From: Nitrospira sp. KM1
Lineage (GTDB): Bacteria; Nitrospirota; Nitrospiria; Nitrospirales; Nitrospiraceae
DNA length: 64,000 bases
Direction of reading: 5' to 3'
Assembly (NCBI RefSeq): GCF_011405515.1
Contig: NZ_AP022671.1
Span: forward strand, 1,860,001-1,924,000
Below are positions 1-64,000 of this stretch, one piece after another. A model generated the notes under the pieces. That model saw only the letters and a program-made list of their open reading frames with translations. It searched no databases and was not told the origin of the DNA. How positions within the stretch are numbered: position 1 is the stretch's first letter; each line of letters begins with the position of its first letter. Position numbers and translations under genes: made by a program.

Positions 1-39
1 ATAGGCATGGTGGAACCGGGAACGGGAGGTCAGCTACAG

Positions 40-79
40 GCGGGAGATCCTTTGGCCCACGGCTCAAAGGATTTCCCGC
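40..79 (-). terminator. Hairpin downstream of the di-haem peroxidase gene
   Basis: Arms at 40-54 and 65-79 are complementary at 14 of 15 positions, and the odd pair is a G-T wobble. The loop is 10 bases. It starts 18 bases past the stop codon at 98. No T-run follows on the minus strand, so it may be a 3'-end stabilising hairpin rather than a classical intrinsic terminator. Confidence 0.55.
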
Positions 80-97
80 CCATGCCTGTGTACGGCG

Positions 98-1204
98 CTA
101 TTGCGGAAATGTCTTGGGGGCCGCAATTTTCTGCCAGCCTTCCCCGTTCAAGGTGTGGAGAAACGCAACGAGAGCCTTTTTCTCCTCCGGCGTCAACTCC
201 AGAGCGATCACATTATTGTCGAGATGGGGATTGGCAATGCCTCCCTGATTATAAAAGTCTACGACGGCTTCGAGTGTTGCGAAACGTCCATCATGCATAT
301 AGGGAGCAGTCCGGCTGATCTCGCGAAGCGTCGGGGTCTTGAATGCGCCGATCTCCTCGGGATTCTTGCTCACCATATATCGTCCGAGATCCACCGTATT
401 GTCGTCCCAGCCGATTCCAAGATTATGGAACTTCTCATCGGTAAAGTTGAATCCAGAGTGGCATCGGACACAGCGCGCCTTCCCACGGAACAACTCCAAC
501 CCCTTTTGCGCTTCCGGTGAGATGGCATTCTCCTCGCCTCCCATGTCGAATCGATCGGCGGGACTATTTCCCGACAACATGGTCCGCTGAAAGCTGGCAA
601 TGGCCTTTCCCACGTTTTCCATCGTAATGTCGGAATCGAAGACGTTCCTGAACGCCGTTTGATAGCCTTTGATCTTCTTGAGCTTCACGAGCATTTGATC
701 GTAATCCGCGAATCCATGCTCGACCGGATTGGTGAACGGTCCGATCGACTGTGCTTCCAATGTCTCCGCCCGCCCGTCCCAGAACTGGCCCTTGCTGAAC
801 ACGCGGTTCAGGGACGTCGGAGCGCTTCGATTGCCTTTCAAACCCTTGATGCCGGATGAAACCCGTTGCCCATCCGTAAAAGCCAGATTCGGGAGATGGC
901 AACTCGCACATGCAATCTTATTCGTTGTCGACATGCGCTTGTCGAAGAAGAGCTGCCGTCCGAGTTCGATCTTCTCCGAGGTCAACGGGTTGTCGTCGGG
1001 AATGACCACGGCGCTCTCTTCAAGACCGAAGGGAAGCTTTAGTTGGTACCCGCCATCCTGCCGGACCGGTTGTGGCCCACCGCGTGAGACCGAATCACCC
1101 GCAAGAGGCGCTCCGGAAGCCCACAGAAGCGCCAATAGCCCGGCGATGCTGCCGACTCCAACGGTGAATCTTCCAACCTGTGATCTCGACGTGAATGGCC
1201 CCAT
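98..1204 (-). CDS. Di-haem cytochrome c peroxidase (MauG/CcpA family)
   Basis: Periplasmic reduction of hydrogen peroxide to water with electrons from small c-type cytochromes is the usual role of this family. The 368-residue protein has a hydrophobic export signal (about residues 12-38) and two CXXCH haem sites, CASCH in the N-terminal half and CVRCH in the C-terminal half. The late segment TAPYMHDGRFATLEAVV is typical of the family. The length fits. The ATG at 1204 is preceded by a strong GGAGGGAGGAG ribosome site. A lipoprotein gene lies 46 bases upstream on the same strand and an OxyR-type regulator is divergent, which suggests peroxide control. A methylamine-type MauG role is less likely because no mau genes are present. 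Confidence 0.9.
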   Translation of the reverse strand: MGPFTSRSQVGRFTVGVGSIAGLLALLWASGAPLAGDSVSRGGPQPVRQDGGYQLKLPFGLEESAVVIPDDNPLTSEKIELGRQLFFDKRMSTTNKIACASCHLPNLAFTDGQRVSSGIKGLKGNRSAPTSLNRVFSKGQFWDGRAETLEAQSIGPFTNPVEHGFADYDQMLVKLKKIKGYQTAFRNVFDSDITMENVGKAIASFQRTMLSGNSPADRFDMGGEENAISPEAQKGLELFRGKARCVRCHSGFNFTDEKFHNLGIGWDDNTVDLGRYMVSKNPEEIGAFKTPTLREISRTAPYMHDGRFATLEAVVDFYNQGGIANPHLDNNVIALELTPEEKKALVAFLHTLNGEGWQKIAAPKTFPQ

Positions 1205-1250
1205 AAGCTCCTCCCTCCAAGAATTGACGATTGCCGCCGGTTACCGCTAG

Positions 1251-1631
1251 TTAATTGATTTGCGCATGAGGCACTTGGCTTCGGTATTCACGAGCCAACT
1301 CGTCCGCCTCATCCGCCGCAGCCCAGAGGACTTTTGCATTGTCGAGGCTACGTCTCGCCTGCTCGTCGCCCTCTCCCCGTAGCCGGATGAACTGTTGCGC
1401 CTCGAGTTCATAGCGAGCGGCCATGGAGCGCAGTTCTGCCGCCTGCGATCGGTATTTAAATACCGAATCCCCCGCCTCTCTCTGCGACATTCCTTTTACC
1501 ACCTCATCATGTGGCGTTTCAGTGGCTTGATCGAGGCCCAGTGCGCATCCGCTCATCAGCATAACCACAAAGACCGCTCCCAAAACATTTTTAAAATATG
1601 ACTCTCGTTTGTTCGTGGATAAGGTGCTCAT
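1251..1631 (-). CDS. Small putative lipoprotein upstream of the peroxidase
   Basis: The 126-residue protein starts at the ATG at 1631, chosen because AGGAGG sits just upstream; a longer frame to 1706 lacks such a site. The signal segment ends in a lipobox (LMSGC), so the mature protein is probably a lipid-anchored periplasmic protein of about 100 residues. The mature part is strongly helical and rich in Ala, Glu and Arg, and could form a short coiled coil. It shares the strand and probably the transcript with the peroxidase. I do not recognise a domain. Its promoter should lie in the AT-rich gap next to oxyR. Confidence 0.7.
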   Translation of the reverse strand: MSTLSTNKRESYFKNVLGAVFVVMLMSGCALGLDQATETPHDEVVKGMSQREAGDSVFKYRSQAAELRSMAARYELEAQQFIRLRGEGDEQARRSLDNAKVLWAAADEADELAREYRSQVPHAQIN

Positions 1632-1706
1632 GACTTCCTCCTCTCTTTTATCCCACTCTCCTCGCGCCTTGCTTTGTGAGGTACGCTTGGATTTTACCGG
1701 CTGCAT

Positions 1707-1780
1707 GGCGATAAGTACAATTGATTATATTTCTAACTGTGATTTATATTTCTTATCATGTATTCCAAGATCAGCCTGTC
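1707..1780. promoter_or_regulatory. Divergent AT-rich control region between lipoprotein/peroxidase and oxyR
   Basis: The short gap is much richer in A and T than its surroundings. It contains a near-direct repeat, GATTATATTTCT and GATTTATATTTCTT, about 18 bases apart. LysR-type regulators commonly bind such a region and control both their own gene and the divergent one. OxyR binding here is inferred, not seen. Confidence 0.5.
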
Positions 1781-2692
1781 ATGACACTCACGGTGCTTCG
1801 CTACATCGTGGCAGTCGCGCAAGAACGCCATTTCGGCCGAGCGGCCGAGCGATGCTTCATCAGCCAGCCGGCCCTCAGTCTGGCGATTCAAAAACTGGAA
1901 GAAGAATTGAATGCCTCGCTTTTCGAACGTAAGAAAAGTGAGGTGACGCTCACCCCACTGGGTGAACAGATCGTCCAACAAGCCCAGCGTGTTCTGGAGG
2001 AAGCGGAGCAGATCACTCTGATTGCCGCACAAGGAAAGAATCAGCTGGTGGGCCGGCTCCGTCTGGGAGCGATATCGACCGTCGGCCCGTACATCCTGCC
2101 GGACCTCGTGACCGCCCTGCACAAGCGGGCGCCACAGATGCCGCTCGAAATCGAAGAGAATTTGACTGCCAATTTGACCCGCATGCTGAAAAGCGGAAAA
2201 CTGGACGTCATCCTCATCGCGCTTCCCTTCGAAGAGCCGGGCATCATCTCGGAAGCGCTCTACGACGAACCTTTTAAAATGGTTGTTCCCGTCACCCACC
2301 CATGGGCGAAACGCTCCGAAGTGGATGCCAGAGAATTGTCCGGACAGGACGTCCTTCTGCCGCATGCCGGCCATTGCTTCCGTCAACAGGTCCTGGATAG
2401 CTGCCCGGATCTAAGCCGATCAGACGCAGAAGGCATTCAGGGCAACTCTCTTGAAACCATCCGGCAGATGGTGATTTCTGGATTAGGCATTACGGTGATG
2501 CCGACCAGCGCGCTGACGGCCAAATATCAGCACAAACGTCTTGTCGCCGTCCCTTTCATCAAGCCCGTCCCTCAGCGTCGGATCGGACTGGCCTGGCGAA
2601 GAGGATTCACACGTCCTGCTGCGCTGGAGGTCATCCGTCATGCCATGAGGACGTTGAAGATCCCGGCTCTGACGCCCATCTCATCCTCATAA
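1781..2692 (+). CDS. oxyR: LysR-family peroxide sensor, OxyR type
   Basis: A transcription activator that senses hydrogen peroxide through a cysteine pair. The 303-residue protein begins MTLTVLRYIV; in-frame codons upstream of 1781 do not resemble the family. Residues 1-60 are a LysR winged helix-turn-helix (HFGRAAERCFISQPALS). The effector domain contains HCFRQQVLDSC, with two cysteines separated by eight residues, the same spacing as the redox pair Cys199/Cys208 of E. coli OxyR. It lies divergent from the lipoprotein and peroxidase genes, a common arrangement for a regulator and its targets. The cysteine pair makes OxyR a much better call than a generic LysR protein. Confidence 0.88.
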   Translation: MTLTVLRYIVAVAQERHFGRAAERCFISQPALSLAIQKLEEELNASLFERKKSEVTLTPLGEQIVQQAQRVLEEAEQITLIAAQGKNQLVGRLRLGAISTVGPYILPDLVTALHKRAPQMPLEIEENLTANLTRMLKSGKLDVILIALPFEEPGIISEALYDEPFKMVVPVTHPWAKRSEVDARELSGQDVLLPHAGHCFRQQVLDSCPDLSRSDAEGIQGNSLETIRQMVISGLGITVMPTSALTAKYQHKRLVAVPFIKPVPQRRIGLAWRRGFTRPAALEVIRHAMRTLKIPALTPISSS

Positions 2693-2892
2693 ATCTGAAC
2701 AATCGCATACACCAGTCTCCGGACCGCCGGTCAATGGCCAAGTACCTTCATTTACGACGTTCCAGCAATGCCTCAAGTTGTGAGTGGTACACATGCGTCG
2801 CCTTGGTTAGAATGGCCGACGTCGGAGAATCTCAATCTACATTCGAACGGCCGTTCCGATGACACCATGATGCCGGTGAAAGATCGTCCGCG

Positions 2893-3939
2893 ATGAGGGC
2901 AATTCCCGGTTGGGATCACCCGGGGCGACGACTGAGACCGTCGCTTCATCTATCTGCCGCACTGCTGTTCAGCACGGCGACGGGGTGTTCCTTTCTCATT
3001 CCCTCGACCAATCACACCACAGCCTCTGAGCGTCATTGCACCCCAGCGACCCCCGTCTCCTTTTCACGGGCTCAGGAATACGACTCCGCCGCCCCGCCGG
3101 AGGTCGAGACGGACATTCCGTTGTCTCCGCGGGCGCTGGAAGTCGCAAGCGTGATGGACGTGATGCCGATTCTGTCCAGCATGTCGAAGCTTCAATCCGC
3201 CGGAGAAACCAGAAGCATCGCATATTTGGAACTGCGGCAGGCATTGACCGACCGTCTGCTGCTGACGATGTTTGAGGTGTCGTCGGCCGTGGCCGAGATT
3301 GTGTGCGAACGCGACCGCGCAGACCAGGTTGCCGACCGTATGGAAGAGATCGACGCCGCCATGGTCAGAAAACTGACGCTGGTTTCAATCGTTGTCGGCG
3401 GGGTGGCAGCGGCCGTGTCGGGTGGAATCGGATTGGCCGGAGGAGCCAGCACGGCAAGCGACGCGGCGGCATTGGCAGGAGGCGTATTGGCCTCCGTGTT
3501 CGGAGGAACGGCGCTCTTTGCGACGTCCAAACAGGAGTTTCATCACGAGCGCAACCTTCTGAAAGAGGTATGGGACAATCCCCAACAATCCGCGGTCATT
3601 TCACCGGCCGTCTGGCGATACCTCCAAGCCCGTCATAAAGAACCTGAGACGACGGCACGCGGCGAAGTGGTCAATGCCTGGCAGCAGCAAGGCCGTCTTG
3701 GAGAGCAAGGGTCCTCAGTCCAGTCGCAACGCATCCCCTTATTCTTCGGACCTGGAGGGGTCTATACCGCAACAGATCTGCGGGCCAGAGCGTCGATGCT
3801 GGAAACCCTGGAAGCCCAGATCCAATTGCTGACCGAAGAGCTGGAATTGTTCCTTCGAGAGATCATGCAACTTCGATACGAAGAGGCGCTACAGGGTCAG
3901 CGGCCGTCACTCAATCGCGGATCGGCCGCCATAAAATGA
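2893..3939 (+). CDS. Putative exported protein with glycine-rich hydrophobic segment, unknown function
   Basis: The 348-residue protein has an N-terminal hydrophobic stretch ending near Cys32 (FSTATGCSF), which could be a weak lipobox. A helical region follows, then a Gly/Ala-rich membrane-like segment at about residues 160-215, and a C-terminal helix rich in Glu, Gln and Leu that could form a coiled coil. The glycine-zipper-like middle is seen in several envelope proteins, but I cannot name a family. Three RNase, hydrolase and kinase-type neighbours give no clue. The ribosome site at 2893 is weak, so the start is uncertain. Confidence 0.6.
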   Translation: MRAIPGWDHPGRRLRPSLHLSAALLFSTATGCSFLIPSTNHTTASERHCTPATPVSFSRAQEYDSAAPPEVETDIPLSPRALEVASVMDVMPILSSMSKLQSAGETRSIAYLELRQALTDRLLLTMFEVSSAVAEIVCERDRADQVADRMEEIDAAMVRKLTLVSIVVGGVAAAVSGGIGLAGGASTASDAAALAGGVLASVFGGTALFATSKQEFHHERNLLKEVWDNPQQSAVISPAVWRYLQARHKEPETTARGEVVNAWQQQGRLGEQGSSVQSQRIPLFFGPGGVYTATDLRARASMLETLEAQIQLLTEELELFLREIMQLRYEEALQGQRPSLNRGSAAIK

Positions 3940-3986
3940 TGATGCGTACCTGATCACGCAGGCTTCAACGAGATCGGCGGAGCGCC

Positions 3987-4736
3987 ATGATTGAATCGTC
4001 ATTTTGTCTGCTTCCAGGAATCGGCCGCACGACAGAACGACGATTGTGGCGGCAAGGCATCCGTTCGTGGAATGATTTTCTTGGCACTCCGTCCATTGCG
4101 GGAATCAGCGCGACCCGCAAAACGTTATGGGACAAGAAGCTGCTGGAGGCTCACTACCATCGGACACGGGAAAACGCGAGGTATTTCGGCGTCACACTTC
4201 CAGGAAACGAACATTGGCGGCTCTACGAGTGGCTGCGATCCAGAACACTCTTTCTCGACATCGAAACCGACTCGTCGGGCCGCATCACCGTCGTGGGGTT
4301 GTATGGCCGCGGACGCTGCCTCTCGTTGGTTCGCGGGGAATCACTGACGCGACGCCGACTGTGCGACGAATTAACCGAGTACGGTCTGCTGGTGACCTTC
4401 AATGGAGCGAGCTTCGATCTCCCGATGTTGCTGAATCAATTCCCTACCCTGCCGCTGGATCAGCCACACATCGATCTCTGCCGGCTCGCCCGGCGGCTGG
4501 GATATCGCGGAGGGCTCAAAGCGGTTGAACGCCAATGCTCCATACAACGCAGGACCGATCTGCAAGGGCTGTCCGGACATGATGCCGTCTGTCTGTGGAA
4601 CCGCTGGCGCTATGGCGGAGATTCCCTGGCACGGGAGCGCGTGGTGGCTTACAACGAAGCAGATTGCGTCAATCTGCAGCCTTTAGCCGATCGGATGTAT
4701 TGTGAGATGGCGCGCGTCCTGACCGGAAGCGCCTGA
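3987..4736 (+). CDS. YprB-like ribonuclease H-fold exonuclease
   Basis: A probable DEDD-type 3'-5' exonuclease. The 249-residue protein has an N-terminal helix-hairpin-helix (LPGIGRTTERRLWRQGI), followed by exonuclease motifs in order: FLDIETD (about residue 88), VTFNGASFDLPML (about 137) and YNEADCVNL near the C-terminus. These supply the acidic metal ligands. Length and order match the YprB/RNase_H_2 family. Its substrate is unknown. It has its own GGAG ribosome site 47 bases after the preceding gene. Confidence 0.75.
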   Translation: MIESSFCLLPGIGRTTERRLWRQGIRSWNDFLGTPSIAGISATRKTLWDKKLLEAHYHRTRENARYFGVTLPGNEHWRLYEWLRSRTLFLDIETDSSGRITVVGLYGRGRCLSLVRGESLTRRRLCDELTEYGLLVTFNGASFDLPMLLNQFPTLPLDQPHIDLCRLARRLGYRGGLKAVERQCSIQRRTDLQGLSGHDAVCLWNRWRYGGDSLARERVVAYNEADCVNLQPLADRMYCEMARVLTGSA

Positions 4737-4932
4737 GAATTCACGACCACCTCGGGCTAACCAAGCTCCGGAATCGTTTCCTGCCCGTGCCTGAATGGCG
4801 CCTCTCTTTCAGAACACGAGGCCGGGCATCTCTCGCAGCCTTTCGACTTTTGATGACTTGCGTCCGGAGTGCCTGTCGGGAGTATCATAGCTCCACGACA
4901 GCGCGGTGATGACCGTGAAGGAAAAGGAGTCC

Positions 4933-5736
4933 ATGTCGATCGTCCACGTCAACGGCATCCCTCTCAACTATCGGGAGTCCGGCAACGGCAACGGCCCGAC
5001 GATCGTGTTCGCGCCTTCACTTATCTGGAGCAGCGACGTGTACGATGAGTTGTTGGGTCCGCTCAAGGACGATTTTCATATCGTGGCATTGGAACTCCAT
5101 GGCCACGGGCAAAGCGGATACAGGCTGGACATGACCTTGGAGGGCATCACCGAAGAATTCTCTCTTTTGCTGAAGCAACTGAACTTGCAGCGCCCTGCCT
5201 GGTTGGGCTGCTCGATCGGCGGAATGATCGGCATGCGTCTGGCCCTCGCGCATCCCGACGTCCTCGATTCGCTCATCCTTGTGGCAACGAGTGCGCGGCC
5301 GGACCCTTCTCAGATCAAAGGGGCGACCCTGCATCTGTGGAAAATGTTTCGCGACGGGCATCGCGGAGATATCGCAGACCCCGCGCTGAAACTCCTCTTC
5401 GCCGCACGCACGTTTAAAGAATGTCCTGATTTGATTGCCCGGTGCAGAGGCGAGCTGATCCGTACAAAAGATGCAGCAGGAATGTTCGCCGCGGCACTGG
5501 CAACCATCAATCGAACGGATATCAGCGGAGAGATCCACAAGATCAAGACACGGACGCTCGTCATCACAGGCCGTGAAGACCCTGCGGCAACGCCCGCTCA
5601 AGCGGACTTCATCGAGACACAGATTCCAGGTGCGGAGATGGCGATTATCGATGACGCCGGTCACATGGTCGCACTGGAAAAGCCCGGGGAAGTTGCCAAG
5701 TTGGTTCAGGGTTTTCTCGCAAAATCACAGTCATAA
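4933..5736 (+). CDS. Alpha/beta hydrolase, 3-oxoadipate enol-lactonase-like
   Basis: The 267-residue cytoplasmic hydrolase starts at the ATG at 4933, which has AAAAGGAG directly upstream. The nucleophile elbow is GCSIGG, the acid is probably the Asp in GREDPAATP and the base the His in GHMVALEKP. The region before the elbow carries the usual oxyanion-loop context. The family includes enol-lactonases and many hydrolases of unknown substrate, and no aromatic-degradation genes are nearby, so the specific reaction is open. A second hydrolase of the same type lies at 58396. Confidence 0.8.
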   Translation: MSIVHVNGIPLNYRESGNGNGPTIVFAPSLIWSSDVYDELLGPLKDDFHIVALELHGHGQSGYRLDMTLEGITEEFSLLLKQLNLQRPAWLGCSIGGMIGMRLALAHPDVLDSLILVATSARPDPSQIKGATLHLWKMFRDGHRGDIADPALKLLFAARTFKECPDLIARCRGELIRTKDAAGMFAAALATINRTDISGEIHKIKTRTLVITGREDPAATPAQADFIETQIPGAEMAIIDDAGHMVALEKPGEVAKLVQGFLAKSQS

Positions 5737-5792
5737 GCACCCATCAAGCGCAGCACCAACGGGCACGCGACACCTTCGAGCCCCCCAATCTT

Positions 5793-6296
5793 TCAAAGAC
5801 TCAGGTTCGATCGAATATGTGCGACGATCTCATCCGGCGTATGATCGGCATCGACGGTGACGGCGTCGACCGGCTCTTCAAGCGTTTCAAACTGACTGGC
5901 CAGCAGGTTGCGGTTCATGAAATGTCCTCTCCGCAGGGCCAATCGTTTTTCAATGAGCGCAAAATCCCCTTTGAGATAGATGAACCGGACATGGTCCGCT
6001 GCGCCCTCGATCATGGTTTTCCGGTAACCGGCTTTCAAGGCCGAGCAGGCCAAGACACCGTTCCGGCCCTGCTTCACCCATCCGATGATCACCTGCCTGA
6101 TCGCCTTCAACCAGAGCCTTCGATCCTCGTCTGTTAATGCTCGACCACGTGTCAACTTGTCCAGATTATCGGCAGAGTGTAAGTCGTCCGCATCTTGAAA
6201 CTCCCAGCCCAATACGCGAGACAAGCGAAATCCAATGGTGGTTTTTCCCGATCCGGATACGCCAATCAAGATAATGACTTGAGGTTTCAAAGCCAT
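5793..6296 (-). CDS. gntK: Gluconokinase
   Basis: ATP-dependent phosphorylation of gluconate to 6-phosphogluconate. The start is the ATG at 6296 (167 residues), giving the family's usual short N-terminus before the P-loop GVSGSGKTT. Further motifs are DADDLHSADNLDKLTRGRAL (substrate loop), DEDRRLWL and CSALKAGYR, all typical of gluconokinase rather than shikimate kinase. The exported protein gene upstream (6383-6868) shares the strand with an 86-base gap. No gluconate transporter is visible here. Confidence 0.88.
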   Translation of the reverse strand: MALKPQVIILIGVSGSGKTTIGFRLSRVLGWEFQDADDLHSADNLDKLTRGRALTDEDRRLWLKAIRQVIIGWVKQGRNGVLACSALKAGYRKTMIEGAADHVRFIYLKGDFALIEKRLALRRGHFMNRNLLASQFETLEEPVDAVTVDADHTPDEIVAHIRSNLSL

Positions 6297-6382
6297 GCGG
6301 AACACCAATGGAGAAAAATCTTTCAGGTTACAAAGGAGAGATTCAACGGGAGACCTTGACCAGGCCATCTCTGGATCGCCGA

Positions 6383-6868
6383 TCAATAGGCAAGGGGAAG
6401 GAGTTCCGCCGTTTCCGCCCGTAAGACTGCGCGAATCCTATTCTCCAGCTGCAGATAGCGAGCGGTTTTAGCCCAGGGTAGCACCTTGCCGATCTTGTTC
6501 GCATAGGCGCGGTTGAGTGTGAATTCACCCTCCTGGATGGACAGCGCTTCGTCCAGAAGCTTCTTGGCGGTCTCGTCCGGAATGGGACCCTTGACGAACG
6601 CTGTAGAATATTCCTTGATGTTTTTATCCATCCGCCCAGTCAACTGCTCCAGCTCTTTTTGATACTCTTCGTACAGAGGCCAGAACTGCTTCCCTTCCCC
6701 GTCGGTAAGTTCCATATTATTGACTATCAACGTTTTCTTGTTCGCTCTGATCATTTGAAGAAGAAACTCCTGGTCGGGAACCGCATCAGAACCCGCCCGG
6801 GTCTGAGCGAGGTCGGCCACAGCCAGCATGAGACCGCCAAGAAACAGGAATACGATCAGCTTGTTCAT
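6383..6868 (-). CDS. Small exported helical protein, unknown function
   Basis: The 161-residue protein has an N-terminal signal peptide (hydrophobic residues 4-20, likely cleavage after TRAG) and an otherwise helical mature part. It contains MELTDGEGKQFWPLYEEYQKEL, a pattern that recalls periplasmic helical proteins with 'LT..Q' repeats such as the Spy/CpxP group, but similarity is too weak to assign. AGGAGG stands upstream of the ATG at 6868. It may be co-transcribed with the gluconokinase gene. Confidence 0.7.
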   Translation of the reverse strand: MNKLIVFLFLGGLMLAVADLAQTRAGSDAVPDQEFLLQMIRANKKTLIVNNMELTDGEGKQFWPLYEEYQKELEQLTGRMDKNIKEYSTAFVKGPIPDETAKKLLDEALSIQEGEFTLNRAYANKIGKVLPWAKTARYLQLENRIRAVLRAETAELLPLAY

Positions 6869-7634
6869 ACAGTTCCTCCTTTTACCCTTCCGGCCCCTCT
6901 CGGGATATCCACGTCACTCCCTTCCGGTTTCGACATGTTGCATGAGCCGACAAGGCTCCGGATCCTTGCAGATCCGCTGGAGAGATCAAATAGAGTCTCG
7001 CACGAAGATGTTGTAGATGAATCGCCAGAGAAGAATGGGAATGCCTTACCGATTACGACAAGATTCATTGTGTCGTGAGAACACCGATGATGAAGAAATG
7101 CTATATCCGACGCAGGATTCGGTCAAGCCCGGGAAGCATGCACCGAAACTTTCGACGTTGAGGCATCTTGTTTAGGCGACCTGCCACCTTTTTCTGCTGG
7201 ACAAATCACTTCGTCGAACCATTAAGGCGATCGCTTGAAGATACTTCCGTAAGCCGCTGACCGTGATCCTTCACCTCGATGGAATTTTTTGCAAGACACG
7301 TATTCCTACTTGCTTTCTCTTGTGGCTTTTTCGTAATGTTCCGTTGTCGTCTCGTTCAGGAGAATGACGGTGCCCGACTTTTAAGCCGTCCTTCGTGTTT
7401 ACCTGTCTAGTCGGCGAACGCATCACGCTACCGACCTCAGTGCCGCTACACCTTGGCGTGTGATCCCAAATAGTGCGTGCAACCGGCTTCTGACTGCCGC
7501 GCCGGTAATCGCAGGTTGTTTAGTACACGAAATCCCTTGTTGGACAAAGCAACGCATGCGAGCCGTAGCTTCATTCCCGTGCAGTTCATAAACGTGGATA
7601 TGCGCTCAACTTATTAAACCAAGGAAAAGTCATC
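6869..7634. other. Intergenic region without recognisable gene
   Basis: About 770 bases between a minus-strand and a plus-strand gene. Short open frames are present on both strands but none has a ribosome site or recognisable protein. The region must hold both divergent promoters; I see no convincing operator or RNA structure. Confidence 0.5.
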
Positions 7635-9338
7635 ATGCTCTTCAGGCGAAATTCGATATTCACCGTCTTACTCGCGATCGTGTATATTGTACAAGCCGCC
7701 TGCAGCAGCGGTGGAGATGATTCTTCCGCCCCTTCCGGCCCTTCCGGACCTGCACCCGCCGGCCCTGTGGCCCCAACAGTGACTTCCTCCGTCAACCAGG
7801 GTGGCGTCAACGAACCTCTGAATTTGCAGCTCAATGCTTCTGGAACCGGTCCCTTCACATGGGAATTGACCACCGCTCAGACCTCGTTGCCGGCCGGAGT
7901 GACATTGCAATCGTCCGGTCTGTTGAGCGGCACTCCAACCCAAGAGGGGCAGTTCCCGTTCTCGGTGAAGGTGACCGGCCAGGGCGGGTCGACCACGAAA
8001 GATCTGAAACTGACCACGCTGGGGTCGACCTTTCGGGCTTCGGTTGTGAATGCGACCACCACGCCGGGGCCGGTGGCCGAAGCCAATGGTGCCAGCGGGG
8101 CCGATGCGAGAAGCTTCGATCCAGGAATCAGCGCGGACGGACGGTACGTGGTGTTCGATTCGGCCGCGAGTAATCTGACCCCGGGACTGAATCCCGGAGG
8201 GAAGCTCCAAGTCTACCTCTATGACCGCCTGACCGGGTTAGTCGAAATGGTCTCCGTGTCTTCCACGGGCACTCCCGGCAATGAAAACAGTATCGTGGCG
8301 ACCGTGAGCCAGGACGGCAACGTTGTCGTGTTCGACTCCTTTGCCAACAATCTGGTCGCCGGGGATACGAATGGATCGCGCGACGTCTTCGTGCGTAATC
8401 GGGCGGCGAATACAACCGTACGGATCTCTCAGTTAGCGAGTGGAGAAGCCCCCTGCCCGAACCCGAACCCCGATTGCAACAGCTTTGATCCGTCGATCAG
8501 CGATGATGGCTCGGTGATTGCGTTCGGATCGCTTCGACAGCTTGCGGCGAGCGATACGGATGACGAAGCGGATGTGTATCTGTACACAGGATCGACCACA
8601 TTGACGCGCCTGACCCCTGGGGTCGGAGGTCCCCCGGCAGGGCTTGCAGGAAGCCCAAGTGTCAGCGGCAACGGCAGGTTCGTCGCGTTCGCTTCAGCGA
8701 AAGAAAATTTGATCGCAGGGGATACCGCCGACGGGGTCAGCGATATCTTTGTTTATACGGTCGGGACCGGGGCGCTGCGTAAAATTTCATCTGCGCCGGG
8801 TGGTACCGCAGCAAACGGGAACAATTTTGGTCCATCGATCAGCGGAGATGGCAGATTTATCGCGTTTTCATCCGAGGCCAGCAACTTAGTCAGCGGCGAT
8901 TCGAATGGGTTCTCAGACATCTTCGTCGTGGACACGAATGCGTCCACGCCCGCCCCCAAGCTGATCGTCAACCTGGCGTTGAATCAAGGCGACGGCGACA
9001 GTATCTTTCCATCGATCAGTCGCGATGGAAAGCTCCTCGCCTTCGATACGACGGCGACGAATTATGACGCCGCGTCTCCGGACACGAACGGAGTGCGGGA
9101 TATCTACATCGTCGATCGGAGCTGCTCGGTGGACTTTGGGACGCCGCCAAGCGGGTCATGTACGTTCAAGCGGGCCTCGATCGGGAGCAACAATGCACTC
9201 GGAAACAATCAGAGCATCTTCCCGGCGCTCAGCGGCGACGGAACGTACGTCGCATATTTTTCCGATGCGACGAATCTGATACCGGATGTCGGAGACACCA
9301 ATGGTCTTCGAGACGCCTTTGTGACGAAGCGGCAATAG
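7635..9338 (+). CDS. Lipoprotein with Ig-like domain and seven WD40-like (PD40) repeats
   Basis: The 567-residue protein has a signal peptide ending in a lipobox (VQAAC), then a low-complexity Ser/Gly/Pro linker. A putative Ig domain of the He_PIG type follows (FTWELTTA, LPAGVTLQSSGLLSGTPTQ). The rest is built of repeats around the motif 'P-S-I-S-x-D-G-R-x-V-A-F-x-S'. I count seven such motifs, enough for one seven-bladed TolB-like propeller. Aspartate-rich loops such as DTNGSRDVF recur between blades. The likely site is the outer membrane or cell surface, with a binding role; no catalytic motif is visible. The start has AAGGA upstream. It stands alone on its strand. Confidence 0.8.
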   Translation: MLFRRNSIFTVLLAIVYIVQAACSSGGDDSSAPSGPSGPAPAGPVAPTVTSSVNQGGVNEPLNLQLNASGTGPFTWELTTAQTSLPAGVTLQSSGLLSGTPTQEGQFPFSVKVTGQGGSTTKDLKLTTLGSTFRASVVNATTTPGPVAEANGASGADARSFDPGISADGRYVVFDSAASNLTPGLNPGGKLQVYLYDRLTGLVEMVSVSSTGTPGNENSIVATVSQDGNVVVFDSFANNLVAGDTNGSRDVFVRNRAANTTVRISQLASGEAPCPNPNPDCNSFDPSISDDGSVIAFGSLRQLAASDTDDEADVYLYTGSTTLTRLTPGVGGPPAGLAGSPSVSGNGRFVAFASAKENLIAGDTADGVSDIFVYTVGTGALRKISSAPGGTAANGNNFGPSISGDGRFIAFSSEASNLVSGDSNGFSDIFVVDTNASTPAPKLIVNLALNQGDGDSIFPSISRDGKLLAFDTTATNYDAASPDTNGVRDIYIVDRSCSVDFGTPPSGSCTFKRASIGSNNALGNNQSIFPALSGDGTYVAYFSDATNLIPDVGDTNGLRDAFVTKRQ

Positions 9339-9640
9339 TCCCCGACAGGTCCGGCATCTATCTCGTGGGGGTCAGCGTGAGAGGAGTACTATCAGCAGCA
9401 GTCACCAGGCTCATGGCACCCTTCACGCGGACTGCGTCATGGTTAGCGGACAGATGCAGAAAGTGGGGCGAGGATCTTGCTCGATAAGAGCGTTCGCAGA
9501 TAAACGAGGTCATGTACTGTAAAGTATCAACCAGGGAGTTTGAGGCTTGCCATCACTCTAGAATCAGGGACGTGTGCCGAATCCTCAGGAAAGGTTCCGT
9601 TGTTTGGGGCGCGGGAAAATGATCCGATGTTACGCATAAT
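9339..9640. other. Intergenic region between convergent genes
   Basis: About 300 bases between the propeller lipoprotein and the polysaccharide-export gene. I see no gene and no clear terminator. Confidence 0.4.
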
Positions 9641-10312
9641 CTACCGGCTGGGCAGTACGACCATCGTTTCCGACGGAACGACGATCTGGTCCCCCGGCTT
9701 CAGTTCGATATTCTGCTTTGAACCGTCTCGAACGACGATATCGTCGTAACTCGCCCTTAATTTTGTCTGTCCTTCCTTGGTAAAGCGGAAAATCACGATT
9801 TTGTTTCTGGCAGCTACCTGCGTCAAGCCGCCTGCAACGGTAATTCCTTGCAGCAGCGTAGTCTTACTTTTCAGAGGATACTTTCCCGGCTTGTCCACTT
9901 CTCCAAGCACATAGATTTGGTAACTCTGCACTTCCTTTATCGTGGTCGATATCGTAGGAGTTTCTATATACGCCTTCAGTCGAGAGGATATCTCCTCGGT
10001 CAATTGGGCCGGCGTCTTACCTACCGCAGATATATCACCCAGCAATGGAAGAGAGATTCTTCCGTCAGGTCTGACTTGAACCTGCTTAGAAAGTTCAGCA
10101 TTTTTCCAAACAGTAATTTCGAGAACATCTTCAGGACCAATGATGTAGTCCGACGTCACTACCAGAAAGGCGTTATCGGCCTGAGAAGAGGTTATGCTTG
10201 GTATTGTCGGCAACGGTTTCTTTGAATCAGCCTCGTCGGCAATCACGGGCGTTGCAGTGACCCCGAACATGAGGATGGCAGAGCCTAGGAGGAGACAGGA
10301 GGAGATTTGCAT
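9641..10312 (-). CDS. Polysaccharide export protein (Wza/KpsD-type, Poly_export-SLBB)
   Basis: The 223-residue protein starts at the ATG at 10312, which has AAGGGAG upstream. A signal peptide ends after VIADEA. The Poly_export domain covers about residues 45-125 (DYIIGPEDVLEITVWKNAELS, RPDGRISLPLLGDI) and one SLBB domain follows (YVLGEVDKPGKYPL). This is shorter than Wza, which has extra SLBB copies and a membrane helix, so it resembles the small outer-membrane or periplasmic export proteins of exosortase-type loci. No glycosyltransferases or chain-length regulators lie in the window, so it is an orphan here. Confidence 0.85.
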   Translation of the reverse strand: MQISSCLLLGSAILMFGVTATPVIADEADSKKPLPTIPSITSSQADNAFLVVTSDYIIGPEDVLEITVWKNAELSKQVQVRPDGRISLPLLGDISAVGKTPAQLTEEISSRLKAYIETPTISTTIKEVQSYQIYVLGEVDKPGKYPLKSKTTLLQGITVAGGLTQVAARNKIVIFRFTKEGQTKLRASYDDIVVRDGSKQNIELKPGDQIVVPSETMVVLPSR

Positions 10313-10617
10313 ATTGGCCACTCCCTTACAGTTTACTATTGAAAAGATGAGTTCCCGCCCTGTGGACGGCACCATTATCGAAACAAGTGATCACAGCTCG
10401 TTACGCCCTCGCAAGGCCGGCATGTGATCCATTTGCAATCTAAGGCTACAGCATATCGCATTTGTGAGGGCATATGTTGGAACACTCAGACAGCAGGCCG
10501 GAGTGACCGTTGAACATAACTCTTATTTCACAGTTGCCATCGGCACCGGCAGTATTAATTGTACCCACTCGAGGAATGGGAGAACCATCAGGAGTGAAAC
10601 CGAGGACCATCAATATG
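10313..10617. other. Intergenic region beyond the nxrA breakpoint
   Basis: A minus-strand frame of 69 codons (10446-10655) overlaps the nxrA fragment in another frame. Its amino acids do not resemble NxrA or another family I know. I treat the stretch as unassigned DNA joined to the nxrA relic at about 10625. Confidence 0.4.
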
Positions 10618-11088
10618 TCAGATTGTTTCCGGCGTGAGGTCCGGCGAGCCGGCATCCATCCATTCCTTCCACCCTTTCCGCATCAATGGCCCCTTCAAGC
10701 GATACGGGCCGTAGACGCGGCGATGGAAGGTGAAGCCCTTCAAACACATCCGCGGATTACGGGCGAACGTCCCGCGGTTGCCATAGAGACCTTCGTAGGT
10801 TTGATGATCGTAGTTCTGTTCCACGCGCATGACGACGCCGTTGCGGACGAAGGCGCGGATGCGGCAGGCGTGGGTGTCATTCGGTGAGCAAACCCACGTA
10901 AATGAAGAATCATAGCGATATTGGTCGTGATACACCCGCTCCCATGAGCGATCCGGACAATCACCGAACGGATTGCCCGCCTCGATGACCGGCTGCAGCG
11001 CCGTCAAGGCCAAGACTTTGTCCGCTACCGCGACGGCAGCAATGGAGCCGGCCCATATCTTGAAGAACCGCCTGCGTGATAATGGCAT
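10618..11088 (-). pseudogene. nxrA: Truncated nitrite oxidoreductase alpha subunit (N-terminal relic)
   Basis: Intact NxrA is a molybdopterin oxidoreductase of well over 1,000 residues that oxidises nitrite to nitrate in Nitrospira. Only about 156 residues remain here. They start MPLSRRRFFKIWAGS, a twin-arginine signal, and include WVCSPNDTHACRIRAFVRNG and MCLKGFTFHRRVYGP, the segment that normally holds the first iron-sulfur ligands. The frame stops shortly after SPDLTPE, where the intact protein would continue into its catalytic domains. AGGAGG stands upstream of the ATG, so the relic still has a working translation start. Identification is from memory of Nitrospira NxrA. It cannot be functional as an oxidoreductase. 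Confidence 0.85.
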
Positions 11089-11137
11089 ACGATCCTCCTG
11101 ATGAGATTCCTTTTGCACCGATCACGCTGGCGTATCG

Positions 11138-11281
11138 CTATCGGCTTCTCATGTTCATTCGCTCGAGCCTAACGGACTGTTCGCTCTGTGCCGGAGCTCC
11201 GACAAGCCATATATTCATGCATGCAAATAGAAGGGCACCGAGCCCGCCTACAACCGCAAGCGTTGTCATCATGTCTTCCAT
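11138..11281 (-). CDS. 47-residue single-span membrane protein upstream of the nxrA relic
   Basis: The frame begins MEDMMTTLAVVGG with AAGGAGGG ideally spaced upstream of the ATG at 11281. It has one hydrophobic segment (about residues 5-28), then a charged tail. It runs in the same direction as the nxrA relic, 49 bases ahead of it, and could be the surviving first gene of a degraded nxr transcript. No family is recognised. Confidence 0.55.
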   Translation of the reverse strand: MEDMMTTLAVVGGLGALLFACMNIWLVGAPAQSEQSVRLERMNMRSR

Positions 11282-11319
11282 ATGACCCTCCTTTTTGTTT
11301 CGCGCAGCAGAACCGGCTG

Positions 11320-11496
11320 ATGACCGACACACTGAGCAAACGTTGTGCCGATATGCGTATTCCAGTCAAAAAGAAGCAACGCTGTGAATTATCTGGAAGA
11401 ATTACTCTTCCGAATGGAACAGCCGATGTGGCGGTGTGTGAAATGCTCGTGACGGGTCGCGATCCCTCACACGTCGTCGCGCGGGTCTTGAGATAG
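11320..11496 (+). CDS. Possible 58-residue basic protein
   Basis: A short frame MTDTLSKRCADMRIPVKKKQ ends in a run resembling the end of a beta-strand domain (GTADVAVCEMLVTGRDPSHVVARVL). The ribosome site is poor and no family is recognised. It lies antisense to no other gene, between the 47-residue protein and the sigma-54 activator. Coding status is doubtful. Confidence 0.3.
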   Translation: MTDTLSKRCADMRIPVKKKQRCELSGRITLPNGTADVAVCEMLVTGRDPSHVVARVLR

Positions 11497-11670
11497 TAGC
11501 AGTCGTCTCACGACCGAAATACTAAAGATTTTGTTTCAATTTCAGACACGGATCCTTTCCAAGGTAGTGACTGCACCCAAAACCCAATGCACAAATACCA
11601 TCATAGGGATCGACAAGGAAGAGTTATCTCCTCCAATTCATGCTGGCCGGCCTGAAACATAATTCATTTG

Positions 11671-11685
11671 GGCACATAGCCTGCT
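11671..11685 (+). promoter_or_regulatory. Candidate sigma-54 promoter
   Basis: GGCACATAGCCTGCT matches the -24/-12 consensus GGCACG-N4-TTGCW with GG and GC exactly 12 bases apart. It lies about 110 bases upstream of the GTG start of a sigma-54-dependent activator gene. Single matches of this kind also occur by chance. Confidence 0.4.
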
Positions 11686-11794
11686 CTATCAGTAGTAGCA
11701 AGTTCGTAGTACCTTAAGATTGTGCGGCATTACAATTCGCACACGTTCGCGCGTTCTTCATCATTATTCGTCCATTCAAAAGACCGAGGTAACC

Positions 11795-13387
11795 GTGAGT
11801 GAAACCAATCGCCGATATCACGCCTTACTCGAAGTTGCGAATGTGCTCAACTCACAGCGCGAGATGAATAGCCTGTGGCAAGCCTGTACCGAGCATATCA
11901 AGGAGGTCGTGTCCTGGGAACGGGCGGGAGTTTTGCTTTATATTCCAGAAAAAGATGGATTTCGGTTCCACGCTTTGGAGACCGCCATACCGAAGCCGCT
12001 GCTTCAGCGCGGCGCCATCATTCCAAGAATCGGCAGCGCGGTGGGATGGGTCTATGACCATCGTCGAACGCACGTTCGGCCGGACCTGCAACGGCAGCAG
12101 GTGTTCTTTGAAGACCAGTACTATGCGGAAGAAGGTCTCGGCTGCATGGTGAACCTGCCTCTCATGACTCGCGGAAACTGTCTTGGCACCCTCAATATCG
12201 GCAGCATGGCTTCAGGCCAGCCGGATGCCGAGACATTGGAGTTTTTGGGACAGATTGCGATTCAAGTCGCGCATGCCATCGAGAACGTTCAGGCTTACGA
12301 GCAGCTCCATCAGATGAGTCAGCAGCTTGCCAAGCAGAATGCCTACCTCACCGAAGAAATCAAGCAGGAATACAATTTAGGGCTCATGCTGGGCCAGAGC
12401 GAGGGGCTGCGAAAAGTGCAGGCGCAAATTCAGGCGGTGGCTGGGACAACGACGACGGTCTTAATCATGGGGGAGACCGGTACTGGGAAAGAGCTCGCCG
12501 CGCGCATCCTCCACGAAAATAGCCTTCGGCGCGACAAACCCTTTGTGCGGCTCAATTGCGCCGCCCTCCCTAGCGGCCTCGTCGAGAGCGAATTGTTTGG
12601 ACATGAGCGGGGGGCATTTACCGGAGCCGTGCAGAGGCACCAGGGTCGCTTTGAACTGGCTCATGAGGGAACATTGTTCCTCGATGAAATCGGGGAAATG
12701 CCGTTGCAGGCACAGGCGAAACTCCTCCGGGTATTGGAGGACCACCACGTCGATCGCATCGGAGGAGTGAAGCCGGTCCGGGTCGACGTCCGTGTGATCG
12801 CAGCGACGAATGCCGATCTCGCCGAAGCCGTGGCCCAGAAGCGGTTCCGTGCGGATTTATACTATCGACTGCAAGTGTTTCCCATCACACTGCCCCCTTT
12901 GCGGGAGCGCCGGGAGGATATTGTGCTTCTTGCCCAATACTTTCTTCAGATTTATCGAAAGAGACTCAACCGACGAAACCTGGAGTTTCACGATTCGGCA
13001 TTGACGCAGCTCACGCGTTACGACTGGCCGGGGAATATCCGTGAACTTCAGAATGTCATTGAGCGGGCTGCCATTCTCACGAAGACTCATCGCGTCGAAA
13101 TCGACGAGCATGCGCTGGGTCCCGCCCCAAAGCACGAGGCCACCGCTGAACAAGCCGTCACGTTGTACGACTCGGAACGCCGCCACATTCTCACCACGCT
13201 CGAACACCTTGGCTGGCGTATTGACGGACCGCTCGGAGCCGCTCACCGATTGGGCCTCAATCCGAGTACGTTGCGGAGCCGCATGAAGAAGCTGGGATTG
13301 TCACGGCCTACATCACTTCCCCCCTTGAATTCATTTACCGTCTACTCCTCCGGCAGCACGAACAATCACGTGTCATCTCAAAAATAG
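11795..13387 (+). CDS. Sigma-54-dependent activator with GAF sensor domain (FhlA/NorR-like)
   Basis: Activates transcription by sigma-54 RNA polymerase through ATP hydrolysis. I choose the GTG at 11795 (530 residues) because GAGG lies just upstream; the frame could open earlier at a TTG at 11720. Residues about 1-170 form a GAF domain. The AAA+ domain has the Walker A GETGTGKE, the sigma-54 contact loop GAFTGA, the Walker B LFLDEIGEMPL and the arginine-finger region. The C-terminus is a Fis-type helix-turn-helix (GAAHRLGLNPSTLRSRMKKLGL). There is no receiver domain, so it senses a ligand rather than a phosphate. Its ligand and targets cannot be read from the sequence. Confidence 0.9.
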   Translation: MSETNRRYHALLEVANVLNSQREMNSLWQACTEHIKEVVSWERAGVLLYIPEKDGFRFHALETAIPKPLLQRGAIIPRIGSAVGWVYDHRRTHVRPDLQRQQVFFEDQYYAEEGLGCMVNLPLMTRGNCLGTLNIGSMASGQPDAETLEFLGQIAIQVAHAIENVQAYEQLHQMSQQLAKQNAYLTEEIKQEYNLGLMLGQSEGLRKVQAQIQAVAGTTTTVLIMGETGTGKELAARILHENSLRRDKPFVRLNCAALPSGLVESELFGHERGAFTGAVQRHQGRFELAHEGTLFLDEIGEMPLQAQAKLLRVLEDHHVDRIGGVKPVRVDVRVIAATNADLAEAVAQKRFRADLYYRLQVFPITLPPLRERREDIVLLAQYFLQIYRKRLNRRNLEFHDSALTQLTRYDWPGNIRELQNVIERAAILTKTHRVEIDEHALGPAPKHEATAEQAVTLYDSERRHILTTLEHLGWRIDGPLGAAHRLGLNPSTLRSRMKKLGLSRPTSLPPLNSFTVYSSGSTNNHVSSQK

Positions 13388-13394
13388 TTGCCTA

Positions 13395-13600
13395 ATCGGG
13401 GATGTCGGGCTCACCGCACGGACTGTGTCGTGCTCGAACTGGCTTTGCCGGATATCTTGGGTCTTGAGATCCTGTTTGAGCCTGCTCCTGATCCGGAACA
13501 TCCCCGCCGTGGCGGTCATCGTCATGCCACTCACGGTCTGCCCGGCTCGTTGGCAAGTATGAAAGAATACGACCGGGGGGCCGTTGCGGGTCACTCGCTC
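13395..13600 (+). pseudogene. Relic of a response-regulator receiver domain
   Basis: One frame reads DCVVLELALPDILGLEIL, the pattern around a receiver phosphorylation site with Asp replaced by Glu. A one-base shift then gives LLLIRNIPAVAVIVM, matching the next receiver strand, and a further frame gives a KEY..GAVA-like segment. The order fits a receiver of the family. Only a short stretch survives with at least one frameshift. Confidence 0.4.
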
Positions 13601-14494
13601 GTTCGCAAATTTGCAATATCGCGTAACGGCGGCGCGCCGAATAAGCGCCTGTACTCTCGGCTGAATTGGGAGGGGCTTTCATAGCCGACTCGGAGCGCCG
13701 CGCTGGCAGCATCCGAATATTCGATGAGCATCAAGCGCCGCGCTTCGTTCAGGCGCAGCCATTTTTGATACTGCAAGGGACTCATGGCTGTCAGTGCTCG
13801 GAAATGATGGTGAAAGGTTGATGGGCTCATATTGACTTGGGTGGCCAGGTCTTCAATTCGTAACGGCTCCGTGAAACGACTCCTCGCGAATCAATGGCCC
13901 GCGTGATCTGGTGGCTCTGACTTCCCGCCGATGCCATATGCCGCAATCGCGCACCTTGATCACCGGCCAGTAACCGGTACACGATTTCGCGCTGGATGAT
14001 CGGCGCAAGAATCGGAATATCCTTCGGCTCATCAAGCAGGTCGACCAACCGCTGAAACGCGGCGAGGAGAGGCAGCGTGACCTCGCCCACCGCCATGCCG
14101 CGGCTTGAGTGTCGCGCACGCGGCACGGGGACGTTACTGTCCACCATGAGTTGCGAGATTTCACAGCGATCAAGCTTCAAAAGAAGACTCAGGTAAGGCT
14201 CGGCCGACTCGCTTTGATGATCTGGCACACGGCCGGCAGATCTATGGACGTGATCAAATAATGGTGAGGGTCGTACTCATACACCTCTTCTCCGAGCACC
14301 ACTCGTTTGGTCCCTTGTGCGATCAAACAGATGCTCCGCTCGTACATATAGCTCGCAGGGAGTGTGAGCGCATCCCGCCGAAACAATGATAATCCTGGAA
14401 TTGAGGTCGTAAGCTGATCGCCCTGTTCAGTCCATCGCGCCAGGCTCTTCCGCAGCGAGTCGAGTCCCATTGCCATACTTTTCTTCTCACGCAT
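13591..14494 (-). pseudogene. AraC-family regulator broken by frameshifts
   Basis: Three consecutive minus-strand frames join into one AraC-type protein with an AraC_N domain. The first (14518-14189) carries SICLIAQGTKRVVLGEEVYEYDP. The second (to about 13850) carries EPYLSLLLKLDRCEIS and REIVYRLLAGDQGARLRHMA. The third (13830-13591) carries the helix-turn-helix [24 protein letters not shown]. Junctions near 14200 and 13885 need single- or double-base corrections, for example to restore REESF and [14 protein letters not shown]. Probably inactivated; sequencing error at both sites is possible but less likely, as neither is in a homopolymer. Confidence 0.75.
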
Positions 14495-14729
14495 CTGATC
14501 GACCGGCTGCTTGCGCACGGAAGGTCTTCCATCCAGGATTATCAGATCTGTATCTTACAAAGGCCCGCTTCGCCGGACAATCTCGTTTTCTCAACGCTCG
14601 GACAATTAGGCAAGAAATGAACAGGATTGGGCTACCTGCCTGTGTGCCTATAGGCGTACAAGCTGAATTGCCAACAACGCGGCAAGTATTTTCCCGCTGC
14701 CACAGCTACCCATCGCATGAGGTGAAACG

Positions 14730-15701
14730 ATGAGCAGAATATCCAAAGAGAGAATGGAAAAGGCCCTTGAACAGCGTAAGACCATTTCCGCCCAAGATTA
14801 TGAGAAGGTAAAAGGGATGGCCAACATCGTCCGTCCCTTACGCAGCGTGATCCACAAAACACCCGACGATTATGGCATGACCGGATGGAAGGATCTCGTC
14901 ATCCCCTCCGACGACGGCACCCCGCTGGAAGCCTGGTACATTCCAGCCAAGGGTGGAGAGAGCAACAAGCTGATCATCTTCAATCACGCACTCCCGATGT
15001 GCCGCGCCGGATTCCCAGGTCATTTGGGTGAGCCGTGGAGTATGTATGACGCAGTCGAGATCGACTTCGTGATCCAATACAAGCATCTGACCGATGCCGG
15101 CTATAACGTCCTCACCTATGACATCCGCAACCACGGCAACAGTAGTGCCGCTAACGGCGGCCTGAGTGGCATCGGGCAATGGGAATGGCGTGACTGCGTC
15201 GGCGTCAAGAAGCTTGTAGACAACCATCCGTCGCTTTCAAAGATGACGGTCGGCCTCTACAGCCAGTGCATGGGGGGAAACTCGCAATATCATGCCATCC
15301 ACCGCCGTCCCGACCTATTCCAAAATGTCACATGCATGGTAAGTCCCATGGTGGTCTCCATGGCGGCAATCTACGATGCCTTCTCGGAATTGCAGGGGGT
15401 GAGGCAGTACCAGGAATTGATCGATCTAGAACTGCTCAAGATGGGCGCATTTGTCGCTGCCGAGATGACTCCGCACTTGTGGGCCGCGAGCGTGAAGATG
15501 CCCGTCCTGATGGTTCAAGTGCTGAAGGACGCGTGGACAAGGAATCCGGAAGATGCACAAAAGACCTTCGACTTGCTTGCGAGCAAGGAGAAGGAGCTGT
15601 TCTGGATCGAAAACACCACGAGACGTTTCAAGGATGGCTACAACTACTTCGGGAGGCATCCCGAAAAAGTCCTCTCCTTCTTCGACAGCCATATGAAGTG
15701 A
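14730..15701 (+). CDS. Alpha/beta hydrolase-fold protein with Cys at the nucleophile position
   Basis: The 323-residue protein has the fold signatures of a serine hydrolase: a histidine-containing oxyanion region (IIFNHALPM), a YDIRNHGNS segment before the elbow, and the elbow itself YSQCMGG. The expected Ser is replaced by Cys180 (codon TGC at 15267). Cysteine nucleophiles are known in dienelactone hydrolase. The start has GAGGTG at good spacing. It has no signal peptide. Substrate unknown. The gene is convergent with the batD end of the next operon. Confidence 0.7.
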   Translation: MSRISKERMEKALEQRKTISAQDYEKVKGMANIVRPLRSVIHKTPDDYGMTGWKDLVIPSDDGTPLEAWYIPAKGGESNKLIIFNHALPMCRAGFPGHLGEPWSMYDAVEIDFVIQYKHLTDAGYNVLTYDIRNHGNSSAANGGLSGIGQWEWRDCVGVKKLVDNHPSLSKMTVGLYSQCMGGNSQYHAIHRRPDLFQNVTCMVSPMVVSMAAIYDAFSELQGVRQYQELIDLELLKMGAFVAAEMTPHLWAASVKMPVLMVQVLKDAWTRNPEDAQKTFDLLASKEKELFWIENTTRRFKDGYNYFGRHPEKVLSFFDSHMK

Positions 15702-15801
15702 GCATTCGATCCCCGACGGCAGCCTTTGCAGAGCGGGCCGTTGGGGTGTGCCCGGTTCCTTAATGCGAGCCCTCGCCACAGCATGAGTAGGAATGCGTTG
15801 A

Positions 15802-17151
15802 TCACTTCGGGTTTAGCGGTGCGAGCGGCCGTTCGTCATCTTCCGGTCGCATCTCCTTCTCAGCCAAAAGACGCTGACGGACATGGTGTAAAGACCGACC
15901 AAAATCTCGACTTGAATAATTTGACCGTGAGACCGCTGCAGGTCCAAACCGCCCGGACAGCAGCCCTTTGCTTGTTCTCTCAAAGAGGTCATCGTGGGCC
16001 AACGCAGCCGAACGTCCCACAAGCGCCGGCTCCTCGCCTCCCGTGCGGTCCAGCCATTGATACAAGCATCGAACGGCCTCAATATCATCTGCATGACGAA
16101 CCGCTTTCTCAAGTCGTGCAAACGCTGCTCGCTCTGAATCTTGATATTGCCGCTGCCGTTCGACCCGCCGGGCCATGTACTTCTTCACAAATTGTCTAGC
16201 CTGTGGCCACAGCAGCACGATCACTCCGACAATTCCGAGTACTCCAACGACCCACAACCGTGACGGTCGAAGTGCTTCCCCTTCGGCCGACAGACGGGCG
16301 GAAATGTTAGACGATATGGCGATGTCCGGCCGATAATTTGGGTTCGGCGATACCTCCAACACAACGGGGGGGATGAGATGTTCTCGCAGCTTGCGTCGAT
16401 GGGTATCCCACCATTGGACAGTAATGCTCGGCAATTCATATTTCCCGGCTCGTTCAAGGGTGTATGTGACCGACTCGGTACGACGACCGGCAAGGAAGCC
16501 CTGCCGTTCCTTGGAAATGTTCTCCACCCGGGGAGCATTGGGATAGAGGGCCAATCCTTCGACTTCGATGAAAGAAATGGGAGGAAGAAACATTCCCGGC
16601 GTGCCCTGCGCCGTCAGGACAATCGTGCGCGTCACGGCATCTCCAACCCGCAACCCTGGCAACCCCCGATCGAACGTCTGGGCGACGTCTAGACGACTCG
16701 TGGCAAAAAACTCGGCCATCCCTTCGGCTCCCGCTGGAACGCGCGCCGTCATTCTCCGGACCGGTGTCCAGACGGTCACCGGTCTCCCGACTAGCCCTTG
16801 ATGTATTTGGACCCGCAGGCGAGGGATGACATAGTCGCGCGGTTCCATTGGTGTGACCCTGTAGATCCGGGAGAGACCGAACCATTGTACTCCGTCGATC
16901 GTTTCCGTCAGATGGGCCGGCGCTTCATCGGATACAGTCACCAATGCGCCGGGCATATCCAGCATGGGTAATTCCGGGGCGCCGGTGAACCACGTCGTCA
17001 CTAGCACATCCACGATCAGTTTCATGGGTTGACCCACGACCACGGTTCCAGCGGGCTCAAGATGAGCGCGTATCATCGAACGGGGGGCGTCGTCCGCCGA
17101 CACATACGCGGGCAGCATGGACAATCCGAACACGAACCAGAGGAGCCTCAT
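15802..17151 (-). CDS. batD: BatD-like membrane protein
   Basis: The last gene of the MoxR/Bat operon. The 449-residue protein has a signal peptide (MRLLWFVFGLSMLPAYVSA), a large periplasmic beta-rich part typical of BatD (VVVGQPMKLIVDV, YTLERAGKYELPSITVQWWD) and a single membrane helix at about residues 292-312 (LWVVGVLGIVGVIVLLW) followed by a basic cytoplasmic tail. Its ATG overlaps the stop of the upstream VWA-TPR gene (ATGA), implying coupled translation. The family's role is thought to be in envelope stress tolerance and complex assembly; the exact function is unknown. Confidence 0.8.
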   Translation of the reverse strand: MRLLWFVFGLSMLPAYVSADDAPRSMIRAHLEPAGTVVVGQPMKLIVDVLVTTWFTGAPELPMLDMPGALVTVSDEAPAHLTETIDGVQWFGLSRIYRVTPMEPRDYVIPRLRVQIHQGLVGRPVTVWTPVRRMTARVPAGAEGMAEFFATSRLDVAQTFDRGLPGLRVGDAVTRTIVLTAQGTPGMFLPPISFIEVEGLALYPNAPRVENISKERQGFLAGRRTESVTYTLERAGKYELPSITVQWWDTHRRKLREHLIPPVVLEVSPNPNYRPDIAISSNISARLSAEGEALRPSRLWVVGVLGIVGVIVLLWPQARQFVKKYMARRVERQRQYQDSERAAFARLEKAVRHADDIEAVRCLYQWLDRTGGEEPALVGRSAALAHDDLFERTSKGLLSGRFGPAAVSRSNYSSRDFGRSLHHVRQRLLAEKEMRPEDDERPLAPLNPK

Positions 17152-18767
17152 GGAGGACCTTTCGGCTTTTTCGTTTGTGCGTCGGCTTCGATGCGAAACT
17201 TTTCACGCAAGAAGGCCGCGGGTGAAACGTGAAGATTCCGCATCCACAGTTTCGCCATTTGATCCGGTTGAATCTTGAATTGCGGAATCTTTCCCGGCTT
17301 CCCGCGCTTACCCTTTTCATCGAACTTGATGTCATCGGGATCCAGATTCGGATCGGCTTCGCCTTCTTCAGGGGGTTTGGGTTTCCTGGGAATGAGCGAA
17401 GCGACCAATCTTCTATTCTCAGTCGCCTCCGGAAAGACCTCCCGCCGCTTCAGCGCGTTGTCATACGCTCCTACGGCAGCCGGATAGTCCCGCCTTCGCG
17501 CATAGCAGTTGCCCATGAGAAAGAAGGCCTCGGCGCTGTCCAGGCCCGCAAATTGCGCGAGCGCCGAGGCGGAGTCCCCGGCTCGATAGTACGCAAGCCC
17601 TTTCCACAGCGGATCCTGGTACCGTTGGGCGGAGGTCACATAGTCACCGTGCTCGAAATACCAACGGCCCTGCTGATCCGGCGTCAGAAAGAGATCGATA
17701 AAACGGAAATTCGCTCCGGCTGGTTCAGGCAAACACAGTGCCGTGGCCACTATGAGGGGCAGCACCAATCCTGGCGTCCATCGCACAGTCCAGCCGCGCC
17801 GGAACCAGAAACCTGCGAGCAGCAAAAGGGGAAATGTTCCAAAATATCCGAACTCGCGCCATCGGACATCCGCGTTCTTTTCTTCCATGACCTGCAAGTG
17901 ATGCAACGCTCGTTGCTGCACCCATTCCACATCGGTTTTGTCGATCGTCAGACTAGCGACGGGCACCCCCGCTGCGGAGCTCAGTCGCGAAAACACTTCA
18001 CGATCAAGCCCGGCATGGAGCGGTTTCCCATGGGCATCGGTTACGAATCGTCCTCGAGCACCTCGAATCGGTCCCCCCTGTGATGTGCCCGCCACGAGTG
18101 CGATCACCTGATGCGAAGACTGCTGGCTATGCGCGATAAACGCGGGGATCTCCGTCTCTTCCAATCCATCGGTGATGAAGAGGATCGTACCGGGAGCCGA
18201 TTCGACGGCCAGCACATGATCGGCCAGCGCCAGTGCCTCGGCAGGGTGCCTGCCGGAAACCGGCATGAGCCCCGTATCGAGTGCGCCAAGAAACAGATCG
18301 AGCAGTTCGGGGTCTTCGGTGGGAGGCAGGACCAAATGGGCGGTGCCTGCGTAGACCACCAGACCTGTACGAGAGCCGGATCGTAATGCAGCAAGATCAC
18401 GCACTTTTTGTTTCGCACGCTCAAGCCTCGTTGGCGGCACATCGACGGCATCCATGGTTCGCGAGAGATCGAGCGCGACGACCATGAGTGCATGATCTTC
18501 AACAAACGGCGGAGGTTCCTTCTCCCACGTCGGCCCTGCCGCTGCGATGCCTCCGAGCATTATGACAGCGGCAGCCCAATGGATGGGCTTGAATCTCACA
18601 CCCGTTTTCTGCCCCACGAGGAGATGCTCGAGAAGTTGTGGTTCGATGATGTCGCGCCACTGCGCTCGGGGATCAGCCTGCTTGCGCCAGATCCAGACGA
18701 TGATGATGGCAGCCGGCATCAGCAACAGCCACATGGGACGGAGAAAGTGAAATAATTCGATGTTCAC
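17148..18767 (-). CDS. batB: VWA-TPR membrane protein (BatB/BatC-like fusion)
   Basis: The GTG at 18767 overlaps the stop of the preceding batA gene (GTGA), so I prefer it to longer frames. The 539-residue protein has N-terminal membrane helices (MWLLLMPAAIIIVWIW and a second near residue 60), a VWA domain with MIDAS motif DLSRT, further membrane segments after the VWA domain (FGTFPLLLLAGFWFRRGW and a following one), and TPR-like helices towards the end (GDYVTSAQRYQDPLWKGLAYYRAGD). In some bacteria BatB and BatC are separate; here the VWA and TPR parts are joined. The C-terminal tail is charged. Confidence 0.83.
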   Translation of the reverse strand: MNIELFHFLRPMWLLLMPAAIIIVWIWRKQADPRAQWRDIIEPQLLEHLLVGQKTGVRFKPIHWAAAVIMLGGIAAAGPTWEKEPPPFVEDHALMVVALDLSRTMDAVDVPPTRLERAKQKVRDLAALRSGSRTGLVVYAGTAHLVLPPTEDPELLDLFLGALDTGLMPVSGRHPAEALALADHVLAVESAPGTILFITDGLEETEIPAFIAHSQQSSHQVIALVAGTSQGGPIRGARGRFVTDAHGKPLHAGLDREVFSRLSSAAGVPVASLTIDKTDVEWVQQRALHHLQVMEEKNADVRWREFGYFGTFPLLLLAGFWFRRGWTVRWTPGLVLPLIVATALCLPEPAGANFRFIDLFLTPDQQGRWYFEHGDYVTSAQRYQDPLWKGLAYYRAGDSASALAQFAGLDSAEAFFLMGNCYARRRDYPAAVGAYDNALKRREVFPEATENRRLVASLIPRKPKPPEEGEADPNLDPDDIKFDEKGKRGKPGKIPQFKIQPDQMAKLWMRNLHVSPAAFLREKFRIEADAQTKKPKGPP

Positions 18768-19792
18768 AGGCTTGTCCGAGCGGCCATTGTGGGCGTTGGC
18801 TGAACAGCCTCTCGATGTCGCGCAAGGCTCGTCCATACAAGCATCAGCACGTGATATCCGAGAAGGAGAAGCGTCGCCGCACCGAGCGGATACATGTACA
18901 GCGCCCGCTTGGGTCGATACAGCGCCCGCTTGACCAGTTCCGGAGTCATCTCGTCGATCGTCTTATAGATCCCTTCGAGTTCCTGTCGGTTTTCTCCTCG
19001 GAAGGAACGTCCGCCCGCCACACGTGCAATCTGTTCAAGTGCCTTCAGATCGACGCGCTGCTCCCCATTCGCCTGCGGGTTGCCGATCCCGATGGTGTGA
19101 ATCGTCATCGCATGTTGAGCGGCAATTTTGGCGGCCTGACCCGGGGGAAGTTTGCTGGCCGTGTCATTGCCGTCAGTTAACAAGATCAGCACTCGTTCCT
19201 TCGTCTTCGAATGTTCCGTCATCTTGATGGCGACTCCAATGGCGTCACCGATACTCGTCTGCGGCCCCGCCATCCCGATCTTGACCTCATCGAGCAACAG
19301 CCTCACCGTGGCATGATCCATCGTGAGGGGAGCTTGCGGGAAGGCCGCGGTGCCGAACACGATCAAGCCGATGCGATCACCCCTGCGACGGTCGATGAAT
19401 TCGTCCACGACTCCTTTCACGGCGGTCAGTCGGTCGGCACGCCGGCCTTGAGAATCGACGAAGTCCCGCGTCTCCATCGATTGGGAAATGTCGATTGCCA
19501 ATATCAGGTCGCGGGCCGATTCCACGCGTTCGATCGGCGGATCGACCCACTGCGGACTCGCTGCGGCGAGGACCACCAGCACCCAGGCAACCGGCGCACC
19601 GATCTTCTGTATCCAATTGGTCTTGAGGACGACGGCGCCGCGAGCAGGCGTCAGCCCTCCGGCTCGAGCCGCCTCTTCGAAGAATGGTATCCGGATGGCA
19701 TGACTCACCTCCCGGTACGGAGGCAGAAGCCACCACATGAGCAGTGGAAAAGGAAGGACGGCGAAGACCCATGGATGATCAAACACGAACAT
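18764..19792 (-). CDS. batA: VWA-domain membrane protein BatA
   Basis: The 342-residue protein has two N-terminal hydrophobic segments (WVFAVLPFPLLMWWLL and APVAWVLVVLAAA), a VWA domain with a full MIDAS site DISQSM and later TDGND, and a C-terminal membrane helix (YPLGAATLLLLGYHVLML). This is the classic BatA layout, with the VWA domain in the periplasm. Its start overlaps the upstream DUF4381 gene by 14 bases. Confidence 0.88.
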   Translation of the reverse strand: MFVFDHPWVFAVLPFPLLMWWLLPPYREVSHAIRIPFFEEAARAGGLTPARGAVVLKTNWIQKIGAPVAWVLVVLAAASPQWVDPPIERVESARDLILAIDISQSMETRDFVDSQGRRADRLTAVKGVVDEFIDRRRGDRIGLIVFGTAAFPQAPLTMDHATVRLLLDEVKIGMAGPQTSIGDAIGVAIKMTEHSKTKERVLILLTDGNDTASKLPPGQAAKIAAQHAMTIHTIGIGNPQANGEQRVDLKALEQIARVAGGRSFRGENRQELEGIYKTIDEMTPELVKRALYRPKRALYMYPLGAATLLLLGYHVLMLVWTSLARHREAVQPTPTMAARTSL

Positions 19793-20303
19793 CGTGTTGT
19801 TCGATCCATCGACGGATAAGCGTCAGGAGTGCACGGATCTCCGAATCGGGCACTGCCGCACGTTCGGCGGATCCCGCATACGCGAAGGTTGTAAGCCATT
19901 TTCCGGGACCAGTGGAGAACCCGCCCGGTGCATACGTCCGGTCAAGACATTCCAGCCACGCAGTCGCAGAGAGACCCGCCACCTTTTCGCGCGGCATCGC
20001 GGAAAGGGCTGTCCGCTTCACGAGCACGGGAATGGCGGCGAGCGCCTCCAGCCGCATGGCGGGGTCCGTCAGCTGCGATTCGATCTGATCGAGCCGAGAC
20101 GCGGCAACCCTTCTGTACCGATTGGCTTTGTGACGGGTCCACACATGCCGCAGCACGTATCCGATCGCGGCAATCATCAACGCTCCGACGATCACCCAGC
20201 CGGCAGTCTGCGGGGTATAAGACACCGGCGGCGGAAGCGGGATCTCCTTCAACCCCTCGAAGGCATGACCGGCGTGATCCACTGATTGTCTTTCATCCGG
20301 CAT
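19779..20303 (-). CDS. DUF4381 membrane protein
   Basis: The 174-residue protein begins with a short polar stretch and a Pro-rich segment (GLKEIPLPPPVSYTPQTAGW), then a membrane helix (VIVGALMIAAIGYVLRHVW) and a helical cytoplasmic domain. This is the DUF4381 pattern, and such proteins are regularly encoded between DUF58 and BatA genes. It overlaps both neighbours (11 and 14 bases), so the six genes are probably one transcript. Confidence 0.82.
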   Translation of the reverse strand: MPDERQSVDHAGHAFEGLKEIPLPPPVSYTPQTAGWVIVGALMIAAIGYVLRHVWTRHKANRYRRVAASRLDQIESQLTDPAMRLEALAAIPVLVKRTALSAMPREKVAGLSATAWLECLDRTYAPGGFSTGPGKWLTTFAYAGSAERAAVPDSEIRALLTLIRRWIEQHDVRV

Positions 20304-21225
20304 ATCGCATGCGTCGCCCCAACAAATGGCGGACCTGATCGACCACTTCTTCGGCCGTGGTGATGGGGAACAGCGGCACAGTGCTGCGCTGCAAGAGTTC
20401 GGTCACATCGCGCAAGCGGCCGGAAAAGAACGATGCGATCGGCGCCTGGACCGTTCGGTCTCCGAGATTCACTTCGACCTGCAAATTCCCTTCCGTCACC
20501 ACCAGGCGACCGGATTGTGGCGCTGCCTGAACAAGCGGATCAAAGACCAGTCCCGCAATGACGTCGTTATGCGCGCGCAATTGACGAAGCAATTGCTGCG
20601 TCCGTTCGCCGGCTCCGGCAAAATCACTGACAATGCATACCAGATGATCGTGGTGTGCGATGCCGAGCGCTGTTTCAAGCGCACGATCGAGCTGCTCATA
20701 GTTTGCACGGACGGAACTGTCGGGTCGAAGCACCTGATTCATCGTCGCGATCGCCTGACAGAGGACCTGGACACGGCTCCGGCTCCGATGCGGGCGAATC
20801 GGTCGGATCTCGTTGTCGTTGAAGACGACTCCGCCGACACGGTCCCCGGCTTTCAACACCATCCAAGCTCCGAGAGCCCCCAGTTCCGCCGCCGTGACAG
20901 ACTTGAGCGATCGCCGCGACCCAAAAAACATCGGCATCCGCTGATCGACGACGAACAACGCCGGCCGATCTCGCTCCTCGGTATAGGTCCGGACCTGCGG
21001 CTTGCCCAACCGCAGAGTGATTTTCCAATCAATGGTCCGGATGTCGTCGCCCGGCAGATAGTTCCGGATCTCCTCGAAATTGAGGCCGCGTCCCCGCATC
21101 CGCGACGCATGCCGTCCCGCGAGAACACTTCTGCTTTTCCGGCGAGGCAGCAATGTCAGACCGGTGGCCTTGAATTCCAAGGCCATCAGGTCGGCCGGGG
21201 ACACATAGACACCACGATGTTGCAT
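20293..21225 (-). CDS. DUF58-domain protein
   Basis: The 310-residue protein has the DUF58 hallmark GRGLNFEEIRNYLPGDDIRTIDW followed by WK and a VWA-like fold (ALFVVDQRMPMFFGS). The family almost always accompanies a MoxR ATPase and VWA proteins. Function is probably as an adaptor in the MoxR chaperone system. It starts 6 bases after the moxR stop. Confidence 0.88.
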   Translation of the reverse strand: MQHRGVYVSPADLMALEFKATGLTLLPRRKSRSVLAGRHASRMRGRGLNFEEIRNYLPGDDIRTIDWKITLRLGKPQVRTYTEERDRPALFVVDQRMPMFFGSRRSLKSVTAAELGALGAWMVLKAGDRVGGVVFNDNEIRPIRPHRSRSRVQVLCQAIATMNQVLRPDSSVRANYEQLDRALETALGIAHHDHLVCIVSDFAGAGERTQQLLRQLRAHNDVIAGLVFDPLVQAAPQSGRLVVTEGNLQVEVNLGDRTVQAPIASFFSGRLRDVTELLQRSTVPLFPITTAEEVVDQVRHLLGRRMRYAG

Positions 21226-21231
21226 CTTCCC

Positions 21232-22230
21232 TTACGCCGGAACCGCCACAGCTTCGACTAACTTCTCGACGACCTGATCAGGGCCAACGTGATCGGCATT
21301 CGCATCGTAGGACAATATCAAACGATGCCGCAGCACCGAGCGCACCATGGCCCGGACATCATCGGGCGTGACATGATCACGGCCCTCGAGCCAGGCATTC
21401 GTGCGCGCCGCCCGATCGAGATTAATTCCACCGCGCGGGCTCGATCCGACTTGCAGCCATTTCCCAAGTTGCTCGCCGTATTTGTCCGGATGACGAGTCG
21501 CGTTCACCAGGTCAATGATGTATCGCGCAATGGCATCGGACACGTGGATCCCGTTGATTTCGCGACGCGCGGCAAAGATCGTCTCCGCAGCAATTTTCCC
21601 GTCGTCAGGTTGCGGGCTCTGCGTAGCGGGTTGGCTGCCGGAACCGGCAGCCGCATCTTCACTCCGTACCAGCGCCAATACCCCGCGCTCGCTGTCGGGA
21701 TCAGGGTAATCGATGAGCACCTTCATCATGAATCGATCGAGCTGTGCTTCGGGCAACGGGTATGTGCCCTCTTGTTCGATCGGGTTCTGCGTCGCGAGCA
21801 CCATGAATAGCTCGGGCATCCTGTGTGTCGTGCCGGCTACGGTGATTTGCCGCTCTTCCATGGCTTCGAGCAATGCCGCCTGGACCTTGGCGGGTGCCCG
21901 GTTGATTTCGTCGGCAAGAATAATATTGCCGAAAATCGGGCCCTGTTGGAATCTGAACAGGTTCTTCCCCCCGTCTTGATGCAGCACCTCCGTGCCGGTG
22001 ATGTCGGAAGGCAGAAGATCCGGCGTGAACTGGATTCGGCTCATCGTCACATCAAGGTTTTTTGCCAGGCTCTTGACGGCCCGTGTCTTGGCAAGACCAG
22101 GCAGACTTTCGAGCAGGAGATGACCGTTGGACAGCAACGCCACCAGAATCTGACGGATCACATCCCGCTGGCCGATGATTGACACGTCCATTCTCCGCTG
22201 AAGATCGGCAATTGCCTCCCGAGGCGTCAT
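21232..22230 (-). CDS. moxR: MoxR-family AAA+ ATPase
   Basis: A chaperone-like ATPase that acts on VWA-containing partners. The 332-residue protein has the MoxR P-loop variant ESLPGLAKT, a Walker B with ILADEINRAPAKVQAALLEAMEE, sensor 1 (LATQNPIEQEGTYPLPEAQLDRF) and the C-terminal lid domain. AAGGAGA precedes the ATG at 22230. It is the first gene of the six-gene operon running to 15802, and the promoter is probably in the 130-base gap upstream. Confidence 0.92.
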   Translation of the reverse strand: MTPREAIADLQRRMDVSIIGQRDVIRQILVALLSNGHLLLESLPGLAKTRAVKSLAKNLDVTMSRIQFTPDLLPSDITGTEVLHQDGGKNLFRFQQGPIFGNIILADEINRAPAKVQAALLEAMEERQITVAGTTHRMPELFMVLATQNPIEQEGTYPLPEAQLDRFMMKVLIDYPDPDSERGVLALVRSEDAAAGSGSQPATQSPQPDDGKIAAETIFAARREINGIHVSDAIARYIIDLVNATRHPDKYGEQLGKWLQVGSSPRGGINLDRAARTNAWLEGRDHVTPDDVRAMVRSVLRHRLILSYDANADHVGPDQVVEKLVEAVAVPA

Positions 22231-22362
22231 AATCTCCTTGTAAGGCTCGTGCCCAAAGTTGGAACAGGCTCAACCTAGATCAATATCGCATCTCGCAAAC
22301 ATGAAATGAGGCGCCACGAAATCCCCGGCAGGTTGCCTCCAGGGATTCATGGCAGCGGTGAA

Positions 22363-23940
22363 TTATTCCAACCCTCGTTTTCTAAAACTCTCATCGATCT
22401 TCTTGTCCACACGCTTGCGAATCTGGTCGATGCTGAAGCTCGCAGGGCGCTGGCTCGGCGGATATTCAACGAAGGTTTCGAGGAACCCAGCAGCCTTGAT
22501 TTGTGCCTGTGCAACCATATACCCGTTCTTCGTCATCCAATCGTAGTACTGATCGGATACGATGTCCGCACGCTCATAAGGATCCATTCTGAGATTAAAG
22601 ATTTTCGAGACGCGCAGGGGAACGAACGGGTTGGACCAGACCTCGAAGCCGCCCGGCTTCCGCTGCTCTTCAAAGACAAACTTCCAATCTTTATACCGAA
22701 AGGCCACGAGGTCGCCATCATCGTTAAAGTACACGAACTCATTGCGCGCGCTCTTTTTCGATTTGCCTGTTAGAAACTCCAACTGGTCGTAACCATCGAG
22801 GTGAACCTTATAGCGTTTCCCGCCGCCTTCCACTCCCCTCAGGAGCCGCTCCTTGATGGTGGTATCACCGGCGGCGGCAAGCAGTGTAGGAAACCAGTCG
22901 AGCCCGGAGAACAGTTCGTTGGAAACATCTCCGGCCTTGATGTGACCCGGCCAGCGCACCATGGCCGGCACACGGAACGCACCTTCCCAATTGGTATCCT
23001 TCTCTGAACGGAACGGCGTGGTCGCCGCATCGGGCCAGGACCATTGGTTGGGGCCATTGTCGGTGGTGAATACGACGATCGTGTGATCCGAGATCTTCAT
23101 TTCGTCCAACGTCTTCAACAATTTTCCGACGTTGTTGTCCATCTCGATCATGCCATCGGCATACTCATTGCCGAGCATCCCGCTTTGTCCTTTCATCGAT
23201 TCGCGGACATGGGTGAACACGTGCATCCGGGTAAAGTTCATCCACGCAAAAAATGGTTTGCCATTCTTGACTTCTTTCTTCATGAACTCGATGGCCGCAT
23301 TCGTCGTTTCATCATCGATCGTTTCCATCCTTCTGCGAGTCAACGCACCGGTATCTTCGACTTTCCCGTCCGCAAAGCTGTGGAGCACTCCGCGAGGTGT
23401 GTAGGCTTTCAAGAACTGTGAATCATCCTTGGGCCAATAGGGGCGCTCCGGCTCCTCTTCGGCATTGAGGTGATAGAGATTCCCAAAGAACTCATCGAAC
23501 CCGTGTTTGGTCGGGAGATACTCGTCCTTGTCGCCGAGGTGGTTTTTCCCGAACTGGCCGGTGGCGTAGCCGTGAAATTTCAGGGCCTGGGCAATCGTGA
23601 TGTCGCCATCCTGTATGCCTACCGGTGCGCCTGGAATGCCCACCTTGCACAACCCCGTCCGCAGGCACGATTGCCCTGTGACAAACGTCGAACGTCCGGC
23701 CGTGCAGCTATTCTCCCCGTAGTAGTCCGTGAACATCAGACCTTCTTTGGCCAGCCGATCCAGATGAGGCGTCTTGTGACCCATGAGTCCAAACGAGTAT
23801 GCGCTGATGTTCGTCTGGCCGACATCGTCACCGAAAATCACCAAGATGTTCGGTTTGTCTTGGGCGCCAATGGCCGGGGAAGCGAGGCACACCATGAGAC
23901 ATGCGATTGCAAACCAGCGCACCGAGAAATGCATATTCAT
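22363..23940 (-). CDS. Exported sulfatase (arylsulfatase family)
   Basis: Hydrolyses sulfate esters using a formylglycine made from cysteine. The 525-residue protein has a cleavable signal peptide (ending SPAIGA), the metal-binding start NILVIFGDDVGQ, and the modification motif CTAGR inside NSCTAGRSTFVTGQSCLRTG. Further metal ligands appear in VVFTTDNGPNQWSWPD. The CxAxR form needs a formylglycine-generating enzyme, which is not in this window. AGGAGG precedes the ATG. It is monocistronic. The physiological substrate is unknown. Confidence 0.9.
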   Translation of the reverse strand: MNMHFSVRWFAIACLMVCLASPAIGAQDKPNILVIFGDDVGQTNISAYSFGLMGHKTPHLDRLAKEGLMFTDYYGENSCTAGRSTFVTGQSCLRTGLCKVGIPGAPVGIQDGDITIAQALKFHGYATGQFGKNHLGDKDEYLPTKHGFDEFFGNLYHLNAEEEPERPYWPKDDSQFLKAYTPRGVLHSFADGKVEDTGALTRRRMETIDDETTNAAIEFMKKEVKNGKPFFAWMNFTRMHVFTHVRESMKGQSGMLGNEYADGMIEMDNNVGKLLKTLDEMKISDHTIVVFTTDNGPNQWSWPDAATTPFRSEKDTNWEGAFRVPAMVRWPGHIKAGDVSNELFSGLDWFPTLLAAAGDTTIKERLLRGVEGGGKRYKVHLDGYDQLEFLTGKSKKSARNEFVYFNDDGDLVAFRYKDWKFVFEEQRKPGGFEVWSNPFVPLRVSKIFNLRMDPYERADIVSDQYYDWMTKNGYMVAQAQIKAAGFLETFVEYPPSQRPASFSIDQIRKRVDKKIDESFRKRGLE

Positions 23941-24014
23941 AAATCCTCCTCACACGTCTGCCCATTTCAGAAGACACGATGAGACAGATTCTAAGAAAAT
24001 CCATCTCTAGACAA

Positions 24015-24660
24015 CTGGCAAAACTACCAGGTACGTCGCTCGACCGGAAAAACATAGGTCCACAGGATAAGACAAGAAACACGCTGAACAGTCGGCCGGT
24101 CGTGCCATTTCAACGGACGAAGGACTGGCTCCTGATCACCCGGACCATCATGCCGGTCATCGCACAGCCGAATACGTTTGCAAACACGGGAGGTGTCGTC
24201 CCCACGACCCAAGATGCGGGGGAGTGCTCGGCTGGACTGTAGGACCGATTCTCGCGTTTCCCACCGCAAACAATCAGGCGTTGAGAACGGAAAAGTGCAA
24301 CGCCGGACCGGCGGCCCTTCTTTTGGTTCAGCCGCATCCTTGGACAGTGGGTGTCGCCAACCACATGTGGTCGTACGCCGGCTCATCCACTCGCGGAAGT
24401 GTCAGCCAGATGCTGCTGCAATATTTTGTCAATTTACACCGCCGAAAGCGTGGTTCTTGACGATGGCTCCAATCATTACCGCGAGCTGGGAAGAAGGCAC
24501 CGGCAACAAATGGATCGTGCGGTGAGGGGAAGGTGTTTAAGATTGGCGATCAGGCGATGAACGGATCCGTCCAATCCTGCGACAATACGGTCAGACCGGA
24601 TTCCATTCCCGCAACAGGTAGGCAACTTCGCATTCAGATAGGATTCTTGTTCCTCGGTGA
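24015..24660 (+). pseudogene. Decayed outer-membrane porin-like protein
   Basis: Fragments in three frames line up as one protein of a family often annotated 'transporter' or neuromedin-U-like. In order they are NSRPVVPFQRTKDWLLITRTIMPV (about 24098), QPHPWTVGVANHMWSYAGSST and QMLLQYFVN (about 24330-24430), WFLTMAPIITASWEEGTGNKW (about 24450) and FKIGDQAMNGSVQ with RPDSIPATGRQLRIQIGFLF (about 24540-24650). At least three frameshifts separate them. The N-terminus and signal peptide are missing. The alternating aromatic and polar pattern fits a beta-barrel. Not functional. Confidence 0.65.
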
Positions 24661-24670
24661 CAGTTGCCAT

Positions 24671-24987
24671 ATAGGATCCGCTCACAGACAGCACCCCGAG
24701 AACGATGGTTCGCCTTCCACCCTTCTCCCCTATGTCCCCACGTATTAGGCTGTCGTGCGGGCGCAGATAGTGTGTCTCGGACAAGCCTTTAAGCGAGCAG
24801 TGAACAAGGCAGGACTTGCACAGACCCCCACCCCAAACATTCGACTCATCGCGCACGCGATCGAACGAATTTCGATGCAGTCCCAAGTTTCGAACCTCCG
24901 ATACCTTTTTGTCACGCTCCAAAATGACTATACTAGGACCTTTCGCGTACCCATCACACCTCGCACCACTCCAGAAGGAATCGAACC
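24671..24987. other. Region without recognisable gene before the flavoprotein
   Basis: About 317 bases. Frames on either strand lack ribosome sites and familiar protein features. The promoter of the following oxidoreductase should lie here. Confidence 0.4.
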
Positions 24988-25905
24988 ATGTACGACGTCA
25001 TCATTATCGGCGGAAGCTACGCGGGCCTCGCAGCGGCACTCCAGTTGGTGCGAGCGCGTAGACACGTGCTCATCGTCGATGCGGGCCAGCGGCGGAATCG
25101 CTTCGCGCACCACTCACACGGGTTTCTTGGACAGGATGGACAACCGCCGGAGGCCATTGCGGCCAAGGGACGGTCCGAGGTCCTCGCCTACCCCACCGTT
25201 ACTTGGCGGGAGGCGCTCGCAACCGAGACCCGCTCCGCTTCAGACGGGTTTGTCGTGCGTGCAGGCTCCGACGAGCATCATGGTAAACGTCTCATTCTTG
25301 CAACCGGCGTCGTCGATGAGCTTCCTGCTATTCCCGGGCTGGCCGAGCGGTGGGGCAAGCAAATCTTCTACTGCCCATACTGCGATGGTTACGAATTTGG
25401 GATGGGGCGCCTCGGCGTGTTGGCGACGAGCGCGGCATCGACGCGTTTCGCCCTCCTGATTTCCGAGTGGGCGGGAGCCGGAAAAACCACGTTTTTCCTC
25501 AATGGCGCCATCGAGCCCGAGGTGGAGCAGGTCGCCGCGCTGGCATCGCGCAACATCGCAGTCGAGCGGGAGAACGTCGTCGCGGTCGCCGGCGAGGATC
25601 CTGCTTTGGAGCTGCGTCTCGGCAATGGGCGTTCCAGCACGCTAGACGGGCTGTTTCTCCTCCCTTCCACGCGGCTCAACAGTCCCTTCGCAGAGCAGCT
25701 TGGATGCGAGGTGGAGATGGGGCAGCATGGTCCCCTCTACAGGACCGACGAGACGAAGGAGACGACCGTTGCGGGCGTATTCGCATGCGGCGATGCCGCG
25801 CTGACGATGCCGTCGGTGGCGTTCGCGGTCGCGGATGGCGTGCGAGCGGGAAAATTCGCTCACCAGTCGCTTGTCTTTGGATCAGCGAAAAAGGAGAAGA
25901 CGTAA
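24988..25905 (+). CDS. Thioredoxin-reductase-like NAD(P)/FAD oxidoreductase
   Basis: The 305-residue flavoprotein starts MYDVIIIGGSYAGLAAAL (FAD Rossmann motif GGSYAG). It has the redox-active pair CPYC in FYCPYCDGYEF and a C-terminal FAD motif GVFACGDAAL. The middle NADPH-binding part is present but its GxGxxA motif is altered (LGVLATSAAST), so the nucleotide preference is uncertain. Single-enzyme members of this group are often called 'thioredoxin reductase' without proof. GAAGGA precedes the ATG. No thioredoxin gene lies next to it. Confidence 0.82.
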   Translation: MYDVIIIGGSYAGLAAALQLVRARRHVLIVDAGQRRNRFAHHSHGFLGQDGQPPEAIAAKGRSEVLAYPTVTWREALATETRSASDGFVVRAGSDEHHGKRLILATGVVDELPAIPGLAERWGKQIFYCPYCDGYEFGMGRLGVLATSAASTRFALLISEWAGAGKTTFFLNGAIEPEVEQVAALASRNIAVERENVVAVAGEDPALELRLGNGRSSTLDGLFLLPSTRLNSPFAEQLGCEVEMGQHGPLYRTDETKETTVAGVFACGDAALTMPSVAFAVADGVRAGKFAHQSLVFGSAKKEKT

Positions 25906-26043
25906 TGCTCGATAATGAATGGTGAGCCGTCTGGAGCCAGAGGAAACCACAAAAGTAGAAGTTCGCACCATGGGGTGTGATGGGCTTGAGTTGTACTGTC
26001 TGGTAGCAGCGAGGTAGCAGAAAAGGAAGAATTCTAAATTTGC

Positions 26044-26208
26044 TCAAGACGATGCTTCCTGGTGCGCTGGATTTTGATCCTCAACACCGATCCCCTCCAG
26101 GGTTACCCATTCCGGTACCGTTCGTATCTCTTTCACTTCCCAGCTCGGGTGATCCTGAAGTCCCCAGTTCGCTGCCGCGATTTCCGCTTCCAATCCCCTT
26201 TTGTGCAC
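26044..26208 (-). pseudogene. Possible coding remnant (54 codons)
   Basis: A frame from a GTG at 26208 reads like real protein, with segments GLEAEIAAANWGLQDHPSW, EVKEIRTVPEWVTLEGIGVE and so on, and good codon choice. It has no ribosome site and no upstream ATG; the frame is closed upstream by a TGA. It may be the 3' end of a lost gene. No family recognised. Confidence 0.3.
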
Positions 26209-26495
26209 CTTCGTTAGATTCCCTCCCTGATGCCACCCGACGCCGGAGTTCGCTCACCGCGTTAGAACTTTGACTGACCTGACTGATCCCATTGATGAGG
26301 ACGTTGAGGAGGCTCAGGGAGACGGACTCGTGAAACGTAACCTTTCGGTAAGTGCGAGCAGAAAGTCTTGTAACACACTCGTGTCAACATTCTCCGTTAG
26401 AGCCCTACCAGGCGTGTGGTCCCGCAATGCTCACATAAAACAGTTGGGTCTCTACTCGCATCGACGAGAGAGTCATTTGCATAAAGGAATCGCTG

Positions 26496-28019
26496 ATGAA
26501 CAAGGTCAACCAATCCGCTTTGAATTGGCACCAGGGGATGATGAAGGTCGGGCTGGTGACGGCATTGCTCGCAAGATCAGCGCTGCCAGTCTCTGCTGCC
26601 GACGATTTCGGAGCTGACGTCGTGGAGAAGCAGTTGCGAAATCGCTCTATGCAATGGTTTGGAATTGAGGAGCCATTGGACGCCTCGGCTCCTCCTACAT
26701 CAGGACCTTATCGCACGCCGGCGCAAGGTGCAGGAAAACAGGTGCTTCTCGCGGAAGGGCTTCGAGCCGAATACGTGACCCGCATGGTGGGCGATGCAGC
26801 TGACCAGTTTGCTTTCTGGCCGAGCGATGAGAATCCAACCCATCTTATCTTCTGCATTGAAGGTAGCAGACAAGACCTCGGGACATTGCTCCCAGGCGGC
26901 TTCGTACAAAAGTTTAATCCGGGCGTTCAGCGTGTTCGTATACGGGATGGAGAAGTGGATACTATCGTTCGTGGAACCGATGCCTGTGATGGGATCCGGC
27001 GAACTGCCTGGGGAACCATTCTGTTCACCGAAGAACGCACTGACGGTGGCGCCTATGAGATTCTCAATCCCTTGCAAGTGACCAACCATACGATTACTGA
27101 TCGGACGTTGGGCAACATCGTTGATCAGAATGGCCTTCCTTCCGTTTCAATTGTACAACGCACGGCGTTGCCGACAATAGCATGGGAAGGAATCGCCGTG
27201 CTGCCCTCTGGAGTCATCCTCGCAGGCGACGAGTTGCGGCCAGGCACCGGTACGCCGGACGCCGACGGCGGAGCCATCTTTAAATTCATTCCCGCTGTAC
27301 CACGTACGTCCTCCGGCCCAATCTCGAATCTCAATGAGTCGCCGCTTGCAACCGGAAATGTATATGCATTGCGCATGAGCTGTATAACCGGCGTGCAATA
27401 TGGACAGGGATGTGAAATCGGAACTGGTGCATGGATTGCGGTCGGAACGCCCACGGCGCGTGCCGACGCAGACAAGCTCGGAGCCACCGGATACTATCGT
27501 CCCGAAGATCTTGAACTCGATGAGGAGTACAGCGGCGAAGGAGTTCGATTCTGCTGGACCAATACCGGTGACGCGAGCATCGCGAATTACGGAGAAGTTC
27601 TCTGTGGGATCGACCGAACGCCTCTCGTCGCTGATTCCAACCGACAGACCGTCACGGCCAATCGGTTTGTAGAAGGGGATGCGGACTTCAATCAGCCGGA
27701 TAACTTTGCGTTTCAGCCCAAGACGCACAATCACTATGTTATCGAGGACAACCCGAACGGCGATATTTTTGCCTGTTTGCCGGATGGCGCCGATCGGGAT
27801 ATCAAGACCGATGGTTGCGTGAAAATCCTCTCAGTCAGAGATTCATCGGCGGAGCCGACGGGGTTTAAGTTTTCGTCTGATGGCAAGACGGCATATGTGT
27901 CGATTCAGCATAGCAACGATATGAATATGCCTAAGGTCGATGACTATGGAACGGATGACATCCTCAAAATTACCGGATTCAAGACGAATACACGATCTGA
28001 CCGGGGTAGTTCGAAGTAA
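26496..28019 (+). CDS. phoX: PhoX-type (DUF839) secreted alkaline phosphatase
   Basis: Releases phosphate from organic esters outside the cytoplasm; characterised PhoX uses calcium and iron. The 507-residue protein has an export signal ending near VSAADDF. Family segments are present in order: TAWGTILFTEE, TIAWEGIAVLPSGVILAGDE, GAIFKFIPAVP, YRPEDLELDEEY, RFCWTNTGD, and PDNFAFQPKTHNHYVIEDNPNGDIFACLPDGADRD close to the end. AAAGGA precedes the ATG. It heads a run of phosphate-related genes (26.5-35 kb). The exact esterase specificity is not proven by sequence. Confidence 0.8.
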   Translation: MNKVNQSALNWHQGMMKVGLVTALLARSALPVSAADDFGADVVEKQLRNRSMQWFGIEEPLDASAPPTSGPYRTPAQGAGKQVLLAEGLRAEYVTRMVGDAADQFAFWPSDENPTHLIFCIEGSRQDLGTLLPGGFVQKFNPGVQRVRIRDGEVDTIVRGTDACDGIRRTAWGTILFTEERTDGGAYEILNPLQVTNHTITDRTLGNIVDQNGLPSVSIVQRTALPTIAWEGIAVLPSGVILAGDELRPGTGTPDADGGAIFKFIPAVPRTSSGPISNLNESPLATGNVYALRMSCITGVQYGQGCEIGTGAWIAVGTPTARADADKLGATGYYRPEDLELDEEYSGEGVRFCWTNTGDASIANYGEVLCGIDRTPLVADSNRQTVTANRFVEGDADFNQPDNFAFQPKTHNHYVIEDNPNGDIFACLPDGADRDIKTDGCVKILSVRDSSAEPTGFKFSSDGKTAYVSIQHSNDMNMPKVDDYGTDDILKITGFKTNTRSDRGSSK

Positions 28020-28297
28020 TCGTCGTGGGCAGGCGCTTCGTTTCGCTGCGTGTATCATAAGGAGTGCGTCCACCACACATCATGGATCTTTTGGTGTGAA
28101 ACCGACCACCTCAATGGTGTCTGATGCTTTGAATTAGGAGATACCTATGGGTTGTTTTCATGGATTCGCTCGCGTCAGTTAACGCTCGCATGGTCTCATT
28201 TCGTATGCTCATCACGTTGAGCATTGAGCAACTTCTCAATGGCGATTCCAACTGTTGATTTGCTTGTTGAATCTCTTGGAGACAAATCGAGGGTCTG

Positions 28298-30085
28298 ATG
28301 CGGGTACAATGGCTGATCATCGCCTTTCTCCCTTTCCTCAATTTCGCCGGCGATATTCGCATCGTCACCGACGGAACCGTTGATGGTAGTCAACGCGACA
28401 CCATTTCGATTCGGGAAGCGGCTACAGTACCAGTTGTCTGGCGAGGCGTTAAGGAGCAAGGTCACATTGAATCCGAACTGATCAAAATCCTCGCCATTAA
28501 CGATTTTCACGGGCAATTATCAGCGGGCCACCGGATTGAAAACCGGCCCGTCGGCGGAGCTGCCATTCTTGCCGCATATCTGAGACAAGCTCAAAATGAC
28601 CCATCCGATTCTCGGCTGCCTGAGAAGACCCTCATTGCACATGCCGGGGACCATGTTGGTGCATCACCGCCCGAATCATCTTTCTTTCAGGACGAACCCT
28701 CCATCGCCTTCTTGAATTCACTTGCGAATTCATATTGCAGTCATGGGAACAGGTTGCATCCCAAATGCAACATCGTGGGGACAGTTGGGAATCATGAGTT
28801 CGACGAAGGAGAAACTGAAATGCTTCGCTTAATTGAGGGAGGCAATCACTCCTCAGGTCCCTACATCGATAACCCCTACCGTGGCACACGATTTCCCTAT
28901 ATTTCGGCCAATGTGGTCGATAGGGTGTCAGGAGAACCTATCTTACCGCCGTTCGTTGTCAAAGAAGTTGGCGCGATAAAGCTGGCGTTTATTGGTGCTG
29001 TCCTTAAGGAAACGCCGACAGTTGTGATGCCAGCCGGTATCAGTCACCTAAGGTTTCTCGATGAAATCGAAAGCATCAATCGCTATGTCCGCTACCTCCG
29101 AGAGAGCCGCGATATTCGGACGTTTGTCGTATTAATCCACCAAGGCGGACGTCAAACCGCCTATGAAGGGCCAACTCAACCTGGCGTTATCCTAACAGGA
29201 CAGGAGATCATGAAGATTATTGAAGGTCTGGACGATGACGTTGATGTCGTCGTATCCGGCCATAGTCACAATTTCACAAACACGCTTGTAAAGAATTCCC
29301 ATGGTAAAGACATTCTCGTTATACAAGCTTTTGCATCCGGAACAGCCTATGCGGATATCCAATTGCAAATCGACCGCAGCACTGGTGATGTGGTGGAAAA
29401 GGTCGGCGCCATTGTCACCGCTTATGCAGACAGAGGGCCGGGCCTCGTGCCAGATCCAGAAGTCAAGCAACTGGTTTCTTTGGCTGAACAGAAAGTTGCT
29501 CCGCTCACGATGCGCTTCATCGGCGAAGCGCAAACTGAGATCTTGCGGATAGAGAACGAGGCGGGAGAGTCCGATCTGGGCAATCTCGTCGCCGATGCGC
29601 AGCGGGCGGCAATGAAGACTGACTTTGCTTTCATGAATCCAGGTGGTCTCCGCGCTGACCTCCCGAAAGGTGCCATCTCTTTCCGGGACCTGTTCCTGGT
29701 CCAACCGTTCTCAAATACCCTTCTACGCATGACTCTCAGTGGACAGGACATTTATGACCTGTTGAATCAACAGTGGGTGGGGCAATCGCGGCCTCGCATG
29801 CTGAAAGTCTCGGGGCTCACGTACAGTTGGGATAATCGGCGACTTCCCGGAGAGAAGGTTGTGGATGTGCGGGGGCAAGATGGTTTGCCATTGGATAGAG
29901 CGAAGACGTATTCGATAACCGTCAATGATTACCTAGCCGCCGGCGGAGACAGGTTTTCAGTGTTCATCAAGGGAAGGGATCGTGTCGGAGGTCCAGTGGA
30001 CATTGAAGCTCTCGTTTCCTATGTGAAACTGCTTCCTCAGCCATTCGAGTGTCCGTCCAACAATAGGATTCTACGTCTTCGCTAA
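28298..30085 (+). CDS. Exported 5'-nucleotidase / UshA-family phosphoesterase
   Basis: The 595-residue protein has an N-terminal hydrophobic signal (MRVQWLIIAFLPFLNFAG), a metallophosphoesterase domain with AINDFHGQL, HAGDHVGAS, GNHEFDEG and VVSGHSHNF supplying the two-metal site, and a C-terminal 5'-nucleotidase domain (SDLGNLVADAQRAAM, FMNPGGLRADL, LVQPFSNTL). The usual role is to strip phosphate from extracellular nucleotides. Its neighbours are the PhoX-type enzyme and a PstS-like protein. Upstream 280 bases hold no other gene. Confidence 0.88.
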   Translation: MRVQWLIIAFLPFLNFAGDIRIVTDGTVDGSQRDTISIREAATVPVVWRGVKEQGHIESELIKILAINDFHGQLSAGHRIENRPVGGAAILAAYLRQAQNDPSDSRLPEKTLIAHAGDHVGASPPESSFFQDEPSIAFLNSLANSYCSHGNRLHPKCNIVGTVGNHEFDEGETEMLRLIEGGNHSSGPYIDNPYRGTRFPYISANVVDRVSGEPILPPFVVKEVGAIKLAFIGAVLKETPTVVMPAGISHLRFLDEIESINRYVRYLRESRDIRTFVVLIHQGGRQTAYEGPTQPGVILTGQEIMKIIEGLDDDVDVVVSGHSHNFTNTLVKNSHGKDILVIQAFASGTAYADIQLQIDRSTGDVVEKVGAIVTAYADRGPGLVPDPEVKQLVSLAEQKVAPLTMRFIGEAQTEILRIENEAGESDLGNLVADAQRAAMKTDFAFMNPGGLRADLPKGAISFRDLFLVQPFSNTLLRMTLSGQDIYDLLNQQWVGQSRPRMLKVSGLTYSWDNRRLPGEKVVDVRGQDGLPLDRAKTYSITVNDYLAAGGDRFSVFIKGRDRVGGPVDIEALVSYVKLLPQPFECPSNNRILRLR

Positions 30086-30162
30086 TCGGCACCCCGATCT
30101 CGTACGCATTGATGATGCCGAATTGATTCAATTTGATGTTCTCGGCGCCCTGAACGACTCAT

Positions 30163-30615
30163 TTACGAGTGTGGAGGTTCTTTAATGCCTTCATTGCAAT
30201 ACGTTGCCAGGGCCATTGATGCAAGTGTATTCGGAATCACCCGTACCCACTGTTGATTATCCGATGTAGTCGAGACTACCCTGCCGCTTCCCATGTTTCC
30301 AGAGAAGTGAGTGATTTCCAGCACGCGGGTTAGCTTCCCCTCGCAATCAAACTCGTTGTGCAGCTTCACTGACAAATATGGCTTCCCTCCGACCGTTTGG
30401 GTACGCTGGAAATCAAGGAGTTGCCAAACAGTTACATGGCCCTTGATGCGGAGGACCGTTTCAGGATCAGAATAGACAGTCGTATGATCCGTACCCGTGC
30501 TCACCGCCTTCCATTCTCCGTGAGCAGGTGTCGTCGGAAGGAGAGCCACTCCCACGAGCATCCCAAGTATTAAAGACCGAGGCAGAAATATATATACGCC
30601 TTCCGCAGAAAGCAT
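30163..30615 (-). CDS. Surface-adhesin-E-like exported protein
   Basis: The start is taken at the ATG at 30615, giving 150 residues with a signal peptide (SLILGMLVGVALLPTTPAHG). The mature part begins EWKAVSTGTDHTTVYSDPETV and has a conserved pair of cysteines (FDCEGK and ATYCNEG), as in the short Adhesin_E family. Function of this family in most bacteria is unknown. It points away from the PstS-like gene and the gap between them holds 11-base-spaced repeats, so it may belong to the same phosphate regulon. Confidence 0.65.
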   Translation of the reverse strand: MLSAEGVYIFLPRSLILGMLVGVALLPTTPAHGEWKAVSTGTDHTTVYSDPETVLRIKGHVTVWQLLDFQRTQTVGGKPYLSVKLHNEFDCEGKLTRVLEITHFSGNMGSGRVVSTTSDNQQWVRVIPNTLASMALATYCNEGIKEPPHS

Positions 30616-30810
30616 CACATAATCCGTGATTGGTTTCGTTTCTAAAACCAACCGACAAGCATCCTCTATACCAATGACTAATTGTGAGAGTTTATCGCCA
30701 ATTCAGCTGAATACTCGGCGCTGTTTAGGCAGGTAAGGAGCGAAATCGCTCTTGGCGCTCCTCCATTAATCGCACAGGACCATTTTGCCATGAAAAATTT
30801 TACACACTTT

Positions 30811-30839
30811 CTGTAACAGGGAGGTTACTAACTCGCAAC
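30811..30839. promoter_or_regulatory. Triple 11-bp repeat resembling Pho boxes
   Basis: CTGTAAC (30811), AGGTTAC (30822) and TCGCAAC (30833) follow each other at exactly 11-base steps, i.e. 7-base units with 4-base spacers. This is the arrangement of PhoB and PhoP binding sites. It lies between the adhesin-E-like gene and the PstS-like gene. The units are degenerate, so the assignment is tentative. Confidence 0.4.
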
Positions 30840-31124
30840 TCTTTCCCGATACCCCTGGTCCGATACTTTTGCCCTCACTCAAATTGATGTTCGTCTGTCA
30901 AAAGAGAATGGAGTTTCAACGTCGCCAGCAATGTCCAGCATCGAATGTTTAGAAACCGATTTCATTGTGGAGGCTTTCTTGTCACGTTGGATGGATATAA
31001 TCAGCCGATGCGATTGCGCTAAGAGCCTTAGAAGAGCATCGATCGGAATTCAGAGCGGGCCGCACGCATAACCCCGTGTTGTCAGAATTCTACGATCAGA
31101 CCATTTCAATAGAATCTCGGCGAA

Positions 31125-31142
31125 GTTAACAATTTGTTAACA
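31125..31142 (+). promoter_or_regulatory. Perfect direct repeat resembling a Pho box upstream of the PstS-like gene
   Basis: GTTAACA-ATTT-GTTAACA is a perfect 7-4-7 direct repeat, about 85 bases upstream of the ATG at 31227. The core TTAACA is the known half-site of B. subtilis PhoP, and the 11-base period is that of the E. coli Pho box. The repeat is also partly palindromic, so another regulator cannot be excluded. Confidence 0.55.
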
Positions 31143-31226
31143 CCGTCGTTATGGAAGTGAAATCGGCAGTCTCTATATCTTGGGAAGGAAGTAGAGAAGC
31201 GCGTACCTCAATGAAGGGAGCCACTC

Positions 31227-32342
31227 ATGCTCTGGGATCTGGGAAGAGCCATGCACAAGCATAGAGAATATCGTACAGGGCTCATGACAGTCGGCGTGTG
31301 CCTACTAGCCTTTGGATCCGTGAGCCATGCAGAACATGAAAAGGCGAATTACGGAGGGGCCTTCGTCGATCCCAGCCTGTCTAGTTACTCAGCAGAAAGC
31401 ACAGTATCCGGTCGTATGACGATCGCCGGATCGGACACCATGCAACCGGTCCTGTCCAAACTCGCAATGGAGTTCAGACGGCGTCATCCTGACATCAAGT
31501 TGGCCATTCAGGGTTCTCGAGATTCCAAGCTCACACCTGAGCAGGTCTTTATCACGGGTATTTCCACGATGCGTCGTGGGGACGGCGATACGGCTGGACA
31601 TTTCGGAGCGTACGACGTGCAAATTCTTGCCTCATCCAGGCCCTTGATGGAGAAGGAATTGAGCGGATTCAAAGACAGATATGGCTATACCCCGCTTGCT
31701 ATCCCGATCGCTCAAGACGCGCTTGCCGTCTACGTCAACCAGAACAATCCGACCGAACGGCTTACCCTTGCTCAGATCGACGCGATGTTTTCAGGCACAC
31801 GCAAGCGAGGCTTGCCTGAGATGACAGAGTGGGGGCAACTCGGCCTCGATGGAAACTGGGAGCATGCACCCATTCAGCTTTTCGGGCGTGACCAACGATC
31901 TACCGGGACGTTACCATTCTTCAAGCACGCGGTCTTGTTGGATGGAGAATTTACGCGCTCGGTCATTCCGCAGCCTGGTTCGGCATCGATCGTCATCGCA
32001 GTTGGAAAATCAGATTACGCAATCGGGTACAGCGGCATCGGCTTTCAGACGACGGCCGTCAAGCCTGTTGCTGTGGCGGAAGGGGTTGACAAACCCTACA
32101 TTTTCCCCACCGCCGAGACGGTGATGAGCGGCGAGTATCCCTTGAGCCGTCCACTCTATCTGTATGTGAACAAGAATCCTTCCAAGGTATGGGATCCTAA
32201 GGCTCTCGAGTTCTTGCGATTCATCAATAGCCGTGAAGGACAAGAGACCGTCTCACGAACCGGCGTCTATCCACTTTCGTCGTCGCAGCTAGCGTCAAAT
32301 CAGACTGTCTTGCAGAACGAAGCACTTCGCGCGTCCCGTTAG
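31227..32342 (+). CDS. PstS-like phosphate-binding protein
   Basis: The 371-residue exported protein has a signal (LMTVGVCLLAFGSVSHA) and the PstS-type ligand-binding fold, with GSDTMQPVLSKLAMEFRRRHPD at its start, IPIAQDALAVYVNQNNP in the middle and LPFFKHAVLLDG for the second lobe. GGGAG precedes the ATG. It would normally feed a PstCAB transporter, but no ABC permease genes lie in the window, so it may serve a distant transporter, a sensor or phosphate trapping. A phosphate-type repeat lies upstream. Confidence 0.82.
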   Translation: MLWDLGRAMHKHREYRTGLMTVGVCLLAFGSVSHAEHEKANYGGAFVDPSLSSYSAESTVSGRMTIAGSDTMQPVLSKLAMEFRRRHPDIKLAIQGSRDSKLTPEQVFITGISTMRRGDGDTAGHFGAYDVQILASSRPLMEKELSGFKDRYGYTPLAIPIAQDALAVYVNQNNPTERLTLAQIDAMFSGTRKRGLPEMTEWGQLGLDGNWEHAPIQLFGRDQRSTGTLPFFKHAVLLDGEFTRSVIPQPGSASIVIAVGKSDYAIGYSGIGFQTTAVKPVAVAEGVDKPYIFPTAETVMSGEYPLSRPLYLYVNKNPSKVWDPKALEFLRFINSREGQETVSRTGVYPLSSSQLASNQTVLQNEALRASR

Positions 32343-32445
32343 GAGAATATTGAGATTCATGAGGGAGACATCCGAAGCGACCGTTCCAGGTGCCTTTCCT
32401 TCTCTCCCCTTTTCCACTAGACCCTGAGCACCCCAAGGGTGATCG

Positions 32446-33129
32446 ATGCATCGATCTATACGACAAACCGCTTCCATCTTGGGATTTGCGCTTTCTGCCT
32501 GTGCGTCAACTCCATCCAGCATCGTCATTTACGAAAGCCCTGTGGCCTCGGTATCGATACACGCAGATTCTAGAGCAGGCTCGGGACATGACCATCCTTT
32601 TATGATTTCCCCGGAGACCCTCTCAACCGTGCTGAGAGGCGTCCAAGTATTGGATCGAGACACTTTGACAGGGCTTGGATTCTTCGAGTCTAAAACCGGC
32701 AACCCCGCCTTTCTGCAAGCTGAGATCTCCGTCCTGGCGCCATCTCTCTCTCAAGCGCTAGGCAAAGCGTCTCCAAAGGATATGGCTACTTTTTATACGG
32801 TGGTGCTCGACGTGAACCGTAAAAGAGCGGTGACGTCCGGCGGCATTTTCATCGACAACCAACGCCGGCTTCATTTGACCTTAGCCAATTGTCGGTCAAC
32901 CCCGAGTGGCGGACAGGACTACACCAGCGCCATGGAGTTGGATACGAGGGACGAGCCGTTGCTTCCGGTCTCTCAACACCGGTTTCGGACTGCTTTTCAG
33001 CCAGATGAAGCATGGATAAAGAGCTCACAACTAGAGAAGCGGCCAAGCTTCCCCGCATATGAGACTGCGTATGGAGACCCTGCGAAGACCATCGTTATCG
33101 ACCTCAACCGGATCCCCCCCCCGGCTTAA
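32446..33129 (+). CDS. Putative lipoprotein downstream of the PstS-like gene
   Basis: The 227-residue protein has a short signal with lipobox LSAC (MHRSIRQTASILGFALSACAS). The mature part has no domain I recognise; it contains DNQRRLHLTLANC and a Pro-rich end. AAGGGTG precedes the ATG at 32446. Same strand as, and about 100 bases after, the PstS-like gene, so co-expression with phosphate genes is likely. Confidence 0.65.
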   Translation: MHRSIRQTASILGFALSACASTPSSIVIYESPVASVSIHADSRAGSGHDHPFMISPETLSTVLRGVQVLDRDTLTGLGFFESKTGNPAFLQAEISVLAPSLSQALGKASPKDMATFYTVVLDVNRKRAVTSGGIFIDNQRRLHLTLANCRSTPSGGQDYTSAMELDTRDEPLLPVSQHRFRTAFQPDEAWIKSSQLEKRPSFPAYETAYGDPAKTIVIDLNRIPPPA

Positions 33130-33297
33130 CCTCACAGGTGCGGTTTTAACAGTTTGGAGACCTTGCTCCTTAGACATTGTCTCTTTTAGTGCATTCGTTC
33201 CCCGTCTGAACACGAACCTACAGATCTACTCTACTGCTACAAAATTTTATCAACACCTACGTTTCGAGTCATTTCTTACTCCCAGTGTGCTTGGAAT

Positions 33298-33545
33298 TCA
33301 TATGTTGTAACCTGGGATGCTCACAGTGTTAGCCAAAGATTGCCGCTCATCTTGAAGAAACGCAGACCTCGTGAATTTCCGTCCCCCCTTCAAGCCGATG
33401 GCCGTCAGCGGATAGAGGATCAATCCTCCATAAACCGCATCGGATACGTTGAGTTCTGAACGGACCAGTCGGGCGAGTACGCCCAACACAAAAAATAACG
33501 GCATGGGCGTAACCGAGTTGGCCTGATCGCTTGAAGTGCATCCAT
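33298..33545 (-). pseudogene. N-terminal relic of an SbtA-like bicarbonate transporter
   Basis: The SbtA family imports bicarbonate with sodium. Here the ATG at 33545, with AGAGG upstream, begins MDALQAIR, and a frameshift leads to NSVTPMPLFFVLGVLARLVRSE and then GGLILYPLTAIGLKGG, the first membrane helices of the family. The frame ends after about 80 codons, whereas intact members have over 300 residues. It lies just downstream of the porin gene on the same strand. Confidence 0.6.
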
Positions 33546-33574
33546 AATGTTCCTCTCGGTTAGATAACACGCCG

Positions 33575-35020
33575 TCAGTTCCAGAACCAGATCAACTGAA
33601 GTCGGATCAGATTTCCGTACGCATCAAACTGTTGCCCGGGAACAGTGGCGCTCCCCGGAGTGGTCGTGAACACGTTCCGCCGATCGGTGAACGAATAGGC
33701 AGTGGTGATTTCCCACTGCGGATCAGGCATCCAGGCAATGCCAAGTTCGGTCTCTTGCATATTGTCGCTGGGCGCGCCGGCTTGAAACTTCAATCCACCG
33801 TTATAGGCTTGATATCTCACATAGAAGTTCGCGAGCCCTGTATCGTTGTATTGCCAGGTGTAGTGCCCCTGGACGTATCCGCCGTAGAGACTCTGTTCTC
33901 TTATAACTCCTCTGCTATCCCGTTCCGGCCCTCGTCCGACGACATATTCGGCAATGAAACCCCAAGGCTGGGGCGGAAAATACAAAAAGAAGTTGAGGCG
34001 TTCGTCGAGGTACTTTCCTGATTGGTGCCCAGCATCGAAGTTCGACCATAAAGTGGTTCCAGCGGCCGGGGTACCCCGGTTGACAGTAAATTGCCCACGA
34101 TAGGCGTTCATCCCCACCTCGAAGAGTCTTCCGCCTGGTAATTCGAACGGATACGCGAAACGAACGCCGACATGCTTGTCCTTGTTCGTTTCTTGCGCGT
34201 TCAATCCCTGGCCGTTGTACACGGAGACATTGAACATACCCCAGTCACCCGCGCCATACAGATAGTCGATCATGTGTTTCCAGCGCTGTTGTGCAAACTT
34301 GGGAGTCCATTGAAACGAAATTCCTAAATCACGCTCGCTTTGTGCGCCGGAGTTGGTCGCATCTGCGCGGTCGATCGCCATGCGCTGGCGGCTGGCCTGC
34401 CAATTGTCCCAGGAAGCCGGCACACGTTGAAGCCCCACGCGAAAGCGATACTCCTTGTCCTTATCGAAGTACCATTCGCCCCATGCATCGCGCATGCTAA
34501 GTACGTGCGTATTGCCGCTCACATTGCTCGCGAGGTCGGGTTGAAAGAAAATCCCGACATGCTCAGACATTTGTCCGGTGACGACCCATCGAATCCGGCG
34601 GTAGAAGAAGCCGGGCTGAGCGCCGTTTGACGTATCACCCACCGACGCATCGTGATACGTCCGGACCTGACCATTCGGGTTTCCAAGCTGGTTGTAGCGA
34701 AACTGCCCGTATCCATAATGCCGCAGGCGCTCATACCAACGAGGGCTGGAGGTAAACTCGGCCATCGTCGCTGTTTCAGACATTCTACGTTCGTGTTCAG
34801 CTTTGAGCCGTATGTAGTCGTCCTGTGAGATCAGCCCTCTTTCGAGCATGAGTTCCTCAAGAGACGTGGCCTCGCTGGTTGTAGGTTTCGGCGCTTCCGG
34901 TTCCTTAAACGGCCCTGGTGGTTTCGGACTGGCTACACCCGGAATGCTTTGCGGGTAAGACGTTCCGGGAATGACCAACACCAAGTACGTGCAACACATC
35001 ATCAATCGAATCCACGTCAT
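33575..35020 (-). CDS. Phosphate-selective porin of the OprO/OprP family
   Basis: An outer-membrane channel for phosphate or polyphosphate. The 481-residue protein has a signal peptide, a linker with a short helix-forming stretch (LEELMLERGLISQDDYIRLKAEHERRM, a family hallmark), and a barrel of alternating aromatic and polar residues ending in a terminal aromatic (IRLQLIWFWN), as outer-membrane barrels do. GGAGGAG precedes the ATG. Two Pho-box-like repeats stand upstream at 35106 and 35201. It is the last strong member of the phosphate cluster. Confidence 0.85.
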   Translation of the reverse strand: MTWIRLMMCCTYLVLVIPGTSYPQSIPGVASPKPPGPFKEPEAPKPTTSEATSLEELMLERGLISQDDYIRLKAEHERRMSETATMAEFTSSPRWYERLRHYGYGQFRYNQLGNPNGQVRTYHDASVGDTSNGAQPGFFYRRIRWVVTGQMSEHVGIFFQPDLASNVSGNTHVLSMRDAWGEWYFDKDKEYRFRVGLQRVPASWDNWQASRQRMAIDRADATNSGAQSERDLGISFQWTPKFAQQRWKHMIDYLYGAGDWGMFNVSVYNGQGLNAQETNKDKHVGVRFAYPFELPGGRLFEVGMNAYRGQFTVNRGTPAAGTTLWSNFDAGHQSGKYLDERLNFFLYFPPQPWGFIAEYVVGRGPERDSRGVIREQSLYGGYVQGHYTWQYNDTGLANFYVRYQAYNGGLKFQAGAPSDNMQETELGIAWMPDPQWEITTAYSFTDRRNVFTTTPGSATVPGQQFDAYGNLIRLQLIWFWN

Positions 35021-35105
35021 CGTCGGTCTCCTCCAGGCTGATAGAATAGTGTGTGTTTCCTGTTACGTGGATGTATACGATTGCGATCACAGCGCAATTG
35101 CCGAA

Positions 35106-35123
35106 CTGTTACGCAGTGGTTAA
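35106..35123 (-). promoter_or_regulatory. Pho-box-like repeat, proximal to the porin
   Basis: Read on the minus strand, TTAACCA-CTGC-GTAACAG forms two similar 7-base units at an 11-base step, about 90 bases upstream of the porin ATG. It shares the TTAAC/GTAAC core with the repeats at 31125 and 35201. Confidence 0.45.
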
Positions 35124-35200
35124 TAAACTGAGGCGGACTGATTAAGCGTGTGACCAACGCACCGCAGGAAAGACCGCTGGGCAGATGGGGACCATTCAAA

Positions 35201-35218
35201 AGTTAACGCGGACGTAAC
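35201..35218 (-). promoter_or_regulatory. Pho-box-like repeat, distal to the porin
   Basis: Read on the minus strand, GTTACGT-CCGC-GTTAACT gives two units at an 11-base step, about 190 bases upstream of the porin ATG. With the proximal copy it forms a pair, as at strongly phosphate-controlled promoters. Confidence 0.45.
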
Positions 35219-35477
35219 GTGGATGTGATCGAATGGGCCTATTGCTTCCGTACGCTGATGCGGATCATGAGATTCGTATCGAAACACGGAAGACACCGTA
35301 TGCGGTTGCCAATGCCTCGCTCCCTAACGAGAGTCATCCATTGCAACTGGACTCATCCCTGCTAGGGTTGATGAGCGGCGGGTTCGCTCAGTCCAGGCAA
35401 CCCAACATCGTTGGCACCTCTAATTCGTTTTCATATCCAAGGATTGTTCACATGGTTTAGAAAGCTGACCATGCTGT

Positions 35478-35795
35478 TTCCGAAATTCAGGCGGTCCTAC
35501 CTCAGACAGCAGTGGGAAGGCGAGCGGCGATCAACCAGCAACTGGCGGCGCGTGGGGGGGGACAATTCTGGGGCGGAGTTGAAAATGCTCGCCCGGTTCA
35601 ATAATCAGCTTGTGGCAGAGGAAGCACGCGCTATTGGACCGGCTGTTTAATACGGCTACGCTCGGGTCGAATGCGGCCGTACGGACAGCGTCGAACACCA
35701 TGCAGACGGGCGCTACGGTCGCGGGCATCCAGGCACAGTCCGGGTAAGCGCCTGGGCAGGCCGGGATGTCTTTGGTCGCTTGCAAGTGGAGTGAA
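35478..35795 (+). pseudogene. Relic of a phage structural or DNA-ejection protein
   Basis: Frames can be joined into a protein of the type found in podophage virion proteins. One reads AVSEIQAVLPQTAVGRRAAI and then NQQLAARGGGQF. The next reads GAELKMLARFNNQLVAEEARA. A third reads RLFNTATLGSNAAVRTAS and continues NTMQTGATVAGIQAQSG. At least two frameshifts occur near 35565 and 35635. Flanking DNA (35219-35477, 35796-36070) holds nothing recognisable. Confidence 0.4.
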
Positions 35796-36070
35796 TCAGT
35801 ACGCGCAATACACGTTGTTCACACTTAATGCGAATTTGGTTCGGCCTAGGTGCTGAGTTATCTCGTTTCCTCACTCCGAATGGCGCACCTAAGTGAGCGA
35901 ATCTACATCGCGATCTTTTCCCACTCCTTCGGGCTGGCGTATTCTCCACCTAACCGGGCTTGAAATGCGTTTTTCCTCCATGGCCTGCGTGTTCTCCATT
36001 ATGCTCATCAGGAGCATGCGAAAGAAAGGCATTAGATGTCAGATTGCTCAAATAGCGGATAAAGGCTCAT

Positions 36071-36442
36071 ATGACCAAGATTCTCGTCATAGACGATGAT
36101 GCCCACGATCGGGATCTCCTAGCTACCGTCTTAGCGGAAAGAGGATATGAAGTTATCATGGCAGACAATGGTGGGACGGGTTTGACGTTATGCCACCGGC
36201 GAACTCCTGATGCTGTGGTGTTGGACCTCCACATGCCAGGAATAGACGGTCGCAGCCTACTGCGGCAATTGCGGACACTACACCCCACCCTGCCGGTCGT
36301 AGTTTGTAGTGGACACAACGCAGGAGAGGTTGAGCTGGAAATGCTGAACCAGGGAGCCACCGCCTTTATTCAGAAGGCATTTTCACTGCATCAGCTGGGA
36401 TTGGCATTGCAGGAGATCCTGCCCTCCCCTACTCAAGACTGA
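36071..36442 (+). CDS. Single-domain response regulator (CheY-like receiver)
   Basis: The 123-residue protein is a receiver domain alone. It has the acidic pocket IDDDAHDRD, phosphorylation site VLDLHMPGIDG (Asp at about residue 54), the switch Ser in VVVCSGHN and the conserved Lys in FIQKAFS. There is no output domain, so it would act by protein contact or phosphorelay. No kinase is adjacent. Confidence 0.88.
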   Translation: MTKILVIDDDAHDRDLLATVLAERGYEVIMADNGGTGLTLCHRRTPDAVVLDLHMPGIDGRSLLRQLRTLHPTLPVVVCSGHNAGEVELEMLNQGATAFIQKAFSLHQLGLALQEILPSPTQD

Positions 36443-36580
36443 ACTTCTCTGTCGGCTGACGTCAAAATCCAGCGGACGATTGATCAGCGTAGTTGTCTCG
36501 TGAACGTATACCTCGCGTTTTCTGTTCGTCTACATATCCAAATTTACTTCGTACCAGTTCTTTTTCCAACGCGAGTGGCC

Positions 36581-36703
36581 TCATTCACACAAAATGACTG
36601 CGCCGCGGAATTCATGCCCAAAGCTGACTCCGAAAAATACCATCCCGAAGGCGATCAGAATTCCTCCCAACACCAGGGCCAAGATGGTCGTTCGAATATC
36701 CAT
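36581..36703 (-). CDS. 40-residue membrane protein
   Basis: The frame starts MDIRTTILALVLGGILIAFG with GGGGGAGG just upstream of the ATG at 36703, and contains one membrane helix and a short polar end (GHEFRGAVILCE). No family recognised. The strong ribosome site makes it a likely real small protein. Confidence 0.5.
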   Translation of the reverse strand: MDIRTTILALVLGGILIAFGMVFFGVSFGHEFRGAVILCE

Positions 36704-36828
36704 GGCCTCCCCCTTCCCGAGAACAGCGGCACTGCTCATTGCTTCCCACCTGGAAGGAGCGGTGGGCATGTTCTCGACTCGCAAAATGAATAATGAGAGG
36801 TAGGAGGGGCTAGAAGAGGTTTGGCCCA

Positions 36829-36865
36829 ACAAAAAACTCCTACCAGAGCGTATCCGGTAGGAGTT
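36829..36865 (-). terminator. Rho-independent terminator on the minus strand
   Basis: Perfect 10-base arms AACTCCTACC (36835-36844) and GGTAGGAGTT (36856-36865) with an 11-base loop, followed on the minus strand by six T. It would end transcripts coming from the fragmentary methyltransferase gene. Confidence 0.75.
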
Positions 36866-37111
36866 ATCAGTCCCGAATCGAAAGAGATAAGGACGGTTCT
36901 TGGTGAACTCCATCACCAGTCGAATGGTATCAACTTAAACTTAGCTCATTGAGGCTGTCAAGTCTGTAACCGCCTGTGATCGTATGTAGTCTCACTGGTT
37001 TACATGTCCGCAATCCTCGCAGGCTCATTTCGCGAGTTGTCGATTGCCGGCGTGGATGTACACAATGGGACTCGATGTCCACACAGTGCGCCATGACGTA
37101 TTCAACGAGAT

Positions 37112-37354
37112 TCACTCCTCGGCGCGGCGTATCAGATCCGCGAGAAAGGGCTCGTGCGAATCGACGGCGTGAACAAGTGTTCGAAGTGTCTTGGCCAGCA
37201 CGAGAGTTTGACGACCCGTGCCACATCCTGCATCAACGATTACTTTGAATGTCTGTCTGGCAAGTGTACGGAGAACATGCTCGGTATGAACATTGTCACC
37301 CGGTCCGAGCTTTTCTAGGCCATTAAACAGTAACGCGATTGGATCGACGACCAT
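37112..37354 (-). pseudogene. N-terminal fragment of a SAM-dependent methyltransferase
   Basis: The frame of 80 codons begins MVVDPIALLFNGLEKLGPGD and includes the SAM-binding motif VIVDAGCGTGRQTLVLAKTL and the acidic residue of motif II in VHAVDSHEPF. It stops after LIRRAEE, before the rest of the catalytic fold. Intact class I enzymes need about 200 residues or more. Downstream bases to 36930 show no continued frame. Confidence 0.65.
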
Positions 37355-37581
37355 GGAAGTGATTTTAGCAAGCAGGGATCAACATTTTAGGTCCGGCATT
37401 TGACGGATTCAAGAACCATGACTACGTAAGAGGTCCTCGCTTCCCCTTGACTCGACGTTTTCCCACGAGTAGCGCTATACGGCATAGTGAACTTTATCAC
37501 CTTGGCGGCCCCGGTGGGCATGATCACCTGCCGGTTCCGTACTGCAAACCGGGGGACATCTCAATTTGTAGGCAATACGTC

Positions 37582-37674
37582 CTATTGCATAGCATGCCAG
37601 ATGGTAGCGACAAAGAAGCTCAAGATGATCAATAGTGCGATTGTCAGGGTTAGAGGATACCAATTGATCCTCAT
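37582..37674 (-). CDS. 30-residue membrane peptide
   Basis: The frame reads MRINWYPLTLTIALLIILSF then FVATIWHAMQ. It is almost entirely one membrane helix. AAGGA lies 5-6 bases upstream of the ATG at 37674. Such tiny membrane proteins often stabilise larger complexes; there is no obvious partner nearby. Confidence 0.4.
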   Translation of the reverse strand: MRINWYPLTLTIALLIILSFFVATIWHAMQ

Positions 37675-37718
37675 GAAAGTCCTTCATCTCAACACATGTT
37701 GAGCCAAACCCTGCATAA

Positions 37719-38138
37719 TTATCGCTCCACTGGTCCAGCGCATCGCTCCACAATTGACCATGTCTGCGATTCGGTACCGTGGCCATTATAGCCTCGTCTG
37801 TATTCGACACGAGTCGTGGTCGCAGAAACTGGCTGGAGGGTCAGGTCGAATAAGACAGTGTTAGAGGCGACGGCAAAGACGTGACCGAACTTCGTTGCCG
37901 GATCGACGTGAAATTGGATGAGTGGCTGACCAAAGGACCATTTCGTATGTTCCAGTTTGTCGACCAGGCATGCAGCGAAGATATTCACGGGTATCTCATA
38001 AGTGGCTGCCTGCCGAACCTCTGTCTGCTGAATTTCAGTAAGAGTCTCAACGCAGCCAACTAACAATACGAGAAGAGTGATGCTTAACAAGACAGGACGT
38101 GAAGTTCGCTTGAGAACGGCGGCCCGACGTTCGCTCAA
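37719..38138 (-). CDS. Putative lipoprotein
   Basis: The best start is a TTG at 38138 with TGAGG at good spacing, 6 bases after the stop of the upstream nuclease gene. The 139-residue product has a basic N-terminus, a hydrophobic segment and a lipobox (LVGCVE). The mature part has ATYEIPVNIFAACLVDKLE and a beta-rich end. No domain recognised. Co-transcribed with the gene upstream. Confidence 0.65.
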   Translation of the reverse strand: MSERRAAVLKRTSRPVLLSITLLVLLVGCVETLTEIQQTEVRQAATYEIPVNIFAACLVDKLEHTKWSFGQPLIQFHVDPATKFGHVFAVASNTVLFDLTLQPVSATTTRVEYRRGYNGHGTESQTWSIVERCAGPVER

Positions 38139-38144
38139 ATTGCC

Positions 38145-39095
38145 TCAGGCAAATATGGCTGTGACCGGGGCGTGATCCGGCAATACACCTCCAACATTTG
38201 GATCGCTGCCAGCTAAGTTCGGTGTATCGGCATTATCGATCCGCATGGTCGGTACTCTCCGCAATCCGTTCACGCGTGGCAGTAACCCTTGACTGACCAG
38301 GATATGATCCAAAAGTTCATTCTGGCCATTATGGCGACGGGACCAGCGAGCAGCTTCAGGAATAAACTTCGTGACATTAAATAGCCGCTGCTTGTCCTGC
38401 GCATCTTCCCGTTGAAACGCCCCGCTCACCTGGGTAGCGTCCTCTGGTCCTCGCGGCTGACTGCCAGGCGGACCATACAAGAGTTCGGTGGTTGCCGCCT
38501 CCGAACCATCATTAAGATCCCCAAGCAGGATGACGTTACGATTGGTCTTCAGTAAGTCAGTAACGAAGTCTCGAAGTGTCGTAGCTTCTGCGGCTCGCCG
38601 CTCCAAGGCAAAGAAGGCGGTGCGTGCTCGCAATGTTTCATCCTTGGTCGAAAAATTGCCGCCGAAGGTCAGGAGTTTCGATTTCAGATGTGCTGCAATG
38701 ACATCGATGTTTTTACCGCCGTATGACACGGTGATATGGAAGGCAGGCCGGGAAAATTTCGGCAATACCTCTACTGTGCCGTTTGCGGCAAAATCTCGAA
38801 CTTGCACTCCAGGCGCAAGCATCCACTGGTCAATCGCTTCAGGTTCCTGTGCCAGCGCGTTTCGAGTTAGAAATGCGACTCTATTTCCGCGGCCGTCAGG
38901 TTGTGCTGCGACGTAAGAGAAACCGATGCCAGCCGCTAGTTCCTTGACAGCCTCAAGGTCCAACACTTCCTGTAGAGCAATGACATCCGAGTTCAATGCT
39001 TTAAGTGCATGCACTAAATAGGTGAGCTTATCAGCATAAACAGGATCGGCTTTTCGGTAGTTTTGAATGTTCCAAGTCGTGATGGTAAACGCCAT
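38145..39095 (-). CDS. Endonuclease/exonuclease/phosphatase-family protein
   Basis: The 316-residue protein starts at the ATG at 39095 with GGAG upstream. It has EEP motifs: TWNIQNYR at the start, IALQEVLD with the metal-binding Glu, VIAAHLKSK, ILLGDLNDGSE and the final LPDHAPVTA with the catalytic Asp-His. No signal peptide is visible. Members act on nucleic acids, phosphoinositides or other phosphodiesters; the substrate here is open. Confidence 0.82.
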   Translation of the reverse strand: MAFTITTWNIQNYRKADPVYADKLTYLVHALKALNSDVIALQEVLDLEAVKELAAGIGFSYVAAQPDGRGNRVAFLTRNALAQEPEAIDQWMLAPGVQVRDFAANGTVEVLPKFSRPAFHITVSYGGKNIDVIAAHLKSKLLTFGGNFSTKDETLRARTAFFALERRAAEATTLRDFVTDLLKTNRNVILLGDLNDGSEAATTELLYGPPGSQPRGPEDATQVSGAFQREDAQDKQRLFNVTKFIPEAARWSRRHNGQNELLDHILVSQGLLPRVNGLRRVPTMRIDNADTPNLAGSDPNVGGVLPDHAPVTAIFA

Positions 39096-39284
39096 AGACT
39101 GCTCCTTGTGAGAATTATGTAGTACCGGCAACTCATATTATGTCTGAGGTAGCAGCCACACAATAGAGCTGAACGGTGCAAATACATGCCATTGAACTGA
39201 ATGGTCTCTCACAGATCTCCTGACGGCCTATATTCGAACCTGACTTCACGATCGTAGGAGGTGTTAACTGCGACGGTGACCGCT

Positions 39285-39612
39285 TCAGAAGAGTTCCTCG
39301 GCCAGGGCGACGATGCTGCCCTCAGGGCCTCGCATGTAGCAGAGTTTGTACAAATCCTTGTATTGGGCCACCTCGCCGACGAGTTCTGCGCCGTGGGCGC
39401 GCGGGCGAGCGACAGTGTCGTCAACGTTTTCGACTGTAAACATTGCGCTCCGCAGGCCCAACGTGTTCGGCGGTGCGATCGCCGGTTTGATCTCGACCAG
39501 TTTTGGATTGCGAAACTTCGTCAGCTCAAGCCGCCCGTGCCCATCCGGGGTCCGCATCATAACGATAGCAACTTGGACACGTTGGAGTCCATTGATGCGG
39601 TCTATCCATGGG
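39285..39612 (-). pseudogene. Truncated VOC/glyoxalase-family protein
   Basis: The frame contains WIDRINGLQRVQVAIVMMRT, PDGHGRLELTKF and a C-terminal motif LCYMRGPEGSIVALAEELF, all matching the second half of a VOC-fold protein. The N-terminal metal-binding strand is absent. The break coincides with the start of an integrase relic at about 39608, suggesting the gene was cut by mobile-element activity. Confidence 0.55.
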
Positions 39613-40170
39613 CGAGTTGGAAGCCATTAAGATCCTAAATGATCGGGTCACACCTGAAGTATTAAAAGAACTTTGGCGAGTGGTTGTAGCTGAGCTTAAT
39701 ACCGGGTTACGGAGGGGAAACTCCTGGTTATCGATCGATCCTGGATTCGTGAAGAGGCTGATGGATGGTGGTTTGTATTACCACCAAACCGTATCCCTCT
39801 CAATCCCTCAGCGCTATCGGCACTGCGTGATCCCCAATCCTCCATTGTAGACGGCCGGGTCTTTCGGAGGTAAGACGATATCCGAGCCTTCAGGAAATAT
39901 TGGGCTCGAGTCTGCAAATTGGCCAAGATTCAGGATTTGCATTTTCACGACCTACGACACACCTTCACCACCCGCCTACAAAGCTTGGGAGTCGACTACG
40001 AGGTCAGACAGACCTTGCTTGGGCATCGGATGCCCGGGATGACGGCCACCTACTCCCATGGAGGTCCGGAGTGGGATGCGAAGCTCGCCAAGCCGTCAGT
40101 TCACTACATCAGGCATTCAAAATGGTCGATGGTTTGGTCTACGAACGCTCGTCCATCGCGGTGGGTGATC
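39608..40170 (+). pseudogene. Relic of a tyrosine integrase next to the left tRNA-Lys fragment
   Basis: The first frame has VAELNTGLRRGNSW (catalytic Arg region). The later one has LHFHDLRHTFTTRLQSLGVD and QTLLGHRMPGMTATYSH, giving the H-x-x-R box, the second His and the nucleophile Tyr. The N-terminal domain is absent and the two halves are in different frames. It ends next to the 3' tRNA fragment at 40184, as integrases usually do, and so belonged to another element left of island A. Confidence 0.65.
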
Positions 40171-40183
40171 GTAACCACTTGAA

Positions 40184-40234
40184 AAGTGGTGAGCCGCCTG
40201 GGACTCGAACCCAGGGCCCTCGCCTTAAAAGGGC
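40184..40234. repeat. Attachment-site repeat: 3' part of tRNA-Lys (left end of island A)
   Basis: These 51 bases are identical to 46029-46079. They comprise the CCA end, acceptor 3' strand, T arm and anticodon stem of the tRNA-Lys gene, and stop at the anticodon arm. Past 40234 the sequence is unrelated. This marks the left boundary of island A. Confidence 0.85.
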
Positions 40235-40746
40235 TAATCAGGTTGTTGGGACTGAATGTGATGAAGAACCACAGAGTGAGAGAATCATTAGATCAGGACT
40301 GATGTTTCCTGCTATAGGATGGTGATGGAAAATGATCTACGCGGATTGGTGATCGTGACCAAAACCGTGACTCAACCGTGACCAGAACCGTGACCGCTAT
40401 GGGGGTGCACGTTTCGGCAGGTATACCGTATCAATGAGGTCTCCCAGCTCAAGCAAGATGCACCTACCGCCCCACTTTCCTGAATCCACCCATCTGACCG
40501 TGTCCGGCCCATGCCGTCGTGAATGGGTACGGGAGACGCGACTAGGCCGCGGTGTAGATCGAACACCTTGGTAAACGGATAGAGTCAATAATGACATTGG
40601 CCTCCCCTGGTCCCGCTTGAAGTGGATCTTCGGCGTCAGAGGGAGAAGAACTGGGGATCGGGTCTAGACAGGCGTCATACTTTCAATGATTGAACACTTA
40701 GTCTAAACTATGCATTATCGAACCTTCCTCTTGAATCGGAGCACCT
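40235..40746. other. Left end of island A: integrase-tail remnant and promoter candidate
   Basis: GTGACCAAAACCGTGAC at about 40356 recurs in the last codons of the intact integrase (45967) and is repeated in degenerate form to 40393, so it looks like a leftover integrase tail. At 40690-40718, TTGAAC and CATTAT are 17 bases apart and 28 bases upstream of the ATG at 40747, a likely promoter for the defence genes. No gene is seen. Confidence 0.4.
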
Positions 40747-42090
40747 ATGTCACCGCAGTATGACCTTTTCAATCCATCGGCAATAAAGAGAATAGTTGTA
40801 GAAAAATTGTTCGGTGTTTTTTCATATACTATTCCGGCACCAGACTCGGATTGCTCACAACTCCTAATCATATATGGCGACAACGGCTCAGGGAAAACAA
40901 CCATACTCAAGTTGGTGTTTCATCTTTTATCCCCTGAAAGCAATAAAGGGCATAGATCATTTGTCGCTAAGACGCCTTTCAAAAGCCTCCATATCGAACT
41001 TGAAAATGGCTTTGCTGTGTCCGCCAGCAGAGAAGATACCCTGATAGGCGAATATGAACTCAGAATCGCACAAGGCGAAACAATCTTGGCCCAGTGTAAG
41101 TGCATTACGAAAGAAGATTTTGCCGTAGTCGCACATTGTGAAGGTTTAAACAGAGTTGAGGAGCAACTAGCAAGGCTTGAGCTAACCGTGCATTTTCTTG
41201 CAGATGATAGGAGGATGGCTCGCAGCGTCCAGGTCCCCAGAGAAACCAAAACAGTGTATGAAAGACGCTACCGAGTCCCAGGGGTTATAGGCGCTAAAGA
41301 CGAGGATTCCGATGAGTCCAGACTTGATGCAAATCTTAAGACTGCAGTTTACAGAGTTACCCAATGGATAAGACAGCAGGTGCTCAGAGGTTCCTCCAAA
41401 GGCCAGGAGGATTCAAATACAATATATGCCCATGTCATCAGACAAATAATCGCAAAAAAAGATTCCTCAGAATTGCATTCAGGCTCTATTGTTGAGACCA
41501 TCGACACACTTGCTTCACGAAACAATCTATTTTCAGAATTCGGATTTATTGCCCCAATAAATATTCAATCCTTTAAGGAACCACTGATGAGCGCCCCAAG
41601 CACTAACTATCATCTAGTGAGCAGGATACTGCAACCTTACTTTGATGGAATCAGGGCGCGATTGGATGCCCTAGATGGTATCTACCAACTTGTGAAGCTG
41701 TTTGTGACTAATGTTAATTCGTTCTACACCAACAAGCAGATCGCGTTTAGTTTACAGGAGGGTTTATCCATAATTTCAGCCGACGACTCAAAATTGCACT
41801 TTACAATGCTCTCATCAGGCGAAAAACAACTTTTGTTACTTTTCTGCAATACGCTCTTAGCAAGAGACAAGTCAGCCGTTTTCATTATTGACGAACCTGA
41901 GTTGTCTCTAAATGTGAAATGGCAGCGGCGCCTGTTAAAAGCACTGCTAGAATGCATCCAGGGAAGTAACATACAGTTTCTTCTTGCTACTCATTCGCTA
42001 GAGATTCTGGCTTTACACAGAAAAAACGTTGCGAAGTTGATATCCGATCCACTGGAGCAATTTGATGAGTTACGATCGGCGAACCCTTGA
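40747..42090 (+). CDS. ABC-type ATPase of a PARIS-like defence system (AriA-like)
   Basis: The 447-residue protein has a Walker A GDNGSGKTT (residues 44-52), an ABC signature LSSGEKQ (about 355), a Walker B FIIDEPELSL (about 380) and an H-loop LLATHSLEIL (about 415). This layout is that of the AAA_15/OLD-type ATPases, including AriA of PARIS. It is followed, with a 26-base overlap, by a DUF4435 protein, the AriB family. In PARIS, the ATPase cage senses an anti-restriction phage protein and releases the nuclease partner. GGAG precedes the ATG. Codon and base use are AT-rich compared with the core genes. Sensing of a specific phage trigger is inferred only. Confidence 0.8.
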   Translation: MSPQYDLFNPSAIKRIVVEKLFGVFSYTIPAPDSDCSQLLIIYGDNGSGKTTILKLVFHLLSPESNKGHRSFVAKTPFKSLHIELENGFAVSASREDTLIGEYELRIAQGETILAQCKCITKEDFAVVAHCEGLNRVEEQLARLELTVHFLADDRRMARSVQVPRETKTVYERRYRVPGVIGAKDEDSDESRLDANLKTAVYRVTQWIRQQVLRGSSKGQEDSNTIYAHVIRQIIAKKDSSELHSGSIVETIDTLASRNNLFSEFGFIAPINIQSFKEPLMSAPSTNYHLVSRILQPYFDGIRARLDALDGIYQLVKLFVTNVNSFYTNKQIAFSLQEGLSIISADDSKLHFTMLSSGEKQLLLLFCNTLLARDKSAVFIIDEPELSLNVKWQRRLLKALLECIQGSNIQFLLATHSLEILALHRKNVAKLISDPLEQFDELRSANP

Positions 42091-42937
42091 GGAGATTATT
42101 GCAAGATATGAGTTGGAGCCCACTCTCCGCGATATATATGTAGAAGGGGAGTTTGATGCATTTCTTATCAGATGGGTTCTCCATGAAGTAGGCATTCGGG
42201 ATTCTTTTGTTTATGAAATCGCAACCGTAGAAGTCCCTTCATCTCTCCTAAGCGATCTCGGTGTAGATAATAATAATAGGGGACGCGTTGTAGCATTGGC
42301 ACACAGGATAGCGCACCATCTTGGAAGCCAGAACAGACAAGTTACTCTTGTTATCGACAAGGACTTTGACTCCCTGCTTGGAAAGTCCCACAACACAGAT
42401 TTGTTATTGGTAACCGATTATTCATCCATGGAGATGTATTTTTTCAATCAATGGCACATTCAGAAGTTTCTGACGTTAGTCCTGCAGGAAGGATCATTGG
42501 ATGTGCCCATTCTTCTTTCTCATATAACTAGCATTCTCGAATATCTCTTCTTATTAAGGTTCGCAAATTACGTAAGGAGGCTAAACTTACAATGGATGTC
42601 TTTCGAGCGCTGTTGTACGTATGAAACAGGAGGAAGCGAAATACACTTCGATCAAGAGGATTTCATCACAAGATATCTAAACAAGAATAGCGCATCAGCC
42701 AATAAAAACGACATATTACAGACAATCGAGGAATACAAGTCTCGGCTAAGCTCAGATGCTCGGTTGAATGCTCATGGGCATGACTATTATGCTCTTATGG
42801 AATGGATATCAAAACAGCTAAAGCCTCGCTGTTTCAATAATACGCAGTCTTTTGAAAGGGCTTTCACGGGATGCTTGGAGGTAGGCCGGGTCAAAAATGA
42901 ACCTCTGTTCCAGAAGTTGCTCCAGCGGCAAACTTAA
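42065..42937 (+). CDS. DUF4435 TOPRIM-like nuclease of a PARIS-like system (AriB-like)
   Basis: The ATG at 42065 (290 residues) has GGAG upstream; the frame also opens at a TTG three bases earlier. It has the TOPRIM-like start IYVEGEFDAFLIRW with Glu27, VIDKDFDSLL supplying the acidic pair, and the DUF4435 motifs TDYSSMEMYFFN and HGHDYYALMEW. From memory, AriB of E. coli uses a Glu at about position 26 for its tRNA nuclease activity. The gene is translationally coupled to the ATPase. A tRNA target would be natural next to tRNA-Lys, but cannot be read here. Confidence 0.78.
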   Translation: MSYDRRTLEEIIARYELEPTLRDIYVEGEFDAFLIRWVLHEVGIRDSFVYEIATVEVPSSLLSDLGVDNNNRGRVVALAHRIAHHLGSQNRQVTLVIDKDFDSLLGKSHNTDLLLVTDYSSMEMYFFNQWHIQKFLTLVLQEGSLDVPILLSHITSILEYLFLLRFANYVRRLNLQWMSFERCCTYETGGSEIHFDQEDFITRYLNKNSASANKNDILQTIEEYKSRLSSDARLNAHGHDYYALMEWISKQLKPRCFNNTQSFERAFTGCLEVGRVKNEPLFQKLLQRQT

Positions 42938-42966
42938 GCTGCCATTAAAGTAGAACAAGATAGAGC

Positions 42967-43272
42967 ATGTTTACAAAGGGTATGAAAAAACTGGGAGGAC
43001 GAAAAAGAGGGATCCCCAATAAATTGACCAGCAACTTTCGCGACGCAATCTTATTGGCTTATCAAGACATCGGAGGTCATAGAGCATTTGCAGAATGGGC
43101 CACAGAGAACAAGACCGATTTTTACAAAATCGCCGCGCGGTTGATTCCAGGCGAGATCAGAAATTCCAGCGATAACGAAATCCGGGTCATTATTGCTCGA
43201 ACCGTTGAAGAGCCGAATCAAATTGGAACAATTCAAGGAGAGCAGAGGTATTTAGAGAATGACTCCCTCTGA
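42967..43272 (+). CDS. Small DUF5681/terminase-small-subunit-like protein
   Basis: The 101-residue basic protein has GGRKRGIPNKLTSNFRDAIL near its start and FYKIAARLIPGEI in the middle, as in DUF5681 and phage small-terminase-like proteins that bind DNA. It lies 29 bases after the AriB-like gene on the same strand. Its role in the island may be DNA binding or packaging. The ribosome site is weak. Confidence 0.55.
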   Translation: MFTKGMKKLGGRKRGIPNKLTSNFRDAILLAYQDIGGHRAFAEWATENKTDFYKIAARLIPGEIRNSSDNEIRVIIARTVEEPNQIGTIQGEQRYLENDSL

Positions 43273-43299
43273 TTCATCGAGGGATGTCACAGACTATTA

Positions 43300-43431
43300 C
43301 CTTCTCTCATCCCTTCCTTTCACTCATACCAGCCTTTCACTATTACCAACACTCTTGCTGAATCTTTCTCTTCTTCCGCTTCTCTCGCTTCTTCCATTCT
43401 CTCTCTTTCTCCTTCTCCAAGTGTTTTGACC
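43300..43431. repeat. Long pyrimidine-rich tract
   Basis: About 130 bases on the plus strand consist mostly of C and T in clusters such as CTTCTTCC and CTCTCTTTCTCC. No gene covers it convincingly. It lies between convergent genes and may be a transcription-end or structural element. Confidence 0.5.
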
Positions 43432-43917
43432 TCATTTGTATTTGAAATCGCGTTCTTGTATGGGGAACCCTTTGATGATTTCACCGTCGTGTAAAGGACG
43501 CAACACTCTCCCGACCCGTGAGTGATAGAGCGAGGGATGAAGGGGACCGCGGTTGTCCCGATCAACTATGACAACATCGACAAAAAGGCGTTTGCCGATA
43601 AAGATTTCTGGCGTCAACCGTTTCTCTCGATCTGGAAGCCTCCCGTCATTAGCCGAGACCCAATCCTTGTAATATCCGGAATGTGACCCGGCATATATTT
43701 GTCCTCCCTTATCACGTTTGATTGGGTGATAACCTTCTAGCCTTCGAGCTGTCTGGCAGTCTGGTGATAGGAACACGTCCCACTCAATAACGATTTTTTC
43801 TCCCCAATCAGTATAAGGTTTGACCGACCATCCCTTTGCGCACGCCACGTAGATTCCGCTGGGTAACAACGGAAGTGGCGATGCTGGACCTCTGATATTT
43901 TCATTATCGTTTGCCAT
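43432..43917 (-). CDS. Hypothetical protein of island A
   Basis: The 161-residue protein starts MANDNENIRG at the ATG at 43917, with AGAGG upstream. It contains LPSGIYVACAKGWSVKPYTDW and EKIVIEWDVFLSPDCQ, a beta-rich pattern, then a charged C-terminus. I do not recognise a family, but the pattern recalls small replication or maintenance proteins of integrated elements. It follows the excisionase-like gene on the same strand. Confidence 0.6.
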   Translation of the reverse strand: MANDNENIRGPASPLPLLPSGIYVACAKGWSVKPYTDWGEKIVIEWDVFLSPDCQTARRLEGYHPIKRDKGGQIYAGSHSGYYKDWVSANDGRLPDREKRLTPEIFIGKRLFVDVVIVDRDNRGPLHPSLYHSRVGRVLRPLHDGEIIKGFPIQERDFKYK

Positions 43918-43930
43918 GATGTCATTCCTC

Positions 43931-44134
43931 TCACATGCGGCTTTGCTTTTGGGGGTCCGCAGCACGGTAGCCGCCTTCGAGGATGCGTAAAACAGCCGAT
44001 TCAGGAACGCGCACCGCTCGGATAGACGGTCGAACCGTGTCGATTCGCCGCTCCAAGATCATCCGCCGAATGGTCGCTTCTTTAAGCCCTAGCCGCTCCG
44101 CCGTCTGTGCCACCGTCAGCAACTTACCGATCAT
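43931..44134 (-). CDS. Excisionase-like MerR/HTH_17-family DNA-binding protein
   Basis: The 67-residue protein has LLTVAQTAERLGLKEATIRR, a winged-helix-type HTH_17 motif, and a VPESAVLRIL end. Small proteins of this kind are typically excisionases (AlpA/Xis). AAAGGAG precedes the chosen ATG at 44134. It points away from the integrase side of the island. Confidence 0.78.
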   Translation of the reverse strand: MIGKLLTVAQTAERLGLKEATIRRMILERRIDTVRPSIRAVRVPESAVLRILEGGYRAADPQKQSRM

Positions 44135-44259
44135 AGTCATCTCCTTTGCTACGATTAATTGGACTTGCTTATTACTTGTTGCGTAATGTATATATGTTTG
44201 CGTAATTTCTGTCAAACCGCAAACAGCAGTGATAGCGAATAAACATGGGAGGGGCGCAT

Positions 44260-44973
44260 ATGCCGCAACGTCGGTTTAGCTCTCAGTCCTTCGGGCCTAT
44301 TAACAAGACCGGTGAGGTTCCACCGACCTTATCTCCAACAGATGAACGTGCGCTAATCCGAATCGGCTATGACAGGGGTCCCGCCGAAGAGCTTGGTTGG
44401 TTCATTCGATTAGCCAGCACTGATTGGGATAGGGCAAGTGAGGGAGATCTCTTGAATCTCCGTGAGGAGTTTCTCGCGTTGCAGAAGGTCCGGTTGCGGG
44501 TTGTCACGGAACTGCCCGGCATGGATGTGATTCAAGCTGTACAGCCCCTTGTTCGTAGGCATCTCACAGATCTGGCCGACAAGGGAGCGACCGCTTTGCC
44601 TCAGATCCCAGTCACTCAATTTATTGAATATCCCCGTGTCGCACACAAGCTTTGGGCAGGTGAGACTCATGCATCGTCGGCGCCGTTACCAAAAAATATT
44701 CCCGATTGCATATCGCTCTATCATGCGCCACAAGGAATTGGGCTAATCGTCGTAATGGGTCATCTTCTGGCAACAGTAAGACATCTCATCACTCGCTGTC
44801 CTCACTGCACGAAAATATTCCTGCAATCGCGCCGCAATCAAGAATACTGCAGTCGCTCTTGTCAGAATATTGCTGTGGTCAGACGTCACAGAGCTGCTGA
44901 GAAAGAGGCAAAAAGCAGAGGGATCAGAGCGAAGAAACAACGAGGAGGCCAACATGGCAAGAAAAGACGGTAA
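44260..44973 (+). CDS. Zinc-ribbon protein with CGNR-like C-terminus
   Basis: The 237-residue protein starts at the ATG at 44260, with GGAGG at good spacing. The N-terminal part is helical. The C-terminal quarter has a zinc-binding pattern CPHCTKIFLQSRRNQEYCSRSC, followed by a basic tail. This resembles the CGNR zinc finger, which is thought to bind nucleic acids. It overlaps the integrase gene by 20 bases, so the two are co-expressed. Confidence 0.65.
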   Translation: MPQRRFSSQSFGPINKTGEVPPTLSPTDERALIRIGYDRGPAEELGWFIRLASTDWDRASEGDLLNLREEFLALQKVRLRVVTELPGMDVIQAVQPLVRRHLTDLADKGATALPQIPVTQFIEYPRVAHKLWAGETHASSAPLPKNIPDCISLYHAPQGIGLIVVMGHLLATVRHLITRCPHCTKIFLQSRRNQEYCSRSCQNIAVVRRHRAAEKEAKSRGIRAKKQRGGQHGKKRR

Positions 44974-46096
44974 GGACAGAGGCATCCTGCAGCGAAAGGG
45001 CCGTGAGGGTTGGTGGGTGCGCTTCTATGTCGATGGGAGAGAGAAGTGGCAACGTTGCGATACAAAAAGCCAAGCAAAAGCCTTATATGGGCGGCGGAAA
45101 GCAGAGCAACGGGAGGGAAGATATTTTGAACGTCCGCAAGCCATGCCTTTTCGGGAGTTGGCAGGTGAATACATAAAGGCAGTTGACGCTCGCCGTAAGA
45201 GAAAGGGCGATGACCTGTCGCGAATCAGTCGCTGGATATTAGCATTCGGAGACCAGGACGCCAGTACGATCACGATCCGACAGATTGAAAGGGTCCTAAC
45301 TGAACTTCATGAAGCCGGGATGCAGCCAGCCACTCAACAGCGCCACTTAACTGTCCTGAAGGCTGCTTTCAATAGAGCAAGGAGGCTTGGGCTGGTAAAG
45401 GAGAATCCCGCATGTCTCGTAAGGCCTCCAAAGGTCAACAATGTCCTTGTTCGATATTTGACACACGAGCAAGAGACAACGCTTCTTGCATACTTGCCCA
45501 AGAAATATCGACCATTGATCGTTATGGCCTTGAATACGGGATTGCGGCAGGGCGAGCTGTTACGTCTCACATGGGCCGACATTGATTGGAATGTTGGCGT
45601 GTTGACCATTCATGAAACCAAAGCTGGAGAACGTCGTCGAGCCCCGATGAACTCTACCGTGGTAGGCCTTCTCAGCGATTTAAAGCCCGCTTCCAAAGAG
45701 GATGGCCCTGTTAAGCATGTATTCCCATTTGATGCACGGTACGTCCGACGCGTCTTCGAGGATGCTGTTAAGGCAGCGGGACTCACTCCTTTCAGGTTTC
45801 ACGATTTGAGGCACACATTTGCCTCACGGCTTGCGATGCAGGGAGCGAATGATCGAACCCTCATGGCTCTTGGAGGATGGAAATCTCCCGCCATGCTCAG
45901 TCGGTACGCACACCTTTCCCCTACCCACCTTTGGAAGGCTGTAGAAGGCCTAACTCAGGTTGGAACCGTGACCAAAACCGTGACCGAGGAATTAGCCACG
46001 GAGGTAGAGACTCAGAAGTTATTGAAAGAAGTGGTGAGCCGCCTGGGACTCGAACCCAGGGCCCTCGCCTTAAAAGGGCGATGCTCTACCGTCTGA
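44954..46096 (+). CDS. Tyrosine integrase of island A, ending inside tRNA-Lys
   Basis: The 380-residue site-specific recombinase has an N-terminal arm-binding part (RGILQRKGREGWWVRFYVDG), core-binding helices, and the catalytic set LNTGLRQGELLRLTW (Arg), HDLRHTFASRL (His-x-x-Arg), LGGWKSPAMLSRYAH (second His position replaced by Trp, then Tyr). AGGAGG precedes the ATG at 44954. The stop codon is at 46094-46096, so the last codons are read through the tRNA-Lys gene on the other strand. All catalytic residues appear present, so this element may still be mobile. Confidence 0.88.
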   Translation: MARKDGKDRGILQRKGREGWWVRFYVDGREKWQRCDTKSQAKALYGRRKAEQREGRYFERPQAMPFRELAGEYIKAVDARRKRKGDDLSRISRWILAFGDQDASTITIRQIERVLTELHEAGMQPATQQRHLTVLKAAFNRARRLGLVKENPACLVRPPKVNNVLVRYLTHEQETTLLAYLPKKYRPLIVMALNTGLRQGELLRLTWADIDWNVGVLTIHETKAGERRRAPMNSTVVGLLSDLKPASKEDGPVKHVFPFDARYVRRVFEDAVKAAGLTPFRFHDLRHTFASRLAMQGANDRTLMALGGWKSPAMLSRYAHLSPTHLWKAVEGLTQVGTVTKTVTEELATEVETQKLLKEVVSRLGLEPRALALKGRCSTV

Positions 46097-46107
46097 GCTA
46101 GCGGCTC
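46032..46107 (-). tRNA. tRNA-Lys (anticodon TTT)
   Basis: A complete 76-base cloverleaf with encoded CCA: acceptor GAGCCGC/GCGGCTC, D arm, anticodon loop CTTTTAA, and T arm with TTCGAGT. It lies at the junction of islands A and B. The 3' part is duplicated at 40184-40234 and the 5' part at 52384-52425. This is the only intact copy visible. Confidence 0.95.
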
Positions 46108-46345
46108 ACGCTTGAGAGAATGTGAAGGATTCGGCGGAGTCGGACACAGTAACGGTTTCGGGCTGGCGTGTCAATTGGTCGATTGTGCCCGTAATTGTGC
46201 CCATTTCTTTCGAAAAGCACCCGGACAACCGGCTCGCGGCAGCTTTCAAGTCAGCCTCATTGACGATATTGTACCTGGTCAAATACGGTCCTGTTTCAGC
46301 TTCACCTATTAGCAGGAGAGACAGTGATGAGATATGCCAATCCAT
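46106..46345 (-). pseudogene. C-terminal relic of an integrase in island B
   Basis: The frame reads TRYNIVNEADLKAAASRL and later EMGTITGTIDQLTRQ. These resemble the tails of phage tyrosine integrases after the catalytic Tyr. The stop codon lies at the first bases of tRNA-Lys (46106). The upstream catalytic domain is missing. It suggests a second integrase whose end met the same tRNA from the other side. Confidence 0.5.
46115..46157 (-). promoter_or_regulatory. Promoter candidate for tRNA-Lys
   Basis: On the minus strand, TTGACA is followed after 17 bases by TACTGT, about 36 bases before the tRNA 5' end. The -35 is perfect, the -10 is weak. It lies in the coding region of the integrase relic, so the tRNA would be expressed from island DNA. 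Confidence 0.4.
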
Positions 46346-46937
46346 TTACTGTTACCGGCTTCTCCCTCATCCCTACTTTTTGGTCTCATGGGGTTATACA
46401 AGACTCAACAATGGTGACCATCAAACAATTTGGTTATCGGTGAGTGTGCTGCCAGCTATACCACTGTTCTTTTGGATCATCGAATCGTTTGGTAAATCCT
46501 CATCCTGAAAATTTCATGGCCGTAGCATTGCCGCGAACAATGCTCTATTGTTCCTCCAATCGAATCGCTTCCCCCAGCGACGATATGCAAATGGCAATTT
46601 TTGAGACCTACCTCTATTGCATTCAAACTAATCCCGAGTATGCTTCACCACTCCAACCAGCAGCCGTGGAAACAGAGCGCATGTTGAACTTCATTGACCA
46701 ACTAGGAGTTGTCGTTGGAATGCGCATGAGGGAAACCTGCGAAGCGGCGCTTAACGTATATGCCCCTCATTCCAGAGCAACGCATCGTTTATCATGGTGA
46801 TCCTGCCGAAGGGGTTGGAATATTTGCTACGGAGTGAGAAGCAACGACGCGTCGGCACCCCGCAAGGTGCGTTGTGCACTATTCTCGATTCGGCTGGAAG
46901 TTCGCGGGTATGAGGCGCATCGCTTCGACGACCAACC
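46346..46937. other. Left part of island B, no firm gene
   Basis: Several plus-strand frames exist. One (46516-46800) has a plausible composition but no ribosome site. Another reads a hydrophobic stretch (LPAIPLFFWIIESFG) near 46450-46500. I see no recognisable family and suspect decayed DNA. Confidence 0.35.
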
Positions 46938-48104
46938 GTGAATACGCATGATCTCCAATGCTCGGGTCTTTCCGCGCCGCCTCGCACGGCCTTGACTCAC
47001 GTGCTCACGCTCGTGCGGCGCCAAGAGACTGTAAGCAGGTCGTACATCGCTGAAGCCCTCCAACGCACTGGATCCCAAATCGCCGCATACGGCGCGGCCA
47101 TGGAGTGCATCCAAGCGCACGCTCGCGTGGTGATTCACTTCCATCCCGACCGGGTCGGCATTAAATCCATCCCGGTGGTTTCGGCACTCCTGAAGGAAGG
47201 CGTATACCGCAACCAGTTCGAGACCGGCCTGTCGACTGGAAGCCTTTCTGCATTCCCAGGCGGGGCTCGCGACTCGTGGGAACGCGTGCTGTTCGGGGAC
47301 GCTTATCACGGGAGGGGCGTCAGCCACTCGGAACGCCCCAAATACGGAGCCCTGGAGCTGGTTCGCTACGCCGACGGCCCGATTCCGCGGTTCGGATCGT
47401 GCTATTTCGTGATGAGGCCCGCCGTATCGAGACGTACGTCGTTCACATTCACCGGGAGCGAAGATCTGCGTGCAACGGAGCGGATCGGGGTGATAGGTGA
47501 GATGGACAACGTCATGGCGGCGCTATTTGAAGAGATCGAAGCCGGCGGGATGGCGTCTCCGCCGTGGCCTCCGTTTCGCGCACCCACGCTCGGCCTTTCC
47601 AACTTAACTGTCCCAAAGCTGCTGGACGTTTTGAAAGACCTCGCGAGTCCGAGGACCGACACAATACGTCTGCCAACTGGCCGCGTGCTCGACACCCAGA
47701 TCGAAGCGCAAGTACACGGGCCAATCGACCTGCAGGAGGACATCGAATTGCTGGTTGCAGACCCCGCATTTGCGCCCACGCATACCGGGAAGACTCTGCA
47801 TGAGCTCGCCTTGCGATACGGATTTCCTCTGCGCTGGCATCGCGGTTTCCGTCTAGCGGTCGGCGAGGTGCCCGCCGATTTCCGAGGACCGGCGATGCCG
47901 CGCCTCGCGGGGCGAATTGCCGGCGGGAATGGAATGATAGATGCGGCAGTGATCGGAGCCGCCGAAGCATCGCTGCATGATCGGCCTGAGCTCTGGCGCG
48001 ATTGGGGAACCCGTGAAGAACTACTTCAGCACCTCAAGCAGCTTTGGCATGTGCTCGTACACTATGGTGCGCCGGCCCACCACACTATGGAAGGTCCTCG
48101 ATGA
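46938..48104 (+). CDS. DUF3626-family protein
   Basis: The 388-residue protein has the DUF3626 pattern: VVIHFHPDRVGIKSIPVV, GVYRNQFETGLSTGSL, SERPKYGALEL, RFGSCYFVMRP, and a late LHELALRYGFPLRWHRGF. The domain is uncharacterised; its conserved Arg, Thr-Gly and Glu positions are suggestive of an ADP-ribosyltransferase-like fold, which is my speculation. The GTG at 46938 lacks a good ribosome site, so the start is uncertain. It is much more GC-rich than island A. Confidence 0.7.
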   Translation: MNTHDLQCSGLSAPPRTALTHVLTLVRRQETVSRSYIAEALQRTGSQIAAYGAAMECIQAHARVVIHFHPDRVGIKSIPVVSALLKEGVYRNQFETGLSTGSLSAFPGGARDSWERVLFGDAYHGRGVSHSERPKYGALELVRYADGPIPRFGSCYFVMRPAVSRRTSFTFTGSEDLRATERIGVIGEMDNVMAALFEEIEAGGMASPPWPPFRAPTLGLSNLTVPKLLDVLKDLASPRTDTIRLPTGRVLDTQIEAQVHGPIDLQEDIELLVADPAFAPTHTGKTLHELALRYGFPLRWHRGFRLAVGEVPADFRGPAMPRLAGRIAGGNGMIDAAVIGAAEASLHDRPELWRDWGTREELLQHLKQLWHVLVHYGAPAHHTMEGPR

Positions 48105-48149
48105 CAACAGATGCGCCGGTTACGCCGCCAGGCTCATGGTTTCCACCTG

Positions 48150-48316
48150 ACGCAACCACCTGATCAGCTGGTCAGAGACGGCTGGTGCCGGTGGTATCGG
48201 ACGTATGCGCCGGACGATCCATTACTAGAAATTTAGAGACGAATGCGCGGACGGCAAAGTTGGGACTGTGGCGCGATGCAACTCCAATTCAATCCCTGGA
48301 AGCTCAGGAAGAATAA
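48150..48316 (+). pseudogene. C-terminal relic of a thermonuclease-like (SNase) protein
   Basis: One frame gives LVRDGWCRWYRTYAPDDPLLE and a second, after a shift near 48230, gives LETNARTAKLGLWRDATPI. Together they match the end of SNase-family proteins (the W-x-W-Y-R and A-k-x-G-L-W motifs). The N-terminal half with the active-site Arg and Glu is missing. Confidence 0.55.
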
Positions 48317-48419
48317 ACGAGGGAAGGCACCCGAATGGTTAGCTTTGGAAAGCGCCGGATGTTGAAGTGATGCCTACTCAATAGGCGTGAGGAGGATGAA
48401 GGGCTTTAAGTGCGCTACG

Positions 48420-48692
48420 CTATTTTGCCTTGTGTGCCCATCTCCTTTTTGCAACCTTTGTAACATTCAATGGCTTCTCCTTCGCTGCACGCTTCTTCGC
48501 TTTCGCCTTGTCCGTCTTAAACCCTCTTGATCGCTCTAGAACAGCAGGGTTCTTTTTAGGCTTCGAGTCGTCTGCGACTAGTGGAAGGGGTGGAAGTGGC
48601 TTACCCGGGAGAAGAGGATTAGGGAGTGGATCGACGGTGGTCTTGAGAATCTCAACCGGGGTGACGTATGTAGATTTTGTATTTTTAGCCAT
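48420..48692 (-). CDS. Small very basic protein
   Basis: The 90-residue protein is rich in Lys, Pro and Ala (KAKAKKRAAKEKPLNVTKVAKRR near the end) and has no cysteine. AGGGTG precedes the ATG at 48692. Such basic proteins often bind nucleic acids. No family recognised. Confidence 0.5.
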   Translation of the reverse strand: MAKNTKSTYVTPVEILKTTVDPLPNPLLPGKPLPPLPLVADDSKPKKNPAVLERSRGFKTDKAKAKKRAAKEKPLNVTKVAKRRWAHKAK

Positions 48693-48744
48693 ACGGTCAC
48701 CCTACATGACTCCTGACGCATGAGCAATAAGCCAATAACGCCCC

Positions 48745-49035
48745 AAAGCGGTGCGACTCTAGGTTCGTAGTAATCGAGTCGTTCGTGAGAGCGTTGAGTA
48801 CGGCTTGGACTCTACTCGGTGCATTCCCTTCTGATCGATTATTCACCAACACATAGGTGCCGTTCTTGTGCGATCGCTTTCTTAATGACCTGCACGGTTT
48901 GCTCTCACATCTCTGGGAGCGGCTGCATCAGCTTGTCCTAGGGCTGATAGTCCTTCACCGCATCGTGGTACTTCCTGTTGCGAGAGGTCATGAGCCGGAA
49001 CAGGACAAAGGGAGCTGGAAAGGCGGCTCCTAGTT
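48745..49035 (-). pseudogene. Relic of a DUF72-family protein
   Basis: Frames joined across two stop codons and one frameshift read GAAFPAPFVLFRLMTSRNRKY, YDAVKDYQP-DKLMQPLPEM (with stop), VQVIKKAIAQE and finally TYVLVNNRSEGNAPSRVQAV. These fit the second half of DUF72 (YecE-like) proteins. The N-terminal half is not seen. Confidence 0.5.
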
Positions 49036-49100
49036 TCTCATGAGATGCCAAAACGGATCAGAGAGGAAATGGTCATTACTTCACTTCTTCACTCAACGAA

Positions 49101-49541
49101 CTATGATCCTCTCACCATGTGCGGCTGACTGGTAAATGGTAAGGCAATCTGCTGAGAGATGGATGGGTTGGCGAGGCCACGCCCTTTCTCGTGCAAAGCC
49201 ACGAGTTCATCCATGGCCTTCGTCGAGGTGGCCCGCTCTTGGGCCGTGATGACCTCGAACCAGGTGAGGGCTTCCTTTCGGAACCGATGGCGGTCGTCGC
49301 CCGAATCAGGACACACCACCGTCCTCACCTCGCGGACCACCTCATCCACGATTCGCCCACGATGCACGCGGGCCTTCCGGTGCATTGGCTTGGTCTGAAG
49401 ATGCCGATCCCAGTGCACGGTGAACCAAAATTCCTCACCGCTGGCGACTTCGCGGACAGTGCCCGTGGCCCCAGGCTGTTTCCAACCGAGCGTGGTGAGG
49501 AGGCGGACGAAAACACCGTTTTTAACGTCCTCTCGGTTCAT
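49101..49541 (-). CDS. Hypothetical protein of island B
   Basis: The 146-residue protein has an SH3-like start (GVFVRLLTTLGWKQPGATGTV, FWFTVHWDRHLQ) and a helical C-terminal half (ALTWFEVITAQERATSTKAMDEL). GGAG precedes the ATG at 49541, and the start overlaps the stop of the 58-codon frame upstream (ATGA). No family recognised. Confidence 0.6.
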   Translation of the reverse strand: MNREDVKNGVFVRLLTTLGWKQPGATGTVREVASGEEFWFTVHWDRHLQTKPMHRKARVHRGRIVDEVVREVRTVVCPDSGDDRHRFRKEALTWFEVITAQERATSTKAMDELVALHEKGRGLANPSISQQIALPFTSQPHMVRGS

Positions 49542-49714
49542 CGGGGGCTCCGACTGGCCAAGAGATCAATCTTACAGCAACAGGGTCTCCGTGTGGGAAA
49601 GCGCGGTTCAACAGTCATCTTGACGACGCGGTGCTCACTACCATGTTTGTCGTTTGGCCGTACGTCAAGGGCGTCGCTGAGTGGGACTTCGGTCGTTTTT
49701 GTCGTGTATGTCAT
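49538..49714 (-). CDS. 58-residue protein with a triple-cysteine motif
   Basis: The frame starts MTYTTKTTEVPLSDALDVRP and ends with PTRRPCCCKIDLLAS. Its stop overlaps the ATG of the next gene as ATGA, which supports co-translation. An AGAGG lies just upstream of the ATG, at tight spacing. No family recognised. Confidence 0.4.
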   Translation of the reverse strand: MTYTTKTTEVPLSDALDVRPNDKHGSEHRVVKMTVEPRFPTRRPCCCKIDLLASRSPR

Positions 49715-49950
49715 CGCCTCTGGTGAGCGAGCGGACTGGGTCCCATCGTCGCGGCGGGGCTCCCATTCGAGGAATTCATGAAAAGAGCAGGCCCCGGGGG
49801 ATCAAGGAGCCGTTCTCCTACCTTCTTTCGTATAATTCGTTTAATTCGTAAGGCGACCACAGCCAGACTCTGAGGTAAGCCCGGGTGTCCTCGCGTGGAG
49901 TGTCCTCTTTTGGAGAAATTGGGGGAGAGAAAGACCTGGGGGGATGCGGG
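49715..49950. other. Gap in island B without a gene
   Basis: No frame with a ribosome site or recognisable protein. It separates the 58-residue protein from the broken lipoprotein gene. Confidence 0.35.
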
Positions 49951-50604
49951 CTAGCAGTTGATGATGAGGATTTGCCAACTATGATCGAGGTGCCAGTCGA
50001 TGGGTGGGGGCTGCCAGGGTACGCCATTGATGAGCATAGGCGGGGAGATGAGCCGGTAAGGTTTTGGGCTTTCGATGGGGATGGTGAACATCAAGTCATA
50101 CCCATAGGCCCTATCGAATGTCTCTGGTCCTTTGGTTTGATTATAAGTGACTTGGTATTGATACGTGCCCCCTTCAAGCGTTAAGGGATCGGCAAGTGGT
50201 AGCTCCGATCTTTGCACTTCCCCGGTTGGGGGCCCTATCTTCCAATGGCCAACCAGCTTGATAGGCTGAGGAGTGAGCTCACGGCCATCAGATAGGATTT
50301 TTTATTTGTCGAGCGCGAGGGTCACCACATGATCATTCGGTATCGAAAAATACAATCTCAATGAAGGATTCTGATGGTCGTCCAAATAGGAGAAGTATGA
50401 GAGCGTGGAATCGCCGACATAACTAACGGCAATTTGTTCATGGGTAAGCTCTATGGCATCCCGAGGTCCCTCAGTTCCTCGACACCCGCGCCGCTCAACC
50501 TTTACTCCCAGAATTTCCGGTTCGTAGTAGGTGTACTTGACTGGAATACAGCCAGAGACGGACCAGAGAAGGGCAAGAATCAGTATCAGGCTACGCGGTA
50601 TCAA
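49951..50604 (-). pseudogene. Lipoprotein gene split by an in-frame stop codon
   Basis: The frame from a TTG at 50604 has a signal and lipobox (LWSVSGCIPVKY), runs to VVTLALDK, meets TAA at 50302-50304, and continues in the same frame with KILSDGRELTPQPIKLVGHWKIG to the end at 49951. The two halves (100 and about 117 residues) read as one protein of about 218 residues. The stop could be a C-to-T change in a Gln codon. A truncated 100-residue lipoprotein may still be made. No good ribosome site at the TTG. Confidence 0.6.
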
Positions 50605-50960
50605 GACGAGGAAACTATGCCATGGATCATGTCTTGCTGCGAGGGAAATGGGAAACGCTGCCGCCCCACCGCCACAGCATGGCCCTTGCGCGAATCCTTG
50701 GCCGACTCACGGCGCTGTTTCGTAAACAATCTCGTCGGGGAATACCGAAGGGTGGGTACGGGGGTAGGCGGATCAGAATCGAGCTGTGTGGGCGTGAGGG
50801 GCATCTATGACGGGTGGTGATACCTATTCGGACCTTTGGGACACCCAAACCGGTCATGCTCACCATGCCCTGAACTTCCTCCCCCCATGTCTAGCCACTT
50901 GAACGCGCGGGTGTTCATTTCATAGGCTAGGGACTGTTTCCATATTTGCGAGGTCTCTTG
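50605..50960. other. Gap in island B without a gene
   Basis: About 355 bases between divergent genes. Frames on both strands are mutually overlapping and lack ribosome sites or familiar protein patterns. Confidence 0.35.
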
Positions 50961-51575
50961 ATGACAATAAAGTCGCATTGGGAAGAACGGTACCAGGACG
51001 CTCCTTCGGAATTGAGCTGGTACCAAACCAGGCCGCTGATATCCTTAGAGTTGATTCGTGAGACGGGAGTAGCTCCCCATACAGCGCAGATCATTGATGT
51101 TGGAGGTGGGGCATCGAGCCTTGCAGATGGACTCCTTGCAGACGGCTATCTCCACCTTACAGTGCTCGATGTATCCCGGGCAGCGTTAGACCATGCACGT
51201 GAAAGACTTGGCGCGCGGGCGAACGCTGTCACCTGGATCGAAGCTGATATGACCACCGTCACGCTGCCGCAAGAGACGTACGACGTCTGGCATGACCGGG
51301 CCGCGTTTCATTTTCTCACTGAATCTGAACAACGCCGTCGCTATGTGGAGGCGGTACGACACGCCCTACGGCCCGGTGGGCATGTGATTATCGCGACCTT
51401 TGCGCTCGATGGACCAACGCGATGCAGCGGCCTCGAAGTCATGAGGCATAGTTCAATGACCCTGGGAACGGAATTGGGAGCTCGTTTTGAGCTGATGCGC
51501 ACAGTTCAAGAACTCCACCGAACGCCAGGCGGTCGAGAACAGGCCTTCCAGTATTCTCTATTCAAGAAACACTGA
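50961..51575 (+). CDS. Class I SAM-dependent methyltransferase
   Basis: The 204-residue enzyme starts at the ATG at 50961, with GAGG upstream. It has SHWEERYQDAPSELSWYQ at the start, the SAM motif IIDVGGGASSLADGLL, an acidic residue in TVLDVSRAAL, and motif IV around VWHDRAAFHFLTE. The whole is close to small tellurite/thiopurine-type methyltransferases of unknown substrate. It appears intact. Confidence 0.85.
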   Translation: MTIKSHWEERYQDAPSELSWYQTRPLISLELIRETGVAPHTAQIIDVGGGASSLADGLLADGYLHLTVLDVSRAALDHARERLGARANAVTWIEADMTTVTLPQETYDVWHDRAAFHFLTESEQRRRYVEAVRHALRPGGHVIIATFALDGPTRCSGLEVMRHSSMTLGTELGARFELMRTVQELHRTPGGREQAFQYSLFKKH

Positions 51576-51696
51576 CTCCCGGTTAGAGAAGCATCTACCC
51601 GGGGGCTTCTTTTGGAATTTCATCTCCAAGAATTTTCCCCTCACATGCCGAGGATCCGGACGGTCTAGGAATGTGAACATGGAAAGGCCGGGGGGG

Positions 51697-51966
51697 TCAT
51701 GGTGCTGGACCGACGGACAGAGTTGTCGCACGACAATCGCCGGATGTCGGACAATCTTCAAGGACTGCAACTGCGGGGCGCGTGTCACGATCGACGAGAA
51801 CAATGTAGCGGCCACCAATCACGAAGAATTCGACAACGAGAATGGCCAGAGCGATCCAGAAGAGAGTGAAGAGCTTGCCGTCATAGCGACCAACGTATCC
51901 CCGGAAACCTCCTCCCTGCTCATCGACCAAGCCCAACCGGATGGGACTCTTTGCCTGTGAAGCCAT
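51697..51966 (-). CDS. Small single-span membrane protein
   Basis: The 89-residue protein has a charged N-terminus (RLGLVDEQGGGFRGYVGRY), one membrane helix (LFTLFWIALAILVVEFFVIGG), and a cysteine-containing tail (DCPTSGDCRA). GGAGGG precedes the ATG at 51966. No family recognised. Confidence 0.6.
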   Translation of the reverse strand: MASQAKSPIRLGLVDEQGGGFRGYVGRYDGKLFTLFWIALAILVVEFFVIGGRYIVLVDRDTRPAVAVLEDCPTSGDCRATTLSVGPAP

Positions 51967-52480
51967 GGATGTTTCCCTCCAGATTTGATAGTGAGGGAAA
52001 CTCCGTGCAAGGGAAATACCACTTCCCTTCTATGTCTCACCGCTCGCGTTTCCTGCGCCTTACATGGTTAATGAGATCGCCTTGAGAGACGCTATGTCTT
52101 TATGAGGGCAGATTGTCTACCTAGAGTGGTGACCGTAGATGTCTCTGGCTAGCGCTGGGAGTCCTCAGAAGGCCGCCCCGCCGCCGCCTTGATGCCGGGG
52201 AGTCTTTCCGCTGTGCCCAAATTGTGCCCGAACATGCGCCCACCGTACTGCATGTCCTACCGACTCCCCCACACTGCTCCAAACAAACCAAAAGCCAGGC
52301 AACTCATTGAGCGGCCTAGCCTTTCTCTCATTCCTCTTGTCTGTCTTATCGTTCCGCTCTGTCCCTGATTCTCTCCCCTTTTACCTTAAAAGGGCGATGC
52401 TCTACCGTCTGAGCTAGCGGCTCACCGGATTGAAGGTGAGAATCTTATCATCCAAGATCGATGCGTGCCTAGTGAGGAAT
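51967..52480. other. Right end of island B with integrase-tail remnant
   Basis: At 52148-52255 on the minus strand a frame reads MFGHNLGTAERLPGIKAAAG, resembling the tails of some integrases, but this is weak. At 52384-52425 the 5' part of tRNA-Lys occurs (separate entry). Otherwise no gene. Confidence 0.35.
52384..52425. repeat. Attachment-site repeat: 5' part of tRNA-Lys (right end of island B)
   Basis: These 42 bases are identical to 46068-46109, i.e. the acceptor 5' strand, D arm and anticodon arm. The two att repeats share a 12-base core CCTTAAAAGGGC at the anticodon arm (46068-46079). This marks the right boundary of island B, about 55 bases from the end of purA. Confidence 0.85.
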
Positions 52481-53869
<1,389 letters not shown>

Positions 53870-54005
53870 CTAATATTTGTCAAGGACCAGACCTGTCTTC
53901 TAATGCGGCCTCGACTGACTGACGACTGATTGCGAGAGTGCGCTCGTTCGGAAATTTCCGGCCCGGACAGAGGTCAGATGACCCCGAGGTGTGCGATCCA
54001 ATTTC

Positions 54006-54035
54006 TTGACTGCCCAACAGACATAGTGTTAGCAT
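54006..54035 (+). promoter_or_regulatory. Promoter for tRNA-Ala
   Basis: TTGACT (54006) and TAGCAT (54030) are 18 bases apart and about 45 bases before the tRNA 5' end. Confidence 0.55.
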
Positions 54036-54081
54036 AACCGCGTTTTCACAAGGTTTTGTGGTGCTCAGGGGTTTTCCGGGT

Positions 54082-54157
54082 GGGGCTGTGGCGCAGCTGG
54101 GAGCGCGCGTGAATGGCATTCACGAGGTCGCGGGTTCAATCCCCGCCAGCTCCACCA
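54082..54157 (+). tRNA. tRNA-Ala (anticodon GGC)
   Basis: Full cloverleaf with acceptor GGGGCTG/CAGCTCC (one G-T pair), anticodon loop ATGGCAT, T arm with TTCAATC and encoded CCA. 76 bases including CCA. Confidence 0.93.
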
Positions 54158-54633
54158 AAATTATTGAAACCGCGACCGGGGGTTTCGAAGGGGGTGTGCC
54201 CCCTTCGTGGGGAGCGTGCGAGGGGGCAGGCCCCCTCAGCAAGAGTCGGCGAGAGACGCTTGGCTCGAACCGACGAGGGAGCGTGGTTCAATCCCCGCCA
54301 GCTCTACCAAACCAACCTTCGGTTGAGCCGGTCGCTCATTTGAGTAGTTTCGTAATTGATGCGACCGGATAGAATCTTCGACCCACGGTTGTTACTTGCT
54401 CGTGCCGCCGCGTTCGATCAAATCGCGTCGGATAGGTACGTTGCCTCAAGTGAGCTTAAATCTTCACTTGCTCATACCGTCGGCTCTTTTGAGTTACACG
54501 AGGCTCTTCGATCCACAGTGGTGACATCTAATCGATGATTGTTTCCTGCTCCATGCGCCTTCCGCCGGCTCTTCCATAGCAGCGGCCTCGCTCGCTGCCG
54601 CCATTTCACCATTCACACGAATCGAGCACCAGT
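54158..54633. other. tRNA-Ala 3' duplicate and GC-rich hairpins
   Basis: CGAAGGGGG-TGTG-CCCCCTTCG and GAGGGGGC-AG-GCCCCCTC are two strong hairpins at about 54187-54235. At 54284-54309 the last part of the tRNA-Ala (GGTTCAATCCCCGCCAGCT then CTACCA) is repeated with one change. Beyond 54310 no gene is visible up to the ABC-F start. Confidence 0.55.
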
Positions 54634-56475
54634 ATGCTGCAAATCGAGTCTGTTCATAAGCAATTCTCCACGAAAGTGCTGTTCGATGACGCCTCGGCCC
54701 ACTTACGCCCTCAGACGCGGGTCGGTCTGGTCGGACCCAACGGAACGGGCAAGACGACCCTCTTCAAGATGATTTTAGGCGAGGAGTCTCCCGACGAGGG
54801 AGCAATCCGTAAACGTCCACGTCTGCGGGTGGGATATCTGCCTCAGGAACTGGAAACCATCACGGGAAAGACGGCGCTCGATGCCGCTCACCGGGATCAG
54901 TATCCTGAACATGAAGCCAAGCGCATTCTTTCCGGACTCGGCTTCGGCGAGGCCGACTTTTCACGCCCGGTGGAGAATCTCTCCGGCGGCTACCGCATGC
55001 GGGTGGCGCTGGCGCATCTCCTGCTTTCCGAACCCGACGTGCTCATGCTCGACGAGCCCACGAACCACCTGGATAAACCGACGCAGCGATGGTTCGAGGA
55101 GTTTTTGTTGGATTCGAGCCTGACGCTGTTGGTCATCAGCCACGACACGGCGTTCCTCGACCGAATCGTCACGCATGTCTGGGAGCTTCGCGATAAAACG
55201 ATTCAGGAGTTCCGCGGCAACTATTCCAAATTCCGCGAACTGCGGGCCGAGCGCGATGCCCAATTGCAGGCCTCGGCAAATCGGCAGGCGAAAGAAGTGG
55301 CCCGCGTCCAGCAGTTCATCGACCGTTTCCGCTACCAAGCCAACAAGGCCAAACAGGTGCAGTCACGCATCAAGCAGCTCGACAAAGTCAAACTCATCGA
55401 ACTGCAACGGGATGCGAAGCGCGTGAAATTCAAGTTCCCGCTCCCGTCAACGAGCGGCCGCCACGTTCTGGAGCTCGCCGGTGTCCGCAAGCAGTACGGA
55501 GAGAAGATCGTGTATGACTCGCTGGACTTTTCCGTGGAGCGAAGCCAGCGGGTCGCGCTCGTCGGAGAGAACGGGGCGGGAAAGAGCACGCTTCTCAAGA
55601 TGCTGGCAGGGGTTCTGCCGCCCGACCAAGGCAAGCGCACGGTGGGCCATGGAGTCACCGTTCACTACTTCGCCCAGCATCAGGCCGAAACACTCAATCC
55701 GGAACACACGATTTTGGAATCGCTGGGTGAAGTGTCCAACACCGCGGAGACGAATTTCCTGCGCGGTCTCGCCGGCGCCTTTCTGTTCTCCGGCCCCGAT
55801 CAAAAAAAGCCGATCAAGGCGCTCAGCGGTGGAGAGCGCAATCGCGTGGCATTGGCCAGAATGTTGGTCGAACCGGCCAATACGCTCTTGCTCGATGAGC
55901 CCACCAACCATTTGGATCCGGCTTCCGTCGACGTCCTTACGGATGCGATGACCGAATTCCCCGGCACGATCATCTTCATTTCTCACGACCCGACGTTCCT
56001 GATGCGCGTATCCACCCGCATCGTGGAAATCGAGGACGGGAAGGCCCGAAACTTCTTCGGCGACTATGAATATTATCTGTGGAAGAAGGCCCAGGAATTT
56101 GAATCGATCAAGGAAACGAGCGAAGAACTGACCGGACAACATCAGGCGAAAGGTCCAGGCCTCACCAAGGCCATGACGGCACAATCGCAAGCCAAGGGTT
56201 CGGCCGGCGATCGCAGAGACTTGACCAAGACACAAACCAGGCTGGAAAAACAGGTGGCGCGAGCGGAAAGCGACATTGCAGATCAGGAAGTGAAGATTAA
56301 AGATCGAGATCTGCAATTATCAGATCCGAATTTGTATAAAGATTTTTCTCGCTGGAACAGCCTCCATCAGGAGCAGGACGAATGGAAAAAGGAGCTTGAA
56401 CGGATGAACGCCAGGTGGGAATCCCTGTCTGCTGAACTACAAGGTGTAAGGCAGAAGTTGGCGACGTATAACTAA
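54634..56475 (+). CDS. ABC-F family ATPase (Uup/EttA-like)
   Basis: A soluble twin-ATPase of the ABC-F group, acting on ribosomes or in antibiotic or structure-related stress. The 613-residue protein has in the first domain GPNGTGKTTL, LSGGYRMRV and LMLDEPTNHLD, in the second GENGAGKSTL, LSGGERNRV and LLLDEPTNHLD, a helical linker between them, and a C-terminal coiled coil (about residues 530-613, rich in Lys, Glu and Gln) as in Uup. There are no membrane segments. The start has only a weak ribosome site. Confidence 0.9.
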   Translation: MLQIESVHKQFSTKVLFDDASAHLRPQTRVGLVGPNGTGKTTLFKMILGEESPDEGAIRKRPRLRVGYLPQELETITGKTALDAAHRDQYPEHEAKRILSGLGFGEADFSRPVENLSGGYRMRVALAHLLLSEPDVLMLDEPTNHLDKPTQRWFEEFLLDSSLTLLVISHDTAFLDRIVTHVWELRDKTIQEFRGNYSKFRELRAERDAQLQASANRQAKEVARVQQFIDRFRYQANKAKQVQSRIKQLDKVKLIELQRDAKRVKFKFPLPSTSGRHVLELAGVRKQYGEKIVYDSLDFSVERSQRVALVGENGAGKSTLLKMLAGVLPPDQGKRTVGHGVTVHYFAQHQAETLNPEHTILESLGEVSNTAETNFLRGLAGAFLFSGPDQKKPIKALSGGERNRVALARMLVEPANTLLLDEPTNHLDPASVDVLTDAMTEFPGTIIFISHDPTFLMRVSTRIVEIEDGKARNFFGDYEYYLWKKAQEFESIKETSEELTGQHQAKGPGLTKAMTAQSQAKGSAGDRRDLTKTQTRLEKQVARAESDIADQEVKIKDRDLQLSDPNLYKDFSRWNSLHQEQDEWKKELERMNARWESLSAELQGVRQKLATYN

Positions 56476-56543
56476 GCCGGCCGCCGGTCATCGGAAGGAT
56501 CGGCACGTCAGTTTTTTGAATCCTGCTACGCTCGTACCTCTTA

Positions 56544-56930
56544 TCAGGGGGATTTGATCGCCTCTTCCAGATAGTAATACAACCAGCGGTTCTTTTCCTT
56601 CGTCACTACTTCATTCCACACTACGCCGATCAGAAAACCCTTTTCCCACGTCTTGACCCAGGCGACGGTCCCCTCCAACTTCTCCTGCTGTTCCACTCGA
56701 TCGGAATCGAGAAATGCCAGTGAAACGGTCACGCCCTCTCCCGTACCGAGTTTCTCCTTGGCGTGGAGGCCGGCTCCCACTTTGTTGACGTTATCCAATA
56801 CAGCGGTGATGGCCTTCTGCCCGCTCTTCGGAGACACGAGCGCGGACCCAACCAAGGTTGCCCGAACCAGCCTTCTCCGCTCGCTGGCTTCTGCCGTCAC
56901 CTTTGATGGCTTGGATTCAGACCTTTTCAT
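56544..56930 (-). CDS. PilZ-domain protein
   Basis: The 128-residue protein has ERRRLVRATLVGSALV near its start (R-x3-R motif of PilZ) and a beta-barrel pattern, with DNVNKVGAGL in the place of the D/N-x-S-x-x-G motif. PilZ proteins bind cyclic di-GMP and change their partners; here the second motif deviates, so binding is not certain. The gene is monocistronic. Confidence 0.7.
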   Translation of the reverse strand: MKRSESKPSKVTAEASERRRLVRATLVGSALVSPKSGQKAITAVLDNVNKVGAGLHAKEKLGTGEGVTVSLAFLDSDRVEQQEKLEGTVAWVKTWEKGFLIGVVWNEVVTKEKNRWLYYYLEEAIKSP

Positions 56931-56985
56931 ACCTCTACGTATAAGTATAACCGATTAGAAGTGTTTGTCCATGGTACAGATGACC

Positions 56986-58278
56986 CTATCGACTTTTGGG
57001 GCGGTAATACCGACGGCCTTTGAGTTGAGGCGGTAGGTGCTCCTGCTCGCTTGAGGCTTCAGGATCCTCGTGGACATAGCGGTAGCCCTTGCCGTACTGA
57101 AGACCTTTCAGCATCGGAGTCACGGCATTGCGTAAATGGAGAGGAACGCTAAGATTTCCGTGCTGTTGTGAATCGCTCATGGCCTCCTGCAGGCCGACAT
57201 ATGAGGCATTATCTTTCGCTCTGGTGGCCAGAAAGGTTGTCCCGTGAGCGAGATTGATTCCGGCTTCCGGCAGTCCGACAAACTGAACCGCTTGCGCAAC
57301 GGCTGTGGCAACAATCAACCCCATGGAGTCGGCGTTACCCACGTCTTCCGATGCGAAGATCACCATGCGCCGGGCAATAAATTTCGGATCTTCCCCTCCT
57401 TCCAGCATCCTCGCCAACCAGTAGAGGGCGCCGTCTGCATCGGAATCGCGCATGCTTTTGATATAGGCTGAGATCAGGTTGTAGTGCTCTTCGCCCGTCT
57501 TGTCGTAGCGGAGAGATTTTTTCAGCAGGGATGCATCTACGGCCGCTTCATCGATGCGCCTTATTCCGTCCGCGGAGATGGGGGCCTGTTCAGCCACGTA
57601 CTCAAGGGCGGTCAATAGCGCTCTCCCGTCTCCATTCGCAAAATTCCGCAGGCGCTGCCGAGCGCCGCCGGTCACGGTCAGCCTGAAACGTGCCAGGCCA
57701 AGCTCCGTATCGTGGAGTGCACGGTCGAGGATGCGGTCAAGCGCCGCGTCCCCCAACGGGTGCAGTACGACGACGAGGGAACGTGACAGGAGGGGCGCAA
57801 TCACTTCGAAGGAGGGGTTCTCGGTCGTCGCCCCGATCAGCACGATGGTTCCGCGTTCAACATGCGGCAGGAACGCATCCTGCTGCGCCTTGTTGAAGCG
57901 ATGAATCTCATCGACAAACAGGACGGTTTTCTGATGTTTGGTGGCCAGGCGGTGCTCCGCATGTTTCAGGATTTCCCGCAGTTCCGGAATCCCGCTGGTC
58001 ACGGCGGAAAAGGACACAAATTGCGCCTTCGTATGTCGTGCGAGCAGCAGTGCGAGCGTCGTTTTTCCGCATCCTGGCGGTCCCCAGAAAATCACCGAGG
58101 TCAACCGGTCCGACTCTATGGCCTTGCGCAGCGGCCGATCAACGCCGATAAGCTCTTCCTGCCCGGCAAAATCGTCGAACGACTTGGGACGCAGACGCTC
58201 GGCCAATGGCGACGCGCCTGCATCGGATGCCTTGGAGGGCTCCGCAAACAAATCCGGTTCATCACGATGCACAGCCAT
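56986..58278 (-). CDS. rarA: Replication-associated recombination protein A
   Basis: A AAA+ ATPase acting at stalled replication forks. The 430-residue protein has the start LAERLRPKSFDDFAGQEEL, P-loop WGPPGCGKTTLA, Walker B VLFVDEIHRFNKAQQDAFLP, sensor 1 LIGATTENPSFEV, and the C-terminal tetramerisation domain (ALYWLARMLEGGEDPKFIARRM). Length fits RarA/MgsA. Core gene. Confidence 0.95.
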   Translation of the reverse strand: MAVHRDEPDLFAEPSKASDAGASPLAERLRPKSFDDFAGQEELIGVDRPLRKAIESDRLTSVIFWGPPGCGKTTLALLLARHTKAQFVSFSAVTSGIPELREILKHAEHRLATKHQKTVLFVDEIHRFNKAQQDAFLPHVERGTIVLIGATTENPSFEVIAPLLSRSLVVVLHPLGDAALDRILDRALHDTELGLARFRLTVTGGARQRLRNFANGDGRALLTALEYVAEQAPISADGIRRIDEAAVDASLLKKSLRYDKTGEEHYNLISAYIKSMRDSDADGALYWLARMLEGGEDPKFIARRMVIFASEDVGNADSMGLIVATAVAQAVQFVGLPEAGINLAHGTTFLATRAKDNASYVGLQEAMSDSQQHGNLSVPLHLRNAVTPMLKGLQYGKGYRYVHEDPEASSEQEHLPPQLKGRRYYRPKSR

Positions 58279-58395
58279 GAACCGAATTGTATACGTCTCT
58301 TTTTGATGACTGCAAACATGAGATCGGAGAGCAGAACTTGACTCAGCAGTGGCCGGATTGTTACGAACGATCCCCTATCCAGGAGGATCGCGACG

Positions 58396-59193
58396 ATGAA
58401 GGCTCAAATCAATGGGATCACGCTCGGATACAGCGACCAGGGCAAAGGCACGCCTCTGGTTTTTCTTCATGCGTTCCCTTTCAACCGGACCATGTGGGCG
58501 GCGCAGGAAGAGGATCTTTCAGATGCATTCAGAATCATCACGGTCGACATGCGGGGGCATGGAGAATCAGAGGCTCCGTTCTGGCGGTATAGCCTCGAAC
58601 AATACGCATCCGACGTCACGGCGCTGCTGCGGCATTTAAGGATTGATAACGCCGTCTTCATCGGACTGTCGATGGGCGGATACCTTTCGTTCACGCTGTA
58701 TCGGCTGTACCCAGAATTCGTGCTTGGTTTCGTGCTTGCCGATACGAGAGCCGAGGCGGACAATCCGGAGCAGGGGAAGTGGCGATTCGAGCTAGCCCGA
58801 CGAGCTGCGGCGCAAGGGCCTTCGGCCGTCGTCGCCGACATGTTGCCGAAATTATTGTCGCATCAGGCGTATGAACGGCGGCCTGACCTGGTGGAGCAGG
58901 TCAAATCCATTCAGGAAGCGGCCACGGTACCCGGTATCCTGGGAGACTTAAGGGCCATGGCTGAACGACCGGATTCAACCGACATGCTGCGTTCGATCAG
59001 GGTGCCGACATTGGTCTTGGTGGGTGAGGAGGATGTGCTGACGCCGAGGGCCGACGCGGAACGGATCACCGCAGGCATTCCGGAAGCGATTTTGGAGACC
59101 ATTCCGGACGCCGGCCATATGAGCAACATGGAGCGGCCGGAAACGTTCAACAAGGCCGTGCGCCGGTTTGCCGCCGGCATCGATCGCCGCTAA
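58396..59193 (+). CDS. Alpha/beta hydrolase, 3-oxoadipate enol-lactonase-like
   Basis: The 265-residue protein has nucleophile elbow GLSMGG, acid in GEEDVLTP and base in GHMSNMERP, with [11 protein letters not shown] for the oxyanion loop. AGGAGG precedes the ATG. Convergent with folE and overlapping it by four bases. The substrate is unknown; no aromatic-ring pathway is nearby. Confidence 0.82.
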
Positions 59194-59834
59194 GCCAAAT
59201 CTCCGACCGCGTTCCGGCTGATGAGCTTGAGGAACTCCGCTCGCGTCTGCTGCTGCGTTCGAAATGCGCCGAGCATGGAACTGGTCACGGCCAGGGTATT
59301 CTGTTTTTCGACTCCCCGCATCATCATACACAGGTGACGCCCCTCCATCACCACACCGACCCCGTGCGCATTCAATTTGCTTCTCAGTGTCTCCGCAATT
59401 TGCGTCGTCAACCGTTCCTGGACTTGAAGCCGCCGGCTGAACGCATCGACGACCCGCGGAATCTTGCTGAGCCCGACAACCTTCTTGTTCGGCAGATACC
59501 CGACATGGCACTTGCCAAAAAACGGCAGCATGTGGTGCTCGCACATGCTGAAAAAATCGATGTCTTTCACGATGACCATTTCATCGTATTCGATGGGAAA
59601 CAACGCTCCATTGAGCAGATGGTCGATGTCCTGATGGTAGCCCTGCGTCATAAATTGCAACGCCTTCGCCACTCGCTCGGGTGTCTTCAGCAGGCCATTC
59701 CGGCCTGGAGATTCACCCAGCGCCTTCAATAACTCGCTGACTAGGGATTTGATCGCCGGAACATCGACTGGACCTTTGAGGGAAGGCAGGTCTTCGATTT
59801 GCGGAAGCGAGGAACGACGACGTCTCTGTGCCAT
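59190..59834 (-). CDS. folE: GTP cyclohydrolase I
   Basis: Converts GTP to 7,8-dihydroneopterin triphosphate, feeding folate, pterin and queuosine pathways. The 214-residue protein has the zinc motif [18 protein letters not shown] and [11 protein letters not shown] with the third zinc ligand. Length is normal. It lies 14 bases after queD on the same strand. Confidence 0.95.
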
Positions 59835-59848
59835 AATGCCGTAGGCTC

Positions 59849-60265
59849 CTACGAGCGGGCGGCTGGAAGAGCCGCATACTCAAAATAATTATCCCTGGTT
59901 TCGATGACGCCGACCTTTTCCAGCACGCCCGGCGCAATCTTGGCTGCCAAAAGATCCCAGATCAATTTCACCAAATTTTCACCGGTCGTCGTCTGTTTGG
60001 AAAATTCCTGATCGCTGTTGAGATCCTGGTGATCGAAGCGCCGAATGATGGTCTCATTCACGATTTCGTCCACCCATGCCGGATCCAGAGTGTCCGGATG
60101 GCCGCCATCGTTGACCGTCACCAAGACGACATAATTGTGGCCATGCCCGTTCGGATTGTTGCATTTGCCAAACGCCGCCCAATTCTGCTCGGCCGTAAGG
60201 ACATCCGAGTGCAACCGGTGGGCGGCACAAAAACGATACCGGCGGGTCATGCTGACATGGGGCAT
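59849..60265 (-). CDS. queD: 6-carboxytetrahydropterin synthase / PTPS family
   Basis: The 138-residue protein has [23 protein letters not shown] (catalytic Cys and zinc-binding His residues) and an Asp-His pair later. In the queuosine pathway it acts directly on the FolE product, so the pair folE-queD is logical. A eukaryote-like 6-pyruvoyl activity cannot be excluded from sequence. Confidence 0.9.
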
Positions 60266-60290
60266 TGCAGATTACCCAGTATGGAAAATG

Positions 60291-60331
60291 AAAAGGCCAG
60301 GATCACCCATTTCGGGTCACCCAGGCCTTTT
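60291..60331 (-). terminator. Terminator between the A-type carrier and queD genes
   Basis: AAAAGGCC (60291) pairs with GGCCTTTT (60324), with an inner ACCC/GGGT pair. The T-rich flank lies on either strand, so it can end transcription both ways; here it ends the carrier gene's transcript. Confidence 0.6.
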
Positions 60332-60369
60332 CGTCACGTTCCAGTCGACGTGCGCAAGCACGGCGCCGT

Positions 60370-60690
60370 TTATGCGCTGAATGAACTGCCGCAACCGCAG
60401 GTCGTCTTGGCTTGCGGATTCTTGATGGAGAATCCGGAACCTTGCACGCTGTCGACATAGTCGACTTCGGCGCCTTGGAGCAACGGTGCGCTCTGAGAAT
60501 CCATGATCACCTTGACGTCGCCTTTTTCGATCACCGTATCGTCTTCGGCCATCTTGGATTCGAAGGCCATTCCGTATTGATACCCATGGCAACCGCCTCC
60601 ACGGACATAAATACGCAGTCCGACGACGTCCTTCTCTTCCTTCATCAATTCCTGGATCTTTTGTTCTGCCACCGCCGTAATCGTCACCAT
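60370..60690 (-). CDS. erpA: A-type iron-sulfur carrier (ErpA/IscA/HesB)
   Basis: Carries [4Fe-4S] or [2Fe-2S] clusters to target proteins. The 106-residue protein has three conserved cysteines: RGGGCHGYQ and CGCGSSF. The pattern fits ErpA/HesB; the exact name is by homology only. AGGAGG precedes the ATG. It lies next to two Fe-S proteins it may serve. Confidence 0.88.
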   Translation of the reverse strand: MVTITAVAEQKIQELMKEEKDVVGLRIYVRGGGCHGYQYGMAFESKMAEDDTVIEKGDVKVIMDSQSAPLLQGAEVDYVDSVQGSGFSIKNPQAKTTCGCGSSFSA

Positions 60691-60755
60691 GTGGGCCTCC
60701 TTCTCGTCAGACAGGCCTTCCGGACCTGCTGGATTCGATTTAGTGTAACATCTCT

Positions 60756-61103
60756 CTATCGGATATCAACACCCTGCGCCTCCGATTTTTCAGTGGTCGG
60801 CGCGGCCCACTTGGTTTCCGGCACCTTGACGATAACATCGCCCAATACCTTGGCCTGACAGCCCAGCCGGTGCCAGGGCTCGCTCAGCGCTTCCCGATCC
60901 AGCAGGTCTTGTTCTTCAAAATCGATTTCGGAAAGATGTTCTCCCCCGCTTTGGACCTCCACCCGGCACGTTGTACAGGAGGCATTTCCTCCGCAATCGT
61001 GATTGAGCGGGAACCCCAGTTCTTTGGCGGCGTCGAGCAACGTCGTATTACGCGGTACACTGCCGCTTCGTCCCTGTGAGTGTAGAAATGTCACATGCGG
61101 CAT
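60756..61103 (-). CDS. [2Fe-2S] ferredoxin
   Basis: The 115-residue protein starts at the ATG at 61103, with GAGG upstream. It has the adrenodoxin/Fdx-type cluster ligands CGGNASCTTC and, later, RLGCQAKV with the last Cys. It lies 26 bases after the nuoF stop, so the two are probably co-expressed and may exchange electrons. Confidence 0.88.
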   Translation of the reverse strand: MPHVTFLHSQGRSGSVPRNTTLLDAAKELGFPLNHDCGGNASCTTCRVEVQSGGEHLSEIDFEEQDLLDREALSEPWHRLGCQAKVLGDVIVKVPETKWAAPTTEKSEAQGVDIR

Positions 61104-61129
61104 GCTCAACCTCGCGCGGCCGCCTATTT

Positions 61130-62431
61130 CTAATGAACCGCCGCTTCGACGGGGGCCGCAGGAAAAGGGCATCGCTGTAACCGGATATGCTCCTCGAACT
61201 CATGGCGGAACAGCTTGAGGCTGCTCTGTACCAGCACGGACGCCCCTGTCACGAGCGTACAATAGCCCGTTCCCTTGACGAATCCACAGAGTTGCAAGAG
61301 ACTGTCCAAATCCTTTTGGGTCCCTTCCCCCGCTTCAATCTTGGTCATGAGCGTCGCCAGGTTGATCGTGCCCATGCGGCACGGCGGGCATTGTCCGCAA
61401 CTTTCCCCTTTGAAGAAATTCGAAAATTTTAGCGTCTGCCTGACCATGCAGGTCGCATCGTCCACCACGATAACGCCCGCCGATCCCAGTCCCGTGCCGG
61501 CCTTCTTCAGCGAGTCAAAATCCATCGGCAGATCGAGTTGATCGGCCGTGACCATTGAAAATGCCGGGCCGCCGGGGAAAACCGCCTTGATCTTTCTGCC
61601 GCCAGGAACCCCTCCGCCACATGTTTCGACAAGCTCACGGATCGAGACTCCCATGGGCATCTCGTACACGCCTGGTCGATTGACGGCCCCGCTGAGGGAG
61701 AACATCATGGTTCCCGGACACTTCTCGGTTCCGACCTCGGTAAACCAAGAGGCGCCTTTATAGAGAATGCGAGGAATGTTGCAGAGCGTCTCGACGTTGT
61801 TGACGAGCGTCGGTTTTCCGTACAAACCGAAATCCGTAGGGTAAAACGGCGGTTTCTGCCTCGGCATGGCCGGCCGGCCCTGCATGGATTCCAACATGGC
61901 CGTTTCCTCTCCGGCCACATAACTGCCGTGTCCTTCGAATACCTCGAGGTCGATATCGATGCCGCTTCCAAACACGTTCTTTCCGATGAATCCCCGTTGG
62001 CGGGCCTCGGCAAGCGCTTTTTTCAAATTTTCGCGTTCTTCATGATATTCGTGATTGACGTAAATGAACGACGCTTTGGCACGCGCGGTCAATGAGGCAA
62101 TCAGACACCCCTCGATCAGCTGATGCGGCACTGTCTTCAGCAAATGCCGATCTTTGAAGGTCCCCGGCTCATGCTCTCCGGCGTTGCAGACGAAGTAGCG
62201 TTCCTTCACTCTGTGATTCAATACCTTGTCCCATTTCACTCCGGTCGGGAATCCCGCTCCGCCCCGGCCGCGCAGCCCCGAAGACTTGAGTTCCTGCACA
62301 ATTTGCTCGGGAGTCAGCTGAGTGACACACTTTTTCCAGGCCTCGTATCCCCCGACCTTCATATAGGTCGCGATGTCCCAGGGATTCCCCTCGACCTTAT
62401 GAACAAGACGCGGCTCAAGCAGGGTACTCAT
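61130..62431 (-). CDS. nuoF: NADH-binding flavoprotein subunit, NuoF type
   Basis: The 433-residue protein carries the NADH site GRGGAGFPTGVKW, the FMN region (IYVNHEYHEERENLKKA), and the [4Fe-4S] motif GESCGQCPPCRMG. The start at 62431 is the first ATG giving the usual N-terminus. No nuoE or other complex I genes are adjacent, so it may act in complex I from a distance or with the ferredoxin. Confidence 0.9.
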   Translation of the reverse strand: MSTLLEPRLVHKVEGNPWDIATYMKVGGYEAWKKCVTQLTPEQIVQELKSSGLRGRGGAGFPTGVKWDKVLNHRVKERYFVCNAGEHEPGTFKDRHLLKTVPHQLIEGCLIASLTARAKASFIYVNHEYHEERENLKKALAEARQRGFIGKNVFGSGIDIDLEVFEGHGSYVAGEETAMLESMQGRPAMPRQKPPFYPTDFGLYGKPTLVNNVETLCNIPRILYKGASWFTEVGTEKCPGTMMFSLSGAVNRPGVYEMPMGVSIRELVETCGGGVPGGRKIKAVFPGGPAFSMVTADQLDLPMDFDSLKKAGTGLGSAGVIVVDDATCMVRQTLKFSNFFKGESCGQCPPCRMGTINLATLMTKIEAGEGTQKDLDSLLQLCGFVKGTGYCTLVTGASVLVQSSLKLFRHEFEEHIRLQRCPFPAAPVEAAVH

Positions 62432-62573
62432 AGAGTGGCTACTATACGGGTGCCCCGCAGTGCACGTCAAGGTAAAGCGCTGATAATAGGCCTGAATCTC
62501 AATGATTTAGGGCCACAGCCCTACGGGACAATGGGCATATTGGACAGGGCGGGCAAGGGATAGAGCGAACAGT

Positions 62574-62608
62574 ATCAGGCCGATGGAATTGTCCACCGGC
62601 CTGATGCG
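62574..62608 (-). terminator. Hairpin downstream of the membrane protein gene
   Basis: ATCAGGCCG and CGGCCTGAT form a perfect 9-base stem 6 bases past the stop at 62614. The following minus-strand bases are poor in T. Confidence 0.5.
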
Positions 62609-62613
62609 ATGGC

Positions 62614-63201
62614 TTACTTGAAGTGGCTTCCGGCACCCATGAAAAATAACATGGGAATCGATAAGAGAAAGTTGACCCTGGAAGCAAGTAATGCAGTTCT
62701 TCCCCATTGCGCCATTTCGGCCGGCGCCGGGGTACCCTGGGCCGCTGCGGAAACCGCGGCGATGATCTTCTGCTGATTCGGCCAGATGATGGCATGCACG
62801 TTCACCATCATGATGATGCCCAGCAAGCCGCCGATGGCCAATGCATACGCGCCCGTGCCGCCGTTCATATACAATTTTCCGTAGAGCAGAATGCCCGCCA
62901 GCACCGTCACGGTGGCGCCATGGCGGAACCAATTCAACGCAGATGGCATCAATTTGGGAATGACGATGTTCTTTGTCGGCCCGTCGAGGCTCTTCATAAA
63001 AGCGGCATTGATCAGGTTGAAGAAATACAACAACCCGATCCAGGTGATACCTGCCAGAAAATGAAGCCACCGCAGCAGGATGCCCACCCAGTCTGCATCG
63101 GCCGCGCCGACACCGGATATGCCGACATACACAAGAATCAACAGGATTGAAAGCGCAAACCCTGCTCCTATGGTTTGCATCGGATCTTCAAGAAATTTCA
63201 T
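62614..63201 (-). CDS. Urate-oxidase-type (PuuD-like) membrane protein
   Basis: The 195-residue protein has about four or five membrane helices and the family motifs RWLHFLAGITWIGLLYFFN, NVHAIIWPNQQKI and SRVNFLLSIPMLFFMGAGSH with His residues that could bind haem. In PuuD a cytochrome c domain follows; here it is absent. GGAG precedes the ATG. Role in urate oxidation is therefore uncertain. Confidence 0.75.
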   Translation of the reverse strand: MKFLEDPMQTIGAGFALSILLILVYVGISGVGAADADWVGILLRWLHFLAGITWIGLLYFFNLINAAFMKSLDGPTKNIVIPKLMPSALNWFRHGATVTVLAGILLYGKLYMNGGTGAYALAIGGLLGIIMMVNVHAIIWPNQQKIIAAVSAAAQGTPAPAEMAQWGRTALLASRVNFLLSIPMLFFMGAGSHFK

Positions 63202-63307
63202 GATGTCTCCTCATTCGGTGCGCTGCAACGTTCGAGTGGTGTACTGTAGCCTCTCTTCTCTTGTCAAGCGAGCGGTATTGCGGATGCGTGTCCGCATTGC
63301 CCTGCGC

Positions 63308-64000
63308 CTACCCCATCAGTCGGTCGACTGCCGCGCACAGTTCGCGCACTGCGCCGGCGGAAGAGTTGAGCGCGGCTCGTTCTTCTTGCGTCAACTCGTA
63401 CTCGACGATTTCCTCCGCTCCACCGCGCCCGATTTTCACCGGCACTCCTACCACGACATCTTTCAATCCGTACTCACCTTCACACAAGACCGCGCAGGGC
63501 ATGACGCGTTTCTCATCTTTGTGAATGGCCTCTACCATGTCCACGGCAGAAGCCGACGGGGCATAAAATGCGCTGCCGGTTTTCAGCAGTCCGACGATTT
63601 CGGCTCCCCCATCCCTTGTGCGCTTTACGATCGCATTCAACCTGTCCTTTGTCATGAGGTCGGAGACCGGCTTCCCTCGTACGGTCGTATACCGCGGCAG
63701 CGGCACCATGGTATCGCCATGTCCTCCGAGAACCATCGCTTGTACCTCGTGTCCAGGTACTCCCAGTTCGGCTGCAATGAACGTGCGCATTCTGGCCGAA
63801 TCCAGGACTCCGGCCATGCCAATGACTTTGGTCTTCGGTAAGCCGCTCACGCGCCGGGCCACATGGACCATTGCGTCCAGGGGATTCGTGACCAGAATCA
63901 AGATAATCTCCGGAGAGCGGGCAACCAGTTCGCTCACGACGGATTTCACGATTTTCGCATTCGTGGACAAGAGCTCATCGCGGCTCATCCCGGGCTTTCT
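63308..64000 (-). CDS. mdh: Malate dehydrogenase (partial, 5' end beyond the window)
   Basis: At least 230 residues of an LDH-like malate dehydrogenase, from [11 protein letters not shown] to the natural C-terminus. Motifs seen are [22 protein letters not shown] (substrate Arg) and GGHGDTMVP (catalytic His). The preceding NAD-binding domain is outside the window; the in-frame codons up to 64000 fit the family. Confidence 0.93.

Follow-up and report, generated by a model that had tools for sequence, protein, structure and literature searches.

A PARIS-type AriA/AriB gene pair of a divergent branch in a tRNA-Lys island of Nitrospira sp. KM1

Known PARIS systems and the gene pair of Nitrospira sp. 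KM1

The PARIS system of E. coli is reported to work through sequestration in a ring, release by a trigger, and cutting of tRNA (PMC12409363, PMC11455837). PARIS was found in 5.2% of prokaryote genomes from diverse clades, and the published detection rule uses a score of 27 bits for AAA_21 or 32 bits for AAA_15, together with 27 bits for DUF4435 (PMC9122126). In this study, we analyzed a stretch of 64,000 nucleotides from Nitrospira sp. KM1, called the window here. Its gene pair shares with E. coli PARIS (PDB 8ux9, 8v45-8v49; PMC9122126, PMC12409363) the arrangement of two adjacent genes, an ABC ATPase followed by a Toprim protein, and the location on an integrase-type mobile element. Also common to both are the folds of AriA and AriB along the entire chains and the Walker, signature, and Toprim catalytic residues. 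On the other hand, the full-length identity to known PARIS proteins is only 14% for AriB (from the structural match) and about 20% for AriA, and the window pair differs from that of E. coli in its 26-bp gene overlap and in a DUF4435 score below the cut-off. Profiles, relatives, and predicted folds all speak for a PARIS-type AriA/AriB pair located in a tRNA-Lys island. Very probably, the pair constitutes a two-gene PARIS system from a divergent branch and is the cargo of a small island with its own integrase; an E. coli-like mechanism is expected, and the RNA target may differ.

Other described systems are less similar. The fused AriAB of genome G353 (L004), from the same family as the host, has an ATPase and a DUF4435 part as in the window (PADLOC AriAB 3e-207, 688 bits), but it is a single polypeptide of 698 aa and represents another PARIS branch. 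The ATPases of Septu/retron (PtuA) and OLD/Gabija (GajA) show a related ABC ATPase fold (PtuA Z 14-16), with scores well below those of AriA/AriB. Moreover, the partner of PtuA is the HNH protein PtuB, whereas the window partner has the Toprim AriB fold, and OLD and GajA join ATPase and Toprim on one polypeptide, whereas these are separate genes in the window; neither trait was found in the window pair.

It had been proposed in the initial annotation of this locus that a copy here would widen the known range of PARIS. This did not hold at the level of the phylum or family: the window pair adds a member, and the range is hardly widened because PARIS is already present in the family as the fused AriAB of G353. 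Full-length fused AriAB also occurs in other genomes of the phylum, and DUF4435 exceeded the cut-off in 8 of the 396 genomes sampled. AriAB profile counts over the phylum were mostly generic ABC ATPases, and full-length matches alone were used. The PADLOC AriB search of the genomes missed the window's own copy, so that absence in those genomes is weak evidence.

The two proteins and their relatives

The ariA-like gene (40747-42090, + strand) starts with ATG and encodes an ABC ATPase of 447 aa, the putative sensor and sequestering subunit. The ariB-like gene (42065-42937, + strand) encodes a Toprim nuclease-type putative effector of 290 aa; its ATG at 42065 has GGAG 7 nt upstream, while the TTG at 42062 is the mechanical start. 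Both frames are intact and overlap by exactly 26 bases, as noted earlier from the open reading frames. The genome, a single contig of 4.51 Mb, contains this ariB gene once, and promoter and terminator scans gave nothing above chance. Adjacent genes for an ABC ATPase and a DUF4435-type Toprim protein were found here and in five other loci; a chance origin of the pair is ruled out because the pairing, the overlap, and the motifs recur in those five loci.

The best profile, sequence, and fold matches of the ATPase are all AriA. In PADLOC, the top two matches were AriA models (7e-27 and 7e-22) and a third AriA model scored 2e-17, a modest lead over the best non-AriA match, PtuA at 6e-20. Among PDB sequences, three E. 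coli AriA entries led with 2e-15 to 6e-15, and the next match was at 4e-6. AlphaFold (AF2) models of both proteins were built from alignments of the six relatives and compared with the PDB. The AriA model (mean pLDDT 72.6, with low-confidence stretches at residues 154-189 and 237-245) matched 8ux9_B with Z 23.1 over 352 aligned residues at 4.1 A, and AriA chains (Z 18.8-23.1) were all ahead of retron-Eco7 (16.4). Walker A GDNGSGKT (44-51), the signature LSSGE (355-359), Walker B VFIIDEPE (E383), and H416 are complete and invariant in six relatives except for a few flanking positions, and E383 corresponds to E393 in AriA of E. coli. These results agree with the initial annotation, which had recognized AriA with all nucleotide motifs; its assignment to ABC/AAA_15 is backed by 52 bits, but AAA_21 scored higher (78.4).

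The partner matched AriB as its sole PADLOC family (1.4e-7). Its AF2 model (mean pLDDT 86.3) aligned with AriB of 8ux9_A at Z 17.3 over 263 residues (4.2 A), followed by the OLD Toprim family at Z 7.7, and Foldseek gave E 1.3e-7 to AriB and no other family under 0.001. A profile of six relatives aligned with E. coli and Pseudoalteromonas AriB (hhalign E 6e-7, 209 columns, local probability 92%), and VEGxxD, the acidic cluster, ExYFF, and GHD/GHT all coincided. In this alignment, E27 falls on the catalytic E26 and D98 on D88 of E. coli AriB; Glu27 (VEGEFD) and D98/D100/D102 of the DxDxD cluster are invariant in six relatives, which gives the protein a catalytic Glu26-type Toprim site within an AriB fold. 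Against the PDB, a two-sequence AriB profile found no match, and the PDB sequence search was not used as proof of AriB because the six-sequence profile reached it at E 0.12 only.

The partner had been described as a DUF4435 TOPRIM protein with Glu27 and an acidic pair. The residues and the AriB fold stood, while DUF4435 scored 25.7 bits, 1.3 under the Pfam cut-off of 27. Under the published rule the pair is thus over the AAA_21 and AAA_15 thresholds and under that of DUF4435. However, the bona fide Pseudoalteromonas AriB has no DUF4435 match either. Since the match is missing in L014, which is closely homologous to E. coli AriB (6e-70 to 8ux9_A), the DUF4435 cut-off is a detection aid and not what defines the family.

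The checks proposed at the outset, namely a search with AriA/AriB models, structure prediction of both proteins, and comparison of Glu27 with the AriB active site, pointed to PARIS in each case, and the pair was not placed in a different ATPase-TOPRIM family without AriB-type catalytic residues. Another ABC-ATPase and Toprim defense (OLD class 2, Gabija, AbiL, mads_3, or a retron-type ATPase-Toprim) that is superficially PARIS-like is highly improbable and already largely refuted by the predicted-fold comparisons. The ATPase does match PtuA, AbiLi, mad3, and ATPase-Toprim_I-B with values of 1e-14 to 1e-20, as is usual in this ATPase clan, but PARIS ranks first by wide margins in both fold comparisons across the entire chain (Z 23 vs 16; 17 vs 7.7), and the partner matches AriB only.

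This ATPase-Toprim pair, with unchanged gene order, was found in Alteromonas marina (L003), the one match in a species-genome collection by a scan limited to near relatives, and in four non-redundant virus-flagged contigs (L005, L006, L007, which is the same as L010, and L008). A further contig, L009, ends after the ATPase. These pairs have 34-36% (AriA) and 25-32% (AriB) identity to the window pair at similar lengths and share its gene order and invariant residues, whereas the relatives carry Arg before the GHD motif and the window copy has His. The window pair and the recurring pairs form a coherent, sequence-divergent PARIS branch; maximum-likelihood trees of the families were poorly resolved and were used only for branch divergence. 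This branch does not rise above the published cut-offs for detection, and its proteins fall in PHROG 7507 (ATPase, 1.4e-40) and PHROG 20954 (AriB, 4e-6), both of which are listed with unknown function. A tblastn search with AriB against plasmids and phages gave no match. The sole extra match in the phylum-wide search with the window AriB, in G076 (L002), was a GlnD-like protein and was attributed to chance.

Two further loci were observed. In the region 1-7209 of the 14.7-kb contig L006, the AriAB pair of the same branch lies beside filamentous-phage-like genes (Zot-like by eye), and this resemblance of the neighbors suggests that the pair is carried by an inovirus. In genome G376 (L025, 6497-7262), there is a partial relative of the AriB branch (E 8e-14) near the contig end, without the N-terminal part and with no ATPase on the stretch read.

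The mobile island at tRNA-Lys

The ariAB pair is cargo of a mobile integrase-borne island of 5,845 bp (~5.8 kb) between exact 51-bp direct repeats. The attL-like repeat at the left end (40184-40234) is the displaced 3' half of tRNA-Lys(UUU) and matches exactly the attR-like repeat (46029-46079), which lies mostly inside the tRNA-Lys(UUU) gene (46032-46107, - strand; ARAGORN, Rfam). As the island lies between these exact copies of the tRNA 3' half, tRNA-Lys is its attachment site; the tRNA was rebuilt intact on integration, and an alteration of its sequence by the island was rejected, the two repeat copies being identical. Apart from tRNA, no structured RNA family was found with Rfam. Downstream of ariAB, the island carries a small phage-type protein (42967-43272, + strand; phrog_11043, PHROGs 5.8e-7), an ORF without family match (43432-43965, - strand), and an excisionase-like HTH_17 protein (43931-44215, - strand; Pfam HTH_17 6.8e-9, phrog_66 excisionase 1.8e-7). 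These are followed by a zinc-finger-like protein (44245-44973, + strand; weak CGNR/HNH-type match below the Pfam cut-off) and a tyrosine integrase (44954-46096, + strand; Pfam Phage_integrase 3.8e-32, phrog_1 3e-69). The integrase frame ends in tRNA-Lys, the antisense strand of which codes for the last ~20 integrase residues.

The GC content is 42.8% in ariAB and 47.5% in the island, against 55-56% outside. In the congener G155, the tRNA is directly followed by sequence like that left of the window attL (CACCACTTTTCAAGTGGT), without ariAB, and this genome represents the empty site of the island. The repeats, the integrase, the excisionase-like gene, the low GC, and the site without insert in G155 bear out the earlier view that the pair lies inside a tRNA-Lys island. 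In congeners, the same tRNA-Lys is followed by a DruE-like gene in G155 (L073) and by a TmtA-like gene in G314 (L075), the latter within a segment that has a displaced tRNA copy at its border. The tRNA-Lys(UUU) of the genus is thus an integration site with different defense genes in different species and a possible defense hotspot.

Several traces of other insertions were seen at this site. A C-terminal integrase fragment (39919-40182) abuts the left repeat and has a counterpart beside tRNA-Lys in G155 (L073); it is left over from an earlier element at this tRNA. In addition, the anticodon loop and the 5' half of tRNA-Lys are present twice as an exact 42-bp direct repeat (46068-46109 and 52384-52425), the outer copy of which adjoins purA, where relatives have the whole tRNA. 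The 5' half of the present tRNA and its upstream region apparently came from a second insertion of about 6.3 kb, in which no integrase was seen. This upstream sequence is shared with G149 (L072).

The RNA target and the expected mechanism

In E. coli, the AriB cleavage site in Lys(UUU) and Thr(UGU) is U36AAUC|A41, where cutting is abolished by a change of U39 and reduced by a change of A41 (PMC12409363). The initial annotation had called the location next to tRNA-Lys notable, since AriB is reported to cut tRNA-Lys in E. coli. The 51-bp duplication explains the neighbor as the integration site, and by the E. coli rule the adjoining tRNA-Lys(UUU) is an unlikely AriB target because it reads U36AAGGC41, without the E. 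coli cleavage site. Thr(UGU) reads UAAACC and Asn(GUU) UAACCG in the host, and all three lack U39 and A41. Among the tRNAs retrieved, which did not include all class II ones, UAAUCA occurs only in Lys(CUU) and one elongator-type Met(CAU).

The protein side was compared at E. coli AriB residues E26, R28, K60, K64, D88, and R236, read off the PDB alignment. It is documented that the E26A mutant is inactive, that defense is lost in the K60A/K64A double mutant, and that R28 and R236 were placed at the tRNA D-loop in an AlphaFold 3 model (PMC12409363). At R28, K60, K64, and R236, the window AriB has E29, G66, N70, and H237, so that all four contact residues are replaced. The two lysines are absent in all six branch members; the nearby basic R72 and R74 align with R67 and K69, and H237 is particular to the window AriB, with Arg in five relatives. 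These replacements may point to an altered target but are no proof of it, because the alignment around K60/K64 may be off by one column and K60 is also missing from Pseudoalteromonas AriB. Given the replaced contact residues and the absence of the known cleavage site from the host tRNA-Lys(UUU), the RNA target could well differ from the E. coli set. It is unlikely that the window AriB acts on the same tRNAs as E. coli AriB: the fold and catalytic site are common to AriB, but the contact residues, the host Lys(UUU), Thr(UGU), and Asn(GUU), and the role of the neighboring tRNA as an attachment site argue against it. We tentatively propose, as an idea with somewhat less than even chances, that the branch kept the AriB catalytic site, changed its RNA target (tRNA-Lys(CUU), elongator Met, or another RNA), and defends with an undescribed specificity. 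The branch offers a natural test that separates AriB residues needed for catalysis from those for target choice.

By analogy with E. coli PARIS, AriA would form an ATPase ring that holds AriB inactive. Binding of a phage protein to AriA (in E. coli, DNA-mimic anti-restriction proteins) would release AriB, which would dimerize and cut RNA via a two-metal Toprim site, and this cutting would stop translation and abort the infection. For the window pair, complex formation, trigger sensing, release, RNA cleavage, and defense are thus what we infer from its E. coli counterpart, while our own results comprise the two genes and their pairing in six loci, the predicted AriA and AriB folds, the conservation of ATPase and nuclease residues, and the mobile island.

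A PARIS-derived pair that is no longer anti-phage, either as decaying cargo or as a toxin-antitoxin that only maintains the island, would fit the small size of the island beside remnants of older insertions and the loss of residues important for tRNA binding in E. coli AriB. We regard this as improbable, since both frames, the catalytic residues of both proteins, and the arrangement of start, overlap, and ribosome site are intact, and island maintenance and defense are not exclusive. For a defensive PARIS pair, the single HsdR-type gene of the host is consistent with, though no proof of, a second-line role behind restriction.
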